From an uncultured Neomegalonema sp. (lineage in GTDB: Bacteria; Pseudomonadota; Alphaproteobacteria; Rhodobacterales; Rhodobacteraceae): a stretch of 64,000 nt of DNA. Of this stretch, positions 1 to 64,000 are shown piece after piece. Under the pieces are notes generated by a model. That model was not told the origin of the DNA and searched no databases. It saw only the letters and a list, made by a program, of their open reading frames with translations. Position 1 is the first letter of the stretch, and every line of letters starts with the position of its first letter. Position numbers and translations under genes: made by a program. Where the stretch lies: contig CALLLP010000011.1 in assembly GCA_938008165.1 (NCBI GenBank), forward strand, positions 57,044 to 121,043, given 5' to 3'.

Positions 1-464
1 TAATGGATGAAATCGGGGTCGCTTTCCTCGGCATGGGCGGGCAGGGCGAGCCATGTCTGGAGACCGAACAGGCGTTGCCCTTGGCGCTTGCGCTCGTCGC
101 TGGTGCGTTCGGAATGGACGATCCCGCGCCCTGCGCTCATCCAGTTCACCGCGCCGGGCGTGATGGCCATATCCGTGCCGAGACTGTCTCGATGCCGGAT
201 TTCGCCCTCGAACAGATAGGTAAGCGTGGCGAGATTGATATGTGGATGGGGCCGGACGTCGATGCCCTCGTCGGTCAGGAATTCCGCCGGTCCCATTTGA
301 TCGAAGAAGATAAACGGCCCCACCATCTGCCCCGCTTTGGAGGGCAGGGCGCGCCGCACCTCCATCTCGCCCAGATCGACGGCGCTGGGGGTGATGACGG
401 TGCGGATCGCATCGACGGAGGCGCGGTCGCCGGGGACAGGATCGGGGCAGGGATGCCAGCTCAT
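1..464 (-). CDS. Pirin family protein (C-terminus beyond window)
   Basis: Minus-strand translation from ATG at 464: [62 protein letters not shown]...[31 protein letters not shown]; pirin cupin motifs; open at window edge. Confidence 0.87.
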
Positions 465-603
465 CAAAACACTCCTTACGCTATAACCGATCGTGACGTA
501 GTGTTCTTGCCCCGGCCCGCCATATCGAAACCCGCTATTCACATTTGTCGCACCCGGCCCCATATTCCCAGCGACGAGTCGGATTATTTCGGGAGAGCGC
601 ATC

Positions 604-1467
604 ATGCAATGGCGCGGGCGCAGAAGCAGCAGCAATATCGAGGACCGCCGTGGCGGCGGCATGAAACGCGCGGGAGGCGGCATCGGAATTGGGGCGATCG
701 TGCTGTTCGTCGCATCGATCTTCTTTCCGCAATATGTCCCGCTCTTGCAGATGGTGGGCGTCGGCAGTGGCGGAGGGGGCGGCGGCGGCGCCACCTATTC
801 GCAAGGGTCGGGGGTCGATGACGACCACCGCGAGTTTCTCGGAGTCGTTCTGGCCGATACCGAAGACGTCTGGTCCAATATCTTTCAGGCAAACGGGGCG
901 CGGTATCAAAAGCCGACCCTCGTGATTTTCGACGGGCGCACCACCTCGCCCTGTGGTCCCGCCTCGACCGGCTCCGGCCCGTTCTACTGCCCTGCGGACA
1001 AGAAAATCTATATCGATCCGGGGTTTTACGATGTCATGGAGCGCCGCCTTGGCGCGCCGGGTGATTTCGCGCAGGCCTATGTGGTGGCCCATGAGGTCGC
1101 GCATCACGTCCAGAACGTCGATGGCACGATCCCCAAGGTCAACAGATACCGGCGCGGTGCCTCGAAGGTCGAAGCAAACCGGGCGACCGTGCGGCTGGAG
1201 CTTCAGGCCGATTGCTATTCCGGCGTCTGGACCAATCATATCCAGCGCGGCAAACGGGTGCTGGAGGACGGCGATATCAAGGAAGCGCTGAATGCGGCCT
1301 TCCAGATCGGTGACGATACGTTGCAGGGGCGTTCGGGCGGCCATGTCAACCCGGCGACCTTTACCCATGGCACGTCGGAGCAGCGGGTGAATTGGTTCTA
1401 CAAGGGCCTGCGCAGTGGCGATATCGCAAGCTGCGATACCTTCAGCCAGAGTTACGAACAATTGTAA
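604..1467 (+). CDS. YpfJ-like neutral zinc metallopeptidase, membrane anchored
   Basis: N-terminal [17 protein letters not shown], one TM segment, Gly-rich linker, [10 protein letters not shown] zinc motif. Confidence 0.88.
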
Positions 1468-1583
1468 ATCTGCGTCGCGTGTCAGCCCTGACGAGCGATG
1501 CGGCGGGTCGTACGCGTTCTCGGATTGCCTCCCCCTGCCTTTTCTTTGTACTGGCCGGGCGGGGGGGGAATCGGAGCCAGAGC

Positions 1584-2219
1584 CTATGCCTTCCGAAATA
1601 CCGCTACCAATGCACGGGTTGTCCCGTGGGTGTGGGATTCGTTGCCATAGACGGGGCAATCGACGAAATCAGGAGCGGTGATTCGCCCCGCCGCCGCCAG
1701 CCGCTCGAAGGCGGTCCCGAAGCCATGCGCGTCGAAATGCGCGCCGTTGATGCCAAGGCAGAACAGCGCCCCGGATCGCGCGACCCGCAGCACTTCGCCC
1801 AGCGCTTCGGGTCCAACATGGCCATGGGTGAATGTACCGGCGCTCAGCAATCCGCCATAGGTGTCATCCGGGATCGGCACGCGGGACAGTACATCGCCTT
1901 CGATCGCGCGCCCGTAGATCCCCTTCGCCTCTGCCACGCGGAGCATTTCCGGCGACAGGTCCAGCCCGTCGATAGGGGCCGTAACCAGCGCGGCCACAGC
2001 CTCCGCCACGGCCCCCGATCCGCACCCGATGTCGAGAATCGGCGTATCGCCCTCCCTGCGCCGGTCGATGAAGATCTGCGCCACCTCGCGCGGATAGACA
2101 TAGCCCATCGCCGCGATGAAATCGGCGTCATAGGTCTCGGCCCAGTCGCGGTAGAGCGACTTGACATCCTCACGGCTCGTCAGGGCATAGGCGGCGTCCA
2201 CATCCGGTTTGTCGCTCAT
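1584..2219 (-). CDS. Class I SAM-dependent methyltransferase
   Basis: ILDIGCGSGAVAEAVAAL SAM-binding motif; start overlaps the stop of the upstream aminotransferase gene. Confidence 0.82.
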   Translation of the reverse strand: MSDKPDVDAAYALTSREDVKSLYRDWAETYDADFIAAMGYVYPREVAQIFIDRRREGDTPILDIGCGSGAVAEAVAALVTAPIDGLDLSPEMLRVAEAKGIYGRAIEGDVLSRVPIPDDTYGGLLSAGTFTHGHVGPEALGEVLRVARSGALFCLGINGAHFDAHGFGTAFERLAAAGRITAPDFVDCPVYGNESHTHGTTRALVAVFRKA

Positions 2220-3379
2220 TCCAACAGGCCCCGCATCCGGGCGATGGCCTCGCGGATCTTCTCCTCCGAATTGGCATAGGAAAAGCGGATATTTCCCTCC
2301 GCCGTCTCGCCAAAACTGGCCCCGGCGATGGTCGCGACGCTGGCCTCCTCCAACAGTCGTGCTTGCAGGTCGCGCCCGTTCATCCCTGTTCCCTCGATAT
2401 TCGGAAACACGTAGAAGGCCCCGCCCGGCTCCGGGCAGCGCACGCCCGGCACGTCGTTCAGCAGATCGACGATCACCCGCCGCCGCCGCGCAAAGGCCGC
2501 CATCATCGCTTCAACGGCATCCTGTGGCCCGGCCAGCGCCTCGATCCCCGCAATCTGCGTCGCGGCATTCACACAGGAATGACTGTTCACGCATAACCGC
2601 TCCGCCGCATCCACCAGCGTCTGGGGCCAGATGGAATAGCCCAGCCGCCAGCCGGTCATCGCATAGGTTTTCGACCATCCATCCAGCACGATCAGCCGAT
2701 CCGCCAGCGAAGGATATTCCAGCAGTGAGACATGCCCCCGGTTGTCATAGAGCATCCGGCTGTAAATCTCGTCCGACAGGATCGCGACTTCAGGCCAGCT
2801 TTCCAGCCCCGCCACCAGCGCATCGGTCTCCGCCCGTGTCATGACGCCGCCGGTGGGATTGTTTGGGCTGTTGAGGATCAGCAGGCGCGTGCGCGGGGTG
2901 ATCGCGGCCAGAATATCCGCCGCCCGATACCCGAATCCGTCCTCCTCGCGCGGGCTGACCGGCACTGGCACTGCACCGCTATACCCGATCATCGAGCGAT
3001 AGATCGGAAAGCCGGGATCGGGGTAGACGATTTCCGCCCCCGCCTGTCCGAAGATCGACAGGGCGAAGAACATCGTCGGTTTGCCACCGGGCATGATCAG
3101 GATGCGCTCAGGCGAGACCGTGACCCCCCGCCGGGCGAGAATATCCGCCGCCACCGCCTCGCGCAGGGGCAGGATGCCTTTGGCGGGGGTGTATCCATGA
3201 TGTCCGTCGCGCAGCGCCCGGACCCCGGCTTCCACGATATTTTCCGGGGTCGGAAAATCGGGCTGACCGATGCCTAGATTGATGATGTCCTTGCCTTGGG
3301 ACTGTAACTCTGCGGCACGGGCCAAAACCGAAAAGGCGCTTTCCGTGCCAAGGCGGTCGAGGGCGGGGGTCGTTTGCAT
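2216..3379 (-). CDS. Pyridoxal phosphate-dependent aminotransferase class I/II
   Basis: LNSPNNPTGG, SDEIYSRM, DGWSKTYAMTGWRLGY motifs; start chosen at MQTTPALDRLGTESAF. Confidence 0.88.
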   Translation of the reverse strand: MQTTPALDRLGTESAFSVLARAAELQSQGKDIINLGIGQPDFPTPENIVEAGVRALRDGHHGYTPAKGILPLREAVAADILARRGVTVSPERILIMPGGKPTMFFALSIFGQAGAEIVYPDPGFPIYRSMIGYSGAVPVPVSPREEDGFGYRAADILAAITPRTRLLILNSPNNPTGGVMTRAETDALVAGLESWPEVAILSDEIYSRMLYDNRGHVSLLEYPSLADRLIVLDGWSKTYAMTGWRLGYSIWPQTLVDAAERLCVNSHSCVNAATQIAGIEALAGPQDAVEAMMAAFARRRRVIVDLLNDVPGVRCPEPGGAFYVFPNIEGTGMNGRDLQARLLEEASVATIAGASFGETAEGNIRFSYANSEEKIREAIARMRGLLE

Positions 3380-3552
3380 CGGCGATCCTCGAAGTCGAAA
3401 ACAGCGGGTCTTCGGACTTTCCGGCATCGCTGCCGATCTGTCATCCACAAAAAGGAGCGCTCTAACGATTCATTACGACGGAAAGGGAATCGTTGCCCGT
3501 GTAAGGGGTAAGGTTATATCACTATCTTAGAAATCGATCAGAGGAGACTGAG

Positions 3553-4107
3553 ATGCTTCGCGTAATCGCCTTCGTGGCAACACTTGCGACCACCGGAATC
3601 ATGGCCGGGGCCGCCAGCGCACATCCCCCGGATCTGCACGGATCGACCTACGGAACGTCGATCTATGGCGGTGGGCACACGACGTCCTATGTCGCGCCGA
3701 GCTATACGGGCGCAAGCTATGGCGCATCGTCTTATGTCGCCCCTAGCTATACGGGTGCCAGCTTTGGCAGCACGAGCTATGTATCGGCACCCACGTATAA
3801 CGCTACACCGCTATATTCCACGACTTACAGCACGCCATCCTACACGCCCCCGCGCCGTCACAGCTATTCGGGCTATCGCGCGCCCAGCTATGGCTATCGC
3901 CACCGCAATACCGGCAGTTATCGTGGATATTACCGCAACCCGTATCACAATCGCCCAGTCAACAATTTCGTCCGTCAGAGCTTCGGTCCCTATTCCCGGA
4001 TCCCGACGACGGAGGGCGTAAATGTCGGATATGCCGGTGGTCCGACCTTTGGCAGTGACGATATGCCCGTGATCAACGGTGTGCGTCTCAACGGCGCGCC
4101 GAACTGA
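3553..4107 (+). CDS. Secreted Tyr/Ser-rich repeat protein
   Basis: Signal peptide MLRVIAFVATLATTGIMAGAASA; RBS aggagactgag; SYVAPSYTGASYGAS tandem repeats. Confidence 0.75.
   Translation: MLRVIAFVATLATTGIMAGAASAHPPDLHGSTYGTSIYGGGHTTSYVAPSYTGASYGASSYVAPSYTGASFGSTSYVSAPTYNATPLYSTTYSTPSYTPPRRHSYSGYRAPSYGYRHRNTGSYRGYYRNPYHNRPVNNFVRQSFGPYSRIPTTEGVNVGYAGGPTFGSDDMPVINGVRLNGAPN
3685..3774 (+). repeat. 45-bp tandem repeat (2 copies plus partial third) encoding SYVAPSYTGAS(Y/F)G(A/S)(S/T)
   Basis: Repeat starts at 3685, 3730 and 3775 with 45-bp spacing. Confidence 0.85.
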
Positions 4108-4251
4108 CGAAGGAGAATGACCCCTGCTGGCTTTCTCTGCTTGGTATAGCGCGATCCCCGGTCGCATATCCTTGAGATGGCTTTCTTGTCTTTGTTTGGG
4201 CGCAATTTTCAAATCGAAAATGCCCAAAAGCCGGTGGGGTTCATTGCAACG

Positions 4252-5160
4252 CTATGGCGAGGCGGTATCGAGAGTATGCATCGCGGCCGCCTCGACCCAC
4301 CAAGTGCGCTCGCTGGCCCGAAGGGCCTTGGCTCCGTCAACCGCTTGGTTGCGCGTGGCGAAAAGGGCGAAGCACGTCGCCCCTGACCCGGACATGCCCG
4401 TATAGAGCGCCCCCGGCAGATCGGCGAGGGCCGTTTCGATCCGGCTGATTTCAGGCATGATCGAGCGCGCCGCCGCCGCCAGATCGTTATGCGTCGCATC
4501 TCGCAACCAATCGGCCAGCGCCCCGGCGGTTTCGAAGCCGGGGGGCGGTGTCACGGGCGGCGAGGTCGATCCGGCATCCCGCGCCGCGAATACGCTGCGC
4601 GTTTCGAGACCCCGCATCGGATTTGCCAGAACCATCCAGACTTCGGGCAGGGCAGGGGCGTCGGTCAGCGTCTCGCCAATGCCGCCCATCATCCGGGCGC
4701 GTGATGCGAGGCAAACCGGCACATCGGCGCCCAAGGTCAGGCCCAGCGCCGCCATCTCCGCCTTGGGCAGATCGAGTGACCAGAGCCGCGAAAGCGCCCG
4801 CAGGGTCGCCGCTGCATCCGCCGAGCCGCCTCCGATCCCCGAAGCGACCGGCAGGCGTTTGGTCAGTAACAGCGCCGCGCCCGGTCTGTGTCCCATCCGG
4901 GCCTGTGCGACATCCTGCAAGGCGAGGGCGGCGCGTAGAACCAGATTATCCGCACTGACTTCGAGAAGGTCGCCGAAAGGCCCGTCTAGGCTGAGCGACA
5001 GCATCGCGCTTGGCTCTGCCGCGATCGTATCCCCGATATCGGCGAAGACGACGAGGCTTTGCAGCATGTGATAGCCATCCGCCCGGCGTCCCGTGACATG
5101 CAGGAACAAGTTGATCTTGGCATGGGCCGGTTCGCGGACCGGCCCGACAGGATCAGCCAT
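4252..5160 (-). CDS. ispE: 4-diphosphocytidyl-2-C-methyl-D-erythritol kinase
   Basis: AHAKINLFLHVTGRRADGYHMLQSLV, PVASGIGGGSADAAATLRAL; ATG at 5160 overlaps upstream gene stop. Confidence 0.93.
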   Translation of the reverse strand: MADPVGPVREPAHAKINLFLHVTGRRADGYHMLQSLVVFADIGDTIAAEPSAMLSLSLDGPFGDLLEVSADNLVLRAALALQDVAQARMGHRPGAALLLTKRLPVASGIGGGSADAAATLRALSRLWSLDLPKAEMAALGLTLGADVPVCLASRARMMGGIGETLTDAPALPEVWMVLANPMRGLETRSVFAARDAGSTSPPVTPPPGFETAGALADWLRDATHNDLAAAARSIMPEISRIETALADLPGALYTGMSGSGATCFALFATRNQAVDGAKALRASERTWWVEAAAMHTLDTASP

Positions 5161-6928
5161 CGTCCTTGGGCGTCTTGTCGCCGGTATCTGTTTCGACGGC
5201 CTTGTCGGCATCCTCGATTTCGGCGGCGCGCTCCTCCTCCAGAACGATGTCGAGACCGACGGCCAGCTTGCGCTTGATCCGGTCGCGCAGCTCCTGCTCA
5301 TCCGGATTGAAGGACAGGGCGCGGCGCCATTGGAACCGCGCTTCGGTCTTGCGGCCGACCATCCACAGGGTATCGCCGAAATGGTCATTGATGACCGGAT
5401 CGGTCGGAGTCAGCTCGACCGCGCGCTCCATCGTCTGCACCGCCGATTTGAAATCGCCAAGGCGGTATTCGACCCAGCCGAGAGAATCGGTGATGTAGCC
5501 GTCATTGGGGCGCAGCTCGACCGCCCGCTCGATCATCTCGCGCGCTTCGGTCAGATTGCGATTCTGCTCGATCCAGGAATAGCCGAGATAATTGAGCACA
5601 TGCGCTTGATCGGGCCGGAATTCCAGGGCCTGTTTCAGATCGGCTTCGGCTTCGTCCCAATTGCCCAGACGTTCGTTCGAGACGCCCCGCGCATAATTGA
5701 GCGACCAGTACCGCTCTTTGGGTCCGCCGATCAGCTCGAAAGCCCGGTCATAGGCGACGCGTGCCTCCTCGTAGCGTTCGGCCCGGCGCATCAGATCGCC
5801 GATGGCGATTGGCACGGTCTCGTCTTTCGGGAAGACCTTTTCCAGTTTTTTCAGCGCGTCCAGCGCTTCGTCGGTCATGTCGATCCGCGACAGGGCATCG
5901 GCGCGTCCGACCTGTGCCGAGCGGTAATAGGGGCTTTTGGCGTCGAAATTTTCGTAGGTTTCGGCAGCTTCCGCCCAGCGCTCCTGCGCCTCCATCACAT
6001 TGCCGAGCAAGAGGCGCGGCGCCTCCATTTCCTCGTTCAGATAGAGGGCGAGTTGCAGGTAGACCAGCGACAAGCGAATCCCGCCATCATCGCGGGCAAA
6101 GGCACTGGCCAGCCCGTAAAGGGCTTCGGCGGCTCCCTGTTTTCCGGTCTCGACCAAGGGGTCTGGGGTGGTATTCATCGCCTCGGCCCGCTCGCGCGCG
6201 GCGATCATGACCGGATCGGAAGGCACGCGTTCCAGCGCCCGGTCGTAGATCGCCATCGCGTCCTCATTACGCGTCTGGCGCTCCAAAAAGCGCCCATAGG
6301 CTTCTGCGAGACGCGCGGTCGGCGTTTCGTCGCCGATCGAGGATTTGAACAGCTTTTCGGCATCCTCGTCATCCCCGGCGGCGGCGGCGGCCAGACCGGC
6401 ATGGTAATCGGCAAAGATGCGATAAAGCTGTTGCCCGTCGAGAGAGGCGAAGATGTCCTGCGCTTCTTCATGCTTGCCAAGGTCAAAGGCGGCCCAGCCC
6501 GCCAACAATTTGGCGGTTACGGTGTTGAACGCCGTGTCGCCATGCTTCTCCAGCCGGTTGGCGGCGTTCTTCGCCTCGCCTTTTTGAAAATCCTCCGTGA
6601 CCAGCAAAAGCTGGCTGATCCGGTGATCCGGTTCCTTGGAGACGAGTTTGCGGGCGATGGGCACCGCCGCACTGACCCGCCCGGCGGCGATCTTGTAGAG
6701 CACGGTCTGCTCCATCAGATCGATATTCGTCGGATCGGCGGCAAGGGCGCGGGTGAAATACGTCGCGGCCTGATCCATATCGTTGTTGATCGCGGCATGG
6801 CGCGCGGCGAGATAGGAACCCGTGTTCCCTTCTGCAAAAACCGGCGTCCCGCCAAGACAGGCGAGGATCGCTGCGAAAGCCGTACCGGCGCGCAATCGGC
6901 GTCGCAGGGTGGGAATGAACGCGATCAT
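5153..6928 (-). CDS. Exported tetratricopeptide repeat protein
   Basis: Signal peptide MIAFIPTLRRRLRAGTAFAAILACLGGTPVFA; TPR motifs such as AHVLNYLGYSWIEQNRNLTEAREMIERAVELRPNDGYITDSLGWVEYRLGDF. Confidence 0.88.
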   Translation of the reverse strand: MIAFIPTLRRRLRAGTAFAAILACLGGTPVFAEGNTGSYLAARHAAINNDMDQAATYFTRALAADPTNIDLMEQTVLYKIAAGRVSAAVPIARKLVSKEPDHRISQLLLVTEDFQKGEAKNAANRLEKHGDTAFNTVTAKLLAGWAAFDLGKHEEAQDIFASLDGQQLYRIFADYHAGLAAAAAGDDEDAEKLFKSSIGDETPTARLAEAYGRFLERQTRNEDAMAIYDRALERVPSDPVMIAARERAEAMNTTPDPLVETGKQGAAEALYGLASAFARDDGGIRLSLVYLQLALYLNEEMEAPRLLLGNVMEAQERWAEAAETYENFDAKSPYYRSAQVGRADALSRIDMTDEALDALKKLEKVFPKDETVPIAIGDLMRRAERYEEARVAYDRAFELIGGPKERYWSLNYARGVSNERLGNWDEAEADLKQALEFRPDQAHVLNYLGYSWIEQNRNLTEAREMIERAVELRPNDGYITDSLGWVEYRLGDFKSAVQTMERAVELTPTDPVINDHFGDTLWMVGRKTEARFQWRRALSFNPDEQELRDRIKRKLAVGLDIVLEEERAAEIEDADKAVETDTGDKTPKDDG

Positions 6929-7120
6929 GACACTGTCCTGTTCCGGGCCTGACTCAGCGCAAAAATCGCTTGTCGCCCTCAAAATTTACACTCTCGGTTA
7001 TAACGTATAGGCAGTACGACTGAAAAAGGGATTGATTTTTGCGTCTTGATGCGGAAACGCGACAAAAAGATGCAACCGTGCAACCCCTTAGTCATGCACG
7101 AAAAAACCGCAAGGAGAGCG

Positions 7121-7990
7121 ATGGTGGTGTTCAGAAAGATGCATGGCCTTGGTAACGATTTCGTTGTCGTGGATCTTCGGGGCGGCCAGCGCAAGCCGGA
7201 TGCGGCCCTCGTGCGCGCGGTGGCCGATCGTCGCCGGGGTATCGGCTTCGATCAGTTCATCAGCATCGAAGACGATCCCAGCAACGAGATCGCGGCCTAT
7301 ATGGGCATCTGGAATCCCGATGGATCGCGCTCAGGGGCCTGTGGCAATGCCACGCGCTGTGTCGGCCATCTGCTGATGCAGGAAAGCGATACGGACAGCG
7401 TGCGCCTGCGTACCGATTCCGGCATTCTGTCCTGCTGGAATGCGGCTGGAGGGTTGGTCCGGGTCGATATGGGCAAGCCAAAACTGGACTGGCAGGAGAT
7501 TCCCGTCGCCGAAGCCAGCGATACCGTGCGGGTCGATGTGAAGTTCGGTCCCATCGATAATCCTGCGCTCTGGGGTCCGGGGGCGGTCAATATGGGCAAT
7601 CCCCATGCCGTCTTTTTCGTGGATGATGCCGATCGCTTTCCCGTCGACAAGATCGGCCCGATGGTCGAGAATCACCCCATGTTCCCGGAGCGCACGAATG
7701 TCGAATTCTGCACCGTGGAAGGCCCCAACCGTATGCGGATGCGTGTATGGGAGCGGGGGGCCGGGATCACGCAGGCATGCGGGTCGGGGGCCTGCGCGGC
7801 AGTGGTCGCGGGGGTGCGCCGAAGGCTGGTGGACCGCAAATGCGTCGTCATGCTCGATGGCGGTCCCTTGGGGATCGAATGGCTCGAAAGCGGCCCCGTC
7901 ATGATGACCGGTCCCGTCGCATTGAGTTTTACCGGCGAATTCGGCCCCGATATTCTGGCGCAGGCCGAACGCGAGCGTCAGGCATCGTGA
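7121..7990 (+). CDS. dapF: Diaminopimelate epimerase
   Basis: FRKMHGLGNDFVVVD, RSGACGNATRCVG, ACGSGACAAVVAG active-site motifs; RBS aaggagag before ATG 7121. Confidence 0.95.
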   Translation: MVVFRKMHGLGNDFVVVDLRGGQRKPDAALVRAVADRRRGIGFDQFISIEDDPSNEIAAYMGIWNPDGSRSGACGNATRCVGHLLMQESDTDSVRLRTDSGILSCWNAAGGLVRVDMGKPKLDWQEIPVAEASDTVRVDVKFGPIDNPALWGPGAVNMGNPHAVFFVDDADRFPVDKIGPMVENHPMFPERTNVEFCTVEGPNRMRMRVWERGAGITQACGSGACAAVVAGVRRRLVDRKCVVMLDGGPLGIEWLESGPVMMTGPVALSFTGEFGPDILAQAERERQAS

Positions 7991-8048
7991 GCGGCGAGGA
8001 TGGGCGCACCATCCCCGATATCCCGGACATTCCCGGCAGTGCCGATCT

Positions 8049-9704
8049 TCACATATTCGGGTAGTTTGGCCCCTCGCCCCCTTGAGGCGTGCTCCAGACG
8101 ATGTTCTGCGACGGATCCTTGATGTCGCAGGTCTTGCAGTGGACGCAGTTCTGATAATTGATCTGAAACTTGTCGTTGCCAGCATCGTCCTTCACGAATT
8201 CATACACTCCGGCCGGGCAGTAGCGCGCCGAAGGCCCGCCATAGACCGGCAGATTCACGTCAACCGGCACGCTGGGGTCTTTCAGCAGTAGGTGCGGGCG
8301 CTGGCCTTCCTGATGGTTTGTGAAGCTATAGGCGACATTTGTGAGCCGGTCGAAGCTGAGCTTTCCGTCGGGTTTGGGATAATCGATGGGGTCGAAATCC
8401 TTGGCCTTTCCGGTGCTTTCGGAATCGGATTTGCCATGGTTGAACGTGCCCATCAGGCTGATGCCCAAGCGGTTCTGCAATTGCATGTCGAGACCGCCGA
8501 GGCCGAGGCTCGTCAGCATGCCATAGCGTGACCACATCGGCTTGACGTTGCGCACGGGGTAGAGGTCGCGCTTGATATCGCTGTTCTGGATGGTGTGTTC
8601 GAATTCGACGAGATCGTCATGGGAGCGGCCTGAGGCCAGCGCCTCCGCGATCTGTTCGGCGGCCAGCTTGCCAGAGATCATCGCATTGTGGTTGCCCTTG
8701 ATGCGGGGCACGTTGACCAGACCCGCCGAGCACCCGACGATCAGACCCCCCGGAAAGCTCATCTTGGGCCGTGATTGCCAGCCCCCCTCGACGATGGCCC
8801 GTGCGCCATAGGCGACGCGCTTGCCGCCCTCCAGCAGATCCGCGATCATCGGATGGTGCTTGAAGCGCTGGAATTCCATGTAGGGGAATACATGGGGGTT
8901 TTCGTAGTTCAGGTGGACGACGAAGCCGACATAAACTTGATTGTTCTCAAGATGATAGACAAAGCTGCCTCCGCCTGCATTCTTGCCCAGAGGCCAGCCC
9001 ATCGTGTGCAGGACCGAGCCTTGTTTATGCTTTTCGGGCTTGACTTCCCACAGCTCTTTCATGCCGAGGCCGTACTTTTGCGGCTCGGCATTTTTGTCCA
9101 GTTCGTGCCGGGCGATGATCTGCTTGGCGAGCGATCCGCGCACGCCTTCGGCGATCACGACATATTTGCCCAGCAGTTCCATGCCAGGCTCATAATCAGG
9201 CCCCGGCTCACCCTGGGCATCGAGGCCAAATTCGCCCGCAACGACGCCCTTGATAACGCCATCATCGCCCATGACCAGTTGCGAAGCCGCGAAACCGGGG
9301 AAGATTTCGACGTCCAAAGCCTCCGCCTGTTCGGCCATCCAGCGGCAGACATTGCCCATCGAGACGATGTAGTTGCCGTGATTGTTCATCAGCGGCGGCA
9401 TCATCATATTCGGCAGGCGCATCGATCCATCCGGCCCAAGCACCACGAATTTATCGTCGGTGACGGGGGTATGAAGCGGCGCGCCCTTTTCCTTCCAGTC
9501 GGGGATCAGCGCATCCAGACCCGCCGGGTCGAGCACGGCACCGGATAGGATATGGGCCCCGACCTCGGATCCTTTTTCGAGGACGACCACGGAGAGGTCG
9601 GGGTTGACCTGTTTCAGCCGGATGGCGGTGGAAAGACCCGCTGGGCCTGCCCCGACGATGACAACGTCGTATTCCATCGATTCCCGTTCGATTGCCTCGG
9701 CCAT
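8049..9704 (-). CDS. Electron transfer flavoprotein-ubiquinone oxidoreductase
   Basis: DVVIVGAGPAGLSTAIRLKQ; C-terminal 4Fe-4S ferredoxin motif QNCVHCKTCDIKDPSQNI. Confidence 0.95.
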   Translation of the reverse strand: MAEAIERESMEYDVVIVGAGPAGLSTAIRLKQVNPDLSVVVLEKGSEVGAHILSGAVLDPAGLDALIPDWKEKGAPLHTPVTDDKFVVLGPDGSMRLPNMMMPPLMNNHGNYIVSMGNVCRWMAEQAEALDVEIFPGFAASQLVMGDDGVIKGVVAGEFGLDAQGEPGPDYEPGMELLGKYVVIAEGVRGSLAKQIIARHELDKNAEPQKYGLGMKELWEVKPEKHKQGSVLHTMGWPLGKNAGGGSFVYHLENNQVYVGFVVHLNYENPHVFPYMEFQRFKHHPMIADLLEGGKRVAYGARAIVEGGWQSRPKMSFPGGLIVGCSAGLVNVPRIKGNHNAMISGKLAAEQIAEALASGRSHDDLVEFEHTIQNSDIKRDLYPVRNVKPMWSRYGMLTSLGLGGLDMQLQNRLGISLMGTFNHGKSDSESTGKAKDFDPIDYPKPDGKLSFDRLTNVAYSFTNHQEGQRPHLLLKDPSVPVDVNLPVYGGPSARYCPAGVYEFVKDDAGNDKFQINYQNCVHCKTCDIKDPSQNIVWSTPQGGEGPNYPNM

Positions 9705-9809
9705 CCGTTCCGTCCTTTGCCTAGGAGAGTGCTGATTTGCTGAGGTTATGCAGGAGACAGGGCCGGGGGGTCAATCGGGACGTAGGGGCAGGATCGTCGC
9801 GCCGCTACG

Positions 9810-10052
9810 CTACTTCTTCGGGGCCGTCGCCGTCGGTTTGGCCGGGGTTGCGGGCGGTGCGGTGCCGAATAGACGATCGAAGAACGATCCCGAATTCGAA
9901 TGCGCGCCTTTTTGCTTGCGCGATTTTTCCAACTCGGCGGCGAGGGCGGCCTGTCGTTCCTGAAGATCCGGCCCCCCCTTTGCATTGGCGGGCGGCGAGG
10001 AGATCAAGACGGCGGACAGGGTGAACGCGGTGATTAGGGTTCTAACGATCAT
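9810..10052 (-). CDS. Small secreted hypothetical protein
   Basis: MIVRTLITAFTLSAVLISSPPANA signal peptide, then short charged protein with Pro/Ala/Thr tail. Confidence 0.6.
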   Translation of the reverse strand: MIVRTLITAFTLSAVLISSPPANAKGGPDLQERQAALAAELEKSRKQKGAHSNSGSFFDRLFGTAPPATPAKPTATAPKK

Positions 10053-10222
10053 CGTTTCCTCCATTTTTGACATAAAGGTAATCTGGGGCCGCGCTTGGGG
10101 GATGTCGCATCACGGAGATGCACGCTTTCGCCATTGTGGCGCGAGCGAAGCGCCGCGAGATCGCCCCGCTTTTACCGGGCGTTCAATCGCCGTTGCTAGA
10201 ATGGTGGGGGAAGGGGTGCCCC

Positions 10223-10597
10223 ATGAACTGCGAATATTGTGGGAATGCGTTTGGCGCGCGGGCCATGGCCTGTGCCGGGTGCGGATCGCCGCGCACGGTC
10301 GCGCTCGCCGAACCGGCGGGCACAGCGGCGATGATCTATGAACAGATTGGTCGCGCGGTCGTGGATCGGCAGCCGAACGATGCCTTAGACCGGCTCGTCA
10401 GTATCGGCGAGCGCAAGAACGCCTCAACCCGCGAGCAGAAAATCGCGCGATGGGCAAAAGTTGCCTGTTGTCTGGCGCTGGTCTGGCAATTCCCCATGAT
10501 TCTGGCGGCCATCTTCCCGCTTGGGATGATGTTTTTCCTATGGATATACCTGCCATATCGGGGGCTGAAGTCTTTTTGGGGCTGGCTGTCCTCATAA
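10223..10597 (+). CDS. Zinc-ribbon membrane protein of unknown function
   Basis: MNCEYCGNAFGARAMACAGCGSP (two CxxC pairs) followed by C-terminal hydrophobic segments. Confidence 0.65.
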   Translation: MNCEYCGNAFGARAMACAGCGSPRTVALAEPAGTAAMIYEQIGRAVVDRQPNDALDRLVSIGERKNASTREQKIARWAKVACCLALVWQFPMILAAIFPLGMMFFLWIYLPYRGLKSFWGWLSS

Positions 10598-10634
10598 GGA
10601 TCACGCCTCGATTCAGGGCGCTGTGCCATGTGAC

Positions 10635-10659
10635 AAGGCCCCAGAGAAACTGGGGCCTT
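10635..10659. terminator. Hairpin between convergent zinc-ribbon gene and rpoD
   Basis: AAGGCCCCAG-AGAAA-CTGGGGCCTT perfect stem. Confidence 0.8.
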
Positions 10660-10677
10660 GCAAGCTTTTGGGTCACG

Positions 10678-12723
<2,046 letters not shown>

Positions 12724-12725
12724 TG

Positions 12726-14705
12726 TCACTCTCTCGTCATCTCGCCAGCGTCCCTTTCGGGGCGCGTTCCGCCAAGGGGGCGGTTCGTCTTTTTCGTCGG
12801 CTTTTTCCACCCTTCGCGGTCGATAAAGCCCTGTACGCTTGCAGTCTCAGCCTCGGTAAGAGCGGGCATCACGGTCTCCAGCGCTGCACGATGAGCGGCC
12901 CGTGCCGCGACCATGCGCTGAAAGGCCCGCTCGTCACCTTCTTCCAAGAAACTGTTCTCCGCATCCCGTCTCTCCACTTCACGGGCACAGATCGCAGTGT
13001 AGCGATCCAATGCTGACGTTAAATGGTCACTGTCCGATGAATCCTCCGTAAAGGCGGACAGCCGCTCAAAAAGAGCGGTGCAGTCGGGTCTCACTCTACG
13101 CCGGGTCTCCGCTTGGAGCTGTGAGACGGTCAAGCCTGTCTCGGAATCGGCGAGGTCGAAGTAGGCAGATATGAGGGCAGATCGAATCATGTCAAGGTTC
13201 TGATTCGCAAATTCCGCCTCCGCGAGCGACTCGTCGCAGGCGGCGATTCCCTTGGGACAGGCAAAGGCGAGGCGCAGAATTTCGTGTTCGAGTGCCTGTT
13301 TCAGGTCGGGTGCGCCCCCTGTCACGAGGGCTGAATACCGCGTTTCGGTGCGTGCCGGAGCCGGTGGCGCAACACGTCCCCACGCCTGACGGGGATTTGA
13401 AGATATTGGTTTTGTTGAGCTTTTAGTTGCCGCAAAGAGATCGCGGCGCCATTCCTTGAACAGGGCCTCGTAATGATGCCGGACCCCCTGATCGGCGATT
13501 CCGCCCAGCATGGTCCGCACCCTTGAATCGAAGGCTGCACGTCGCTCTGGAGTATCGAGACTTTGTTTCTCGATTTCTTGCCGCCAAAGGAATCGTGAAA
13601 GCGGTTCGGCGCTTTCGATCACCGAATCGATGCCTGCGCGCCCCTTGTCGCGAATCAGGTCGTCGGGATCCTGCCCCTCGGGCAGCAGGGCAAAGAGCAG
13701 CGTTTTTCCCGGTTGCAGCAAAGGCAGGGCCAGTTCTGCCGTTCGTGCCGCCGCGCGCAGGCCCGCGACATCCCCGTCGAGCGCCACCACCGGCTCATCC
13801 ACCGCGCGCCACAGCAGGGCGAGTTGATCGGCGGTCAGGGCGGTGCCCAGCGGAGCAACCGCCGCCTCCAACCCCGCGCGGTGCAGGGCGATGACATCCA
13901 TATAGCCTTCGGCAACGATCATCCGCTGGCCCTTGCCCGCCGCCGCCCGTGCCGGGCCGAAATTGTAGAGGGTGCTGCGCTTTGAAAAGAGTGGCGTTTC
14001 GGGGGAGTTGAGATATTTCGCCTTGGCATCCTCGCGCATCGCCCGACCGCCAAAGGCAATGACGCCGCCGCGCTGATCGCGAATCGGAAAGAGGATGCGC
14101 TCACGGAAAACATCGTAGGTCGAGCCGCTGTCATTGGTGCCCACCAATCCGGCCTCGGCGATTATCTTTGGCTCGAATCCCTGACCGCGAAGGGTCTCGC
14201 CCAGTTTGTTGCCGCCGGGGGCATAGCCGATGCCAAAACCCTCGATCGCGCGCTCGTCCAGACCGCGCCGGGCCAGATATGCCCGCGCCTCCCGCGCCGC
14301 CGCGCCGCCCAGTTGCGCGCGATAGAAGCGCTGGGCGGTTTCCATGGCGTCGGATAATCCTTTGCGCTTTTCCTGTTTTTCGCGGGCGCGGGCATCCCGG
14401 ACGGGTGGCTGCATCCCGGCCTCGCGGGCGAGCAGGTCGACGGCCTCGTCAAAGCGCAGGTTGTCGTTTTTCATCACGAAGCCGATCACATCGCCTTTTT
14501 CGTGACAGCCGAAGCAATAGAAAAAGCCCTTGCGGTCCTCGACATGGAAACTGGGGGTTTTCTCGCCGTGAAACGGGCAGCAGGCCCAATAATCCCCGCG
14601 CGCCGGGTTGGATTTTCGCAAATCCCAGTCCAGCCGCTTGCCCAGCACCTCGGCAATCGAGACCCGTGCGCGTAACTGATCAAGGTATCCGGGTTCGATG
14701 GCCAT
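12726..14705 (-). CDS. dnaG: DNA primase
   Basis: CHC2 zinc-binding [25 protein letters not shown]; Toprim [12 protein letters not shown]. Confidence 0.95.
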
Positions 14706-14841
14706 CCTAGACAGATGTGTCACATGGCGATGATTCGCAAGCGTTCAGGCGACATTCGGAACAGGGCGAGGGAGAGCGGGGAAGGGCGACGAGACTGCGC
14801 CCATCCCGATGGTGTGTAACGCCATCCGATCGCTGGATGCG

Positions 14842-15501
14842 TTAGGGTCCGAGAAGGGTCGCCTCGACAATTTTTTGCAGTTCTGTCCAGTTTTCCGCGC
14901 GATACTGGGCCTCGTCAAGATCGGCGAGGTATCCGCGCAAGGCATCGTCGCCAACGAAATGGATGCGCGTCACCCCCGGCGCCTCCGCCGCCGCCGAGGC
15001 AAGCTGGGCAGGCGAATCGTCGATAAAGGCCATGGGGCCTGCGCGCTCGGCCAGCCAATGCAGGGTCGGTCCCTTCGGTCCCGCATTTGCGACCAGTGGA
15101 TAGGCAATGCCATGTCCCTGTAGATTCGCGACCCGATCCGCCCGCGCATAAAAAGGAACATTCGTCACAATGACGATCTGAATCCGGTCCGACAGGGCGC
15201 GCAACGCTTCCGCCGCGCCCGGATAAGCGCGCTGGTGCCGGGTCTGGGTTTCGAAAAAGCCGCGAAAGAGGCTCTGGAATTCCTCACCGCTGGCTGCGGA
15301 TCCATCCGCCCGCCACAGCGCGCCGTTCAGTTTGTAGCTGGTCAGGCGCAGGGTAAACCCGTTCTCCTGCGCATAGTCGGTCAGGTGCCCGGCAAGACCC
15401 ACGATCACTTCATCAACATCGACCGCCAGCAATGGACGATCCTTATGCAGATCGATAACCGAAAGTTGTTCTTCGACGCCCTCGGCGAGCATCATGTCCA
15501 T
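14842..15501 (-). CDS. HAD superfamily hydrolase-like protein
   Basis: LLAVDVDEVIVGL motif I-like, IVIVTNVP motif II-like, AFIDDSP motif IV-like. Confidence 0.65.
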   Translation of the reverse strand: MDMMLAEGVEEQLSVIDLHKDRPLLAVDVDEVIVGLAGHLTDYAQENGFTLRLTSYKLNGALWRADGSAASGEEFQSLFRGFFETQTRHQRAYPGAAEALRALSDRIQIVIVTNVPFYARADRVANLQGHGIAYPLVANAGPKGPTLHWLAERAGPMAFIDDSPAQLASAAAEAPGVTRIHFVGDDALRGYLADLDEAQYRAENWTELQKIVEATLLGP

Positions 15502-15791
15502 TCCGGCGTGTCCCCGCCCGGCAGGGCCGCTCGAATGCGGATGATGTCTTCCGGTGCGCATCCCGCTGATTCCGCAAAGCCGATCACCCGCGCATCCTCC
15601 TGCATCAGAAAGTCGAGAACGAAGCCGAGAAAGCCCGGATCGGTCGCCTGTGCCTTGACATCGGTTGCATTTGTCCCCGCTTGATCGAGAAACGCCCCGA
15701 AGAGGTCATCGTCGGTTGCAATGTATGATAGCGCTTGCAATCCCGTAACGGTTGCCGACTCTATGCTAAATGTCTGTTGTTTGGGTGCCAC
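15492..15791 (-). CDS. DUF3572-like protein
   Basis: QALSYIATDDDLFGAFLDQAGTNATDVKAQATDPGFLGFVLDFLMQEDARVIGFAESAG; divergent from divK, as in other alphaproteobacteria. Confidence 0.75.
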   Translation of the reverse strand: MAPKQQTFSIESATVTGLQALSYIATDDDLFGAFLDQAGTNATDVKAQATDPGFLGFVLDFLMQEDARVIGFAESAGCAPEDIIRIRAALPGGDTPEWT

Positions 15792-15945
15792 GTCTGATAC
15801 CAGTTGAACTCGATTTGTCTGGACAATGTACGTGATACCATCGAAGCCTGCGCGCGAAAGACTTAATTAACGGATCGCATTCTATCTTGTACGAACGTAA
15901 ACGCAGGCCCCATTCGGGGTGCACTGAATTTCTGGAGCGTCATGC

Positions 15946-16311
15946 ATGACGAAGACGGTTCTGATTGTCGAAGACAACGAACTCAATATGAAGCTTTTTC
16001 ATGACCTGCTTGACGCGCAGGGGTATCGAACCCTGCAAACACAAAACGGCATGGAAGCCCTTGAAATTGCGCGTACTGAAAGCCCTGATCTAATCTTGAT
16101 GGATATTCAGTTGCCAGAGGTTTCAGGGCTTGAGGTCACAAAGTGGCTGAAGGAAGAAGACGATCTGCGTCATATTCCTGTCGTCGCAGTCACCGCTTTC
16201 GCCATGAAGGGCGACGAGGAGAAAATCCGGGATGGCGGTTGCGAAGATTATATTGCCAAACCCATCGCGGTGACGGAATTTCTGGCGACCGTAAAACGTT
16301 TTCTTGACTAG
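15946..16311 (+). CDS. divK: Single-domain response regulator DivK
   Basis: [27 protein letters not shown]...[21 protein letters not shown]...DYIAKPI; followed by pleD. Confidence 0.92.
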
Positions 16312-16364
16312 TCACATTTAGCACTTGCTGCTGCAAGGTTAGATGAAGAGAGAGGCCGGAGATC

Positions 16365-17756
16365 ATGTCAGCGCGTATTCTGGTCGTCGATGATATTCTT
16401 CCGAATGTGAAGTTGCTCGAAGCAAAGCTCATGTCGGAATATTACTCGGTCCTGACAGCCTATAATGGGTTCGAAGCGATCGAAGTTGCCAAGGCCGAAC
16501 AGCCGGACATGATCCTGCTTGACGTCATGATGCCCAAGATGGACGGGTTCGAGGCATGCAGGCGCCTGAAAGCCGACCCCGCCACGGCGCATATTCCCGT
16601 CGTCATGGTCACGGCCCTTGATCAGCCCACCGACCGGGTGCGCGGTCTCGATGTCGGGGCGGATGACTTTTTGACCAAGCCCGCGAATGATCTGGCGCTG
16701 TTTGCCCGCGTTCGGTCGCTCGTGCGGGTCAAGATGATGATCGACGAGTTGCGCCTGCGCGATGAAACATGCCGCGAGCTGGGCTTCGAATCGGGCTATT
16801 CGGATATTTCGGACGATATGCTGACGGGTCATGTCCTGATCGTGGATGACCGCGCGAGCGCCGCGCAGAACCTGTCGAACACCATTTCCGCCAATCTCAA
16901 CGTCAAATGCAATGTGGTCGATAACCGCGATGACGCCATTGCCTGGATGCGGCGCGAGCCAAGCGAGATCGTCCTGATCAATTCCAGCCTCGAAAGCTAT
17001 GACGGCCTGCGCTTGTGTTCGGAAATCCGATCGCATCCGAATGCGCGCCATTCTGCGATCGTGCTGATGGTGGATCACAACGATTTCAAGACGATTTCCG
17101 CCAGTCTCGATCTCGGTGCGAATGATTATGTGATGCGCCCGGTCGATGATAACGAACTGATTGCGCGGCTGCGGTCTCAGCTGCGGCGTCTGTGCTATGC
17201 GGATCGCCTGCGGGACAATGTGCATAACAGCCTCAAGCTGGCGGTCACGGATTCCCTGACGGGTCTTTATAATCGCCGTTATGCGATGCCGCATTTGAAT
17301 GCGCTGATCGACCGGGCAACGATCGATGACAGCGCCTTGGCCGTCGCGTTGCTCGATATCGATTCCTTCAAGGCGGTGAACGACACCTATGGCCATGCGG
17401 TCGGTGATGAGGTGCTGAAAGAATTTGCGGAGCGCGTTCGTATGAACCTGCGCGGCATGGATATGACGGCTCGAATCGGGGGCGAGGAATTTCTGGGCAT
17501 CATGCCGGAAACCGATCTGGCCGGGGCGGGGATCGTCGCCGAACGTCTGCGCGCCACGATTGCGGGCAAGCCCTTCAAGATCACGCATCCGGAGCGCGAA
17601 ACGCTGGATATCACCGTCAGTATCGGTGTCGCCGTGATGTCGCCGCAGCATATGACGCCCGAGGCCATGCTTCAGGCGGCGGATGAGGCGCTCTACCGCT
17701 CGAAGCGCGAGGGCCGCAACCGGGTCACGCTGGCGACCACCTCTGTCGCCGCCTGA
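16365..17756 (+). CDS. pleD: Response regulator-diguanylate cyclase PleD
   Basis: Two receiver-like domains plus GGDEF domain with RIGGEEFLGIMPE. Confidence 0.93.
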   Translation: MSARILVVDDILPNVKLLEAKLMSEYYSVLTAYNGFEAIEVAKAEQPDMILLDVMMPKMDGFEACRRLKADPATAHIPVVMVTALDQPTDRVRGLDVGADDFLTKPANDLALFARVRSLVRVKMMIDELRLRDETCRELGFESGYSDISDDMLTGHVLIVDDRASAAQNLSNTISANLNVKCNVVDNRDDAIAWMRREPSEIVLINSSLESYDGLRLCSEIRSHPNARHSAIVLMVDHNDFKTISASLDLGANDYVMRPVDDNELIARLRSQLRRLCYADRLRDNVHNSLKLAVTDSLTGLYNRRYAMPHLNALIDRATIDDSALAVALLDIDSFKAVNDTYGHAVGDEVLKEFAERVRMNLRGMDMTARIGGEEFLGIMPETDLAGAGIVAERLRATIAGKPFKITHPERETLDITVSIGVAVMSPQHMTPEAMLQAADEALYRSKREGRNRVTLATTSVAA

Positions 17757-17782
17757 GCCGCCTGAGATACGACACTGAAAAC

Positions 17783-17814
17783 AACGCTCCGGAGATCATC
17801 CGGGGCGTTTTTCG
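17783..17814 (+). terminator. Rho-independent terminator after pleD
   Basis: AACGCTCCGG-agatcat-CCGGGGCGTT followed by TTTT. Confidence 0.75.
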
Positions 17815-17840
17815 CTTCTCGCGCGTCTCCCGCGCCCCGA

Positions 17841-18377
17841 TCACTCGCCGGAGCGTTTTTTCTCCGCCTCGCGCTTGCGGCGGCGTTCGCGCCAATAGGC
17901 GGTTTGCTCATCCAGCCGTGCGAGCGCGAAATCGGCGATTATCTTGCGTTCTTCCTCCGTCAAGGTGGCGAGGAACGCGGCGACATTCTCGTTTTGCTTG
18001 ATGCGCAGTGCGGCGCGGGCCTCGACCTCGCGGCGCTGGGCCGAGCGCAGGGCCTCCATATCGAAAGGGTCGGCCCTCAGGGCCGCGTCGATCTCGCGCC
18101 GGATCGTGTTGATTTCGCGCCATTCGGCCCCCCTGCCTTTTCGCGCTTCGGCATAGAAGGCGCGGATATGATCATGTCGGTCTTCGGGCAGGGCTTCCAT
18201 CATGACGCGCGGATGCAGCGAATATCCGCGCGTGACCTTTGCCCTTTTCACGGCCTCGTCGGGTTCGGAAAAGACCTTGCCGCCGATCAGCCCGATAAAA
18301 AACAGATTCACGGCCAGCGATGCCAGCAGGGCGAGGGGGAGCCATGTACGGCGCTGTGTGGGCGACGTGTCTGTCAT
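17841..18377 (-). CDS. Periplasmic CnrX/Spy-like sensor protein
   Basis: N-terminal TM anchor LPLALLASLAVNLFFIGLIGG then charged helical domain; start overlaps upstream stop. Confidence 0.7.
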   Translation of the reverse strand: MTDTSPTQRRTWLPLALLASLAVNLFFIGLIGGKVFSEPDEAVKRAKVTRGYSLHPRVMMEALPEDRHDHIRAFYAEARKGRGAEWREINTIRREIDAALRADPFDMEALRSAQRREVEARAALRIKQNENVAAFLATLTEEERKIIADFALARLDEQTAYWRERRRKREAEKKRSGE

Positions 18378-18898
18378 AGAAGGGCCTCTGAACCGAGCAA
18401 CAGATCGGCATCATCTTCCATCGCGAAGGCAAAGTCGATCACGCCGCCTTGCTCTGACATGACGGTAGGGATGGGGCCGATAAGAACATCCTGCTCGATG
18501 GTATTGCCCATCACAAAGCCAAGCGCGAGACAGGCGGCGAGGGCCAGTCCGGGGCGCAGGAGGGCGGCGTTTCCGAACAGGCGGCCCAGTAATCCGGGAC
18601 GCTCAGGCTCTGCGCGAGGGGCCTCGCGCCGCATTGCCTGCGCCTCGGCGCTGACGGTCGCGGCATCGGCGAGGACGCGGCTGAGCAAATCGGTAGAGGG
18701 TTGCGGGCCTTCCCACAGGTTCAGCATTGCATCGAGGGACCGCGCGTCCTCCAAGGCGGTGCGGGCCGCTGCGGATTCGAGCAACAGGGCGCGGGCGGGT
18801 GCCCGGTCTTCTGCGGGCCAGCTGTCAATATCCGCACCATAGGCCATGGCGCGCTCTTCAAAATCGTCGATCGTCATGGTGGTCATCATATCACTCAC
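18374..18898 (-). CDS. Putative anti-sigma factor (single TM)
   Basis: N-terminal soluble region, single TM LRPGLALAACLALGFVMGNTI, directly after the ECF sigma gene. Confidence 0.6.
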   Translation of the reverse strand: MSDMMTTMTIDDFEERAMAYGADIDSWPAEDRAPARALLLESAAARTALEDARSLDAMLNLWEGPQPSTDLLSRVLADAATVSAEAQAMRREAPRAEPERPGLLGRLFGNAALLRPGLALAACLALGFVMGNTIEQDVLIGPIPTVMSEQGGVIDFAFAMEDDADLLLGSEALL

Positions 18899-18900
18899 CG

Positions 18901-19494
18901 TTATTCTTCCAATAAGAGTGCCCGCTGCCCTGCGAGCCTGTCACGTAAAGCCCGCCGTCCACGGGAAAGCAGGGATTCAACTGCCTCGATGCTGACCCCA
19001 AGGATTTCGGCGGTTTCATCATTGCCGCGTTCCTCGAAATGGCGCAGCTGGATCGCGGCGCGCTGGCGCTCGGGCAGGGATTGGATGGCGTCTTTCAGCA
19101 CCGACAGGCGCTCCTCGGACTCCATCCCGTCCTGAGCCGAAGCGCGATCATCGACCGGCTCGGCCACCTCGTCCAGCGATGCCGATTTGCGCTTTCGCAG
19201 GCGGTCGTAGCAAAGGTTGAGCGCGACCTTGTGCAGCCATGTCGAGAATTTCGCCCGGCCCGGCTCCCATTTGGGAGCGTTGCGCCAGGCGCGCATCATG
19301 GCTTCCTGTGCCACGTCTTCGGCTTCGGCGGTATCGCGCAGCATGCGCGTGGCGAGGGCGAGGACGCGGCCCAGATGCCGCTCGGTCAGAAGGCGCGCGG
19401 CGGATTGGTCGCCCGCAGCAAAGCGGGCGATCAGGGCGTCGTCGTCATCCGACTCGGTCCCCGCGGTGGCGGGGCGCGCCGTCTCGATCATGTT
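18901..19494 (-). CDS. ECF-family RNA polymerase sigma factor
   Basis: AEDVAQEAMMRAWRNAPKWEPGRAKFSTWLHKVALNLCYDRLRKRK (sigma2); LPERQRAAIQLRHFEERGNDETAEILGVSIEAVESLLSRGRRALRDRL (sigma4); start approximate (MIETARPATAG). Confidence 0.9.
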   Translation of the reverse strand, partial: NMIETARPATAGTESDDDDALIARFAAGDQSAARLLTERHLGRVLALATRMLRDTAEAEDVAQEAMMRAWRNAPKWEPGRAKFSTWLHKVALNLCYDRLRKRKSASLDEVAEPVDDRASAQDGMESEERLSVLKDAIQSLPERQRAAIQLRHFEERGNDETAEILGVSIEAVESLLSRGRRALRDRLAGQRALLLEE

Positions 19495-19562
19495 TACGCC
19501 CCCTTGCCTGTGCCGCCGCCCTATACCACTCGCGGCGGAAGGCTGAAAGGCGATGCCGACGC

Positions 19563-20123
19563 TCATCGACCCGCTCCGGCGATTGCTTCTTGCAGGGTGA
19601 CGACACCGTCGCTGTCGCGATCCGCATTCCTGAACATCGTCATCATCTGCGCATCCAGTTGCGGCAGGGTCATGGCGCTGGTCCGGGTATCGGGTTCGGA
19701 GAGGTGTCGAAGCCGCCCTTGCTGTACCTCGTCCAGCGAGAGCATCCCGTCCCCATCCCTGTCAAGCCGTGCGAGGCGTCGTTGGGCGCGTAGTTTTGCC
19801 ACCTCGGTAATCTCATCGGCATCGAGAAACCCGCTACCGTCGCGATCCGCGCGGTCAAACCGGATTTTCACGCGATTGCCGCGACTGTGCCGCCGTTCTT
19901 CTGCGCTGACGATGCCATCGCCATTGATATCGAGCGCGTTGAACCGCGCAGCGGCGGCGGCGCGCATCTCCTGCACCGTAATCGTGCTGCTGGCATCGAG
20001 ATCGATCTGCTCGAACAGGCGATCGAGTCGATTGGCGGTATCGCCTTGTTGTGCAAACGCAATACCACCGGCAAGGGCCGTGATGACCACTATGCCGCCT
20101 AGGAAACCAGCCGTTTTTCTCAT
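19563..20123 (-). CDS. Secreted EF-hand protein (five calcium-binding loops)
   Basis: Signal peptide MRKTAGFLGGIVVITALAGGIAFA; loops DLDASSTITVQE, DINGDGIVSAEE, DRDGSGFLDADE, DRDGDGMLSLDE, DRDSDGVVTLQE. Confidence 0.85.
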   Translation of the reverse strand: MRKTAGFLGGIVVITALAGGIAFAQQGDTANRLDRLFEQIDLDASSTITVQEMRAAAAARFNALDINGDGIVSAEERRHSRGNRVKIRFDRADRDGSGFLDADEITEVAKLRAQRRLARLDRDGDGMLSLDEVQQGRLRHLSEPDTRTSAMTLPQLDAQMMTMFRNADRDSDGVVTLQEAIAGAGR

Positions 20124-20305
20124 GGCTTTTGCCTCCGTATGCCTCATTCGTATGACATTGATACGGCGCGGGTGTGGGATTCCGTCGCGGGCGGTGAAGA
20201 AACATTCATCGTCCGGTGACATGACGACGCAAGGCCATCGTGCGCTTTCAAAAAGACGAGCGGGCGCGGTAGACCCTGTTAGCAAGTATTGCACGAGGAC
20301 CCGCC

Positions 20306-20680
20306 ATGTCTGCCGATCCCGACGAACGGAAGCTGACGCCCGCGCTTCTGAAGGGCCTCGCCCGAAAATGTCCTCGATGTGGCGATGCGCCCCTGTTCAG
20401 CGGGTATCTGAGCGTTCGGGACGATTGCGAAGCCTGTGGGCAGGAATTCTATCATCACCGCGCCGATGATATGCCGCCTTGGATGACGATTCTGATCGTC
20501 GGCCATATCGTCGTGCCGCTGATGCTGAGCACCGCGACGGGCACCGATTGGCCTGACTGGGTGCATATGACTCTCTGGCCCGCGCTCGTGCTGGTCCTGT
20601 CCCTGTCGATCCTGCCTTTTGCGAAAGGGTTCGTGATCGCCCTGCAATGGGCGCTGAAAATGCATGGATTCGAACGATAG
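20306..20680 (+). CDS. DUF983-like membrane protein
   Basis: LARKCPRCGDAPLFSGYLSVRDDCEACGQEFYHHRADDMPPW. Confidence 0.85.
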   Translation: MSADPDERKLTPALLKGLARKCPRCGDAPLFSGYLSVRDDCEACGQEFYHHRADDMPPWMTILIVGHIVVPLMLSTATGTDWPDWVHMTLWPALVLVLSLSILPFAKGFVIALQWALKMHGFER

Positions 20681-20760
20681 GGCAGGGCTGCGGTGCTTGA
20701 CCCGCCTCTGCCTTCCGGGGCAAAGGAAGGAAACAGTGTACGGTTTCGCCGGAGTCGACC

Positions 20761-21216
20761 ATGAGTGATAATGCAGGTAGCGCCGATCTCGCGAAGATCA
20801 TGCGGATGATTCCGCATCGGGCGCCTTTTCTGTTCATCGACAAAGTGCACAGCATCGAGAACGGACAATCGGCCATCGGCGTCAAGAACGTCACCGCCAA
20901 CGAACCGCATTTCGCCGGGCATTTCCCCGGCAAGCCGATCATGCCCGGCGTCCTGATTGTCGAGGCGATGGCGCAGACGGCGGCGGTGATGGTCGTCGAG
21001 ACCCTGAACATGATCGACCGGGGGATGCTGGTCTACTTCATGACCGTCGATAAGACGAAATTCCGCGCGCCTGTCGTGCCGGGGGATGTGCTGGAATTGC
21101 ATGTCACCGTTCAGCGGCATAAGGGCAATGTCTGGCGCTTTACCGGGCGCGGCATCGTGGGCGAGCGCCTGTGTGCCGAAGCTGAATTCAGCGCCATGAT
21201 TGTTGACCCCGATTGA
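20761..21216 (+). CDS. fabZ: 3-hydroxyacyl-ACP dehydratase FabZ
   Basis: MIPHRAPFLFIDKV, HFAGHFPGKPIMPGVLIVEAMAQ; adjacent lpxA. Confidence 0.95.
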   Translation: MSDNAGSADLAKIMRMIPHRAPFLFIDKVHSIENGQSAIGVKNVTANEPHFAGHFPGKPIMPGVLIVEAMAQTAAVMVVETLNMIDRGMLVYFMTVDKTKFRAPVVPGDVLELHVTVQRHKGNVWRFTGRGIVGERLCAEAEFSAMIVDPD

Positions 21217-21253
21217 CCCTTTCCTCTCTCCAGACCAACCGAATGGATATTCG

Positions 21254-22060
21254 ATGGCCATAGCCGAGACCGCACAGATTCATCCCTCGGCCATCGTGGA
21301 GGACGGAGCCGTTATCGGCGATAAGGTAAAGGTCGGTCCCTATTCCGTCATCGGGGCGGATGTCACGCTGGGCGAGGGCGTGGCGATTGGCGCGCATGTC
21401 GTGATCGACGGCCAGACGACAATCGGAAGGGGGTCACGGGTCTTTTCCTTCGCTTCGCTCGGATCGCCGCCGCAGGATCTGAAATTCAAAGGCGAGCGTA
21501 CATCGCTGGAAATCGGTGAACAGGTGACGATCCGCGAGCATGTCACCATGAATCCCGGCACCGAAGGGGGCGGTGGCGTCACGCGCATCGGCAATCACTG
21601 CCTGTTCATGGTGGGGTGCCACGTGGCGCATGATTGCGTCGTCGGCTCCCATGTCATCGCGGCGAATAATGCGACGATGGCCGGTCATGTCGAGGTCGGC
21701 AATTTCGTCGTTCTGGGCGGGATCAGCGCGATCCACCAATTCGCCCGGATCGGGGCGCATGCCATGGTCGGAGGCATGACCGGGGTAGAGCGCGACGTGA
21801 TTCCCTATGGGTCCGTGACCGGCAACCGGGCGCATCTGGCGGGCCTGAACATGGTCGGTATGAAGCGGCGCGGCTTTGATCGTCCGCAAATCCATGAACT
21901 GCGCGCCGCATATAAAGCCGTATTCCATGGCGAGGAAGGATCGCTGCACGAACGCGCAGGCGCGGTGGCGGCAACCTTGCCGGAGGAGGGCGCCTCGCGC
22001 GAGATGGTTGATTTCATCCTCGCGGGGGGGAGCCGCCGGTTCTGTGTTCCCGAAAGCTGA
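21254..22060 (+). CDS. lpxA: Acyl-ACP--UDP-N-acetylglucosamine O-acyltransferase
   Basis: Hexapeptide repeats IHPSAIVEDGAVIGDKVKVGPYSVIG; start MAIAETAQ at 21254. Confidence 0.95.
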   Translation: MAIAETAQIHPSAIVEDGAVIGDKVKVGPYSVIGADVTLGEGVAIGAHVVIDGQTTIGRGSRVFSFASLGSPPQDLKFKGERTSLEIGEQVTIREHVTMNPGTEGGGGVTRIGNHCLFMVGCHVAHDCVVGSHVIAANNATMAGHVEVGNFVVLGGISAIHQFARIGAHAMVGGMTGVERDVIPYGSVTGNRAHLAGLNMVGMKRRGFDRPQIHELRAAYKAVFHGEEGSLHERAGAVAATLPEEGASREMVDFILAGGSRRFCVPES

Positions 22061-22889
22061 AACGCGCCGGGTTCGCAAGCTGGGCATCCTTGCGGGTGCC
22101 GGAGCCTTGCCCCATGCCGTCGCGCAGGAATGTCAGGCGCGGGGAATGGGCGTCTTCGTCATCGATCTGGGGGGCGCGGCGGAGGAGTGGATCGCCGGTT
22201 TTGCCCATGAGCGCGTCTCTCTGGGGCAGGTCGGCAGGGTTCTGACACTGCTGGCACGCGAGGGATGTGATGCTGTGACGATGGCCGGGGGGCTGGTGCG
22301 CCCGTCCCTGACGGCGGTGCGGTTTGATCGCAAAGGGCTGACCATGCTGCCCCGTGTCGCGCGGTTGTTCCGGCAGGGAGATGACGCCTTGCTGTCGGGC
22401 GTGGCCGATCTGTTTGAGGAAAACGGGTTTCCGGTGATCGGGGCGGATGAATTCCTGCCGCGCAGCGTCGCCGCATCGGGCGTAATTGTTGGCCCGGCCC
22501 CCGATCTGGAGGCGATCGCGATGGGCCGGGCGATACTGGGCGCCTTATCCACCTTCGATATCGGTCAGGCGGTCGTGATGGCGCAGGGGCGGTGCCTAGC
22601 GGTCGAGGCAGCCGAAGGGACGGCGGCGATGCTCGCCCGCGTTGCCGATCTGCGACTGCGTGGCGTCGTGGCGGAGATGCGCGGCGGGGTGCTGGTAAAA
22701 ATGCCCAAGCATGGTCAGGATTCCCGCGTTGACCGACCGGCCATTGGCCCGGATACGGTGCGCGCGGCGGCGGCGGCGGGGCTGGCCGGGATCGCGGTCG
22801 AGGCGGGGGGGGTATTCGTGCTGGAAGCGGAACGAACCGGACACCTCGCCGCCGAAAGCGGCGTCTTTCTCTACGGGTTCGACGCGTGA
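22044..22889 (+). CDS. lpxI: UDP-2,3-diacylglucosamine diphosphatase LpxI
   Basis: RKLGILAGAGALPHAVAQECQARG...; between lpxA and lpxB; GTG start at 22044 proposed. Confidence 0.88.
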   Translation: MFPKAETRRVRKLGILAGAGALPHAVAQECQARGMGVFVIDLGGAAEEWIAGFAHERVSLGQVGRVLTLLAREGCDAVTMAGGLVRPSLTAVRFDRKGLTMLPRVARLFRQGDDALLSGVADLFEENGFPVIGADEFLPRSVAASGVIVGPAPDLEAIAMGRAILGALSTFDIGQAVVMAQGRCLAVEAAEGTAAMLARVADLRLRGVVAEMRGGVLVKMPKHGQDSRVDRPAIGPDTVRAAAAAGLAGIAVEAGGVFVLEAERTGHLAAESGVFLYGFDA

Positions 22890-24076
22890 CGCAGCGCCTT
22901 CACATTATGCTCGTGGCGGGGGAAAGCTCCGGCGATCGGCTGGGGGCCGCCTTGATGCGGGCCTTGCGTGACGAATCGGAGAGGGAAATTCGGTTCTCCG
23001 GGGTTGGCGGGGCGATGATGCGCGCTGAGGGGCTGGAGACGATCTTCCCCGCCGAGGATATCGCGGTGATGGGCTTTGCCGAGGTCGTGCCGCATATTCC
23101 GCGCGTTTTGCGCCGGTTGCGGCAGGCGGCGGCCTTTGCGGCGCAGCACCGCCCGGATGCGCTGGTCACCATCGATGCACAGGTTTTCTCCGCCATGCTG
23201 GCCAAGCGGGTCAAACGGCGCGCGCCCGATACCGCGCTGGTGCAATATGTCGCCCCGACCGTCTGGGCATGGAAGCCGTGGCGTGCGGCGGCGGCCGCGA
23301 AGATCTATGACCGTATGCTGACGCTATTTCCCTTCGAGCCACCCTATTTCGAGCGGGCCGGTCTGACCGCCGATTATGTCGGGCATCCGGTGGCCGAGCG
23401 CGTCGCGTCGATGCCGGAGGATGCGGGGGCGGCATTGCGCGTGGAACTGGGGATCGCCCCCAAGGCGCCGGTTCTGCTGGTCGCGCCGGGCAGTCGCCAG
23501 AGCGAGGTGTCGCGGTTGATGGTGCCGTTTGGCGAGGCGGTGGCGGCGCTTGCCGGGCGGTTGCAGGGGCTTGAGGTCATCGTGCCGGTCGCTGCCAGCG
23601 TGGCCGGGCCGGTCGAGGAAGCCGCTGCGGATTGGCCGGTGCCGGTTCACCTGTTGCGGGCGCAAGATCTGTCGACGGACGAGGCGGAGCGCCGGAAATT
23701 CGCAGGCTTCGGGGCCGCCGATGTGGCGCTTGTCGCATCGGGCACCGTGGCGCTGGAGGTCGCGGCGATGCGCACGCCGATGATCGTGGGGTATCGGGTG
23801 CCCAAAAGCACCGAATTCCTCGTTCGACGGTTGGTCAAGGTGCGCAGTTTTACGCTGGTCAATCTGATTGTGGGGCGCAAGGCTGTGCCGGAATTGCTTC
23901 AGGAGCGATGCACCGGTCCCCGCCTGGCCGATGCGTTGCTTGCTGTGCTGGCCGATAATGCGGATCAGCGCGCGGCCTTTGACGAGGCCTTCGCCAGCTT
24001 TGGCGATGAAGCCGCGCCCCCCTCGGTCAGGGCGGCGCGGGGGGTTCTGTCGGCTATTGCACGCAAGGAGCAATAG
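22886..24076 (+). CDS. lpxB: Lipid-A-disaccharide synthase
   Basis: LHIMLVAGESSGDRLGAALMRAL; YVAPTVWAWKPWRA; VAPGSRQSEV. Confidence 0.95.
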   Translation: MTQRLHIMLVAGESSGDRLGAALMRALRDESEREIRFSGVGGAMMRAEGLETIFPAEDIAVMGFAEVVPHIPRVLRRLRQAAAFAAQHRPDALVTIDAQVFSAMLAKRVKRRAPDTALVQYVAPTVWAWKPWRAAAAAKIYDRMLTLFPFEPPYFERAGLTADYVGHPVAERVASMPEDAGAALRVELGIAPKAPVLLVAPGSRQSEVSRLMVPFGEAVAALAGRLQGLEVIVPVAASVAGPVEEAAADWPVPVHLLRAQDLSTDEAERRKFAGFGAADVALVASGTVALEVAAMRTPMIVGYRVPKSTEFLVRRLVKVRSFTLVNLIVGRKAVPELLQERCTGPRLADALLAVLADNADQRAAFDEAFASFGDEAAPPSVRAARGVLSAIARKEQ

Positions 24077-24086
24077 CCGGGGTCTT

Positions 24087-25385
<1,299 letters not shown>

Positions 25386-25426
25386 GTCATGCCCTCTCGT
25401 AACATCGTAGTGCTTCCCGGCGTCGG

Positions 25427-25444
25427 CCCCCTGATATCAGGGGG
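25427..25444. terminator. Palindrome in gltX-gltA intergenic region, possible terminator
   Basis: CCCCC-TGATATCA-GGGGG perfect palindrome. Confidence 0.45.
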
Positions 25445-25490
25445 GTGCCGGGATGAGCGTCGTTTGCTTGTTTCCGGGGGAATCGGTTAC

Positions 25491-26900
25491 TCATGCCGCG
25501 ATCCGGTCATCCAGACGCGCAAGAGTTTCATCCCGTCCCAGAGTAATCATCACATCATAAATACCGGGCGACGATACCCGACCCGTGAGCGCAGCACGCA
25601 TCGGCTGCGCGACCTTGCCTAGCTTTAGACCCTTATTTACTGAAAAAGCCTTTACAGTGTCTTCCAAGCTTTCGGCTCGCCAGTCGGTAGCATTTCGCAA
25701 GTGCTCAGTCAATTCGGTGAGCATTGTACGGGCATCGTCGGTGAGCAGTTTTGCGGCTTTGGCATCAAGGTTCAGCGGGCGTTGTGCGTAGATATAATAT
25801 GCCGAATCAATGAGTTCGGTGATGGTTTTGGCGCGCTCTTTCAGACCCGGCATCGCCAGATGCAGGGCCTCTTTCTGGGCGTCGGACAGGGAGTGATCGT
25901 TGCGCCGCGCCATTGTGGTCGCCACGGTATCGGCGAGATAGGCGTCATCGGCGGCGCGCATATGCTGACCGTTGAGATTCTCCAGCTTGGCAAAATCGAA
26001 CCGGGCGGCGGATTTGCCGATACCGTCCAGACCGAACCATTCGATGGCCTGTTCGGTCGTAAAAAATTCGTCATCCCCATGCGCCCAGCCAAGCCGCGCC
26101 AGATAGTTGCGCATCGCTTCGGGCAGGTATCCCATCTCGCGATATTCCCCGACCCCCAGTGCGCCATGGCGCTTCGACAGTTTGGCTCCATCCGGGCCAT
26201 GAATCAGCGGGATATGGGCGAAGACCGGCACATGATACCCCAAGGCGTCGTAGATCAGGGTCTGGCGCGCCGCATTTGTCAGATGGTCATCGCCCCGGAT
26301 CACATGGGTGACGCCCATATCGTAATCATCCACGACGACGGCGAGCATATAAGTCGGGGTGCCATCGGACCGCAGCAGAATCAGGTCATCGAGTTGATCG
26401 TTTCCAAAGGCAACACGGCCCTGAACGGCATCTTCGATCACCGTCTCACCCTCGCGCGGCGCTTTTAGTCGCACGGTGAAGGGCGCATCGGGGGCGCTGG
26501 CCGGGTCGGCATCGCGCCACGGGCTGTCGAAGCCCAGCGGTCGCTTCTCGGCGCGGGCCTGCTCGCGGGCGGCGTCGATCTCTTCCTTCGAGGCATAGCA
26601 GCGAAAGGCCGTGCCGCGCTCGATCATCCGTTCTGCGGCGGCACGGTGCGCATCGGCGCGGCCCGCCTGACTGACCGCCTCGCCATCGTAATCGAGGCCG
26701 AGCCACTCCATGCCATCCAGAATGGCGGCGGTGGCCTCTGGCGTAGAGCGGGCAATATCCGTGTCTTCGATCCTGAGCAGGAACGTGCCTCCGTGATGGC
26801 GCGCGAACAGCCAGTTGAACAGGGCCGTGCGCGCCCCGCCGATATGAAGGAAGCCGGTCGGGGACGGCGCGAAACGGGTCACGGTAGGGGTGGCGCTCAT
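25491..26900 (-). CDS. gltX: Glutamyl-tRNA synthetase
   Basis: [42 protein letters not shown]; start [10 protein letters not shown] at 26900. Confidence 0.95.
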
Positions 26901-26940
26901 CGTTGGCTCCTGCTTTGATGGGGGCGGGACGGGGGCGGTT

Positions 26941-28986
26941 ATGGCCGAGCGGCGCGATTCCGTAAAGCGGTTATGGCGGGGGCAGGCGCGACGCCTTGCT
27001 CTGTGGATGCCTGTGCTCATTGGCTTTGGGGTTTGGCTGCGCTTTCAGGACGACTTGCTCATCGCGGTTGCCTTGATCTGTCCCATGGTGGGCCTGTGCG
27101 CGGTTTCTTCGATCCGTCGCCATGCTGTCTGGGCGGTTTGTGCGGTTATTGCCGGTATTGCGGCGACTGAATGGCGGATGAATGCGGTCGCGGCTCCGGT
27201 TTTGGCAGATGCATGGCGCGGGGATGTGGCCGGGCGGGTTCGCGTGGTCGATGCCGCGATTTCGGGGGCGCCGCGCCTGACGCTGGATCATGTTTCGATG
27301 GCGGGTATCGCGCGGGTGCCGCTGCGGGTGCGGGTGTCGATCCGGCGGGGAGGCGCGCTGCCGCGCATCGGCGATCTGGTCAGGGTGTCTGCAGTGCTCG
27401 ATGCGCCACGTGGAGCGGCGGAGCCGGGGGGATATGATTTCTCCCGACAGGCGTATTTTGATCGACTTGGAGCCGTGGGATATGCTGTGGGACGGGTCGA
27501 GACCGAGCCGGTTGCAGGGGATGCTTTGCCCCTTGCGCTGCGCATCGACAGGGTGCGGGGCGCTATCGCGGCCGCCTTGCGCGCACAGATTGAGGGGCCG
27601 GAGGGGGCGATTGCGGCGGCCTTGACGGTCGGCGATCGCAGCGGAATTCCGGCGGAAACCCGCGATGCCCTGCGCGATTCGGGACTGGCGCATCTGCTGG
27701 CCATTTCGGGGCTGCATGTCGGGCTGTTGGGCGGCTTGGTCTATTGGGTGGTTCGGCTGGTCCTTGCAGTGCCGCCGCAATTGTCGGAGCGTTTTGCGAT
27801 CCGCAAGGTGGCGGCGGGATGCGCCTTGGTGGCTGTGGCGGTTTATCTGGTGATGTCCGGGGCCGGGGTCGCGACGCAGCGGGCCTTTATCATGGCGGCG
27901 GTTGCCCTGTGTGCGATCATGATCGATCGTGCGGCGGTTACGATGCGTGGATTGGCGGTGGCGGCGACGATCATTCTGGTGTTTCGGCCCGAAAGTTTGT
28001 TCGAGGCCGGATTCCAGATGTCCTTTGCTGCCGTGGCCGCGCTTGTCGCGGGGTACGATGCGACCCGCGATTTCTGGCGTGAGCGCGCGCAGCGTCATGG
28101 AATCGTGGCGCGTCTGGTCACGGGGTTTCTGGCGACGACCATGACCAGTCTGCTCGCCGGATTGGCGACGGCTCCCTTTGCGGCGTATCATTTCAATCGG
28201 CTTGTGATCTGGGGATTGCCCGCGAATCTGCTGGCAACGCCGTTGATGGGGGTTTGGATCATGCCCTGCATCATTCTCGCGGCGATCTTGGTTCCGCTGG
28301 GGCTGGAGGGAATGGCGCTCATCGTTTTGGGGATTGGGATTCGCTTTATTCTGGCGGTTGCAACCTGGTTCGGGGGTCTGGATGGGGCGGTTGCGGGGGT
28401 CATGGCGGCGTCGCCTCTTGTTTTGTTCGGCGTGGTGTTCGGAGGATTATGGCTCGTGATCTGGCGGGGGCCTGTGCGGTTTGCCGGTCTGCTGCCCGTG
28501 CTGGCCGGATTGGCGCTCTGGACCGGAGGAGAGCGGCCCGATCTGTTTATTGCGCGGGATGCGGCGCTTATCGCCGGTCGGGGGGAGGATGGGCAAATCT
28601 GGGTCAGCCGTCGCCGAGCCGAGAAATATGCGGCGCAAACCTGGCTACGCCGCGATGGGGAGGCGCGGCCCGACCGCAACAGTGCCTATAAACGCCGGGA
28701 ATGGTCGTGTACGGCCCGGCGCTGCCGGGGGTGGACGGGTGATGATTGGCGCATCGTCTATCTGCGCAAAGGCGAGGCCCGCCCTGAGGATTGCCTCGAC
28801 AAGATGGTGCTGATCGCTCCGCATCTGACATCGGATCCGGCTAGCGGATGCCTGTTTCTGGGGCGTGACAGGGTTGCCGGGGCCAGCGGTATGACGGTCA
28901 CATTCCCGCCCAAGGTTGTGCCGACCGTGAGGCGGGCTCAGTCTTGGGCGAAAAAAACCGCTGCGGCCTTCGATCATCCTGAATGA
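26941..28986 (+). CDS. ComEC/Rec2-family competence/channel protein
   Basis: [37 protein letters not shown]; multiple TM helices. Confidence 0.88.
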
Positions 28987-29008
28987 CACAAGGACCGCTC
29001 AGGATGCT

Positions 29009-29716
29009 CTAGCTTTTATAGCTGCGCATCAAAGCCGTCAGGCGACCCTGAATCGTCACCTGATCCGACGTGTAGCGTTGTTTTTCGTAGATCGGGTTTT
29101 CGGGCTGGAGAACGATGGTATCGCCTTCCATTTTCAGTGTCTTGAGAGTCGCTTTGTTCTCGTCATTGATCAAGGCGACCACGATTTCGCCGGAATAGGC
29201 CGTATCGCTGCGCTCGACGATGACCGTATCGCCATCATGGATGCCTGCGCCCGTCATGGAATCGCCATCGACCGTCAGCGCATAGAACTCGCCCGCCGAG
29301 GGGACCATGATATCGGGAATCGTGATCATGTCATCGGGCTGGCCGAGGGCTGCATCGATGGGTTGACCGGCGGCAATCTTGCTGAGCTTGGGAATTTCGC
29401 GGACCCCGACCGGCGTAAGCGCCACGGGCTGTGGGTCTTCCTGTCGGCGACCGCCTTCGATGACGCGGGGGCGGAAAGGCATGGCGTTTGCCTTCGCCAT
29501 TTCCTCAGGCCGTTTGAGAACCTCTAGCGCCCGCGCCCGGTGGCGCAGGCGGCGCAAAAAGCCCCGTTCCTCCAACGCGCTGATAAGGCGGTGAATGCCG
29601 GATTTCGACTTGAGATCCAGCGCCTCCTTCATTTCGTCGAAAGAAGGAGAGATCCCTTTTTCGCTGATGTGCTGATCGATAAAGGTCAGAAGCTGGTGCT
29701 GCTTTTTGGTCAGCAT
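29009..29716 (-). CDS. lexA: LexA repressor
   Basis: MLTKKQHQLLTFIDQHISEKGISPSFDEMKEALDLKSKSGIHRLISALEERGFLRRLRHRARALEV; Ser active-site VDGDSMTGAGIHDGD. Confidence 0.96.
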   Translation of the reverse strand: MLTKKQHQLLTFIDQHISEKGISPSFDEMKEALDLKSKSGIHRLISALEERGFLRRLRHRARALEVLKRPEEMAKANAMPFRPRVIEGGRRQEDPQPVALTPVGVREIPKLSKIAAGQPIDAALGQPDDMITIPDIMVPSAGEFYALTVDGDSMTGAGIHDGDTVIVERSDTAYSGEIVVALINDENKATLKTLKMEGDTIVLQPENPIYEKQRYTSDQVTIQGRLTALMRSYKS

Positions 29717-29836
29717 GTCGGTTCCCTCCCGGGTTCTGAAGCGTAGCGCTCCGGTGCTGTTGGCGATGACGGTTCCCGGTGGGTTCCGTCTCAAGATACG
29801 CCTTGTTCCTGATTAGGATTAAAGTAATCGCATTTC

Positions 29837-29851
29837 GTTCTATTTTGGTTC
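29837..29851. promoter_or_regulatory. Alphaproteobacterial SOS/LexA box
   Basis: GTTC-TATTTTG-GTTC (GTTC-N7-GTTC) about 120 bp upstream of the lexA start codon. Confidence 0.85.
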
Positions 29852-29891
29852 GTATGTTGTGTCAACGCTAGAAATGCCCGCCGCCGGAGAA

Positions 29892-30479
29892 TTAATCGCT
29901 GTCGTGGGTGCCCGCGCCTGCGCCCGCGCGGGAGGCATCGCTGGCGGGGACGAGAATGCGATGCGACAGCGCGGTGAGGGCGGTCCATCGTGCATCCTTG
30001 ACGGGGCGCGAATGTGCTAGGGGCGCGGTGCCATCCGCACCCGGATCGATGGCGGTGCAGGTCATCGCAGAGGGGGTTAGCTGGCCCCGGATCGATAGCG
30101 ATTGAGGTGCGAGGGTCGCCCCGCCCGTCTCCCATTCGAGCGCAAAGGCTTGGCCCAGCGCATCGGCGGCCCGCCCCATCTGTGCGAGGATGAGAAGCGG
30201 TTGCGCGGTGGTGTCGATGGCAATGGGCTGCGCATCAATCAGCGTCGCGCGGTCAGCGAGGGCGACCCCGCGCGCCAAGGCGCAAGGGCGCCCGGTTCTG
30301 CGGCAGCATTGTGCGCCATCGCTCAGCATATCCGCGATCGCTTCGGCCCCCGGCAGGCCATGGGAGGCGAGCCATCGCGCCGATTTGCCCGCTTCTTCCG
30401 CCATGCCCCAAGCGCAGCCATGGCCCCGTGCGGCTTTGCGGCAAGTTGCATCGATTTCCGCGAGGGTGACGACCGGCAC
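29892..30479 (-). CDS. DUF3726-like protein
   Basis: VVTLAEIDATCRKAARGHGCAWGMAEEAGKSARWLASHGLPGAEAIADML; GTG start proposed at 30479, immediately after upstream stop. Confidence 0.65.
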   Translation of the reverse strand: MPVVTLAEIDATCRKAARGHGCAWGMAEEAGKSARWLASHGLPGAEAIADMLSDGAQCCRRTGRPCALARGVALADRATLIDAQPIAIDTTAQPLLILAQMGRAADALGQAFALEWETGGATLAPQSLSIRGQLTPSAMTCTAIDPGADGTAPLAHSRPVKDARWTALTALSHRILVPASDASRAGAGAGTHDSD

Positions 30480-30481
30480 GC

Positions 30482-32158
30482 CTAGGCCCAATCGTCTTCG
30501 GGTGCATCCGCCATCTCGTCTGGAAAGGGGGCATTGCGATAGAGGCAAATGCGCACCCATCGGTCAGAGCGGGGATCGAAGCGGTTCGCGCCGAAAAAGG
30601 CCAGTTTGCACCGCAGTATGTCGATGGGCAACATAGTGGCATCGATCAGGTTTTCGCGGATTTCCGAATAAGGGCGCGAGGCGGCAATCTGTACGCGGCG
30701 GACGGTATGGCGGTATTCGGGGCATCGCAGCAGGAAATCGGCGAGGAGCGTCTCGCCCGCCTCCCCCGACAGGGCCACATCGAGGGCACAGAGCGCGCGC
30801 GAGATGTCGAGTGGTTCTTCCAGTTCTCCGCCCGGTTCCTCATGCCGTTGCCCAAGGCGAGGTTCGAGTTTTTCTTCCGAGACATACCAGAACCGGGCGC
30901 AGGCATCGGCAGGGCCATGATCGATCCGGGTGGCCCAATCATAGGCATCCGCGATGATGCGGCGCAGGGCATCGACACTCATGGTCCCATCGATGCGGAA
31001 ACAGGCGGTTTCGTCTGTTGCCATCGTGGATATGAGATCGTCCACCAGATCGCCATAGGGTTCGAGGATCAGGGCGACGAGTTGCTCCTGTCCCTCCATC
31101 GACAGGGTGGTTTCGGACCATCGGACCAAGGCATCCCACGGGGCCACTTGGTCAAGGACACCGGCATCGATATGCGCGGTCAGGCGATCGAGATCGGCGC
31201 GCAGGTGATCGAGTTTCGGGATTTGGACGGGATGCTCCGAGCGCCAGCCCGCCGCATTTTCCCGCGCGCGGGCGAGCCGGTTCAGAAAGACGGCGCGGCT
31301 CTGGGGCGTGGCATCGGGCAGGGCGCGAACGCGGGCGATGGCGGTTTCGCGGGCCGTCATCCAAGCGTTCAGGAGAGCGGGATGGTTTACGAGAAACGGG
31401 GCCATTCCGAGGCCGGTGGAATTGCCGATCCCAAGGCGACGGCGCAGGGGCGGGTCGATGCGCGCGGCCCGGTCACCGCCCTTCATGCGGGCCATATGCT
31501 CCACGAGATCGAGCGAAAAGCTGCGAATCAGCCAGACGGCCAGCATCTCCGCATGGAAGGGCGCGCTCATGATGGTGCGTTCTGCGAGGACGGCGCGATC
31601 CGCCGCCCCGAATTTGCCCGATCCATAGACGGCGGTGGTGCGCATCAGATAGCCGACCGACTCGATTTGCTCTGCATCCGGCTGCGCGCCCTCTGCAAGC
31701 CGGTCCACGACATGCGCCCAGAGACGAACGGAGCGGTTGGCGCGGGAGAGCGAGAGTTCACGGTCCGAGATGCGCCCCGCCTCCTGCTTTGGCACATTGC
31801 GCGACAGGCGAGCGATGTCATCGGCATCCGGTGTGCCGTCAAACAGGGCAAAGGTTGCGTCCCATGCGGTCGCAATCACCCGATCGGAGCGCATGTGATC
31901 CGGCAGGTCATGGGCAAAGGCGACCAGCGAATAGGTTCGGCGGGGACCAATCGCGCGATAGACGGCATGGCCAACACCCTGCGCATCCACCTGCCAGACA
32001 GGCCGGTCGAAGCACCAGTTCTCTCGTTTGAGCGACCGCAAAAGCGAGCGCATGAAACTGAGCCGGTTCTGGTGTGCGCTGCCCATCCGGGCGAGGCGCA
32101 TCACCTCGGATGGGTTGCGAAGAGGGACGATGGTGATAGGGTCGGGGCGCGTATCCAT
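30482..32158 (-). CDS. Conserved-looking hypothetical protein, 558 aa
   Basis: Long ORF MDTRPDPITIVPLRNPSEVMRLARMGSAHQNRLSFMRSLLRSLKRENWCFDRP...; abuts downstream DUF3726-like gene. Confidence 0.75.
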   Translation of the reverse strand: MDTRPDPITIVPLRNPSEVMRLARMGSAHQNRLSFMRSLLRSLKRENWCFDRPVWQVDAQGVGHAVYRAIGPRRTYSLVAFAHDLPDHMRSDRVIATAWDATFALFDGTPDADDIARLSRNVPKQEAGRISDRELSLSRANRSVRLWAHVVDRLAEGAQPDAEQIESVGYLMRTTAVYGSGKFGAADRAVLAERTIMSAPFHAEMLAVWLIRSFSLDLVEHMARMKGGDRAARIDPPLRRRLGIGNSTGLGMAPFLVNHPALLNAWMTARETAIARVRALPDATPQSRAVFLNRLARARENAAGWRSEHPVQIPKLDHLRADLDRLTAHIDAGVLDQVAPWDALVRWSETTLSMEGQEQLVALILEPYGDLVDDLISTMATDETACFRIDGTMSVDALRRIIADAYDWATRIDHGPADACARFWYVSEEKLEPRLGQRHEEPGGELEEPLDISRALCALDVALSGEAGETLLADFLLRCPEYRHTVRRVQIAASRPYSEIRENLIDATMLPIDILRCKLAFFGANRFDPRSDRWVRICLYRNAPFPDEMADAPEDDWA

Positions 32159-32200
32159 GGCGCGATAACGCCATGGAACGCGCCCCGGTGCAAGAAGAGC

Positions 32201-32617
32201 TTAAACAGACAAAAGCCGGTCTCGATCACGCAGCAGGAACAGTGCGATCAGCGCGCCCAGAATTGGCCAGTTCGCCCAGAACAGGATTTGCGGCACGGCG
32301 AAGGGATCCGCATGCATCTTGAGCGATACGATGGTCGTGGCGAGATGCATCAGCAAAAGCGCGCCATAGGTGATCGTCTTTTTGGCCCCGGCGGCAAAGC
32401 CGAGAACCAGCAGCAATTGCAGAACACCGAGGGCATAGGGCAGGGCGCTTGGCATCGTTTCCTTGTTCTGGCCGTAAAAGCCCGCAAAGACCGCTTTCGC
32501 GTGCTCGACATTCAACAGCTTGTCGAAGGCCCAGATGAGAAACAGGATGGTCAGACCGACCCGGAGCGCGAGCAGGGCGCGTTCGAGGGTTGGGTCGCGA
32601 TGAGGCATATCGGTCAT
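32201..32617 (-). CDS. DoxX-like small membrane protein
   Basis: ALLALRVGLTILFLIWAFDKLLNVEHAKAVFAGFYG; four hydrophobic segments. Confidence 0.65.
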   Translation of the reverse strand: MTDMPHRDPTLERALLALRVGLTILFLIWAFDKLLNVEHAKAVFAGFYGQNKETMPSALPYALGVLQLLLVLGFAAGAKKTITYGALLLMHLATTIVSLKMHADPFAVPQILFWANWPILGALIALFLLRDRDRLLSV

Positions 32618-32794
32618 GGGTAAATCTCCGGGATGATCAAGGATTTCGGAGTATTCTTTGGCCATGAATGCGCCAAGGCCCCGCACGAAGGCGTGAAGCA
32701 CCGTGATTGAAAGCGATCTCACCGGGCAGGATGATCCTCGCCCGACCCCTAGACCGCGCCAAAACGACAGGAGCGAGCATCCTTGGGGGGCGCC

Positions 32795-33355
32795 CTATCG
32801 CAAGTTCCACCCGGCCAGAACCGTGCGCCCCGGATTATGCCAGATCAGGGCGCGGTTTCCCCACTGGATTTCGAAGGCCATGCTTTTTGCCGGGGTCGAT
32901 CCGGTGACATGGGCCGCGATCAGGCGCAAGGGGCCGCCATGGGAAACGATGACGAGGGGGGTGTTCTCGATCTCGATACTGTGCCACCCGTCGAGAACCC
33001 GCGCGGCCATCGCCTCGACCGACTCGCCGCCCGGCGGGGTATAGCCGCCGATGTCCTGCGCCCAAGCGTCGATCTCGTCGCGGGGCAGGTCACCCCATTG
33101 CCGCCCCTCCCACGCGCCGAAATTCATCTCTACAAGGCGGTCATCCGTCGCGACGGTGCCCCCTGCGAGGGCCTCGGCCAAGGCCCGTGCGCGTCGTTGG
33201 GGGCTGCATAGAAACCGTGCACCGGCGGGGATCGCCGGGGCGAGGCGGGCGGCATCGGCGGCGAGGTGCTTGGGATCCGGCTCCAGATCGAGCGATCCAT
33301 AGCATGTACCGCCCGGCGCGACGGTCTTTGGATGGCGGATCAGATGGACATCCAT
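32795..33355 (-). CDS. cobC: Histidine phosphatase, likely alpha-ribazole phosphatase
   Basis: MDVHLIRHPKTVAPGGTCYGSLDLEP; EMNFGAWEGRQWGDL; SHGGPLRLI; overlaps cobS. Confidence 0.82.
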   Translation of the reverse strand: MDVHLIRHPKTVAPGGTCYGSLDLEPDPKHLAADAARLAPAIPAGARFLCSPQRRARALAEALAGGTVATDDRLVEMNFGAWEGRQWGDLPRDEIDAWAQDIGGYTPPGGESVEAMAARVLDGWHSIEIENTPLVIVSHGGPLRLIAAHVTGSTPAKSMAFEIQWGNRALIWHNPGRTVLAGWNLR

Positions 33356-34125
33356 GCGCTCGCTCCCACCAGAAAGGCAGTTTCGGCCAATTGTTGCTGG
33401 GCGCCGATCGTATCGCCCGTCCAGCCGCCAAGGCGCTTTTTCATGACGTTGAACACCACGACAACCGTGATCGCGGTACAGGCGATGGCGAGCGCACAGC
33501 CGATCAGGCGCAGGGGGTTGATCGCGAAGGCAACGGCAATCATCGGGGTGACGCTGAGGATGGCGAAAGCGATCGTGCGAACCCATTCGCCGGTCACGAT
33601 ATCGCGCGAGATCGGCGTGACCTTCGCCTCTGCCGGATCGCGGACATAGGGCAGCGCCTTGAGTGTCGGGTAGAGCCATGCGCGGCTAAGCCCATGGGCG
33701 CCGATCAGGGCCGCCGCCCCCAGCAATGGCGGCATCGCCGTCAGGGCCGCCGCCTTCAGCGCAAGAATGACGATCAGGGCGACCACGCCGAAGGCCCCGA
33801 TATGGCTGTCCTTCATAATCGCCAATGCCCGCACGGGGTCGCGGGCACCGAGACCATCGGCACAATCGGCGAGGCCGTCTTCATGCAGCGCGCCGGTCAG
33901 GACAATGCCGGTGCCCAGCGCGAGGATGGCGGCGATGGCGGGGGTGAAAAGGGCGCTTGCGATGTAGAATACGGCCCCGCAAAGCGCCCCGACAATCCCG
34001 CCGACCAGCGCGAAATAAGGCGTCGCGCGATCGAGGCGCCCCACTTCCCATCCCGTCCATGCCGGAGTGGGCAGACGTGTCAGGAATTGTATGGCGGAAA
34101 AGAACGCCTGTGCCTCGCGCTTCAT
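33340..34125 (-). CDS. cobS: Adenosylcobinamide-GDP ribazoletransferase
   Basis: FFSAIQFLTRLPTPAW; LTGALHEDGLADCADGLG; KDSHIGAFGVVAL. Confidence 0.92.
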   Translation of the reverse strand: MKREAQAFFSAIQFLTRLPTPAWTGWEVGRLDRATPYFALVGGIVGALCGAVFYIASALFTPAIAAILALGTGIVLTGALHEDGLADCADGLGARDPVRALAIMKDSHIGAFGVVALIVILALKAAALTAMPPLLGAAALIGAHGLSRAWLYPTLKALPYVRDPAEAKVTPISRDIVTGEWVRTIAFAILSVTPMIAVAFAINPLRLIGCALAIACTAITVVVVFNVMKKRLGGWTGDTIGAQQQLAETAFLVGASAWMSI

Positions 34126-35129
34126 CGTGGATAATCGGCAAGATCGGTGAGGATCGCGGCAGCGGCGCGCACCATCGGGATCGCCAATGCGGCCCCCGAT
34201 CCTTCACCGAGGCGCAGACCCAGATCGAGCAGGGGATCGGCCTCCAGCGCATCGAGGATCGCTTTGGCCCCCGGTTCCGCCGAGCGATGGGCGAAGACCA
34301 TGCGCTCGCGGGCCGGGGGAGCGATGCGCGCGGCGACCAAGGCGGCGGCTCCGGCGATGAAGCCGTCGATGATGACGATCCGGTTTTCCGCCGCCCCGCC
34401 CAGCATGAATCCGGCCATCATCGCAATCTCGAATCCGCCGAATTCGGCCAGAACATCGAGCGGGTCCGTGGCATCGCTACGGGCGGCGGCCTTGGCCAGT
34501 GCGGCGCGTTTGCGGGTCAGGCCCTCATCGTCCAGCCCCGCCCCACGCCCAATCACGGCGTCAAGCGGAGCGGGCGCAAGGCGGTGCACGATCAGGCTGG
34601 CGGCGGCGGTATTGCCGATCCCCATCTCGCCGGGCGCGAGGATGTCGACGCCATCGGCCACCGCGCTGCGGGCCAGAGCCATCCCCTTCTCCAGCGCTGT
34701 ATCGCGCTGTTCGGGGGTCATGGCCGGTTTTTGAGCGGCGTTTTGGGTGCCGGGGGCAATTTTTGCATCGATCAGGTCGGGATGCGCGGGCAGGGCGGAC
34801 ATGACCCCTGCATCGACCACCCGCAGTTCTGCCCCCGCGATCCGGGTAAAGGCCGAAATGGTCGCCCCGCCCGCCAGAAAATTACCGACCATCGCGGCGG
34901 TGACTTCGGGCGGATGAGACGACACCCCTTCGGCGGTCAACCCGTGATCCCCCGCAAAAATCACCGAGCGGGCCTTGCCCAGCGAGGGCCGCTCCTCGCC
35001 CCGGATCAATGCAATCCGCAGCGCCAGCGCTTCTAGCCGTCCAAGCGATCCGACGGGTTTCGCCTTGCCGTCGATCACGGTGCGGATAGTGGGTTCCCGG
35101 CTGTGGTCGAGGGGGGGGATAGGGGTCAT
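34122..35129 (-). CDS. cobT: Nicotinate-nucleotide--dimethylbenzimidazole phosphoribosyltransferase
   Basis: KPVGSLGRLEALALRIALIRG; FAGDHGLTAEGVSSHPPEVT; GEMGIGNTAAASLI. Confidence 0.93.
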   Translation of the reverse strand: MTPIPPLDHSREPTIRTVIDGKAKPVGSLGRLEALALRIALIRGEERPSLGKARSVIFAGDHGLTAEGVSSHPPEVTAAMVGNFLAGGATISAFTRIAGAELRVVDAGVMSALPAHPDLIDAKIAPGTQNAAQKPAMTPEQRDTALEKGMALARSAVADGVDILAPGEMGIGNTAAASLIVHRLAPAPLDAVIGRGAGLDDEGLTRKRAALAKAAARSDATDPLDVLAEFGGFEIAMMAGFMLGGAAENRIVIIDGFIAGAAALVAARIAPPARERMVFAHRSAEPGAKAILDALEADPLLDLGLRLGEGSGAALAIPMVRAAAAILTDLADYPR

Positions 35130-35143
35130 TTTGGGGTCATCCT

Positions 35144-35215
35144 GCCCCGGCCTTGATCCGGGGCCTCCTTGAACGAAGCGTGGGAGCATAACAGACCCCG
35201 AACCCGGTCCGGGGT
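35144..35215. repeat. Two REP-like GC-rich hairpins upstream of cobT
   Basis: GCCCCGG-ccttgat-CCGGGGC (35144-35164) and ACCCCG...CCGGGGT (35195-35215). Confidence 0.5.
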
Positions 35216-35238
35216 AGAAAACCGGGGCAGAAAAAGCG

Positions 35239-36621
35239 TCAATTCAGATCCACGATCTTGCCCGGATTGAGCAGGTTTTGCGGGTCGAGCGTGCGTTTGA
35301 TCTGGCGCATGATCTCGTAGCCATGGCCGTGTTCGGCGGCCATGTATTTCATCTTGCCCATGCCGACCCCATGCTCGCCAGTCACGGTGCCGCCCATTTC
35401 CAGCGCGCGTTCGGCGATGCGATGGGCGAGGGCCTCGGCGGCTTTCAACTCGTCGCGGTCCTGTGGATCGATCAGGATTGCCAGATGAAAATTGCCGTCG
35501 CCGACATGACCGACCACCGGCGCGAGCATCCCGCTTTCGGCGATGTCTTTCTTCGTCTCCAGAATCGCCTCTGCCAGCCGCGAAATCGGGACACAGGCAT
35601 CGGTGACATAGCCATGCGAGCCGGGGCGCAGGGCCTTGACCGCGTAATAGGCATCGTGCCGGGCGCGCCATAGGCGGTTGCGATCCTCGGCTTTGGTGGC
35701 CCAGTCAAAGGCCCCGCCGCCAAATTCCGCCGCGATCTCGCCGAAGCGCTCGGATTGTTCGGCGACGCTCGCATCGGTGCCGTGAAATTCCAGAAACAGG
35801 GTCGGCTTCTCCGCAAGAGAAAGTTTCGAGTAATTATTGACCGCCCGGATCTGCAATTCGTCCAGAAACTCGATCCGCGCGACCGGCAGGCCACTCTGGA
35901 TCGTCAGAATCACGGCATCCACCGCGCCCTTCACACTGTCAAAGGTGCAGACCCCGGACGCCACCGCCTCCGGCTGTCCATAGAGGCGCAAGGTCAATTC
36001 GGTGATGATCCCCAGCGTACCCTCTGACCCGACGAGCAGCTTGGTGAGATCGTACCCGGCGGAGGATTTGCGTGCGCGTGTGCCCGCCCGGATAATCTGT
36101 CCATCGGCCATGACTGCTTCGACTGCCAGCACATTCTCGCGCATGGTGCCGTAGCGGACGGCATTCGTGCCCGATGCGCGGGTCGCGGCCATGCCGCCCA
36201 TCGAGGCATCTGCCCCCGGATCGACAGGGAAAAACAATCCCGTATCGCGCAGATCTTCATTCAGGCGACGGCGCGTCACGCCGGGTTGAACCACCGCGTC
36301 GAGGTCTTCGGGATGGACCGCAAGGATGGCATCCATGCGGCTCATATCGAGGCTGACGCCCCCGCGCAGGGGAACGACATGCCCCTCCAGCGAGGTGCCG
36401 GTGCCATAGGGAACGATGGGGCAATTGCCTGCCGCACAGATGCGCATGATCTGCGCCACTTCTTCGGTCGAGCCGGGGAACAGCACGGCATCGGGGCGCA
36501 CGGGAGCGTGGTACGCCTCGCCATTTGCATGATGATCGCGGACCGCATCCGATGTGGCGCATCGATCGCCATATTCGGATTTCAGCGCGGCGATGGTGGT
36601 GTCGAAGGGCATGGGCGGCAT
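35239..36621 (-). CDS. FAD-binding oxidoreductase (D-lactate dehydrogenase/GlcD-like)
   Basis: IVPYGTGTSLEGHVVPLRGGVSLDMSRM; GHVGDGNFH; TGEHGVGMGKMKYM. Confidence 0.9.
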   Translation of the reverse strand: MPPMPFDTTIAALKSEYGDRCATSDAVRDHHANGEAYHAPVRPDAVLFPGSTEEVAQIMRICAAGNCPIVPYGTGTSLEGHVVPLRGGVSLDMSRMDAILAVHPEDLDAVVQPGVTRRRLNEDLRDTGLFFPVDPGADASMGGMAATRASGTNAVRYGTMRENVLAVEAVMADGQIIRAGTRARKSSAGYDLTKLLVGSEGTLGIITELTLRLYGQPEAVASGVCTFDSVKGAVDAVILTIQSGLPVARIEFLDELQIRAVNNYSKLSLAEKPTLFLEFHGTDASVAEQSERFGEIAAEFGGGAFDWATKAEDRNRLWRARHDAYYAVKALRPGSHGYVTDACVPISRLAEAILETKKDIAESGMLAPVVGHVGDGNFHLAILIDPQDRDELKAAEALAHRIAERALEMGGTVTGEHGVGMGKMKYMAAEHGHGYEIMRQIKRTLDPQNLLNPGKIVDLN

Positions 36622-36817
36622 CCATCGGCAAAAAGGGCAGGGCAGTGCCCCGCAAAATCATGACATTTCTCTACAACGCCCAAGCCCGCCCTCGCAAGCG
36701 CGGGTCTTGGTTTGGAATATTTGCCGAATCCCAGATCGGGGAGGGCGCTTTCTCAGATCAGGTCTTCGGTTATCGACATATCTGCCCTTAAACTCTTGTA
36801 CTGTTTAACCCTGAGAC

Positions 36818-37732
36818 TTAGCTGTCCGTGTCCAGCTTCTGGGTCGGCGATGGCATGGTCTGTTCTGCGGCGGCGTCGCCTTCAGCTTGCTGGGCGACGA
36901 TCTTAAAGGCCTCGCTGCCCGGCATGTTTCGCCAGAACGCGATCTTCGCATATCGTTCGAACAGGTCGGGTGGCAAAACGGTCTTGCGGGGGCGCGGTTC
37001 GACCTTGCGATGCACCCGATGCAGCCCGTCGAGACCAAGCTGGGCATCGAATTGCGGGGCATCGTATTCGACATTATCGAAGTCGTGCTCGAATGGTGCT
37101 TCTTCGAGGAATTCATACAGCAGTTTGAACACTTCCGCCGGGCGCGCGGTCAGCAGATCGTATTCGATCAAGATCAGACGCTTTGCATATTCCGAATAAC
37201 ACGCTTCGCGCAGGGCATGCCACGGATAGCCGACCAGACGATTGGCCCCGGCCAGCGCCTCCACCCGTGTGTAGACGGTCGATCGCTCGGCTGGATTGTT
37301 GAACAGGCGCGTATTCTCAAACGCATTGTTGCGGAACTGGCGCTCCAGCGAATCCATCACCCATGCCACATCGCGGACGCAACAAATCACCTTGGCATCG
37401 GGAAACAGCGTCATCAGAGCCGGAAGATTCGCCGTCCATGCCCGGCTGGTATCGAAGATGACCTCGTTGTCATGGCCAGCGTAATAGCTGTCGAATAACC
37501 CGCGCAGCAGCCGGGCGCGCTGTTCCTGACTCACCATCGTCGAAATTTCGGCGCCCGCTGAGACCTGATTGAGAATACCCTCGAACAAATTCGATACCGG
37601 GCTGGACATGCCCGCATGAAATCTGGGGTTCTGTCTCAACAAAGCCGAGGTCAGCGTGGACCCGGATCGTGGCAATCCTGAAATGAAATTGTACTTACAT
37701 GCGCGCAATGAAGCGCTATCCTGCTCAGCCAA
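36818..37732 (-). CDS. Sulfotransferase family protein
   Basis: NFISGLPRSGSTLTSALLRQNPRFHAG (5'-PSB/PAPS motif). Confidence 0.85.
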   Translation of the reverse strand: MAEQDSASLRACKYNFISGLPRSGSTLTSALLRQNPRFHAGMSSPVSNLFEGILNQVSAGAEISTMVSQEQRARLLRGLFDSYYAGHDNEVIFDTSRAWTANLPALMTLFPDAKVICCVRDVAWVMDSLERQFRNNAFENTRLFNNPAERSTVYTRVEALAGANRLVGYPWHALREACYSEYAKRLILIEYDLLTARPAEVFKLLYEFLEEAPFEHDFDNVEYDAPQFDAQLGLDGLHRVHRKVEPRPRKTVLPPDLFERYAKIAFWRNMPGSEAFKIVAQQAEGDAAAEQTMPSPTQKLDTDS

Positions 37733-38041
37733 ATTACCCCCTCAAACCGGCTTTGCATCGCCCGGTTTATCGCGCCATGATCCGTCGCGCGGATCAACTC
37801 ATGGCGGCATGGTGAAATGATTGCAGATTAAAATCAATAGCTTGAATTAGACATGCGAAATTTTTACGGCCTCTGAACACTTCAAAGTAGAATTTTCCGC
37901 GTCAATGGTCTGAAATCTCGCGCTTTTCAGAAATCAGTCATTTCTGGCGTCACGAATACGAAGGATCGGGGTTTATGGATGCCCCGGTTTCGGGGTCGGA
38001 GACAGGAGAAAACGGCGGATGTTATAGGCGCTTTTGACCGC

Positions 38042-39715
38042 TTACCGACCCTTCAGCAAGCTCCGCGCGGCATCCCGTGCTTCCTTCGTCACGGATTCGC
38101 CCGCGAGCATCCGGGCCAGCTCATCCACGCGATCGGTTTTCGAAAGCTCGATGACTCGCGTGCGGGTCGTCTCGCCGTCTTGTTCCTGAGTGACGGATTT
38201 TTCGATGCGCCATTGACGGTTTGCCTCGGCGGCGACCTGCGGGGCATGGGTGATGACGAGGGTTTGCGTATCCTCGCCCAGCCGCTTCAGCCGCGCGCCA
38301 ATTGCCGCCGCCGTCGCCCCGCCGACACCCCGGTCGATCTCGTCGAAGATCAGCGTTTTCCCGTCACCCTTGCGGGCAAGGCAGACCTTCAGCGCCAGCA
38401 GGAAGCGCGACAACTCGCCCCCCGAAGCGATCTTGTCGATGGGGCCGGGGGCGGAGCCGGGGTTGGTCGTGACTTCGAAGGCTACGCGGTCGATGCCATC
38501 CGGCCCGGCCTTCTCGGCATCGGTATCGACCAGCGTGCGAAAGAGGGCGCGTTCCAGCTTGAGCGGGGCCAATTCGCCGATCACCTGCGCATCGAGCACG
38601 CCTGCCGCCTCATGCCGGGCGCGGCTGAGAGCCTTGGCGGCATCGAGGAAAGCCCGGTGCGCGGCGGTTACTTCCTCTTCCATTCCGGCCAATTTTGCCT
38701 CGCCCTGTTCGATAAAAGCCAGCTTCTCGCCCAAGCCCGCGTGAAGCTTTGGCAGGTCCGCAACGCCGATGCGGTGTTTCCGGGCAAGACCGCGCAGGGC
38801 AAAGAGCCGCTCCTCCGCATGTTCCAGCCTGCGTGGATCGAAGGACAGCGCCTCCGCCGCGCGCTCGACCTCGGACAGCGCATCGGCACAGCTATGCAGG
38901 GCGCGTCCGATGGCCTCCAGCGCGGTATCGAGCCTGCCATCGGCCTTTCCGGCGGCGACCTCGATCCGGCGCAAGGTGTCGGACAGCGCCCCCTCGGCCC
39001 CGTTATTGCCAAGCTGGGCGATGGCCTTGCTGACATCCTCTGCGATGGATTCGGCGCGCTGCATCTGGCGGCGCTCCGCGTCCAGGACATCCTCCTCGCC
39101 TTCTTCGGGGGCCAGTTCGGTCAGTTCCTCGACTGAATGGCGCACGAATTCCGCATCGCGCTGGGCTTCGGCGATCTCTGCGCGGGTTGTCTCCAAGGCT
39201 GATGCAGCCTCGCGCCATGCGGTATAGAGCGCATTGACCTGCCGGTGCTCTCGCTGAAGGCCGCCATAGGCGTCGAGCAGGCCGCGATGACCCGCCGGGT
39301 CGACCAACGCGCGGTCGTCGAATTGTCCATGGATCTCAATCAGGCGCGATCCCAGTTCGCGCAGGGTGGCGACGCCGACGGGTTGATCGTTGACAAAAGC
39401 GCGGCTGCGGCCTTCGCGCCCGATGACCCGGCGAACGATCAGGGCGGCATCTTCGATCTCATGGCCTTGCTCGCGCAGCCATGCCCAGGCGGGATGATCG
39501 TCATCCAGCTCGAATTCTGCAGTGGCGGAGCCTTTATCGGCCCCCAGACGCACCAGATCGGCATTCGCCCGCGCGCCAAGGGCGGCCCCAAGAGCATCGA
39601 GCAGGATCGACTTTCCCGCCCCGGTTTCGCCGGTCATGGCGCCCAGCCCGGCGTCGAAATCGAGGTCGAGCGCGTCGATCAGGACAATATTGCGGATCGA
39701 CAGACGCCGCAGCAT
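38042..39715 (-). CDS. recN: DNA repair protein RecN
   Basis: MLRRLSIRNIVLIDALDLDFDAGLGAMTGETGAGKSILLDALG; ASGGELSRFLLALK; LIFDEIDRGVGG. Confidence 0.95.
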   Translation of the reverse strand: MLRRLSIRNIVLIDALDLDFDAGLGAMTGETGAGKSILLDALGAALGARANADLVRLGADKGSATAEFELDDDHPAWAWLREQGHEIEDAALIVRRVIGREGRSRAFVNDQPVGVATLRELGSRLIEIHGQFDDRALVDPAGHRGLLDAYGGLQREHRQVNALYTAWREAASALETTRAEIAEAQRDAEFVRHSVEELTELAPEEGEEDVLDAERRQMQRAESIAEDVSKAIAQLGNNGAEGALSDTLRRIEVAAGKADGRLDTALEAIGRALHSCADALSEVERAAEALSFDPRRLEHAEERLFALRGLARKHRIGVADLPKLHAGLGEKLAFIEQGEAKLAGMEEEVTAAHRAFLDAAKALSRARHEAAGVLDAQVIGELAPLKLERALFRTLVDTDAEKAGPDGIDRVAFEVTTNPGSAPGPIDKIASGGELSRFLLALKVCLARKGDGKTLIFDEIDRGVGGATAAAIGARLKRLGEDTQTLVITHAPQVAAEANRQWRIEKSVTQEQDGETTRTRVIELSKTDRVDELARMLAGESVTKEARDAARSLLKGR

Positions 39716-39731
39716 GGCGCGGGTGCCTTTT

Positions 39732-40601
39732 CTACAGCCAGTTGCCGAGGATGACCCGACGATACATGCGCTTGTACCATGCATCCTGCGACAATCCCCC
39801 GGTCAGTTCCTGACCGTTCAGCAGGGCATAGCTTGCCGCATACCAGTCGGAGCCGGGATAGTTATGGCCCAGAACGGCGGCGGAGGATTTCGCCTCGTTC
39901 ACCAATCCAAGCGCAAGATTCGCTTCGACCAGACGGTGCAGCGCCTCCTCGACATGGCTGGTGGTGTCGTATTGTTTCACGACGGTCTGAAAGCGATTGA
40001 CGGCGCCGATATACTGACCGTTTTTCAGGTAATATCGCCCGACTTCCATCTCCTTGCCCGCAATCTGGTCGATGGTCGTATCGCGCTTCAGCTCGGCATC
40101 TTTGGCATATTTGCTGTCGGGATGGCGGGCGATCAACTCTTCGAGGGCCTGCTTCGCCTGAATTGTCGTGCCCTGATCGCGGCCCACATCCACGATCTGT
40201 TCGTAGTAGCTCTGGGCGACGATGTAGCGGGCGTAATCGGTCTGATCGTCGCTGGGGTAAAAGCCGATGAAGCGTTCAGCGGAAAGGATCGCCTTATCGT
40301 ATTCCTGCGCCTCATAGGACGAGACGGCGGAGAGGAGCATGGCGTCCTTGGCGACGTCGGAATAGGGGTAGAGGCGCTCGACTTCATCGAACAGGAAAGC
40401 CGCGGTTTTCGGCTTGTCGTCCTTCAGGTTGGCGCTGGCATCCGCGAAGATTTCTTCGGGGTTCCGGGATTCGAGCGGGGCCTCTTCCTTCGAGAACAGC
40501 GATCCGAAAGAAGGCACGGTGCCCCCACATCCGCCCAGTGAGACGGCGAGGGCCACGAACAGGATGGGCCGCGTAAGGCTGAAGGATTTGATGTCGGACA
40601 T
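39732..40601 (-). CDS. bamD: Outer membrane assembly lipoprotein BamD
   Basis: Lipobox LGGC; NPEEIFADASANLKDDKPKTAAFLFDEVERLYPYSDVAKDAMLLSA. Confidence 0.92.
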   Translation of the reverse strand: MSDIKSFSLTRPILFVALAVSLGGCGGTVPSFGSLFSKEEAPLESRNPEEIFADASANLKDDKPKTAAFLFDEVERLYPYSDVAKDAMLLSAVSSYEAQEYDKAILSAERFIGFYPSDDQTDYARYIVAQSYYEQIVDVGRDQGTTIQAKQALEELIARHPDSKYAKDAELKRDTTIDQIAGKEMEVGRYYLKNGQYIGAVNRFQTVVKQYDTTSHVEEALHRLVEANLALGLVNEAKSSAAVLGHNYPGSDWYAASYALLNGQELTGGLSQDAWYKRMYRRVILGNWL

Positions 40602-40741
40602 GCTGTCACCCAATCGTCAGTTGCACGGCACCCGTCAGGATGCCTTTCGCATTTCGCGGGTGACCATAGCGCAGGCGATCCCTGTTATGGAACCGCTTTT
40701 CGTTCATAAAGGGCGGATGGGCACCAACAATGGTGTGAGGG

Positions 40742-41662
40742 TCAGGCGCAGGCCAGACTAGGCGGCGACTCGATGGTCCGGTAATCGGGTGCGACGAGGC
40801 CCCGGTCGGTCACTTCCTCGTAACGCCATGCGGTCGGATCGGCAAAGAGGGCGCGGAGCAGACGATTGGTCATGTCATGGCCCGCACGCACGCCCCGATA
40901 TCGGCCAATGATCGGCACACCGGCAAGGGCGAGGTCGCCCACGGCATCGAGCATCTTGTGGCGCACGAATTCATCGCGGTGGCGCAGGCCTTCGCGGTTG
41001 AGAACGCGGCCCTTGTCCACGACGATGGCGTTCTGAAGTGTCCCGCCCCGCGCGAACCCGACCTTTCGAAGCGCCTCGACATCGCCCAGCGTGCAGAACG
41101 TGCGCGAATCGGCGTAATCGCGGATGAAGGCATCGCCGGTAAAGCGCTCGACCCGGCGCTGTTTACCGATGGCGGAATCTGAAAAATCGATGTCGTATTC
41201 GATTTCGAAATGAGCGGCGGGAAGCAGTTCGGCAGTCTTGTCGTCGAGATGAACCGTTACGGGCTTGAGGATGCGGATTGCGCGGAGGGGTTCGTCCTGC
41301 TCCACCGTTCCGGCCGTCAGCAGGGCGGCAAGGAAGGGTTTAGAGCTGCCATCCATGATCGGCACTTCGGGACCATCGACCTCCACCAGCGCATTGTCGA
41401 TGCCGCAACCCGCCAGCGCGGCCATCAGATGCTCGATCGTCGAGACCTTCACGCCATCGTCGTTGCCGATGCAGGTGCACAGCGCCGTATCGGTCACGCC
41501 ATCGAAGCGCGCATCGATGAGATTGTCGCAATTGGCGACGTCAAGGCGGATGAAACGCACGCCGGTATCGCAAGGAGCCGGAAGAATGGTCACCGTTGCC
41601 GGTTGGCCGCTATGGACGCCAATACCGGAAAGACGGGCCTTGCGGGCGAGAGTGCGCTGCAT
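40742..41662 (-). CDS. lpxC: UDP-3-O-acyl-N-acetylglucosamine deacetylase
   Basis: MQRTLARKARLSGIGVHSGQPATV; STIEHLMAALAGCGIDN; RHKMLDAVGDLALAG. Confidence 0.96.
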   Translation of the reverse strand: MQRTLARKARLSGIGVHSGQPATVTILPAPCDTGVRFIRLDVANCDNLIDARFDGVTDTALCTCIGNDDGVKVSTIEHLMAALAGCGIDNALVEVDGPEVPIMDGSSKPFLAALLTAGTVEQDEPLRAIRILKPVTVHLDDKTAELLPAAHFEIEYDIDFSDSAIGKQRRVERFTGDAFIRDYADSRTFCTLGDVEALRKVGFARGGTLQNAIVVDKGRVLNREGLRHRDEFVRHKMLDAVGDLALAGVPIIGRYRGVRAGHDMTNRLLRALFADPTAWRYEEVTDRGLVAPDYRTIESPPSLACA

Positions 41663-41749
41663 GGAATACCTCGTATACGTTTAAAGACAAGCATGACCTA
41701 GCAGTCAGTACACGGCACGACAATTCAATCTTTATGTCAGATTGCAACA

Positions 41750-41798
41750 ATGGTTAATCAAAATTAAGGAAATGATAACTTCGTTGATATATGGTTAA
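41750..41798 (-). promoter_or_regulatory. Two TTAACCAT (CtrA-like) motifs upstream of lpxC
   Basis: ATGGTTAA on + strand at 41750-41757 and 41791-41798; first lies in TTAA-N6-TTAACCAT. Confidence 0.4.
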
Positions 41799-41825
41799 TA
41801 CTATTGAGGTGGACACAATTACAAG

Positions 41826-41851
41826 AGAGGCCGGAATTTCTCCCGGCCTCT
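41826..41851. terminator. Terminator between ftsZ and lpxC
   Basis: AGAGGCCGG-aatttctc-CCGGCCTCT perfect stem, 55 nt past ftsZ stop. Confidence 0.75.
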
Positions 41852-41906
41852 TGATCTTTTTGAATGATTGGCGATCAAGCTGTGTCAGGTTGACCGAGGA
41901 TCAACC

Positions 41907-43400
41907 CTAATTTGCCTGACGGCGCAGAAATGCGGGGATTTGCAGCGCATCGTCATCCGGTGAGCCGTCACCATCAATGCTGTCGCCCTTGAAGGGAGCC
42001 TTGGCCGATGGGGATGCAGTCTCGTTGGACGAGCGGGCACCGAGGCTGTCCGCAACCCGACGAATGAGGTTGAGACCGGCGCGCGCGGTCATCGGGGCGG
42101 CAGGCTGTGCCGTCACGGATTGCGTTTGCGCTGTGGGTGCATCGGCCACCGAGGGGTCGATAACCGTGGCCACGGGGCCTTGTGTCGACACCATGGGAGG
42201 GATGCCGTCCGTGCCGGTTGCCGCGAGGGGCTGCTCGATATGCTCCTCGACGGGCTGAGTGGCTTCGACGGAGTCGCTGCGGTTGCCGACGGCCTGTTTT
42301 ACGGCATGGCGCGTGCCTGCGCCGATGCCGCGATCGCCGACCGCTTCGCTGGCATAGCGGGGGGCGGGGATGGCACGGCGTGGGCGCGCGGCACCGCTGC
42401 GGGCCGCTGGCTCGGTAGTGCGGGCAACGGCGGCCTCGGCCTCGATGCCGGTGGCAACGACGGAGACGCGCATATGACCTTTCAGGCTGTCATCGAAGCA
42501 CGATCCAACGATGATATTTGCGCCGGGATCGACTTCCTGCTTGATGCGCGAGGCGGCCTCGTCGACTTCGAAAAGTTTCAGGTCCGGCCCGCCGGTAATG
42601 TTGATCAGCACGCCGCGCGCGCCTTTCAGGGACACATCGTCGAGCAGCGGGTTGGCGATGGCTTTTTCCGCGGCTTCGACTGCGCGGCCTTCGCCTTCGG
42701 CCTCGCCGGTGCCCATCATCGCCTTGCCCATCTCACCCATTACCGTGCGGACATCCGCAAAGTCGAGATTGATGAGGCCGGGCATGACCATCAGGTCGGT
42801 AACGCCCTTGACGCCTTGGTACAGTACATCATCGGCCAGATTGAACGCGTCCATGATGGTCGTGTTCTCGGTCGCGATGCGAAAGAGGTTCTGGTTGGGG
42901 ATGATGATCAGCGTATCGACATATTGCTGAAGCTCGTCGAGACCGTCTTCGGCCAGCTGCATCCGCTTTGCGCCCTCGAAGGAGAAGGGCTTCGTGACCA
43001 CGCCAACGGTCAGGACGCCCAGTTCACGCGCCGCTTTGGCGATGACGGGGGCCGCGCCCGTGCCGGTTCCACCGCCCATACCGGCGGTGATGAAGCACAT
43101 ATTCGCGCCGTTCAGGTGATCGATGATTTCATCGATCGTTTCCTCTGCGGATTCGCGCCCGACGCTGGGCTTCATGCCCGCGCCCAAACCCGCAGTGACC
43201 CCGGAGCCAAGCTGAACACGCCGCGAGGACCGCGACTGTTCGATGGCCTGAGCGTCGGTATTCGCCACGACGAACTCGACCCCCTCCAGGTTTTTGTTGA
43301 TCATGTTGTTGACGGCATTGCCGCCCGCACCACCCACGCCGAAGACTGTAATCTTCGGCTTCATGTCCGTGTCGTCGACCGCCCCGATGTTCAAAGCCAT
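41907..43400 (-). CDS. ftsZ: Cell division protein FtsZ
   Basis: [38 protein letters not shown]-terminal [16 protein letters not shown]. Confidence 0.97.
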
Positions 43401-43548
43401 GGTTCCGCCTGTATGTTGATAGTTGTTGTTTGTTTTTTTTGCTCGCCTGATTCGGAATCCTAACGAAATTTTCACAATTGTCACAAAGAAAATGGCGAAA
43501 ATCTCGTCTCTTAGCCTTGATTTGGCTTTTGGAAGTTGATGTCTCGAC

Positions 43549-44838
43549 TTACCAGTTTTCCCGAAGCCATTGACGTAAACCGCCGAATGCCTGTTCGTGA
43601 TCGCGAGCAGTTTCCATGGCATCGGCCCATGGTTCGCATTGCAGGCGAATGGCATGGGCGAGAAGCCCATGGGCCGCGGCGAATTCCGGTCCCAATGCGC
43701 CCTGTGGTGCGCCGCGTGTGCGGATCGCACGGCCCAGTCGGACCCGGCGCCCCAGAACGGCATTGCCCGCCTCTACCATGCCGCGCATCCGGCTTCCGCC
43801 CCCGGTCAGGATGACGGGGCGCGGATCTCCGGGGGGCAAGACTGCGCGCACCAGCTCGAACATCTCCTCGACCCGAGGACGGATCACGCCGGTCATGATC
43901 ACCGTGGCCTCGCCCGGCCCCGCTCCGCCAAGGACGGAAGGGTCGGCGTTGATCTCGATCCCTTGGGGGGCGACCTTGATCGCCTCGGCCTCGTGGAGCG
44001 GAATATCCATGGCGGCGGCCAGATCGCGGGTCATGGTCTCGCCGCCGATGGTGATGCAATGGGCCGAGCGCAGGCGGTTGTGGCGGAAGCTGGCCACGCC
44101 GGTGACCTGCGCCCCGATATCGACGACCGTTGCCCCAAGGGCCAGTTCGTCCTGAGTCAGAGTCGAAAACCCGCTGGCAACCGCCGCGCAGGCCACGCCG
44201 GAAACCGATAATCCTGCATTGCGCGCGACCACGCCCAGCCGTTCCAGAGCCGCGCGCTCGACGGTTACGATGCCGAACCGGACCCCGAGTGTCCGGGCGC
44301 TATGCCCTCGTGGATCGGCGATATCCGGCACACCGTTGCGCGAGAAATCCAGCGGCTCGATATGCAAAGGACGCCGGATGCGCAGGGCGATTTCCTGACG
44401 ACATGAGGCCATCACTCGCCCCACGGTTGCATCATCGACCATACTCATGGGGATCGCGGTGGTGGATTCAGCCTGAAGCGTTCGGGGCGATCCACCCGAT
44501 AACGCGAAGATCGCCCGGTCGGGAGTCGTGCCGGTCTGTCGCCGGATATCGCGCATCACGTCGCGCAGCACATCGGCCACCGCATCGGTATCGTCGATCG
44601 CGCCGCCCTTCATGCCATGGGCGGGAGCGCTGGCCGTGGCCACGACCCGAAGCGCGGCATAGATATCGACATCGCGGTCCAGCAGGCTGCGGTCGAGCAG
44701 GGAATGGCGAATATCGGCGAGAAGGCAGGTCACGCGCGAGCCGCCAAGGTCGATCACGGCCAGACGCTCGCCGCCGAGAGCCGTGGCCACGCGGCCCCGG
44801 ATCGCCTCGTAGGACCGAAGTACGGCGATCCCGCTCAC
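43549..44838 (-). CDS. ftsA: Cell division protein FtsA
   Basis: [49 protein letters not shown]. Confidence 0.93.
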
Positions 44839-45734
44839 CGATAGGTCGTCCGAAGGGTTTTCAGGAGTTCGTCGCGCATCTCGCTTGCGCCCGTCTCCAG
44901 CCGGATCACCGGGGGATCGTCCGGCATCCGCAAGTCAATGCCCGTGACCGCAAAGGGGGCGACACGGCGCTCCAGATCCCGGTCGGCAAAAAGGCGCAGG
45001 GCCTGCAAGGGGTCCTCCATCGGCAGTTTAACGATCAGCCCGCTATCGGTGATGACATCCCATCGCCGACCGCCCCGGCGCACCAGTGCCGCGATGCGGG
45101 GCAGGATGGTGGCGGGAGCACCCCGCAGCAAGGCGCGGGCATCGGCAATGGCGTCATTCGCCTCCTCGCCGATCAACAAGGGCAGGTCCAGCCGTGCATC
45201 CGCGCCAAAGACCGGCACGATCGTGTGGCCGAGATGGTCGATCAGGAAAAACCCGTCATCATTGCGCCAGATGGCGACCGGGATACGCTCGGTCACGATC
45301 ACTTTCATCACGCCGGAAGGGTCGATGGCCACGGAGGCCCGCTCGATCCACGGATTGTCGAGCAGAGCGTCGCGCGCCCGTCTTGCATCGAACCGAAGGG
45401 ACGAAACCGCCTTCGTGCCCGGCTCGATGCCGATGATCGTGGCGATTTCGTGAACCGATATCTGGATATGGCCGCTGACCTCCAGATCGGTGACGGCGAA
45501 TTCAGGATGATCGATCACCGCGCTGCGCACCGCTTGGGCGCGGGTGAGCGTCGCGGTGCGAATATCGGACCAGTGAAAGGCGATGACCGCCGCGATGGAT
45601 ATCACGGCGGCAGGCAGCCAAAACCGCAAAACCCTGCGTTTCGTAAAGACGCGCGAGGCCCCGCGTGTGGCTTTGTCGGGGGAGGAGGAGCCGTCGCGCA
45701 GTCCGGGGGCCGGGTCGCGGGTCTTGGCTTTCAT
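44835..45734 (-). CDS. ftsQ: Cell division protein FtsQ
   Basis: N-terminal TM and POTRA-like domain (FAVTDLEVSGHIQISVHEIATIIG); between ddl and ftsA. Confidence 0.88.
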   Translation of the reverse strand: MKAKTRDPAPGLRDGSSSPDKATRGASRVFTKRRVLRFWLPAAVISIAAVIAFHWSDIRTATLTRAQAVRSAVIDHPEFAVTDLEVSGHIQISVHEIATIIGIEPGTKAVSSLRFDARRARDALLDNPWIERASVAIDPSGVMKVIVTERIPVAIWRNDDGFFLIDHLGHTIVPVFGADARLDLPLLIGEEANDAIADARALLRGAPATILPRIAALVRRGGRRWDVITDSGLIVKLPMEDPLQALRLFADRDLERRVAPFAVTGIDLRMPDDPPVIRLETGASEMRDELLKTLRTTYR

Positions 45735-46654
45735 CACCGGTTGCACGAGGCGTCCTCCACCATCCATGCGACGAGTTGCGCGAAGGAGATGCCGCGATGG
45801 GCCGCTTGTTCGGGGACCAGCGAGGTCGGGGTCATGCCGGGCTGTGTATTGACTTCCAGCAGAATCAGCGCGTCGCGGCCCGCGTCCGCATCGGGGTCAT
45901 AGCGGAAATCGGCGCGTGAGATGCCTTTGCAGCCGAGCGCCTCATGCGCCCGCACGGCCACATCCCCGCATCGATCCGCAAGCGCAGCGGGAATATCCGC
46001 CGGGATCACATGGCGCGATCCGCCCGCCTTGTATTTGGCATCGTAATCGTACCAGCCATCGACGAAGATCTCGGTGACGCCCAGCGGCTCGCCCTTGCGC
46101 ACGGCCACCGTCAATTCACGTCCCGGTATATAGCGTTCGACCATCAGTTGTCCGGGAGCATCGGGCGTGTCGACCTGTGGCGGAGAATTCGCCCCTGCAA
46201 GGACCAGATGGATACCGACCGACGATCCCTCATTATAGGGTTTCACGACATAGGGCGGCGCCATCACATGCGCGCGGGCGATTTCGGCGGGGGGGGCCAG
46301 CAGGCTTTCGGCGACGGGCAGACCGGCGGCGCGGAACACGACCTTTGCCTGATCCTTATCCATGGCCAGCGACGAGGCGAGAACGCCCGAATGAGTATAG
46401 GGAATGCGCAGCCATTCGAGAATGCCCTGAACACAGCCATCTTCGCCCCAGCGCCCGTGCAGCGCGTTAAAGACGGCATCGGGCCGGGTCTGTGTCAGGC
46501 GATCGAGCAGATCGTCACCCGCATCGATTTCGGTTACCGTATACCCCGCATCACGCAGACCCGCCGCGCATTCGCGGCCCGAGACGAGCGATACCTCGCG
46601 CTCCGCCGATGGCCCGCCCATCAGGACGGCGATATGGTTGAACCGGCGGTTCAT
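45734..46654 (-). CDS. ddl: D-alanine--D-alanine ligase
   Basis: [57 protein letters not shown]. Confidence 0.95.
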
Positions 46655-47559
46655 ATGGCCCGCCCCACGCGGCGGATTTCCCAGTGCAGATCATGGCCCG
46701 ACGCGGCAAGCACCCGCGCGCGAACGGTCTCCCCCAGGGTTTCGAGATCGGCGGCGGTGGCCTCGCCGTGATTGATGAGAAAGTTACAGTGTTTCTCGCT
46801 GACCTGCGCGCCGCCGACCCGCAGGCCCCGGCACCCGGCGGCATCGATCAACCGCCACGCGCTTTCGCCCGGTGGATTGCGAAAGGTCGAGCCGCCTGTC
46901 TTCTCGCGCACCGGCTGCGCGTCTTCCCGTGCTGCCATCAGCGTCTCCATCCGGGTGGCGATGGTCTGCGGGTCGTCGGGGATACCCCGGAAAACAGCTT
47001 CGGTAACAATGGCGTCTTCGGGCAGGGCCGCATGGCGATACGCGAATCCGAGATCGGCATTCGACAGGGTACGCAGAGTGCCGTCCCGAAAAACGATTGT
47101 TGCCTCGATCAAGCGGTCTCGTGTCTCGGTGCCATGGCATCCGGCATTCATCCGCACGGCCCCGCCCACCGTGCCGGGGATGCCGCGATAGAATTCCAGC
47201 CCCCCCAGCCCGGCCCGCTGCGCCGCCTGCGCCAGCTTGGCATCGGGTACGGCTGCGCCTGCGCGGATCGTGTCGCCCTTGATATCAATATCCGCAAAGC
47301 CGCGCCCTAGCCGCACCACCAGACCGTCGATTCCCCCATCGCGTACCAGCAGGTTGGAGCCGACCCCTATGGGCATAACCGGCCCGTGCCAGTCATGCAG
47401 GGCCGCCGCCAGTGCCGCGCTGTTGCGGGGGGCATAGAGCATTTCCGCCGCGCCCCCGACCCGAAACCACGTATAAGGGGCCAGAGGCGCATGCTCTGTG
47501 ACGCGCCCGTCAAAAACGGGGGGGGGCGGGGGTGTCAGGGTTTCCTGTACGCGATTCAT
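46651..47559 (-). CDS. murB: UDP-N-acetylenolpyruvoylglucosamine reductase
   Basis: [65 protein letters not shown]. Confidence 0.95.
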
Positions 47560-47747
47560 GCTCTTCCTTGTCACGGGGGCGCGAGCCACTCAAGCCAGAT
47601 TTTTGTCGCGTCCGGCTCCTGTGCGGGAAGAGGAGAGGGCTTGGGGCGCAATCACCGATTCGCCGGAGCGTGACGGGATACCCCTATCCTCCCGTCGTTG
47701 CGGGTATTACGGTAACGGTCACAATCTGACCTTGCAAGGCGAGTCCC

Positions 47748-48560
47748 ATGGCACATCTGGACCTTTCTCCCGGCAATGCCCTTTATTACGAGTACCGCGC
47801 ACCGGCGCGGGACGGGGCATCGACCTTCGTGTTCGTCAATGCCCTGACCGGCAATACCGGCGCATGGGAAAGTGTCATCGGGCCGGTTCTGCGTGACGAG
47901 GGATACGGAACGCTCAGTTATAATTTCCGGGGGCAGGACGCCTCGCCCTTCGCGGCGGATGTGGCCCTGACGCCCGATCTGATCGTCGATGACCTCTGCA
48001 CCCTGATGCAGACGGTTGCGCCGGAGCGGCCTGTTCTGGTCGGATTGTCCATCGGCGGGCTGTTCGCGGCCCATGCGATCCTGCGCGGGGCGGCGGTGGA
48101 GGGATTGGTGCTGCTCAATACCCTGCGCCGGATCGGCCCGCGGATTGCGTGGGTCAACGATGCGTTGCCGCATCTGGTGGCGCGGGGCGGGGTGCGGTTA
48201 TTCCTCGATGCGATGTTCCCGCTCTTGGTCAACGAGGAATTCGCCGCTTCGGCCCGCAATGGCTTTTTGTCGGAAGCCCCCTACGAGCCGCTGGACCCCG
48301 ATCATGGGCATATGAATCTGATGACCCATTCGACCGGGGCGGATTGGGATGTTCCCTATGAAAAGCTGACCCTGCCGGTGCATGTCATCACCGGGCTTCA
48401 GGACCGGGTGTTTCTCGATCAAGGCGATGTCGAGGCGCTCTATGCCCGCCTGCCCGATGCCACGCGCGAGGAATGGGACGATACCGGCCATCTGATCCCG
48501 CAGGAGAGGCCCGAAAAGCTGGCCGATGCCCTTGCGGCCTTCGGGGATCGGTTGGCATGA
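47748..48560 (+). CDS. Alpha/beta hydrolase
   Basis: FVNALTGNTGAWESVIGPVL; VLVGLSIGGLFAAHAIL nucleophile elbow; DDTGHLIPQERPE. Confidence 0.85.
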   Translation: MAHLDLSPGNALYYEYRAPARDGASTFVFVNALTGNTGAWESVIGPVLRDEGYGTLSYNFRGQDASPFAADVALTPDLIVDDLCTLMQTVAPERPVLVGLSIGGLFAAHAILRGAAVEGLVLLNTLRRIGPRIAWVNDALPHLVARGGVRLFLDAMFPLLVNEEFAASARNGFLSEAPYEPLDPDHGHMNLMTHSTGADWDVPYEKLTLPVHVITGLQDRVFLDQGDVEALYARLPDATREEWDDTGHLIPQERPEKLADALAAFGDRLA

Positions 48561-49489
48561 GGATTCCCGTTCATCTCGCCTATATCGCCACGTTCATCGG
48601 GGTATGCGGCCATGCCTCATCGGAGTTTTTCGCCGTCCTGTCGGGGGTTGACGGGCCGGAAGCGTCGGTCTGGCGTTATCTGATCGGGGCGATGGGGCTG
48701 GTGATCTGGGCCTTGCTGACCCCCGGCTCGCGCGACCTGCTTGCGCCGCTGAGGGCCGCGCCGGTCCGGTTTACGGTGCTGTCCATCGTCGGCGTGACGG
48801 GGGCGTATCTGGCCTTTCACTGGGCGCTCGATTTTGCATCCGTCGTGCAGGTTGCCACGCTCGTGACCACCATCCCGATCTTTGTGGGTATCAGCAATCT
48901 GCTGATCAATGGCGCGGCCCTGTCCATGGTGAAGATCGTCACCGGCCTCATGGCGACGCTGGGGGTGATCGTGCTGTTGACCGATGGGTATCTCGCCGAT
49001 CTGTCGGGGGATGGGCGCGCCCTGATCGGGGTGGTGCTGGCGCTGATCTGTGCGGCGCTGGCGGCGGTCTATTCGGTGCTGGTCAAGCCCTTCGTGACGG
49101 AACATGGCGCGCTGACGGTTACGACGACGTCGCTGGTCATCGGGGCGCTGGGCCTATGGGTGACGGTGGGGCTTGGCTGGGGGGTATGGGTGAACCCGAC
49201 GACCCTGTTCTCGCGGCCCTCCGGCGAGAGCTGGTCCCTGCTGACACTGGGATTGTGGAATACGACCGTGACGCAGGTGCTTTGGATCGGCGGGCTGGCG
49301 GCGGCAGCGGATATTACGCGCGCCTCCTATCTTTTTTTCCTCAAGCCCGTGATCGCGGCGGCCCTTGCGCTTATCTTGCTGGCACAGCCGATTACGGCGC
49401 TGCAATTGCTGGCCATTGTGCTGGTGACCGGATGTGTGGCGGTCGAGGTGTTCTGGCCGCGCCTGTCGAGTATGAGAGCAAAATCATGA
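48557..49489 (+). CDS. EamA/DMT-family transporter
   Basis: Ten hydrophobic helices; overlaps the hydrolase stop. Confidence 0.82.
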   Translation: MRIPVHLAYIATFIGVCGHASSEFFAVLSGVDGPEASVWRYLIGAMGLVIWALLTPGSRDLLAPLRAAPVRFTVLSIVGVTGAYLAFHWALDFASVVQVATLVTTIPIFVGISNLLINGAALSMVKIVTGLMATLGVIVLLTDGYLADLSGDGRALIGVVLALICAALAAVYSVLVKPFVTEHGALTVTTTSLVIGALGLWVTVGLGWGVWVNPTTLFSRPSGESWSLLTLGLWNTTVTQVLWIGGLAAAADITRASYLFFLKPVIAAALALILLAQPITALQLLAIVLVTGCVAVEVFWPRLSSMRAKS

Positions 49490-50469
49490 GCGGACCCCGC
49501 ATCTTCAAAGTAACCGACCCGGCCCTCGCAAAAGCGCCCGCCCCGACGGTGATCGAGGATGACCCGACCCTGCCTGTCGACGACGAGATGATCGCCCCCG
49601 CCCGTCGGTTTTCGGCCTTTCGGGCGCTGGTCTGGTCGGCCCTCGTCAGCCTGATTGTGCTGGCGGTGGGTGTGGCGGCATGGGATCTGTTCGTGTCGAT
49701 GGCGGCAAAGCATGTTTGGCTTGGATGGCTGATCATCGTGCTGATCGGGATCGTGCTGGCGGGTCTGGCGCTATTCGTTTTTCGGGAACTGGCGGCCCTG
49801 TCGCGCTTGTCGAAGGTCGATGAGTTGCGCCACCTGGCGCATGATGCATGGGAGAGAGAGGATCGCTGGATCGCGGATCAAGTGCGCGGCGAGCTGGAAA
49901 GTCTGTATCGGCATCGCGAGGATTTCGACCGCGCGCGGGAGACGATCCATCTCCGTAAAGATGACGCACCGGATGCCCAGACATTGCTGACGCTGCTGGA
50001 GGCGGAATCCATGCGGCCCCTTGATGCGCGGGCGGCGGATTCGGCGCGGCGCGGGGCGCGGGGCGTGGCGGCGGCCACGGCCCTGCTGCCTTCGGGGCTG
50101 CTCGATGCTGCGGCGGTGCTGTATCTGAATATACGGATGGTGCGCGAGATTGCGGTGATCTATGGCGGGCGCGCCGGGTGGCTTGGTTCATGGCGGCTGC
50201 TCAAACAGGTGATCGTGCATCTGGCGGCCACGGGGGTCATCGCGCTGGGCGACGATTTTTTCAGCGCCATTCTTGGTGGTGGCGCCCTTGCCAAGCTGTC
50301 TCGCCGGGCGGGGGAGGGGGCGATCAACGGTGCGCTGACCGCCCGCATCGGCATTGCGGCAATGGAGGTCTGTCGTCCCTTGCCGTTCCGTGCCCTGCCC
50401 AAACCGAGTTTGCGCGGGATCGCGGCGAGCGCCTTGACGCGGTTTCGCGATCCCGTGCGGAAGGGGTAG
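49486..50469 (+). CDS. YcjF/DUF697-type (UPF0283-like) membrane protein
   Basis: MSGPRIFKVTDPALAKAPAPTVIEDDP; two TM helices then conserved C-terminal region LYLNIRMVREIAVIYGGRAGWLGSWRLLKQVIVHLAATGVIALGDD. Confidence 0.82.
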   Translation: MSGPRIFKVTDPALAKAPAPTVIEDDPTLPVDDEMIAPARRFSAFRALVWSALVSLIVLAVGVAAWDLFVSMAAKHVWLGWLIIVLIGIVLAGLALFVFRELAALSRLSKVDELRHLAHDAWEREDRWIADQVRGELESLYRHREDFDRARETIHLRKDDAPDAQTLLTLLEAESMRPLDARAADSARRGARGVAAATALLPSGLLDAAAVLYLNIRMVREIAVIYGGRAGWLGSWRLLKQVIVHLAATGVIALGDDFFSAILGGGALAKLSRRAGEGAINGALTARIGIAAMEVCRPLPFRALPKPSLRGIAASALTRFRDPVRKG

Positions 50470-50524
50470 TATCATCGGCGATCAGAGTAGAGTTCTTCAG
50501 TGATTGGTGATCACTGAAATTGCT

Positions 50525-51349
50525 CTACACGCCGTTCAGGCCCCAGTCATAGCGATCGTCGGAGATCGAGTTGACGCTGCCCAGTGCTGCGGCGAGGTTG
50601 CCGTTTGCATATTGGCGCATATGGGCGATGACCCCGGCATCCGTGCCGCCGAAATCGCCTTTGTACCATTTGAAGATCGATGACACGATCAGGCGTCCAT
50701 TCTCGACGCTCGCCCCGCGTGGATGGTTGATATAGTCGCGCGCGGTCTGGTCGAGCATGCTGGCAAGGTTTGCCGATGTAAACGGCTGCGTCGCCAAATT
50801 CGGGCACCCGATGGAGGCGCAATTGACCGCGTAGTGAATGCGCGGGTCATTCCAGATCGGGCGCAGGATACCATGTTCGATGTCGTTGAGAGACAGGGCG
50901 CGGCCCTCGACGGTCACGACCTTATCGTCCCACGGGCCGGTATTGAAGAACCCGCCGCCGACCTTCTTGATCGATTTGACCGGATAGTTGTCGATGATCA
51001 GATCGACGGTCTTGGCATTGTAGAGATTGATCCAATAGGCCATCGCCGCATCGCGGTTCATCGCCGTGGGCTGGGCGGCTTCGAGCGAGGCGATATAGCT
51101 TTTCAGTACCTGTTTATCGCCGGGGGTGACGCCGCCATAATTCACGAGGTTTACACCGTTTGCGCCGGTGCTGACATAACGCGACAGAAAGCTGCCCCAT
51201 GTTGAATGATCGATATCACCGGCCGTCCCTGCCGACTGCCAATGCTGTTCGAGCAGCGTGGCGGATGGTGCAGCCATGGCGGCGGGGGCAGCGGTGACGA
51301 CGGCTGCGGCGGTGAGACCGAGAAGAGTGGCGCGACGGGATACGTTCAT
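50525..51349 (-). CDS. DUF547 domain protein with Tat-like signal
   Basis: MNVSRRATLLGLTAAAVVTAAPAAMA; AYWINLYNAKTVDLIIDNYPVKSIKKVGGGFFNTGPW; HYAVNCASIGCPNL. Confidence 0.87.
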   Translation of the reverse strand: MNVSRRATLLGLTAAAVVTAAPAAMAAPSATLLEQHWQSAGTAGDIDHSTWGSFLSRYVSTGANGVNLVNYGGVTPGDKQVLKSYIASLEAAQPTAMNRDAAMAYWINLYNAKTVDLIIDNYPVKSIKKVGGGFFNTGPWDDKVVTVEGRALSLNDIEHGILRPIWNDPRIHYAVNCASIGCPNLATQPFTSANLASMLDQTARDYINHPRGASVENGRLIVSSIFKWYKGDFGGTDAGVIAHMRQYANGNLAAALGSVNSISDDRYDWGLNGV

Positions 51350-51478
51350 GGGGAAAACTCCTGCTTCTGGGGTGTTGCAGTGTAGATGGTGGATCATGTC
51401 GATAACGTCTACCGGGCCAACGGAGTCGTGAGGACGTGTGAGGGCTTTGAAATATGGTCGCTTTATTCGACAAATAAA

Positions 51479-51508
51479 AAGCGCCGCTCCGGTGCGGGAA
51501 CGGCGCTT
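51479..51508 (-). terminator. Terminator downstream of 51534-51926 gene
   Basis: Minus strand AAGCGCCG...CGGCGCTT followed by TTTATTTG. Confidence 0.75.
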
Positions 51509-51533
51509 GAATCCTCCGATACAGGTGATCGGA

Positions 51534-51926
51534 TCAGTGATAACGGCGAAAGTTCTTGCGATAACCCCGGTGACCGCGATGCCCGCGATAGCCTTTATAT
51601 CCACGATACCCGCGATAGCCCTTGTAGCGCTTAGGACCGTAGTACGATCCGATGGAGAGGTTGATCCTTGGGCCATAATAGGGGCGATAGACCGGCGCAG
51701 GCGCGTAGTAGCGCGGAACGGGGGGCGCATAATAGGTCGGCGCAGGCGCGTAATACCCGTTATTCGCCTTCGCCGTGGAGCCGATGATCGTTCCGAGGAT
51801 CAGGCCCCCGGCGATTCCGGCGACGACGGCCCCGCCATCGGCTTTTGCAGGTTTGGCGTGCATGGACCCGGCGCCAAGCGCGAGAACGATAGCGACAGCC
51901 CGAATGGCTTTTCCGAAGAGTGTCAT
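51534..51926 (-). CDS. Secreted Tyr/Arg/Gly repeat protein with glycine-zipper-like segment
   Basis: Signal peptide; GGAVVAGIAGGLILGTIIGSTA; C-terminal YKGYRGYRGYKGYRGHRGHRGYRKNFRRYH. Confidence 0.75.
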   Translation of the reverse strand: MTLFGKAIRAVAIVLALGAGSMHAKPAKADGGAVVAGIAGGLILGTIIGSTAKANNGYYAPAPTYYAPPVPRYYAPAPVYRPYYGPRINLSIGSYYGPKRYKGYRGYRGYKGYRGHRGHRGYRKNFRRYH

Positions 51927-52021
51927 TGTGTGTGTCCTTTGTTGGGTTTTGCCAACCAACCCTTTGTGTCGATATAGATCAACTTATCGTGCAGGGTAGG
52001 TGAAAAGCATCAAATGTAGAT

Positions 52022-52052
52022 GGCCCGGTCGGTAAATGTTACCGGCCGGGCC
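52022..52052 (-). terminator. Terminator downstream of 52063-52809 gene
   Basis: GGCCCGGTCGGTAA-atg-TTACCGGCCGGGCC stem. Confidence 0.7.
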
Positions 52053-52062
52053 ACCTTGAGGA

Positions 52063-52809
52063 TCAGTAAGCGTAGGGCACCCGATACCCGATACCGTTTC
52101 CGGCGACGCGGTTGTTATTCGCCAGACGAAAGATGCGACGACTGTTATCGTTGAGCATCCGCATCAGCGCAGCTTCTTCGTGACGCCCGACAAAGCCGTC
52201 ATTGTCGCGATAGGCGCGGAAGGTGCGGCGAATTTCGCGCAGACCTTCACGCAGGCGGCGTTCCTCGCCCCGGCGCAGTTCGCCCCGATCCAGCGCCCGC
52301 TCGATGCGGTTGCGCTGATTGCGGATGCGATCTCGTACCAAGCCGGTCGCATCGTATTGCGGCGGCGCATAGGCGGGCACGGTATAGCGTGGCGCGGGAG
52401 CGTAGGTCGTGGTCGCCGGGGGCGTATAGACCGTGGTGGGCGCGACATAGGTATTGGTCGCGGCGGGCACGGTGCTGTAACTCGGCGGCGTATAGGTCGT
52501 GGTCGGAGCCGTATACGTCGAAGCCGGGGCTGGGGCCGTATAGGTCGTGGCCGGTGCCGTATAGGGCGTTGTGTAGGTCGTGCCGTAGGTGCTTGGCTGC
52601 ACATAAGTGCTGGTGCCTGCGGACTGGATCGGGCCGACAGAGCCGACAACGTTGGCGCCGGGGGCGCTATAGGTCGTGGTGGTGGTCGTGCTCTGGCTCG
52701 TGGCGGTGGGATACGTGTAATACGATCCGTTCTGCCAGAAGCCATTGGCCGACGCGCTGGTTGCAGTAAGGGCGAAGGCGGCACATGCCACGAGGCCAAG
52801 TTTCTTCAT
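52063..52809 (-). CDS. Secreted Thr/Tyr/Pro-rich protein with helical C-terminal domain
   Basis: Signal peptide MKKLGLVACAAFALTATSASA; (T)TYTAPAP/TYTPP repeats; C-terminal RIERALDRGELRRGEERRLREGLREIRRTFRAYRDNDGF. Confidence 0.8.
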   Translation of the reverse strand: MKKLGLVACAAFALTATSASANGFWQNGSYYTYPTATSQSTTTTTTYSAPGANVVGSVGPIQSAGTSTYVQPSTYGTTYTTPYTAPATTYTAPAPASTYTAPTTTYTPPSYSTVPAATNTYVAPTTVYTPPATTTYAPAPRYTVPAYAPPQYDATGLVRDRIRNQRNRIERALDRGELRRGEERRLREGLREIRRTFRAYRDNDGFVGRHEEAALMRMLNDNSRRIFRLANNNRVAGNGIGYRVPYAY

Positions 52810-53025
52810 CTGTCGATCTCCTCAATTCTTCGGCGACGCATCCAATGCGCCTGTACCGATGATCGTCCGTCGGGTGATATCTGCAAAATCCCGGCCCGGT
52901 CAGGCTCTGCAAGACCGCGAAAGGGGGGCGATCCGGGGTGCTTCATCATCCGTTAACGCTTCTGATACGCAATCAAGGATCGCTTCCGTCGAAAAAAAAG
53001 TGAGGTGGGGGGTAAAAACGAAAGA

Positions 53026-53047
53026 ACGGCGCAGTTTCCTGCGCCGT
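53026..53047 (-). terminator. Terminator downstream of 53120-54712 gene
   Basis: Minus strand ACGGCGCAG-GAAA-CTGCGCCGT then TCTTTCGTTTTT. Confidence 0.8.
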
Positions 53048-53119
53048 CAAGGTGTCAACATCGGTGTGTCCGCATCGGACTTGGGAGAAACCCTCCCGCC
53101 GGAGCGGGAGTGATCGTCT

Positions 53120-54712
53120 TTAGTAGGTGCTCAGACCGCCGCCGAAGCCGCCGAGACCCCCGAAGCCAAAGCCGAGGCTCTGCTGTAGGACGGGGAACTG
53201 CGCGCCGGGCAGATAGGCCCCTGCCGCGCCGAAATTGGGGCGGAAGTGAGCAGGGGCGATGCCTTGATGGCCGTAACCCTGAGCATATTGTTTCGCGAAG
53301 TCTGCGTTCTGCTTCGCGATCCGCTCGGCGATTTCCTCGTTCTGTTTCGCGATTTTCATCTGCGAAGCAAGCTGACGAACGCTGGCTGCGACGACTTCGA
53401 TTTCTTTTTCCTCGAAGCGGCCATCCTTGCGGGCCGAGGTCAGTTCGTTCGAAACACCCTGGATCTTCTTGCGAAGATTGGCGGCTTCGACGGCGGAAAT
53501 CACGCCGCTATTCTCGCCATCCGCAATGCGGGCGGAGATTTTCGAGATGCGCTCGGAGATATGCTTGAAGGCACCGTCCGAGTGAGTGCCGTAATGCTGA
53601 CCGCCGACATGGCCATTGCAGCAATCGCCAAAGCTCAGACCGCCGAGACCTTCATATCCGTTGAGGCCGTGGCCGCCGCCGAAATACTCATAGCCGCCGC
53701 TGACGACTGGCGTGGTGGTGAAGGAGGCGGGTGCCGCAAGGGCTGCGCCGTGGTGGCCGTAGCCATGGCCCGAAAAGCCACCGCAGCCGCCTTGATAGGT
53801 CTGAGCGACCGTGACATGCGCGGAAGGCAGGGCACATCCGTTATAGCCGGTGGTCGCCGCGACAACGGGCGTCTGAACCGGACGGTTGATGTACACCGGA
53901 CGATCGACGGGCACCGGACGATCCACAGGCACGGCAACGCGCTTCTGGATATAGACGGGACGATCGACGGGAACGGGCACATGCTTGACCACAGGCACGG
54001 CGACGCGCTTCTGGATGTAGACCGGGCGGTCAACTGGAACCGCGACATGCTTGACGACGGGAACCTCTACACGCTTTTGGATGTAGACCGGACGATCGAC
54101 AGGCACCGCGACAGGCTTGGGCACGGCCACGGGGCGCGGCACATAGACAGGGCGGTCGATATAGATCGGACGGTTCACGATGACCTTGCGCTCGATCGGG
54201 CGGTCGACGAAGACTTTCTTTTCGACGATCCGATCCCGGTAAACCGGCTTTTCGATGAACTGCGGTGCCTGATAGGCAGGCTGCTGGTAAATCGGGGCCT
54301 GGAAGACGGGGGGCACATAGGTCTGAACCGGCGTGCGATGCGGGTGCGGATGGGGCGCAACGCCGCCGCCGCAGGGCGTGGCCGCATAGGTCGCGCAAGA
54401 CGATGTCGTCGCATGTGCGATCGGCTTCTCGGCATAGGTCTTTTCCGGGGTCGCCAGCGGTGTGGTCTGTGTGGCGATCGGGGGCAGGTATTCGTATTCC
54501 GGAGCCTGCGTCACGGTGCTGGTATCGGTGCTGCCCAGATTATCCCAAACCGGCTGCGATGCCGTGGGTGCGCTTTGCACGATGGGAGGGGTCTGCCAGA
54601 CATTCGTTGCATAGTCGCCGGGGCCGGACGCGAAGGCAGTGCCGGTCATCCCGAAACCCGCCATCCCGGCAACCAGCGCGAGAGGCGACGCCATTTTCGT
54701 AAATTTTTCCAT
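53120..54712 (-). CDS. Secreted Pro/Val repeat protein, 530 aa
   Basis: Signal peptide; repeats PVDRPVYIQKRVxVPVVKHVxV; Gly-rich Cys-containing region; helical C-terminal domain. Confidence 0.82.
   Translation of the reverse strand: MEKFTKMASPLALVAGMAGFGMTGTAFASGPGDYATNVWQTPPIVQSAPTASQPVWDNLGSTDTSTVTQAPEYEYLPPIATQTTPLATPEKTYAEKPIAHATTSSCATYAATPCGGGVAPHPHPHRTPVQTYVPPVFQAPIYQQPAYQAPQFIEKPVYRDRIVEKKVFVDRPIERKVIVNRPIYIDRPVYVPRPVAVPKPVAVPVDRPVYIQKRVEVPVVKHVAVPVDRPVYIQKRVAVPVVKHVPVPVDRPVYIQKRVAVPVDRPVPVDRPVYINRPVQTPVVAATTGYNGCALPSAHVTVAQTYQGGCGGFSGHGYGHHGAALAAPASFTTTPVVSGGYEYFGGGHGLNGYEGLGGLSFGDCCNGHVGGQHYGTHSDGAFKHISERISKISARIADGENSGVISAVEAANLRKKIQGVSNELTSARKDGRFEEKEIEVVAASVRQLASQMKIAKQNEEIAERIAKQNADFAKQYAQGYGHQGIAPAHFRPNFGAAGAYLPGAQFPVLQQSLGFGFGGLGGFGGGLSTY
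53880..54145 (-). repeat. 66-bp tandem repeats encoding 22-aa PVDRPVYIQKRV(A/E)VPVVKHV(A/P)V units
   Basis: Three PVDRPVYIQKRV copies plus a degenerate PVDRPVYINRPV copy; first two intervals are 22 aa. Confidence 0.85.
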
Positions 54713-55042
54713 TACTCGATCCTCATGTTGCCGAAGGGATCGTTGATCGCCCCCTCGCCTAACTTCCTACATTAAGAAAAATTTTCAACTATGCAATACA
54801 AAACAGCTTTTTTCGTTTTCTTAAAGTGATTTCTGAAATTGTTCAGAGTCTTCCTTCGGTCTTCCGTATGCGTTTTAAGCCGGAATCATGCAGGGGAAGC
54901 TCGCTTTTCAGGGGGAGAGTGAGTCGCACCAAGTGGCGCAGAACAGAATCATTAGGGGACTTGCCCTCGCCCGCCTTGCCCGCCATACAAAGCCACGCCT
55001 GCCAGACGGGCATTATCCGCTTTAGACCAAGAGACGCGAACC

Positions 55043-57934
55043 ATGGCCGAGACCCCCGAATACCGGGACACGCTGTTCCTGCCGAAGACCGAGTTCCCCA
55101 TGCGGGCGGGCCTGCCTAAACGCGAACCGGAATGGATCGCGCATTGGGACCGGATCGGCCTGTACGAAGCCCAGCGCAAGGCGGCGGCGGGGCGCGAGCC
55201 GTTCGAATTGCATGACGGCCCGCCTTATGCGAATGGTAATCTGCATATTGGTCATGCTCTCAATAAGATACTGAAAGATGTTGTTGTACGATCTCATCAA
55301 ATGATGGGCTATGACAGCCGCTATGTGCCCGGATGGGATTGTCACGGCCTGCCCATCGAATGGAAGGTCGAGGAAAAATATCGCAAGAAGGGCAAGAACA
55401 AGGACGAGGTGCCGGTCAACCAGCTTCGCAAGGAATGCCGCGAATTCGCCGGTGAGTGGATCGGCACGCAGATGGAAGAATTCCAGCGCCTCGGTGTCAT
55501 CGGCGATTGGCCCGGCCATTACGAAACCATGAGCTTCTCTGCCGAAGCCGTTATCGCCGAAGAGTTTTTGAGGATGGTCGATAACGGGTTGGTCTATCGC
55601 GGGTCCAAACCCGTGATGTGGTCCCCCATCGAGAAGACCGCGCTGGCCGAGGCGGAGGTCGAGTATCACGACCACCAGAGTCATATGATCTGGGTCAAGT
55701 TTCCGGTTGTGAAAACAGGCGCGCAAGACCTTGAAAACACTTCTGTCGTGATCTGGACGACGACGCCATGGACGATCCCCCAGAACCGTGCGATCTGTTT
55801 CAGTGAAACGATTTCCTACGGATTGTATCACGTGACCGATGCGGCGCCGGAGAACTGGACCGCCAAGGGCGATATGATGATGGTCGCCGACAACCTCGCC
55901 GCCGATGTGTTCAGGGCGGCGCGGGTCGATGCCTATGAAAAGGTGCGGTCGGTCAGTGCGGAGGAACTCGCGGATCTTGTCACCGCCCATCCCTTCCGGG
56001 CTGCTGAAGATGCGAACGGCGAATGGGACTACGACGTTCCCCTCCTGCCCGGCGATCATGTGACCGACGAGGCGGGCACGGGCTTTGTGCATACCGCCCC
56101 CTCGCATGGGGCGGATGACTACATGATCGGGGTCAAATACAAGCTGCCGATGACCCATAATGTCGGCCCGGCGGGGGAGTTTCGCGATGACCTGCCGTTT
56201 TTCGGCGGTCTGCACATCCTCGACCGCAAGGGGAAAGAGGGCAAGGCCAATGATGCGGTCATCCGTAAGCTGGCAGAGGTCGGACGGCTCGCGGCGCGGG
56301 GCAAGCTGAAGCACAGCTATCCGCATAGCTGGCGCTCCAAGGCCCCGCTGATCTTCCGCAACACGCCGCAATGGTTCGCGGCGATGGACAAGAAAATCGA
56401 AGACGATACGGAATATTCAGGCAAAACCCTGCGCGAGCGGGCGACCGAAAGCATCGACCGCGATGTCCGCTGGGTGCCCCGCGCCGGGCGCAATCGCCTC
56501 TATAACATGATCGAAAACCGCCCTGACTGGGTGCTCTCGCGCCAACGTGTCTGGGGGGTGCCGCTGTGCATCTTTGTCCAAGATGCGCCTGACCTTGGGC
56601 CGGGGCAGGTCAGATACCTGCGCGACCCGCAGGTCGATGCCCGCATCCTCGCCGCGTTCCGGGAGGAGGGGGCCGATGCGTGGTTTGAGGAGGATGCTGC
56701 CGCGCGCTTTCTCGCTGGCCGCGATGATGCCGCCGAGTGGACCAAGGTAACGGATATTCTGGACGTGTGGTTCGATTCGGGCTGCACCCATGCCTATGTG
56801 CTGCGCGTTGGGGGCGGCAGGTGGCCCGCATCCGTCTATCTGGAAGGCACGGACCAGCATCGCGGGTGGTTCCATTCCTCGTTGCTGGAATCGAGCGCCA
56901 CGACGGGCCGCGCGCCCTATGAGACGGTCGTGACCCACGGCTTTACCCTCGACCAGAACGGCATCAAGATGTCAAAATCCTTGGGCAACCAGACCGCCCC
57001 GCAGGAGGTCATCAAGCAATATGGCGCCGATATCCTGCGCCTGTGGGTGATGCAGGTCGATTATACCGAAGACCAGCGCATCGGGCCGGATATCCTGAAA
57101 TCCGTTGCCGACAGCTATCGGCGGCTGCGCAACACGTTCCGTTTTCTGCTTGGGGCGCTTGATGGGTTTTCGGATGCCGAGCGGATGCCGGTCGCGGAGA
57201 TGCCGGAGCTGGAGCGCCTGATCCTGCACCGCCTTGCCGAGTTGGACGGTGTGGTGCGACAGGGCTATCGTGATTTCGAATATCAGAAGACGTTCCAGAC
57301 GCTGTTCCAGTTCGCGACCGTCGATCTCAGCGCCTTCTATTTCGATATTCGCAAGGATGCGCTCTATTGCGATGCGCCGGACAGCGCGCGTCGCCGGGCC
57401 TGTCGTACCGTGCTTGATCTCTTGTTCGAGCGCCTGACGATCTGGCTCGCGCCGATGCTGTGCTTCACGATGGAGGAGGTGTGGCTGACCCGCTTTGGTC
57501 AGGGGGATGCATCGGTGCATCTGAACACCATTCCCGACACTCCCGGCGATTGGCAGGACGATGCGCTGGCGGAGAAGTGGCAGGAGATCCGAAACCTGCG
57601 CCGGGTCGTGACCGGCGCGCTCGAAGAACGCCGCCGGGATAAAACCATCGGCGCCTCGCTGGAGGCCGCTCCGGTCGTTCATGTTGCCGATGAGGCAAAG
57701 GCGGAGGTGGCGCGGTCGGTTGCCTTCGCGGATGTGTGCATAACTTCGGGAATCAGTATCGAGACGGGCGCGGGCGCGGCGGATGCCTTCCGTCTGGACG
57801 ATGTGCCCGGCGTGGCGGTGGCCTTCGCGATGGCGGAGGGCGAAAAATGCGCCCGGTGCTGGAAAATCCTGCCCGATGTCGGCCAGCATGCCGCGCCGCA
57901 AACCTGTGCGCGGTGCTCCGGCGTTGTCGCGTAA
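55043..57934 (+). CDS. ileS: Isoleucyl-tRNA synthetase
   Basis: HDGPPYANGNLHIGHALNKILKDVVVRSHQMMGYDSRYVPGWDCHGLPIEWKVE; NGIKMSKSLGN; C-terminal CARCWKILPD...CARCSGVVA. Confidence 0.97.
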   Translation: MAETPEYRDTLFLPKTEFPMRAGLPKREPEWIAHWDRIGLYEAQRKAAAGREPFELHDGPPYANGNLHIGHALNKILKDVVVRSHQMMGYDSRYVPGWDCHGLPIEWKVEEKYRKKGKNKDEVPVNQLRKECREFAGEWIGTQMEEFQRLGVIGDWPGHYETMSFSAEAVIAEEFLRMVDNGLVYRGSKPVMWSPIEKTALAEAEVEYHDHQSHMIWVKFPVVKTGAQDLENTSVVIWTTTPWTIPQNRAICFSETISYGLYHVTDAAPENWTAKGDMMMVADNLAADVFRAARVDAYEKVRSVSAEELADLVTAHPFRAAEDANGEWDYDVPLLPGDHVTDEAGTGFVHTAPSHGADDYMIGVKYKLPMTHNVGPAGEFRDDLPFFGGLHILDRKGKEGKANDAVIRKLAEVGRLAARGKLKHSYPHSWRSKAPLIFRNTPQWFAAMDKKIEDDTEYSGKTLRERATESIDRDVRWVPRAGRNRLYNMIENRPDWVLSRQRVWGVPLCIFVQDAPDLGPGQVRYLRDPQVDARILAAFREEGADAWFEEDAAARFLAGRDDAAEWTKVTDILDVWFDSGCTHAYVLRVGGGRWPASVYLEGTDQHRGWFHSSLLESSATTGRAPYETVVTHGFTLDQNGIKMSKSLGNQTAPQEVIKQYGADILRLWVMQVDYTEDQRIGPDILKSVADSYRRLRNTFRFLLGALDGFSDAERMPVAEMPELERLILHRLAELDGVVRQGYRDFEYQKTFQTLFQFATVDLSAFYFDIRKDALYCDAPDSARRRACRTVLDLLFERLTIWLAPMLCFTMEEVWLTRFGQGDASVHLNTIPDTPGDWQDDALAEKWQEIRNLRRVVTGALEERRRDKTIGASLEAAPVVHVADEAKAEVARSVAFADVCITSGISIETGAGAADAFRLDDVPGVAVAFAMAEGEKCARCWKILPDVGQHAAPQTCARCSGVVA

Positions 57935-58150
57935 CGGGGGTGATCCTCCACGGATGCGCCGATTCGGGTCGGCGCATTGGCGCACAATGCACGAGATAGC
58001 ACTTTTCCGCGAGTATGGGCCATAATGGCACATCTGCAACGGGCAATCGCGCGAAACTGCGAATATACCTTCCCAAATCGGGGCATACTATGCCATGATG
58101 GGCGAGAGTGACGTCCCATTTCGCGTCACGCCAGCGTAGAGGTATAGACG

Positions 58151-59062
58151 ATGAAACGATCAGGGCTTCTCAGCGCACTCGCAATCGTGATCAGCGGTGG
58201 ATACGCTGTTCCGGCAATCGCGGGTGGATGTAATATGCCGGTCTATATGACCTGCGGAACCACAACACACCATGTCCCCGCCACGACGACGACGCAGCAG
58301 GTCGCGCGCACGGTCTATGAAAATGTGCCGGTCACGACCACCAAACAAGTCGCGCGGACCGTCACCGAGCAGGTGCCCGTGACCAAAACCGAGCAGGTCG
58401 CTCGCGTCGTCAGCAAGCAGGTGCCATACAGCTATACCGATCAGGTGTCGCGCACGGTCGAGCGCACGGTCGAGGAAACGGTGATCGATACGGTCGAGGA
58501 AGAATATTTCGAGACGGTGCCTGTGACCACCTACAAACAGGTCCGAAAGACCCGCATGAAGCAGGTGCCGCGCTTGGTCACGAAAGTCGTGCCCGAAACC
58601 GTCGTCGAAAATGTCGAGCGCACGGGATTCAAGACGGTCGACGAAACCGTCTATGACACCGTGAATAAGACGGTCTACGAAACCCGCCAGAAAACGGTCT
58701 ACGAAAACGTGCCGACGACGACCTATAAGCGCGTTCCGAAAACTGTCTTCGAGACCGTTTCGGTGCCCGCGCCTGCACCTGTTCGGGCCAGCACGGTGAC
58801 GATCAATGTCATCGCTGCCCCGGCTCCGGCTCCGACGATCATTCAGCAGCCTGCACCGATCGTGCAACAGCCGTTGCTCGTGCCGACCTTTGGCGGCGGC
58901 TTCTTCGGTGGCGGTTTTGTCAGCGGTGGGCGCAGTGTCAACCAGACGGTGATCATCAACCGTGGCCGGGGGATGATGCGTGGCAACCGGGGCATGCGCC
59001 GGATGCGCGGTGGTGGTATGATGCGGATGCGCGGTGGTGGCGGCGGTGCCGCAGTGGATTGA
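58151..59062 (+). CDS. Secreted protein with ten 16-aa Val/Thr repeats and Arg/Gly/Met-rich tail
   Basis: Signal peptide MKRSGLLSALAIVISGGYAVPAIA; QVARTVYENVPVTTTK-type repeats; C-terminal RGRGMMRGNRGMRRMRGGGMMRMRGGGGG. Confidence 0.85.
   Translation: MKRSGLLSALAIVISGGYAVPAIAGGCNMPVYMTCGTTTHHVPATTTTQQVARTVYENVPVTTTKQVARTVTEQVPVTKTEQVARVVSKQVPYSYTDQVSRTVERTVEETVIDTVEEEYFETVPVTTYKQVRKTRMKQVPRLVTKVVPETVVENVERTGFKTVDETVYDTVNKTVYETRQKTVYENVPTTTYKRVPKTVFETVSVPAPAPVRASTVTINVIAAPAPAPTIIQQPAPIVQQPLLVPTFGGGFFGGGFVSGGRSVNQTVIINRGRGMMRGNRGMRRMRGGGMMRMRGGGGGAAVD
58298..58777 (+). repeat. Ten consecutive 48-bp (16-aa) degenerate repeats
   Basis: QVARTVYENVPVTTTK / QVARTVTEQVPVTKTE / QVARVVSKQVPYSYTD / QVSRTVERTVEETVID / TVEEEYFETVPVTTYK / QVRKTRMKQVPRLVTK / VVPETVVENVERTGFK / TVDETVYDTVNKTVYE / TRQKTVYENVPTTTYK / RVPKTVFETVSVPAPA. 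Confidence 0.9.
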
Positions 59063-59097
59063 TCCACCTCCCCGACGATCCGATCCTTCGATTCTCG

Positions 59098-59128
59098 CCC
59101 CGGCAAGCATACGCTTGCCGGGGTTTTT
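59098..59128 (+). terminator. Rho-independent terminator after the 16-aa repeat gene
   Basis: CCCCGGCAAGC-atac-GCTTGCCGGGG-TTTTT. Confidence 0.92.
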
Positions 59129-59139
59129 GTATGGTGCAA

Positions 59140-60225
59140 TCAGGGTGATCCGATTTGATCGCCGGGCGCCTTATTCGGCGCGGTTTCGGCGCGATGCAGG
59201 GCGGTTTCAAAGGCTGATCGGGCATTTCGCCACGCGATTCCATCGGGATAGGATTGCAGACTGGGCCATAACTGCGCCGAAAAATCCTCCGATGCCTCGC
59301 GCGGCAAAAGAGATGGCAGATTGTCGATGGCGGTCAGCCAGATATGCCGATCCCTGCCGACCCGCAGGAATGGCTCCGCCCAGCCGGTCGGGGCATCGTA
59401 GACGGGCAATGGGTTGAAATCGGACAAGGGATCGCAGGCGACATCCGAGATCACGCCCAGTCGCGTCGCCGGATCGCTCAGATCGGCATCCGTTGCAAGG
59501 GTCAGTCCCGGCCCGTGCAGCAGGACGCAATTGACGAGGATATCATGATCGAGGAGGGCGGCGCGGTCGAGCGATGCTGTCTCCTCCTTATCCCACCGGG
59601 TTGCTGGAATATCGAGCGTGTCGAACAGGTCGCTTGCGCCCTGCCCGGAGCGCCCCTTCGCGCCGATGATGATCGCGCGGGGAGGCTTTGTTCCGGTATG
59701 CAGTGCGCGAATATCCTCGATGACGGCATCGCGCGAGAGGCATGGCTCCACCGGCCCGGCCTTGGTCCCCCGCTCGCGAAGGCACCATCCGCGAACCGCC
59801 AGCGCCGCCCCCAGCCATCCCGCCCAATATCCGAAAGCCGCGACCCGCGCGCCGGTGTCTCCGGTCAGATATTCGAGATCGTAGAGTGTGCCCCCGCCGC
59901 GTCGGAATCGGGCCAGTTCATCGCGCCATCCGCGTTGATCCTTATACAGATGCGCGAAATGGGCGTAGGTGCCGGACAGGGTTTTGGGGTGGTCGGGCAG
60001 CTCCTTTACCCCCAGAATGAGGGTCTCCGGCGCAGCATTCATCCATGATCGGGCCTCGACCAGCGTACATCCCGCCTGTGCATAGGCCGCATCTTCCACG
60101 ATACGCCGGGGGCTGCGCTCGACCTGAACCGTCATTCCGGCGGCCACGAGACGCGCCGCATCCGCAGGCATCAGGGGCGTTCGCCGTTCGGTGTCGCGCG
60201 CTTCAGCCCGCAGCAGGACAGTCAT
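59140..60225 (-). CDS. Saccharopine dehydrogenase (lysine-forming)-like
   Basis: LLRAEARDTERRTPLMPADAARLVAAG; GTYAHFAHLYKDQRGW; YDLEYLTGDTGARVAAFGYWAG. Confidence 0.87.
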   Translation of the reverse strand: MTVLLRAEARDTERRTPLMPADAARLVAAGMTVQVERSPRRIVEDAAYAQAGCTLVEARSWMNAAPETLILGVKELPDHPKTLSGTYAHFAHLYKDQRGWRDELARFRRGGGTLYDLEYLTGDTGARVAAFGYWAGWLGAALAVRGWCLRERGTKAGPVEPCLSRDAVIEDIRALHTGTKPPRAIIIGAKGRSGQGASDLFDTLDIPATRWDKEETASLDRAALLDHDILVNCVLLHGPGLTLATDADLSDPATRLGVISDVACDPLSDFNPLPVYDAPTGWAEPFLRVGRDRHIWLTAIDNLPSLLPREASEDFSAQLWPSLQSYPDGIAWRNARSAFETALHRAETAPNKAPGDQIGSP

Positions 60226-60872
60226 TTGCGCCCATCCGGCGGATTGATCGCGGCGGGGGGAAGGGCATGATCGCGCAGGATCACGCGCTCCCCTTCGACC
60301 TGCGCGGCCCCCGATGCGACCAGCCCAAGCGCATGGGGATAGAGGCGATGCTCCTGCGCCAGAACCCGCGCGCCGAGGGAGGCCGGATCGTCATGGGCGG
60401 CGACGGGGACGATGGCCTGCGCGATGATCGGGCCTTCATCCATCGCCACGCGGACGAAATGCACACTGCATCCATGCCACCGTGCGCCGGTCTCCAACGC
60501 GCGGGCATGGGTGTTCAGCCCCTTGAAGGCGGGTAAGAGTGAGGGATGGATATTGATGATCCGGTTGCGCCAGCGCTCCACGAACCAAGGCGTCAGCAAG
60601 CGCATATAGCCCGCAAGACAGACGAGATCGATCCGCTCGCGGGTCAGGATCGCATCGATGGCGCGCTCATGGGCCTCGCGGTCCCCGGCAAAGGGGCGAT
60701 GGGGCACCGCTTCGGCCGCAATTCCGCGCTCGCGGGCCAGTGCCAGGCCCTGCGCTTCTGCCGAATTCGACAGGACGAGCGCCAGACTCGCCGGAAAGCC
60801 GGGATCCGCGCATGCATCCGACAGGGCCAGCATGTTTGAACCGCGCCCGGAAATGAAGGCGGCGACGCGCAT
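60222..60872 (-). CDS. purN: Phosphoribosylglycinamide formyltransferase
   Basis: MRVAAFISGRGSNMLAL; LAGYMRLLTPWFVERWRNRIINIHPSLLPAFKGLNTH. Confidence 0.95.
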   Translation of the reverse strand: MRVAAFISGRGSNMLALSDACADPGFPASLALVLSNSAEAQGLALARERGIAAEAVPHRPFAGDREAHERAIDAILTRERIDLVCLAGYMRLLTPWFVERWRNRIINIHPSLLPAFKGLNTHARALETGARWHGCSVHFVRVAMDEGPIIAQAIVPVAAHDDPASLGARVLAQEHRLYPHALGLVASGAAQVEGERVILRDHALPPAAINPPDGRK

Positions 60873-60873
60873 T

Positions 60874-61926
60874 CTAACGCGGCCCGTAGACGACCGCCGC
60901 TTCGTCGCGCGGGCAGAGAGTGCCGATTTCGAAGACGGTTTCGCCTTCGGCTTCGAGGATGGTGCGGATTTCCGCCACGGCGGCGGGCGCGACCACGGCG
61001 ACCATCCCGATCCCAAGATTGAAGGCACGGCGCATCTCCGTCTCCTCCACACCGCCCGCCTGCGCGAGCCAGTCGAAGACCGGCGGGCGCGGCCATGCAT
61101 CCGGATCGATCCTCGCGGCAAGGTCATCGGGCAGGACGCGGGGCACGTTTTCCGTTAATCCGCCGCCGGTGATATGGGCAAAGCCGCGCAAACCGGGATG
61201 TGCCGCCGCCGCCAATCCGGCCCGAACATAGATACGCGTCGGCGCAATCAGGGCCTCGGCAACCGTGCCGCCCCCGAAAGGCGACGGATCGTGCCAGTCC
61301 AGCCCTGCCGTCTCCACGATCTTGCGGATCAGCGAATAGCCGTTCGAATGCGGGCCGGTGGAGGCGAGACCGAGAAGGATGTCTCCGTTCTGTGCCGGTC
61401 GTGGAAGCAGGGAATCGCGCTCCGCCGCACCGACCGAAAACCCCGCCAGATCGTAATCGCCGGGGGCATAGAGACCCGGCATCTCCGCCGTCTCGCCGCC
61501 AATCAGGCCACAGCCCGCCTGACGACACCCCTCTGCAATGCCTTCGACGATCGCCTGACCCTGTTCGATATCGAGGGCGCCGGTGGCATAATAATCAAGA
61601 AAGAACAGCGGCTGCGCCCCCTGCGCCAGCAGATCGTTGACGCACATGGCGACCAGATCGATCCCGATCCCGCCATGCAATCCCGTTTCGATGGCGATCT
61701 TCAGCTTTGTGCCGACGCCATCCGTCGCCGCGACCAGAACGGGATCGTCAAACCCCGCCGCCTTCAGATCGAACAACCCTCCGAAGCCGCCGATTCCGCC
61801 CATCATGCCGGGGCGCGCGGTCGAGCGTACGGCAGGCTTGATCGCCTCGACGAAATCATTCCCGGCATCCACATCGACGCCTGCGTCGCGATAGGTAAGG
61901 CCGTTTGCTTTTTGCTGGTCTGTCAT
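60874..61926 (-). CDS. purM: Phosphoribosylformylglycinamidine cyclo-ligase
   Basis: [60 protein letters not shown]. Confidence 0.96.
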
Positions 61927-61956
61927 GGGGCGCCCGTCACTGTTACGGCGGCAGGG

Positions 61957-62991
61957 CTATCGCATCCGCACCGTTTTGAAAAGCTGTGAGGCATCGTCAA
62001 GCAGCGCATCGCCCGCTTTGAGCACCTGCATTCGCAACGATGCGCTGAACGCGTTGCAAACAATTGCCGTGCCGATCCCATGCGCGGGCAACAGACGCAT
62101 ATCCGCGAACCACATCGTATTGGAGCCGGTATGGCGCAGGATGCGCGCCCCGTCCGCCGTGGTGCCCGCCCCCCATCCGGCGGCATAGCCATGCGTGCCC
62201 GGACGGTGCATCTCTCGCAGAAGGGCGGGGGGAAGATACTCTGCGGACCCGACCCCCAGATGAACCGCTGCAAAACGCGCCCAGTCCTCCAGCGGCACAT
62301 GGATGCGCCCCGCCGGACCGTACAGACCGGGATTGTCGGCCCATGGTCCGGGCGGTTTGGGCCGCCAACGGGCCGCGTCCCATCGATGACCGACCGACGC
62401 GGGCAGAGGCGGCGGCCCGTGTCCTGCCCCGGCCATTCCCAACGGGGCAAAGACATCGCGGGCGATGGCTCTCTCCCAATCCATTCCGGTTGCCGCTTCG
62501 ATCGCCGCGCCGAGAACAATATAGCCAAGATTGGAATACCCAGCCCTCGTCACGGGCCGCTCGGCCAGCGCGAGCGCGGCCAGATGCCGCCGCTGATCGC
62601 GAACGGGTGCCCGACTCGCGCGCAGTCTCGCAAAAACGCTCCAATGCGGATCGCGCCGGATTCCGGCCTCATGGCGCAGGACGGCCCGTAAAGGCATGGC
62701 GGCAAAAGACGGGTGCATCGGTAGTCCGGGCAGGGCTTCGGCCAGACCGGCCCCCAGATCGACCTTTCCCGCCGCCTGTAAGCGGGCCAAAAGGGTGGCC
62801 GTCATCGCCTTTGTGCAGGACCCGATATGCCATGCATCGCCCTCGACCACCGGATCGATCCGCCCCGCGATCCGGACACCCCGTGTCATGACGCAGGGCG
62901 CATCGTGAGCGTGGAGCACCATCCCACCAACACCCGGTGCCAGCGCGGCAAGGGCATCGAGATGCTGTGCGAGAATGTCTTTGACGGTCAT
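61957..62991 (-). CDS. Serine hydrolase (beta-lactamase/class C-like)
   Basis: HIGSCTKAMTATLLARL (SxxK) and YSNLGYIVLGAAIE (YxN). Confidence 0.87.
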   Translation of the reverse strand: MTVKDILAQHLDALAALAPGVGGMVLHAHDAPCVMTRGVRIAGRIDPVVEGDAWHIGSCTKAMTATLLARLQAAGKVDLGAGLAEALPGLPMHPSFAAMPLRAVLRHEAGIRRDPHWSVFARLRASRAPVRDQRRHLAALALAERPVTRAGYSNLGYIVLGAAIEAATGMDWERAIARDVFAPLGMAGAGHGPPPLPASVGHRWDAARWRPKPPGPWADNPGLYGPAGRIHVPLEDWARFAAVHLGVGSAEYLPPALLREMHRPGTHGYAAGWGAGTTADGARILRHTGSNTMWFADMRLLPAHGIGTAIVCNAFSASLRMQVLKAGDALLDDASQLFKTVRMR

Positions 62992-63162
62992 GTAGCCACC
63001 CATCCACATCCCGTGCCATTCCGATCAAATGCGCCGCCGCGCCGCCTTCCTTGGCCGATCACCGCTCCGCGAAACCCCCTGTGACCCTGCAAAAACATCC
63101 GAATACACCAGATCGCCAGAATCCCCTTGATCCGGGTGGCTTTGATCCTTATCAGGGTCGGC

Positions 63163-63252
63163 GGAGAGGTGGCCGAGTGGCTGAAGGCGCTCCCCTGCTA
63201 AGGGAGTAAGGGTTAACCCCCTTCGTGGGTTCGAATCCCATCCTCTCCGCCA
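63163..63252 (+). tRNA. tRNA-Ser(GCT), CCA encoded
   Basis: GGAGAGG...CTGCTAA anticodon loop, long variable arm, GGGTTCGAATCCC T-arm, CCTCTCC-G-CCA. Confidence 0.96.
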
Positions 63253-63308
63253 ATTTACCAATTCAACATATTGTATTAATTACGAAATTTTCTTGAAGGC
63301 TTATGCTG

Positions 63309-63329
63309 TGCCTACTTGCATGCCTACTT
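63309..63329 (+). repeat. Direct repeat TGCCTACTT (x2), possible integrase arm-type sites
   Basis: TGCCTACTT at 63309-63317 and 63321-63329, 57 bp past the tRNA-Ser 3' end. Confidence 0.45.
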
Positions 63330-63395
63330 TATGAGAGCGCTTGTCGCCCAACGCAGCACAAGGCATCGCGTTGGGCAAAACATTGACACCAAATT

Positions 63396-64000
63396 TCAGT
63401 AATCTGTAGCAGCGCTCGACTCATAGAGCGTTCGCGCTGATTCCGCGCGCCTCGTCGCGTCACGAACCGAAGCTTCCTTCATGTCCAACACACGAAAATC
63501 CTCTCCCACTTTGGCGACCGCCTCGATCCTACGGTACTGTTCACCATGCTCTTCGGCATAGTCGGCAAGGCCGATCAGCTTGGGCAATGCGTCGGCAAAC
63601 TGGATGCCGTGCGGATCGACAATATCCGCGACAATCTCGCTGCTGCTCTCGGAAAAGAAAATGAAGTCGGGGCGCATGATTTTGGCCTTGCCGTCAAAAT
63701 CGTAGGTTACGCCCAGCGAGTCCTGGCTGGATCGAGCGGGATTACGATACCATCCCACAAAGCCCTCTCTGCTGCATTCCCGTCTGACGACTTCGATTTC
63801 CCAGCTTGTCGAGAGTTCGACGGGGAAAGTCCCATCATTGTCGCACATGAGATGATCGGGGTAGCGCGGTAGGTCAGTAACAGAGCCGCTTTCTTCCTGC
63901 GCTTGGGTGGGCTGAACCCATTTCACCGGCTGCGCAAGATCAATATCCATCGGATCGGTGCTCATTTCCCGAATCTGCCGATAGACATCTTGGCGCTCAT
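63396..64000 (-). CDS. C-terminal part of a large helicase/nuclease-like protein (possible type III Res-like), N-terminus beyond window
   Basis: Frame is open through position 64000 (ERQDVYRQIREMSTDPMD...); MRPDFIFFSESSSEIVADIVDPHGIQFADALPKLIGLADYAEEHG resembles Res-type C-terminal region. Confidence 0.45.
   Translation of the reverse strand, partial: ERQDVYRQIREMSTDPMDIDLAQPVKWVQPTQAQEESGSVTDLPRYPDHLMCDNDGTFPVELSTSWEIEVVRRECSREGFVGWYRNPARSSQDSLGVTYDFDGKAKIMRPDFIFFSESSSEIVADIVDPHGIQFADALPKLIGLADYAEEHGEQYRRIEAVAKVGEDFRVLDMKEASVRDATRRAESARTLYESSAATDY

Follow-up and report, generated by a model that had tools for sequence, protein, structure and literature searches.

We know of no folding rule for valine- and charge-rich repeat proteins such as alveolins, articulins and charged-repeat proteins, which are usually described by their composition. 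The 64,000-nucleotide stretch of an uncultured Neomegalonema genome analysed here (the window) encodes an exported protein, P0001, that brings this problem into a single small reading frame, and we asked how its ten tandem repeats fold and what the protein is likely to do.

The gene, its termini and its distribution

The open reading frame originally proposed on the forward strand, together with its Sec-type signal and the strong terminator behind it, was recovered in full. The features of the gene and of the regions outside the repeats are as follows.

58070-58095, +, upstream element TTCCCAnAnnGnnnCAnAnTrTGCCA, kept upstream of orthologs
58138-58142, +, Shine-Dalgarno sequence AGAGG, its GAGG invariant in seven orthologs
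58151-59062, +, coding sequence of the 303 aa exported repeat protein P0001, with orthologs in 11 of 14 Neomegalonema genomes
58151-58222, +, Sec signal peptide (residues 1-24, AIA/GG), read from the sequence, with an AxA-type site in orthologs
58229-58255, +, mature N-terminus with the Cys pair C27-x7-C35, C27 and C35 being invariant in 11 of 11 orthologs
58784-58966, +, C-terminal module TxxINVxxxPxP...QQPAP...PxFGGGFFGGG...NQTVIIN (residues 212-272), common to a PEP-CTERM protein of the genus
58967-59059, +, basic Gly/Met/Arg tail, composition not conserved
59097-59124, +, intrinsic terminator, 12 bp stem with 9 GC and a T-run

Conservation of the start and of the GAGG, along with strong purifying selection on the repeats and arms (dN/dS of about 0.03-0.13), indicates that P0001 is a real gene. 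It is preceded by ileS (55043-57934, +) and followed, in convergent orientation, by a gene for an alanine-dehydrogenase-type protein, by purN and by purM, and the whole order is the same in the four related contigs examined (L022-L025). The upstream element, which is not sigma-70-like and occurs once in the window against 0.03 occurrences expected by chance, is a candidate promoter or regulatory site; its single occurrence gave no support to co-regulation of P0001 with the neighbouring gene.

In most orthologs the AxA-type cleavage site is followed by a Cys within three residues, and the lack of a lipobox consistent across the orthologs led us to reject P0001 as a lipoprotein. The Pro/Ala linker and Arg/Gly/Met tail noted earlier are both present, the tail being far more variable than the arms and His/Lys-rich, Pro/His-rich or Gly/Met-rich in orthologs. 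The C-terminal Pro-rich/GGGFFGGG module matches an exported protein of 580-800 aa that most genomes of the genus encode, the window's own among them, with E-values down to 4e-9 versus at least 1.8 for 300 shuffles. Both of the module-sharing proteins that were scanned end in a PEP-CTERM signal over the cut-off, and the window's genome encodes the exosortase EpsH (G000:C4:147654-148358). P0001 itself does not look like an exosortase substrate, as inspection of its C-terminus (GGGGGAAVD) found no VPEP-TM-basic signal and NCBIfam PEP_CTERM gave no match. Large exported proteins carrying the module occur at G000:C15 (L002), L006, L016, L017, L019 and L020; their repeats are Asn/Ser-rich or of the DNR type, and those with a complete frame end in a PEP-CTERM signal.

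Among the genomes searched, P0001 is confined to Neomegalonema, a close-relative scan of 85,462 species returned this genus alone, and the relatives that carry a name are uncultured Neomegalonema MAGs, their contigs coinciding with genomes of the genus. Overlapping samples of 199 family, 387 class, 395 order and 399 phylum genomes yielded no ortholog, in searches whose first step may overlook strongly diverged low-complexity relatives. Within the genus, an ortholog was not found in one relative that is 94% complete (G204), suggesting that P0001 may not be essential across the genus. Pfam, NCBIfam, PHROGs and PDB-sequence searches gave chance-level matches only; a PDB profile match to a chloroplast ribosomal protein (E 0.004) was set aside, since it spans the low-complexity C-terminus only, and plasmid matches in Halobaculum and Burkholderia were rejected as compositional (ETVEEKV and DVPEEVP runs). 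Neomegalonema (Meganema) is filamentous and known from activated sludge (PMC4511698), and it has been placed as sister of Rhodobacteraceae (PMC7179689).

Repeat periodicity and the mirror register of charges

The repeat region and the parts of the predicted hairpin occupy the following positions.

58298-58777, +, ten 16-residue units (residues 50-209) made of tetrads and octads, from the sequence and its autocorrelation
58289-58525, +, predicted hairpin N-arm (residues 47-125), from AlphaFold2 strand 47-123 and the charge zipper
58511-58534, +, hinge ETVPVTTY (residues 121-128), the best-conserved octad of the repeat region (0.94)
58535-58771, +, predicted hairpin C-arm (residues 129-207), from AlphaFold2 strand 129-205 and the charge zipper

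As first described, the ten units run in exact register with no insertion or deletion. Identity autocorrelation gives z = 10.6 at lag 16, 9.9 at lag 8 and 5.0 at lag 4, a repeat signal far above chance with nested periods of 4, 8 and 16. Valine, which had been said to recur at alternating positions, in fact falls on every fourth residue, and identity at lag 2 is lower than chance would give (z = -1.9). When the orthologs are pooled, the tetrad classes are 74% Val (class 3), 81% charged (E/K/R/D), 77% Thr/Gln and one variable; odd positions of the P0001 repeats hold Val and charges and even positions Thr/Gln with Pro/Tyr, and the arms are 23% V, 1% I and 3% A+G. An ice-binding TxT reading was rejected, as the Thr period is 4 residues and not 2. 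Nor is the 16-residue unit the evolutionary quantum, because one ortholog (L012) gained 8-residue units, and orthologs vary by octads rather than 16-mers (two additional octads in L012).

Pairing each residue i with residue 254-i about the hinge, a test that uses no structural model, brings out a mirror symmetry of charge. At i+j=254, P0001 has 14 opposite-sign charged pairs and 0 like-sign pairs (R53-E201, E57-K197, R69-E185, E73-K181, E81-K173, R85-D169, K89-E165, D97-R157, R101-E153, R105-E149, E109-K145, D113-R141, E117-K137 and E121-K133). The same sum is also the top register for Val-Val pairs, and the remaining same-parity registers give 4-9 opposite and 5-9 like pairs. In all 10 of the 10 orthologs with charged arms the hinge register ranks first of about 300 antiparallel centres, with a net score of 11-15 versus 4-7 for the runner-up. 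Permuting the charges gives P=0.0006 over registers, with 0 of 20000 permutations at 254 itself, and permuting them within repeat phase gives P=0.0003; reordering intact 16-, 8- or 4-residue units reached 14 opposite pairs in 0 of 2000 trials each. Because the signs of the zipper charges are kept among orthologs and never swapped, the support comes from conservation and register, not from sign covariation.

Changes in arm length appear to follow the same symmetry. Each arm of L012 has one octad more, and the two lie at mirror distances of 54-69 and 53-66 residues from the hinge; the L012 zipper counts 16 opposite to 1 like, and in silico removal of either octad leaves 12:4 or 12:3. In L015, the most divergent ortholog, both arms have become shorter and have shed their charges, and the hinge TVPVTTY is kept. 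This evidence is supportive and the sample small, comprising one paired insertion (L012) and one joint loss (L015).

The predicted hairpin and competing arrangements

The AlphaFold model that had been suggested as a check, built here with AlphaFold2 from 11 orthologs, contains two straight, unbroken 77-residue strands, one in each arm and mostly at pLDDT 80-92, and not disorder devoid of repeat structure. The N- and C-terminal regions have low pLDDT and are disordered, and the pTM of the whole is 0.24. The strand ends imply a register sum of about 252, two residues short of the 254 at which the zipper is best, so the two charges of a pair may lie diagonally across the strands instead of straight opposite each other. 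The neighbouring VPV-repeat protein (53120-54712), modelled with ten orthologs as a control, showed no strands in its repeats; the method therefore does not turn every Val-rich repeat into a hairpin. Turn-like VPxT motifs are found at other places in the P0001 repeats besides the hinge. Searching the PDB with the predicted fold returned, at TM ~0.1, long hairpins from barrel pores, from phage tail and collar proteins and from the flagellar ring, and pore formation was rejected since the ribbon has no uniformly hydrophobic face.

Between the structure model and the charge register, the case for the repeats folding as a mirror-arm hairpin is strong for a computation. We consider it fairly probable that P0001 is exported by Sec and is a structural envelope protein peculiar to the genus, with repeats that fold at ETVPVTTY into a giant two-stranded antiparallel beta-ribbon. 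Computation gives the export signal, the repeat periodicity, the complementary charges of the mirror register, the predicted strands, the restriction to the genus, the purifying selection and the shared module. The structural envelope role is one we assign with moderate confidence; P0001 would probably be a structural part of a type not seen in the other bacteria searched. Each arm of about 79 residues would span about 26 nm at 0.33 nm per residue, with every tetrad supplying one Val, one charged residue, one Thr/Gln and one variable residue. In the mirror register Val would lie opposite Val, any charge opposite a charge would have the opposite sign, and this charge zipper would set the register of the hairpin. 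Units of one repeat family would diverge in charge because each matches its mirror unit and not its neighbour.

For the exact location, anchoring, lateral assembly and role in the filament envelope, we infer an arrangement from the geometry of the hairpin. Since such a fold puts both chain ends at one base, the base would be anchored and the hinge would form a distal tip about 26 nm away. The N-terminal Cys pair, Pro/Ala linker, GGGFFGGG module and basic tail would make up the base, which may anchor or cross-link P0001 at the envelope through disulfides and the module common to the exosortase-sorted PEP-CTERM protein, and the ribbon might serve as a bristle or stack sideways with others as the subunit of a sheet. 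A wider proposal, which we put forward tentatively and regard as doubtful, is that a single-chain, charge-zippered beta-hairpin of about 26 nm represents an unrecognised class of bacterial envelope building block, in which the mirror charge code writes the register across the repeat array, paired insertions set arm length, and filamentous cells may be covered by a palisade or sheath of hairpins stacked by that code.

Under the hairpin reading, the P0001 sequence would itself state a folding rule, namely a mirror-symmetric charge code about a hinge, and would do so in a small, secreted, single-chain protein in which the rule is testable, from a genus that has a cultured member. The bacterium is filamentous and implicated in activated-sludge bulking, and P0001 would be a candidate component of its envelope; the register scan is applicable to other low-complexity repeat proteins, where it could find hidden hairpins.

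An isolated 26 nm two-stranded ribbon without partners would nevertheless be unusual, and mirror pairing would also suit an antiparallel two-chain ribbon or a beta-arch. In the two-chain arrangement, two extended molecules pair antiparallel about residue 127, the N-arm of one with the C-arm of the other, producing a ribbon roughly twice as long that could polymerise. Intra- and intermolecular pairing share the same mirror charge register, and PfIMC1g with PfIMC1c has been modelled as a two-chain beta-ribbon (PMC12465100). We judge this arrangement rather unlikely, however, as AlphaFold2 already predicts the strands in a single chain, interrupted precisely at the hinge, and no other octad of the repeats is as well conserved as that of the hinge, which persists in the most divergent ortholog.

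Also unlikely, in our estimation, is an amyloid-like sheath subunit made of beta-arches, with arms facing through their side chains (Val-Val contacts and salt bridges inside, Thr/Gln outside) and stacking round the filament like the Methanospirillum sheath protein. The AlphaFold2 arms are paired strands and not an arch, in-register stacking would pile up like charges, and a sheath was not found described in the genus paper (PMC4511698), which does record the filamentous habit that such a subunit would fit. The separation of Val and charges at odd positions from Thr/Gln and Pro/Tyr at even ones means that one face could be an inner interface, and the archaeal sheath protein combines beta-arches with two Cys per monomer and complementary electrostatics (PMC10593813).

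It is improbable that P0001 is simply an exported linker, flexible and of low complexity, in which unequal crossover multiplied the repeats and the pattern of charges has no structural meaning. Its Val/Thr/charged low complexity, disordered N- and C-terminal regions and few structural relatives (TM ~0.1) would agree with a linker, but reordering the same units never gives the mirror charge symmetry (0/2000), purifying selection is strong and the octad insertion is paired. Least credible of all is a beta-solenoid fibre in which each 16-residue unit forms one coil: the exact periodicity across ten units speaks for it, but charges show no preference at the parallel stacking offsets 16, 32, 48 and 64 (13 opposite and 16 like at offset 16), there are no Gly/Asn turn positions, indels are octads rather than 16-mers and the model consists of two straight strands, so that of the amphipathic "fibre or solenoid" in the original prediction the extended beta structure stands, by AlphaFold2, and the solenoid does not.

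Known systems and neighbouring repeat proteins

The likeness to articulins, alveolins and planctomycete VPV repeats that had been remarked on by eye does not extend to membership of any of these families. As a hairpin, P0001 would work most like the beta-ribbon modelled for Plasmodium alveolins, which have been predicted as twisted two-stranded ribbons (PfIMC1e; PfIMC1g with PfIMC1c; PMC12465100). Val- and charge-rich repeats and a predicted two-stranded ribbon are common to both, and in PfIMC1e the ribbon lies within one chain (PMC12465100). Alveolins, however, are eukaryotic cytoskeletal proteins, most of which needed a partner for the ribbon (PMC12465100), whereas P0001 is exported, bacterial, self-complementary, Pro-poor and Thr-rich, and Pfam IMCp had no reported match at E<=1 in any of its 11 orthologs.

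Caulobacter articulin-like proteins and epiplastins (PMC6212826) are likewise alphaproteobacterial, with Val-rich, low Ala/Gly repeats between a head and a tail, and P0001 resembles them in composition (high Val+Ile, with V at 23% and I at 1%, and A+G at 3%) and in having strands in its model. Unlike them, with their medial domain rich in acid-base dyads (such as EK and DR) set apart by short strings, it has 2 such dyads in 161 residues (1.2 per 100) versus 8.6 per 100 in the neighbouring protein at 53120-54712 (P0002), and its arms contain 3 VPV, where articulins have more than three and P0002 has 8; at 1% Ile it also departs from this class, which P0002 fits instead. The Sec signal on P0001 further argues against a cytoplasmic (submembranous epiplast) layer. 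Planctomycete YTV proteins (PF07639; PMC8567305) are exported too, with repeats containing tyrosine, threonine and valine, but they are Cys-rich and reported in Planctomycetales only (PMC8567305), whereas P0001 has two Cys in 303 residues and the best YTV score across 14 genus genomes was 13 bits against a 21-bit cut-off.

For a filament-forming cell, the nearest functional analogy, and it is an analogy only, is the Methanospirillum sheath protein (PMC10593813), which is beta-rich, exported, from a filament-forming prokaryote and equipped with two Cys per monomer. Complementary charges, which in the archaeal protein lie between subunits (PMC10593813), we count as shared with P0001; its beta-arches in rings are a difference (PMC10593813), and no sheath is known for Neomegalonema. 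Designed beta-hairpin peptides of the MAX1 type (PMC12940918) similarly combine Val and charged strands with a V-P-x-T turn and form a hairpin before assembling laterally, but they are about 20 residues long, against arms of about 79 residues each in P0001, and place Val and Lys on opposite faces with no salt-bridge zipper (PMC12940918).

P0002 (53120-54712, -), an articulin-like protein of the VPV/VYV kind, carries a Sec signal and VPVDRPVYIQKRV repeats, has a conserved helical domain at its C-terminus and resembles the Caulobacter articulin-like proteins; AlphaFold2 leaves its repeats disordered and places helices at 378-476. Proteins of this type occur in 13 of 14 Neomegalonema genomes, in open frames of 457-960 aa with varying repeat number, and adjoin ileS and P0001 in one clade. 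Two further exported low-complexity proteins, each with a homolog in L024, add to the repeat-protein cluster around ileS: one at 52063-52809 (-) with TTYTAP repeats and a basic helical domain, and one at 51534-51959 (-) with GYKGYRGYRG repeats. Elsewhere in the window, 3553-4107 (+) encodes a small exported protein in which SYVAPSYTGASYGAS, 15 residues long, is repeated in tandem. Finally, L021 (G207:C223) encodes a predicted outer-membrane-barrel-like protein that follows YETVPVTTY-type repeats, a motif similar to the P0001 hinge.
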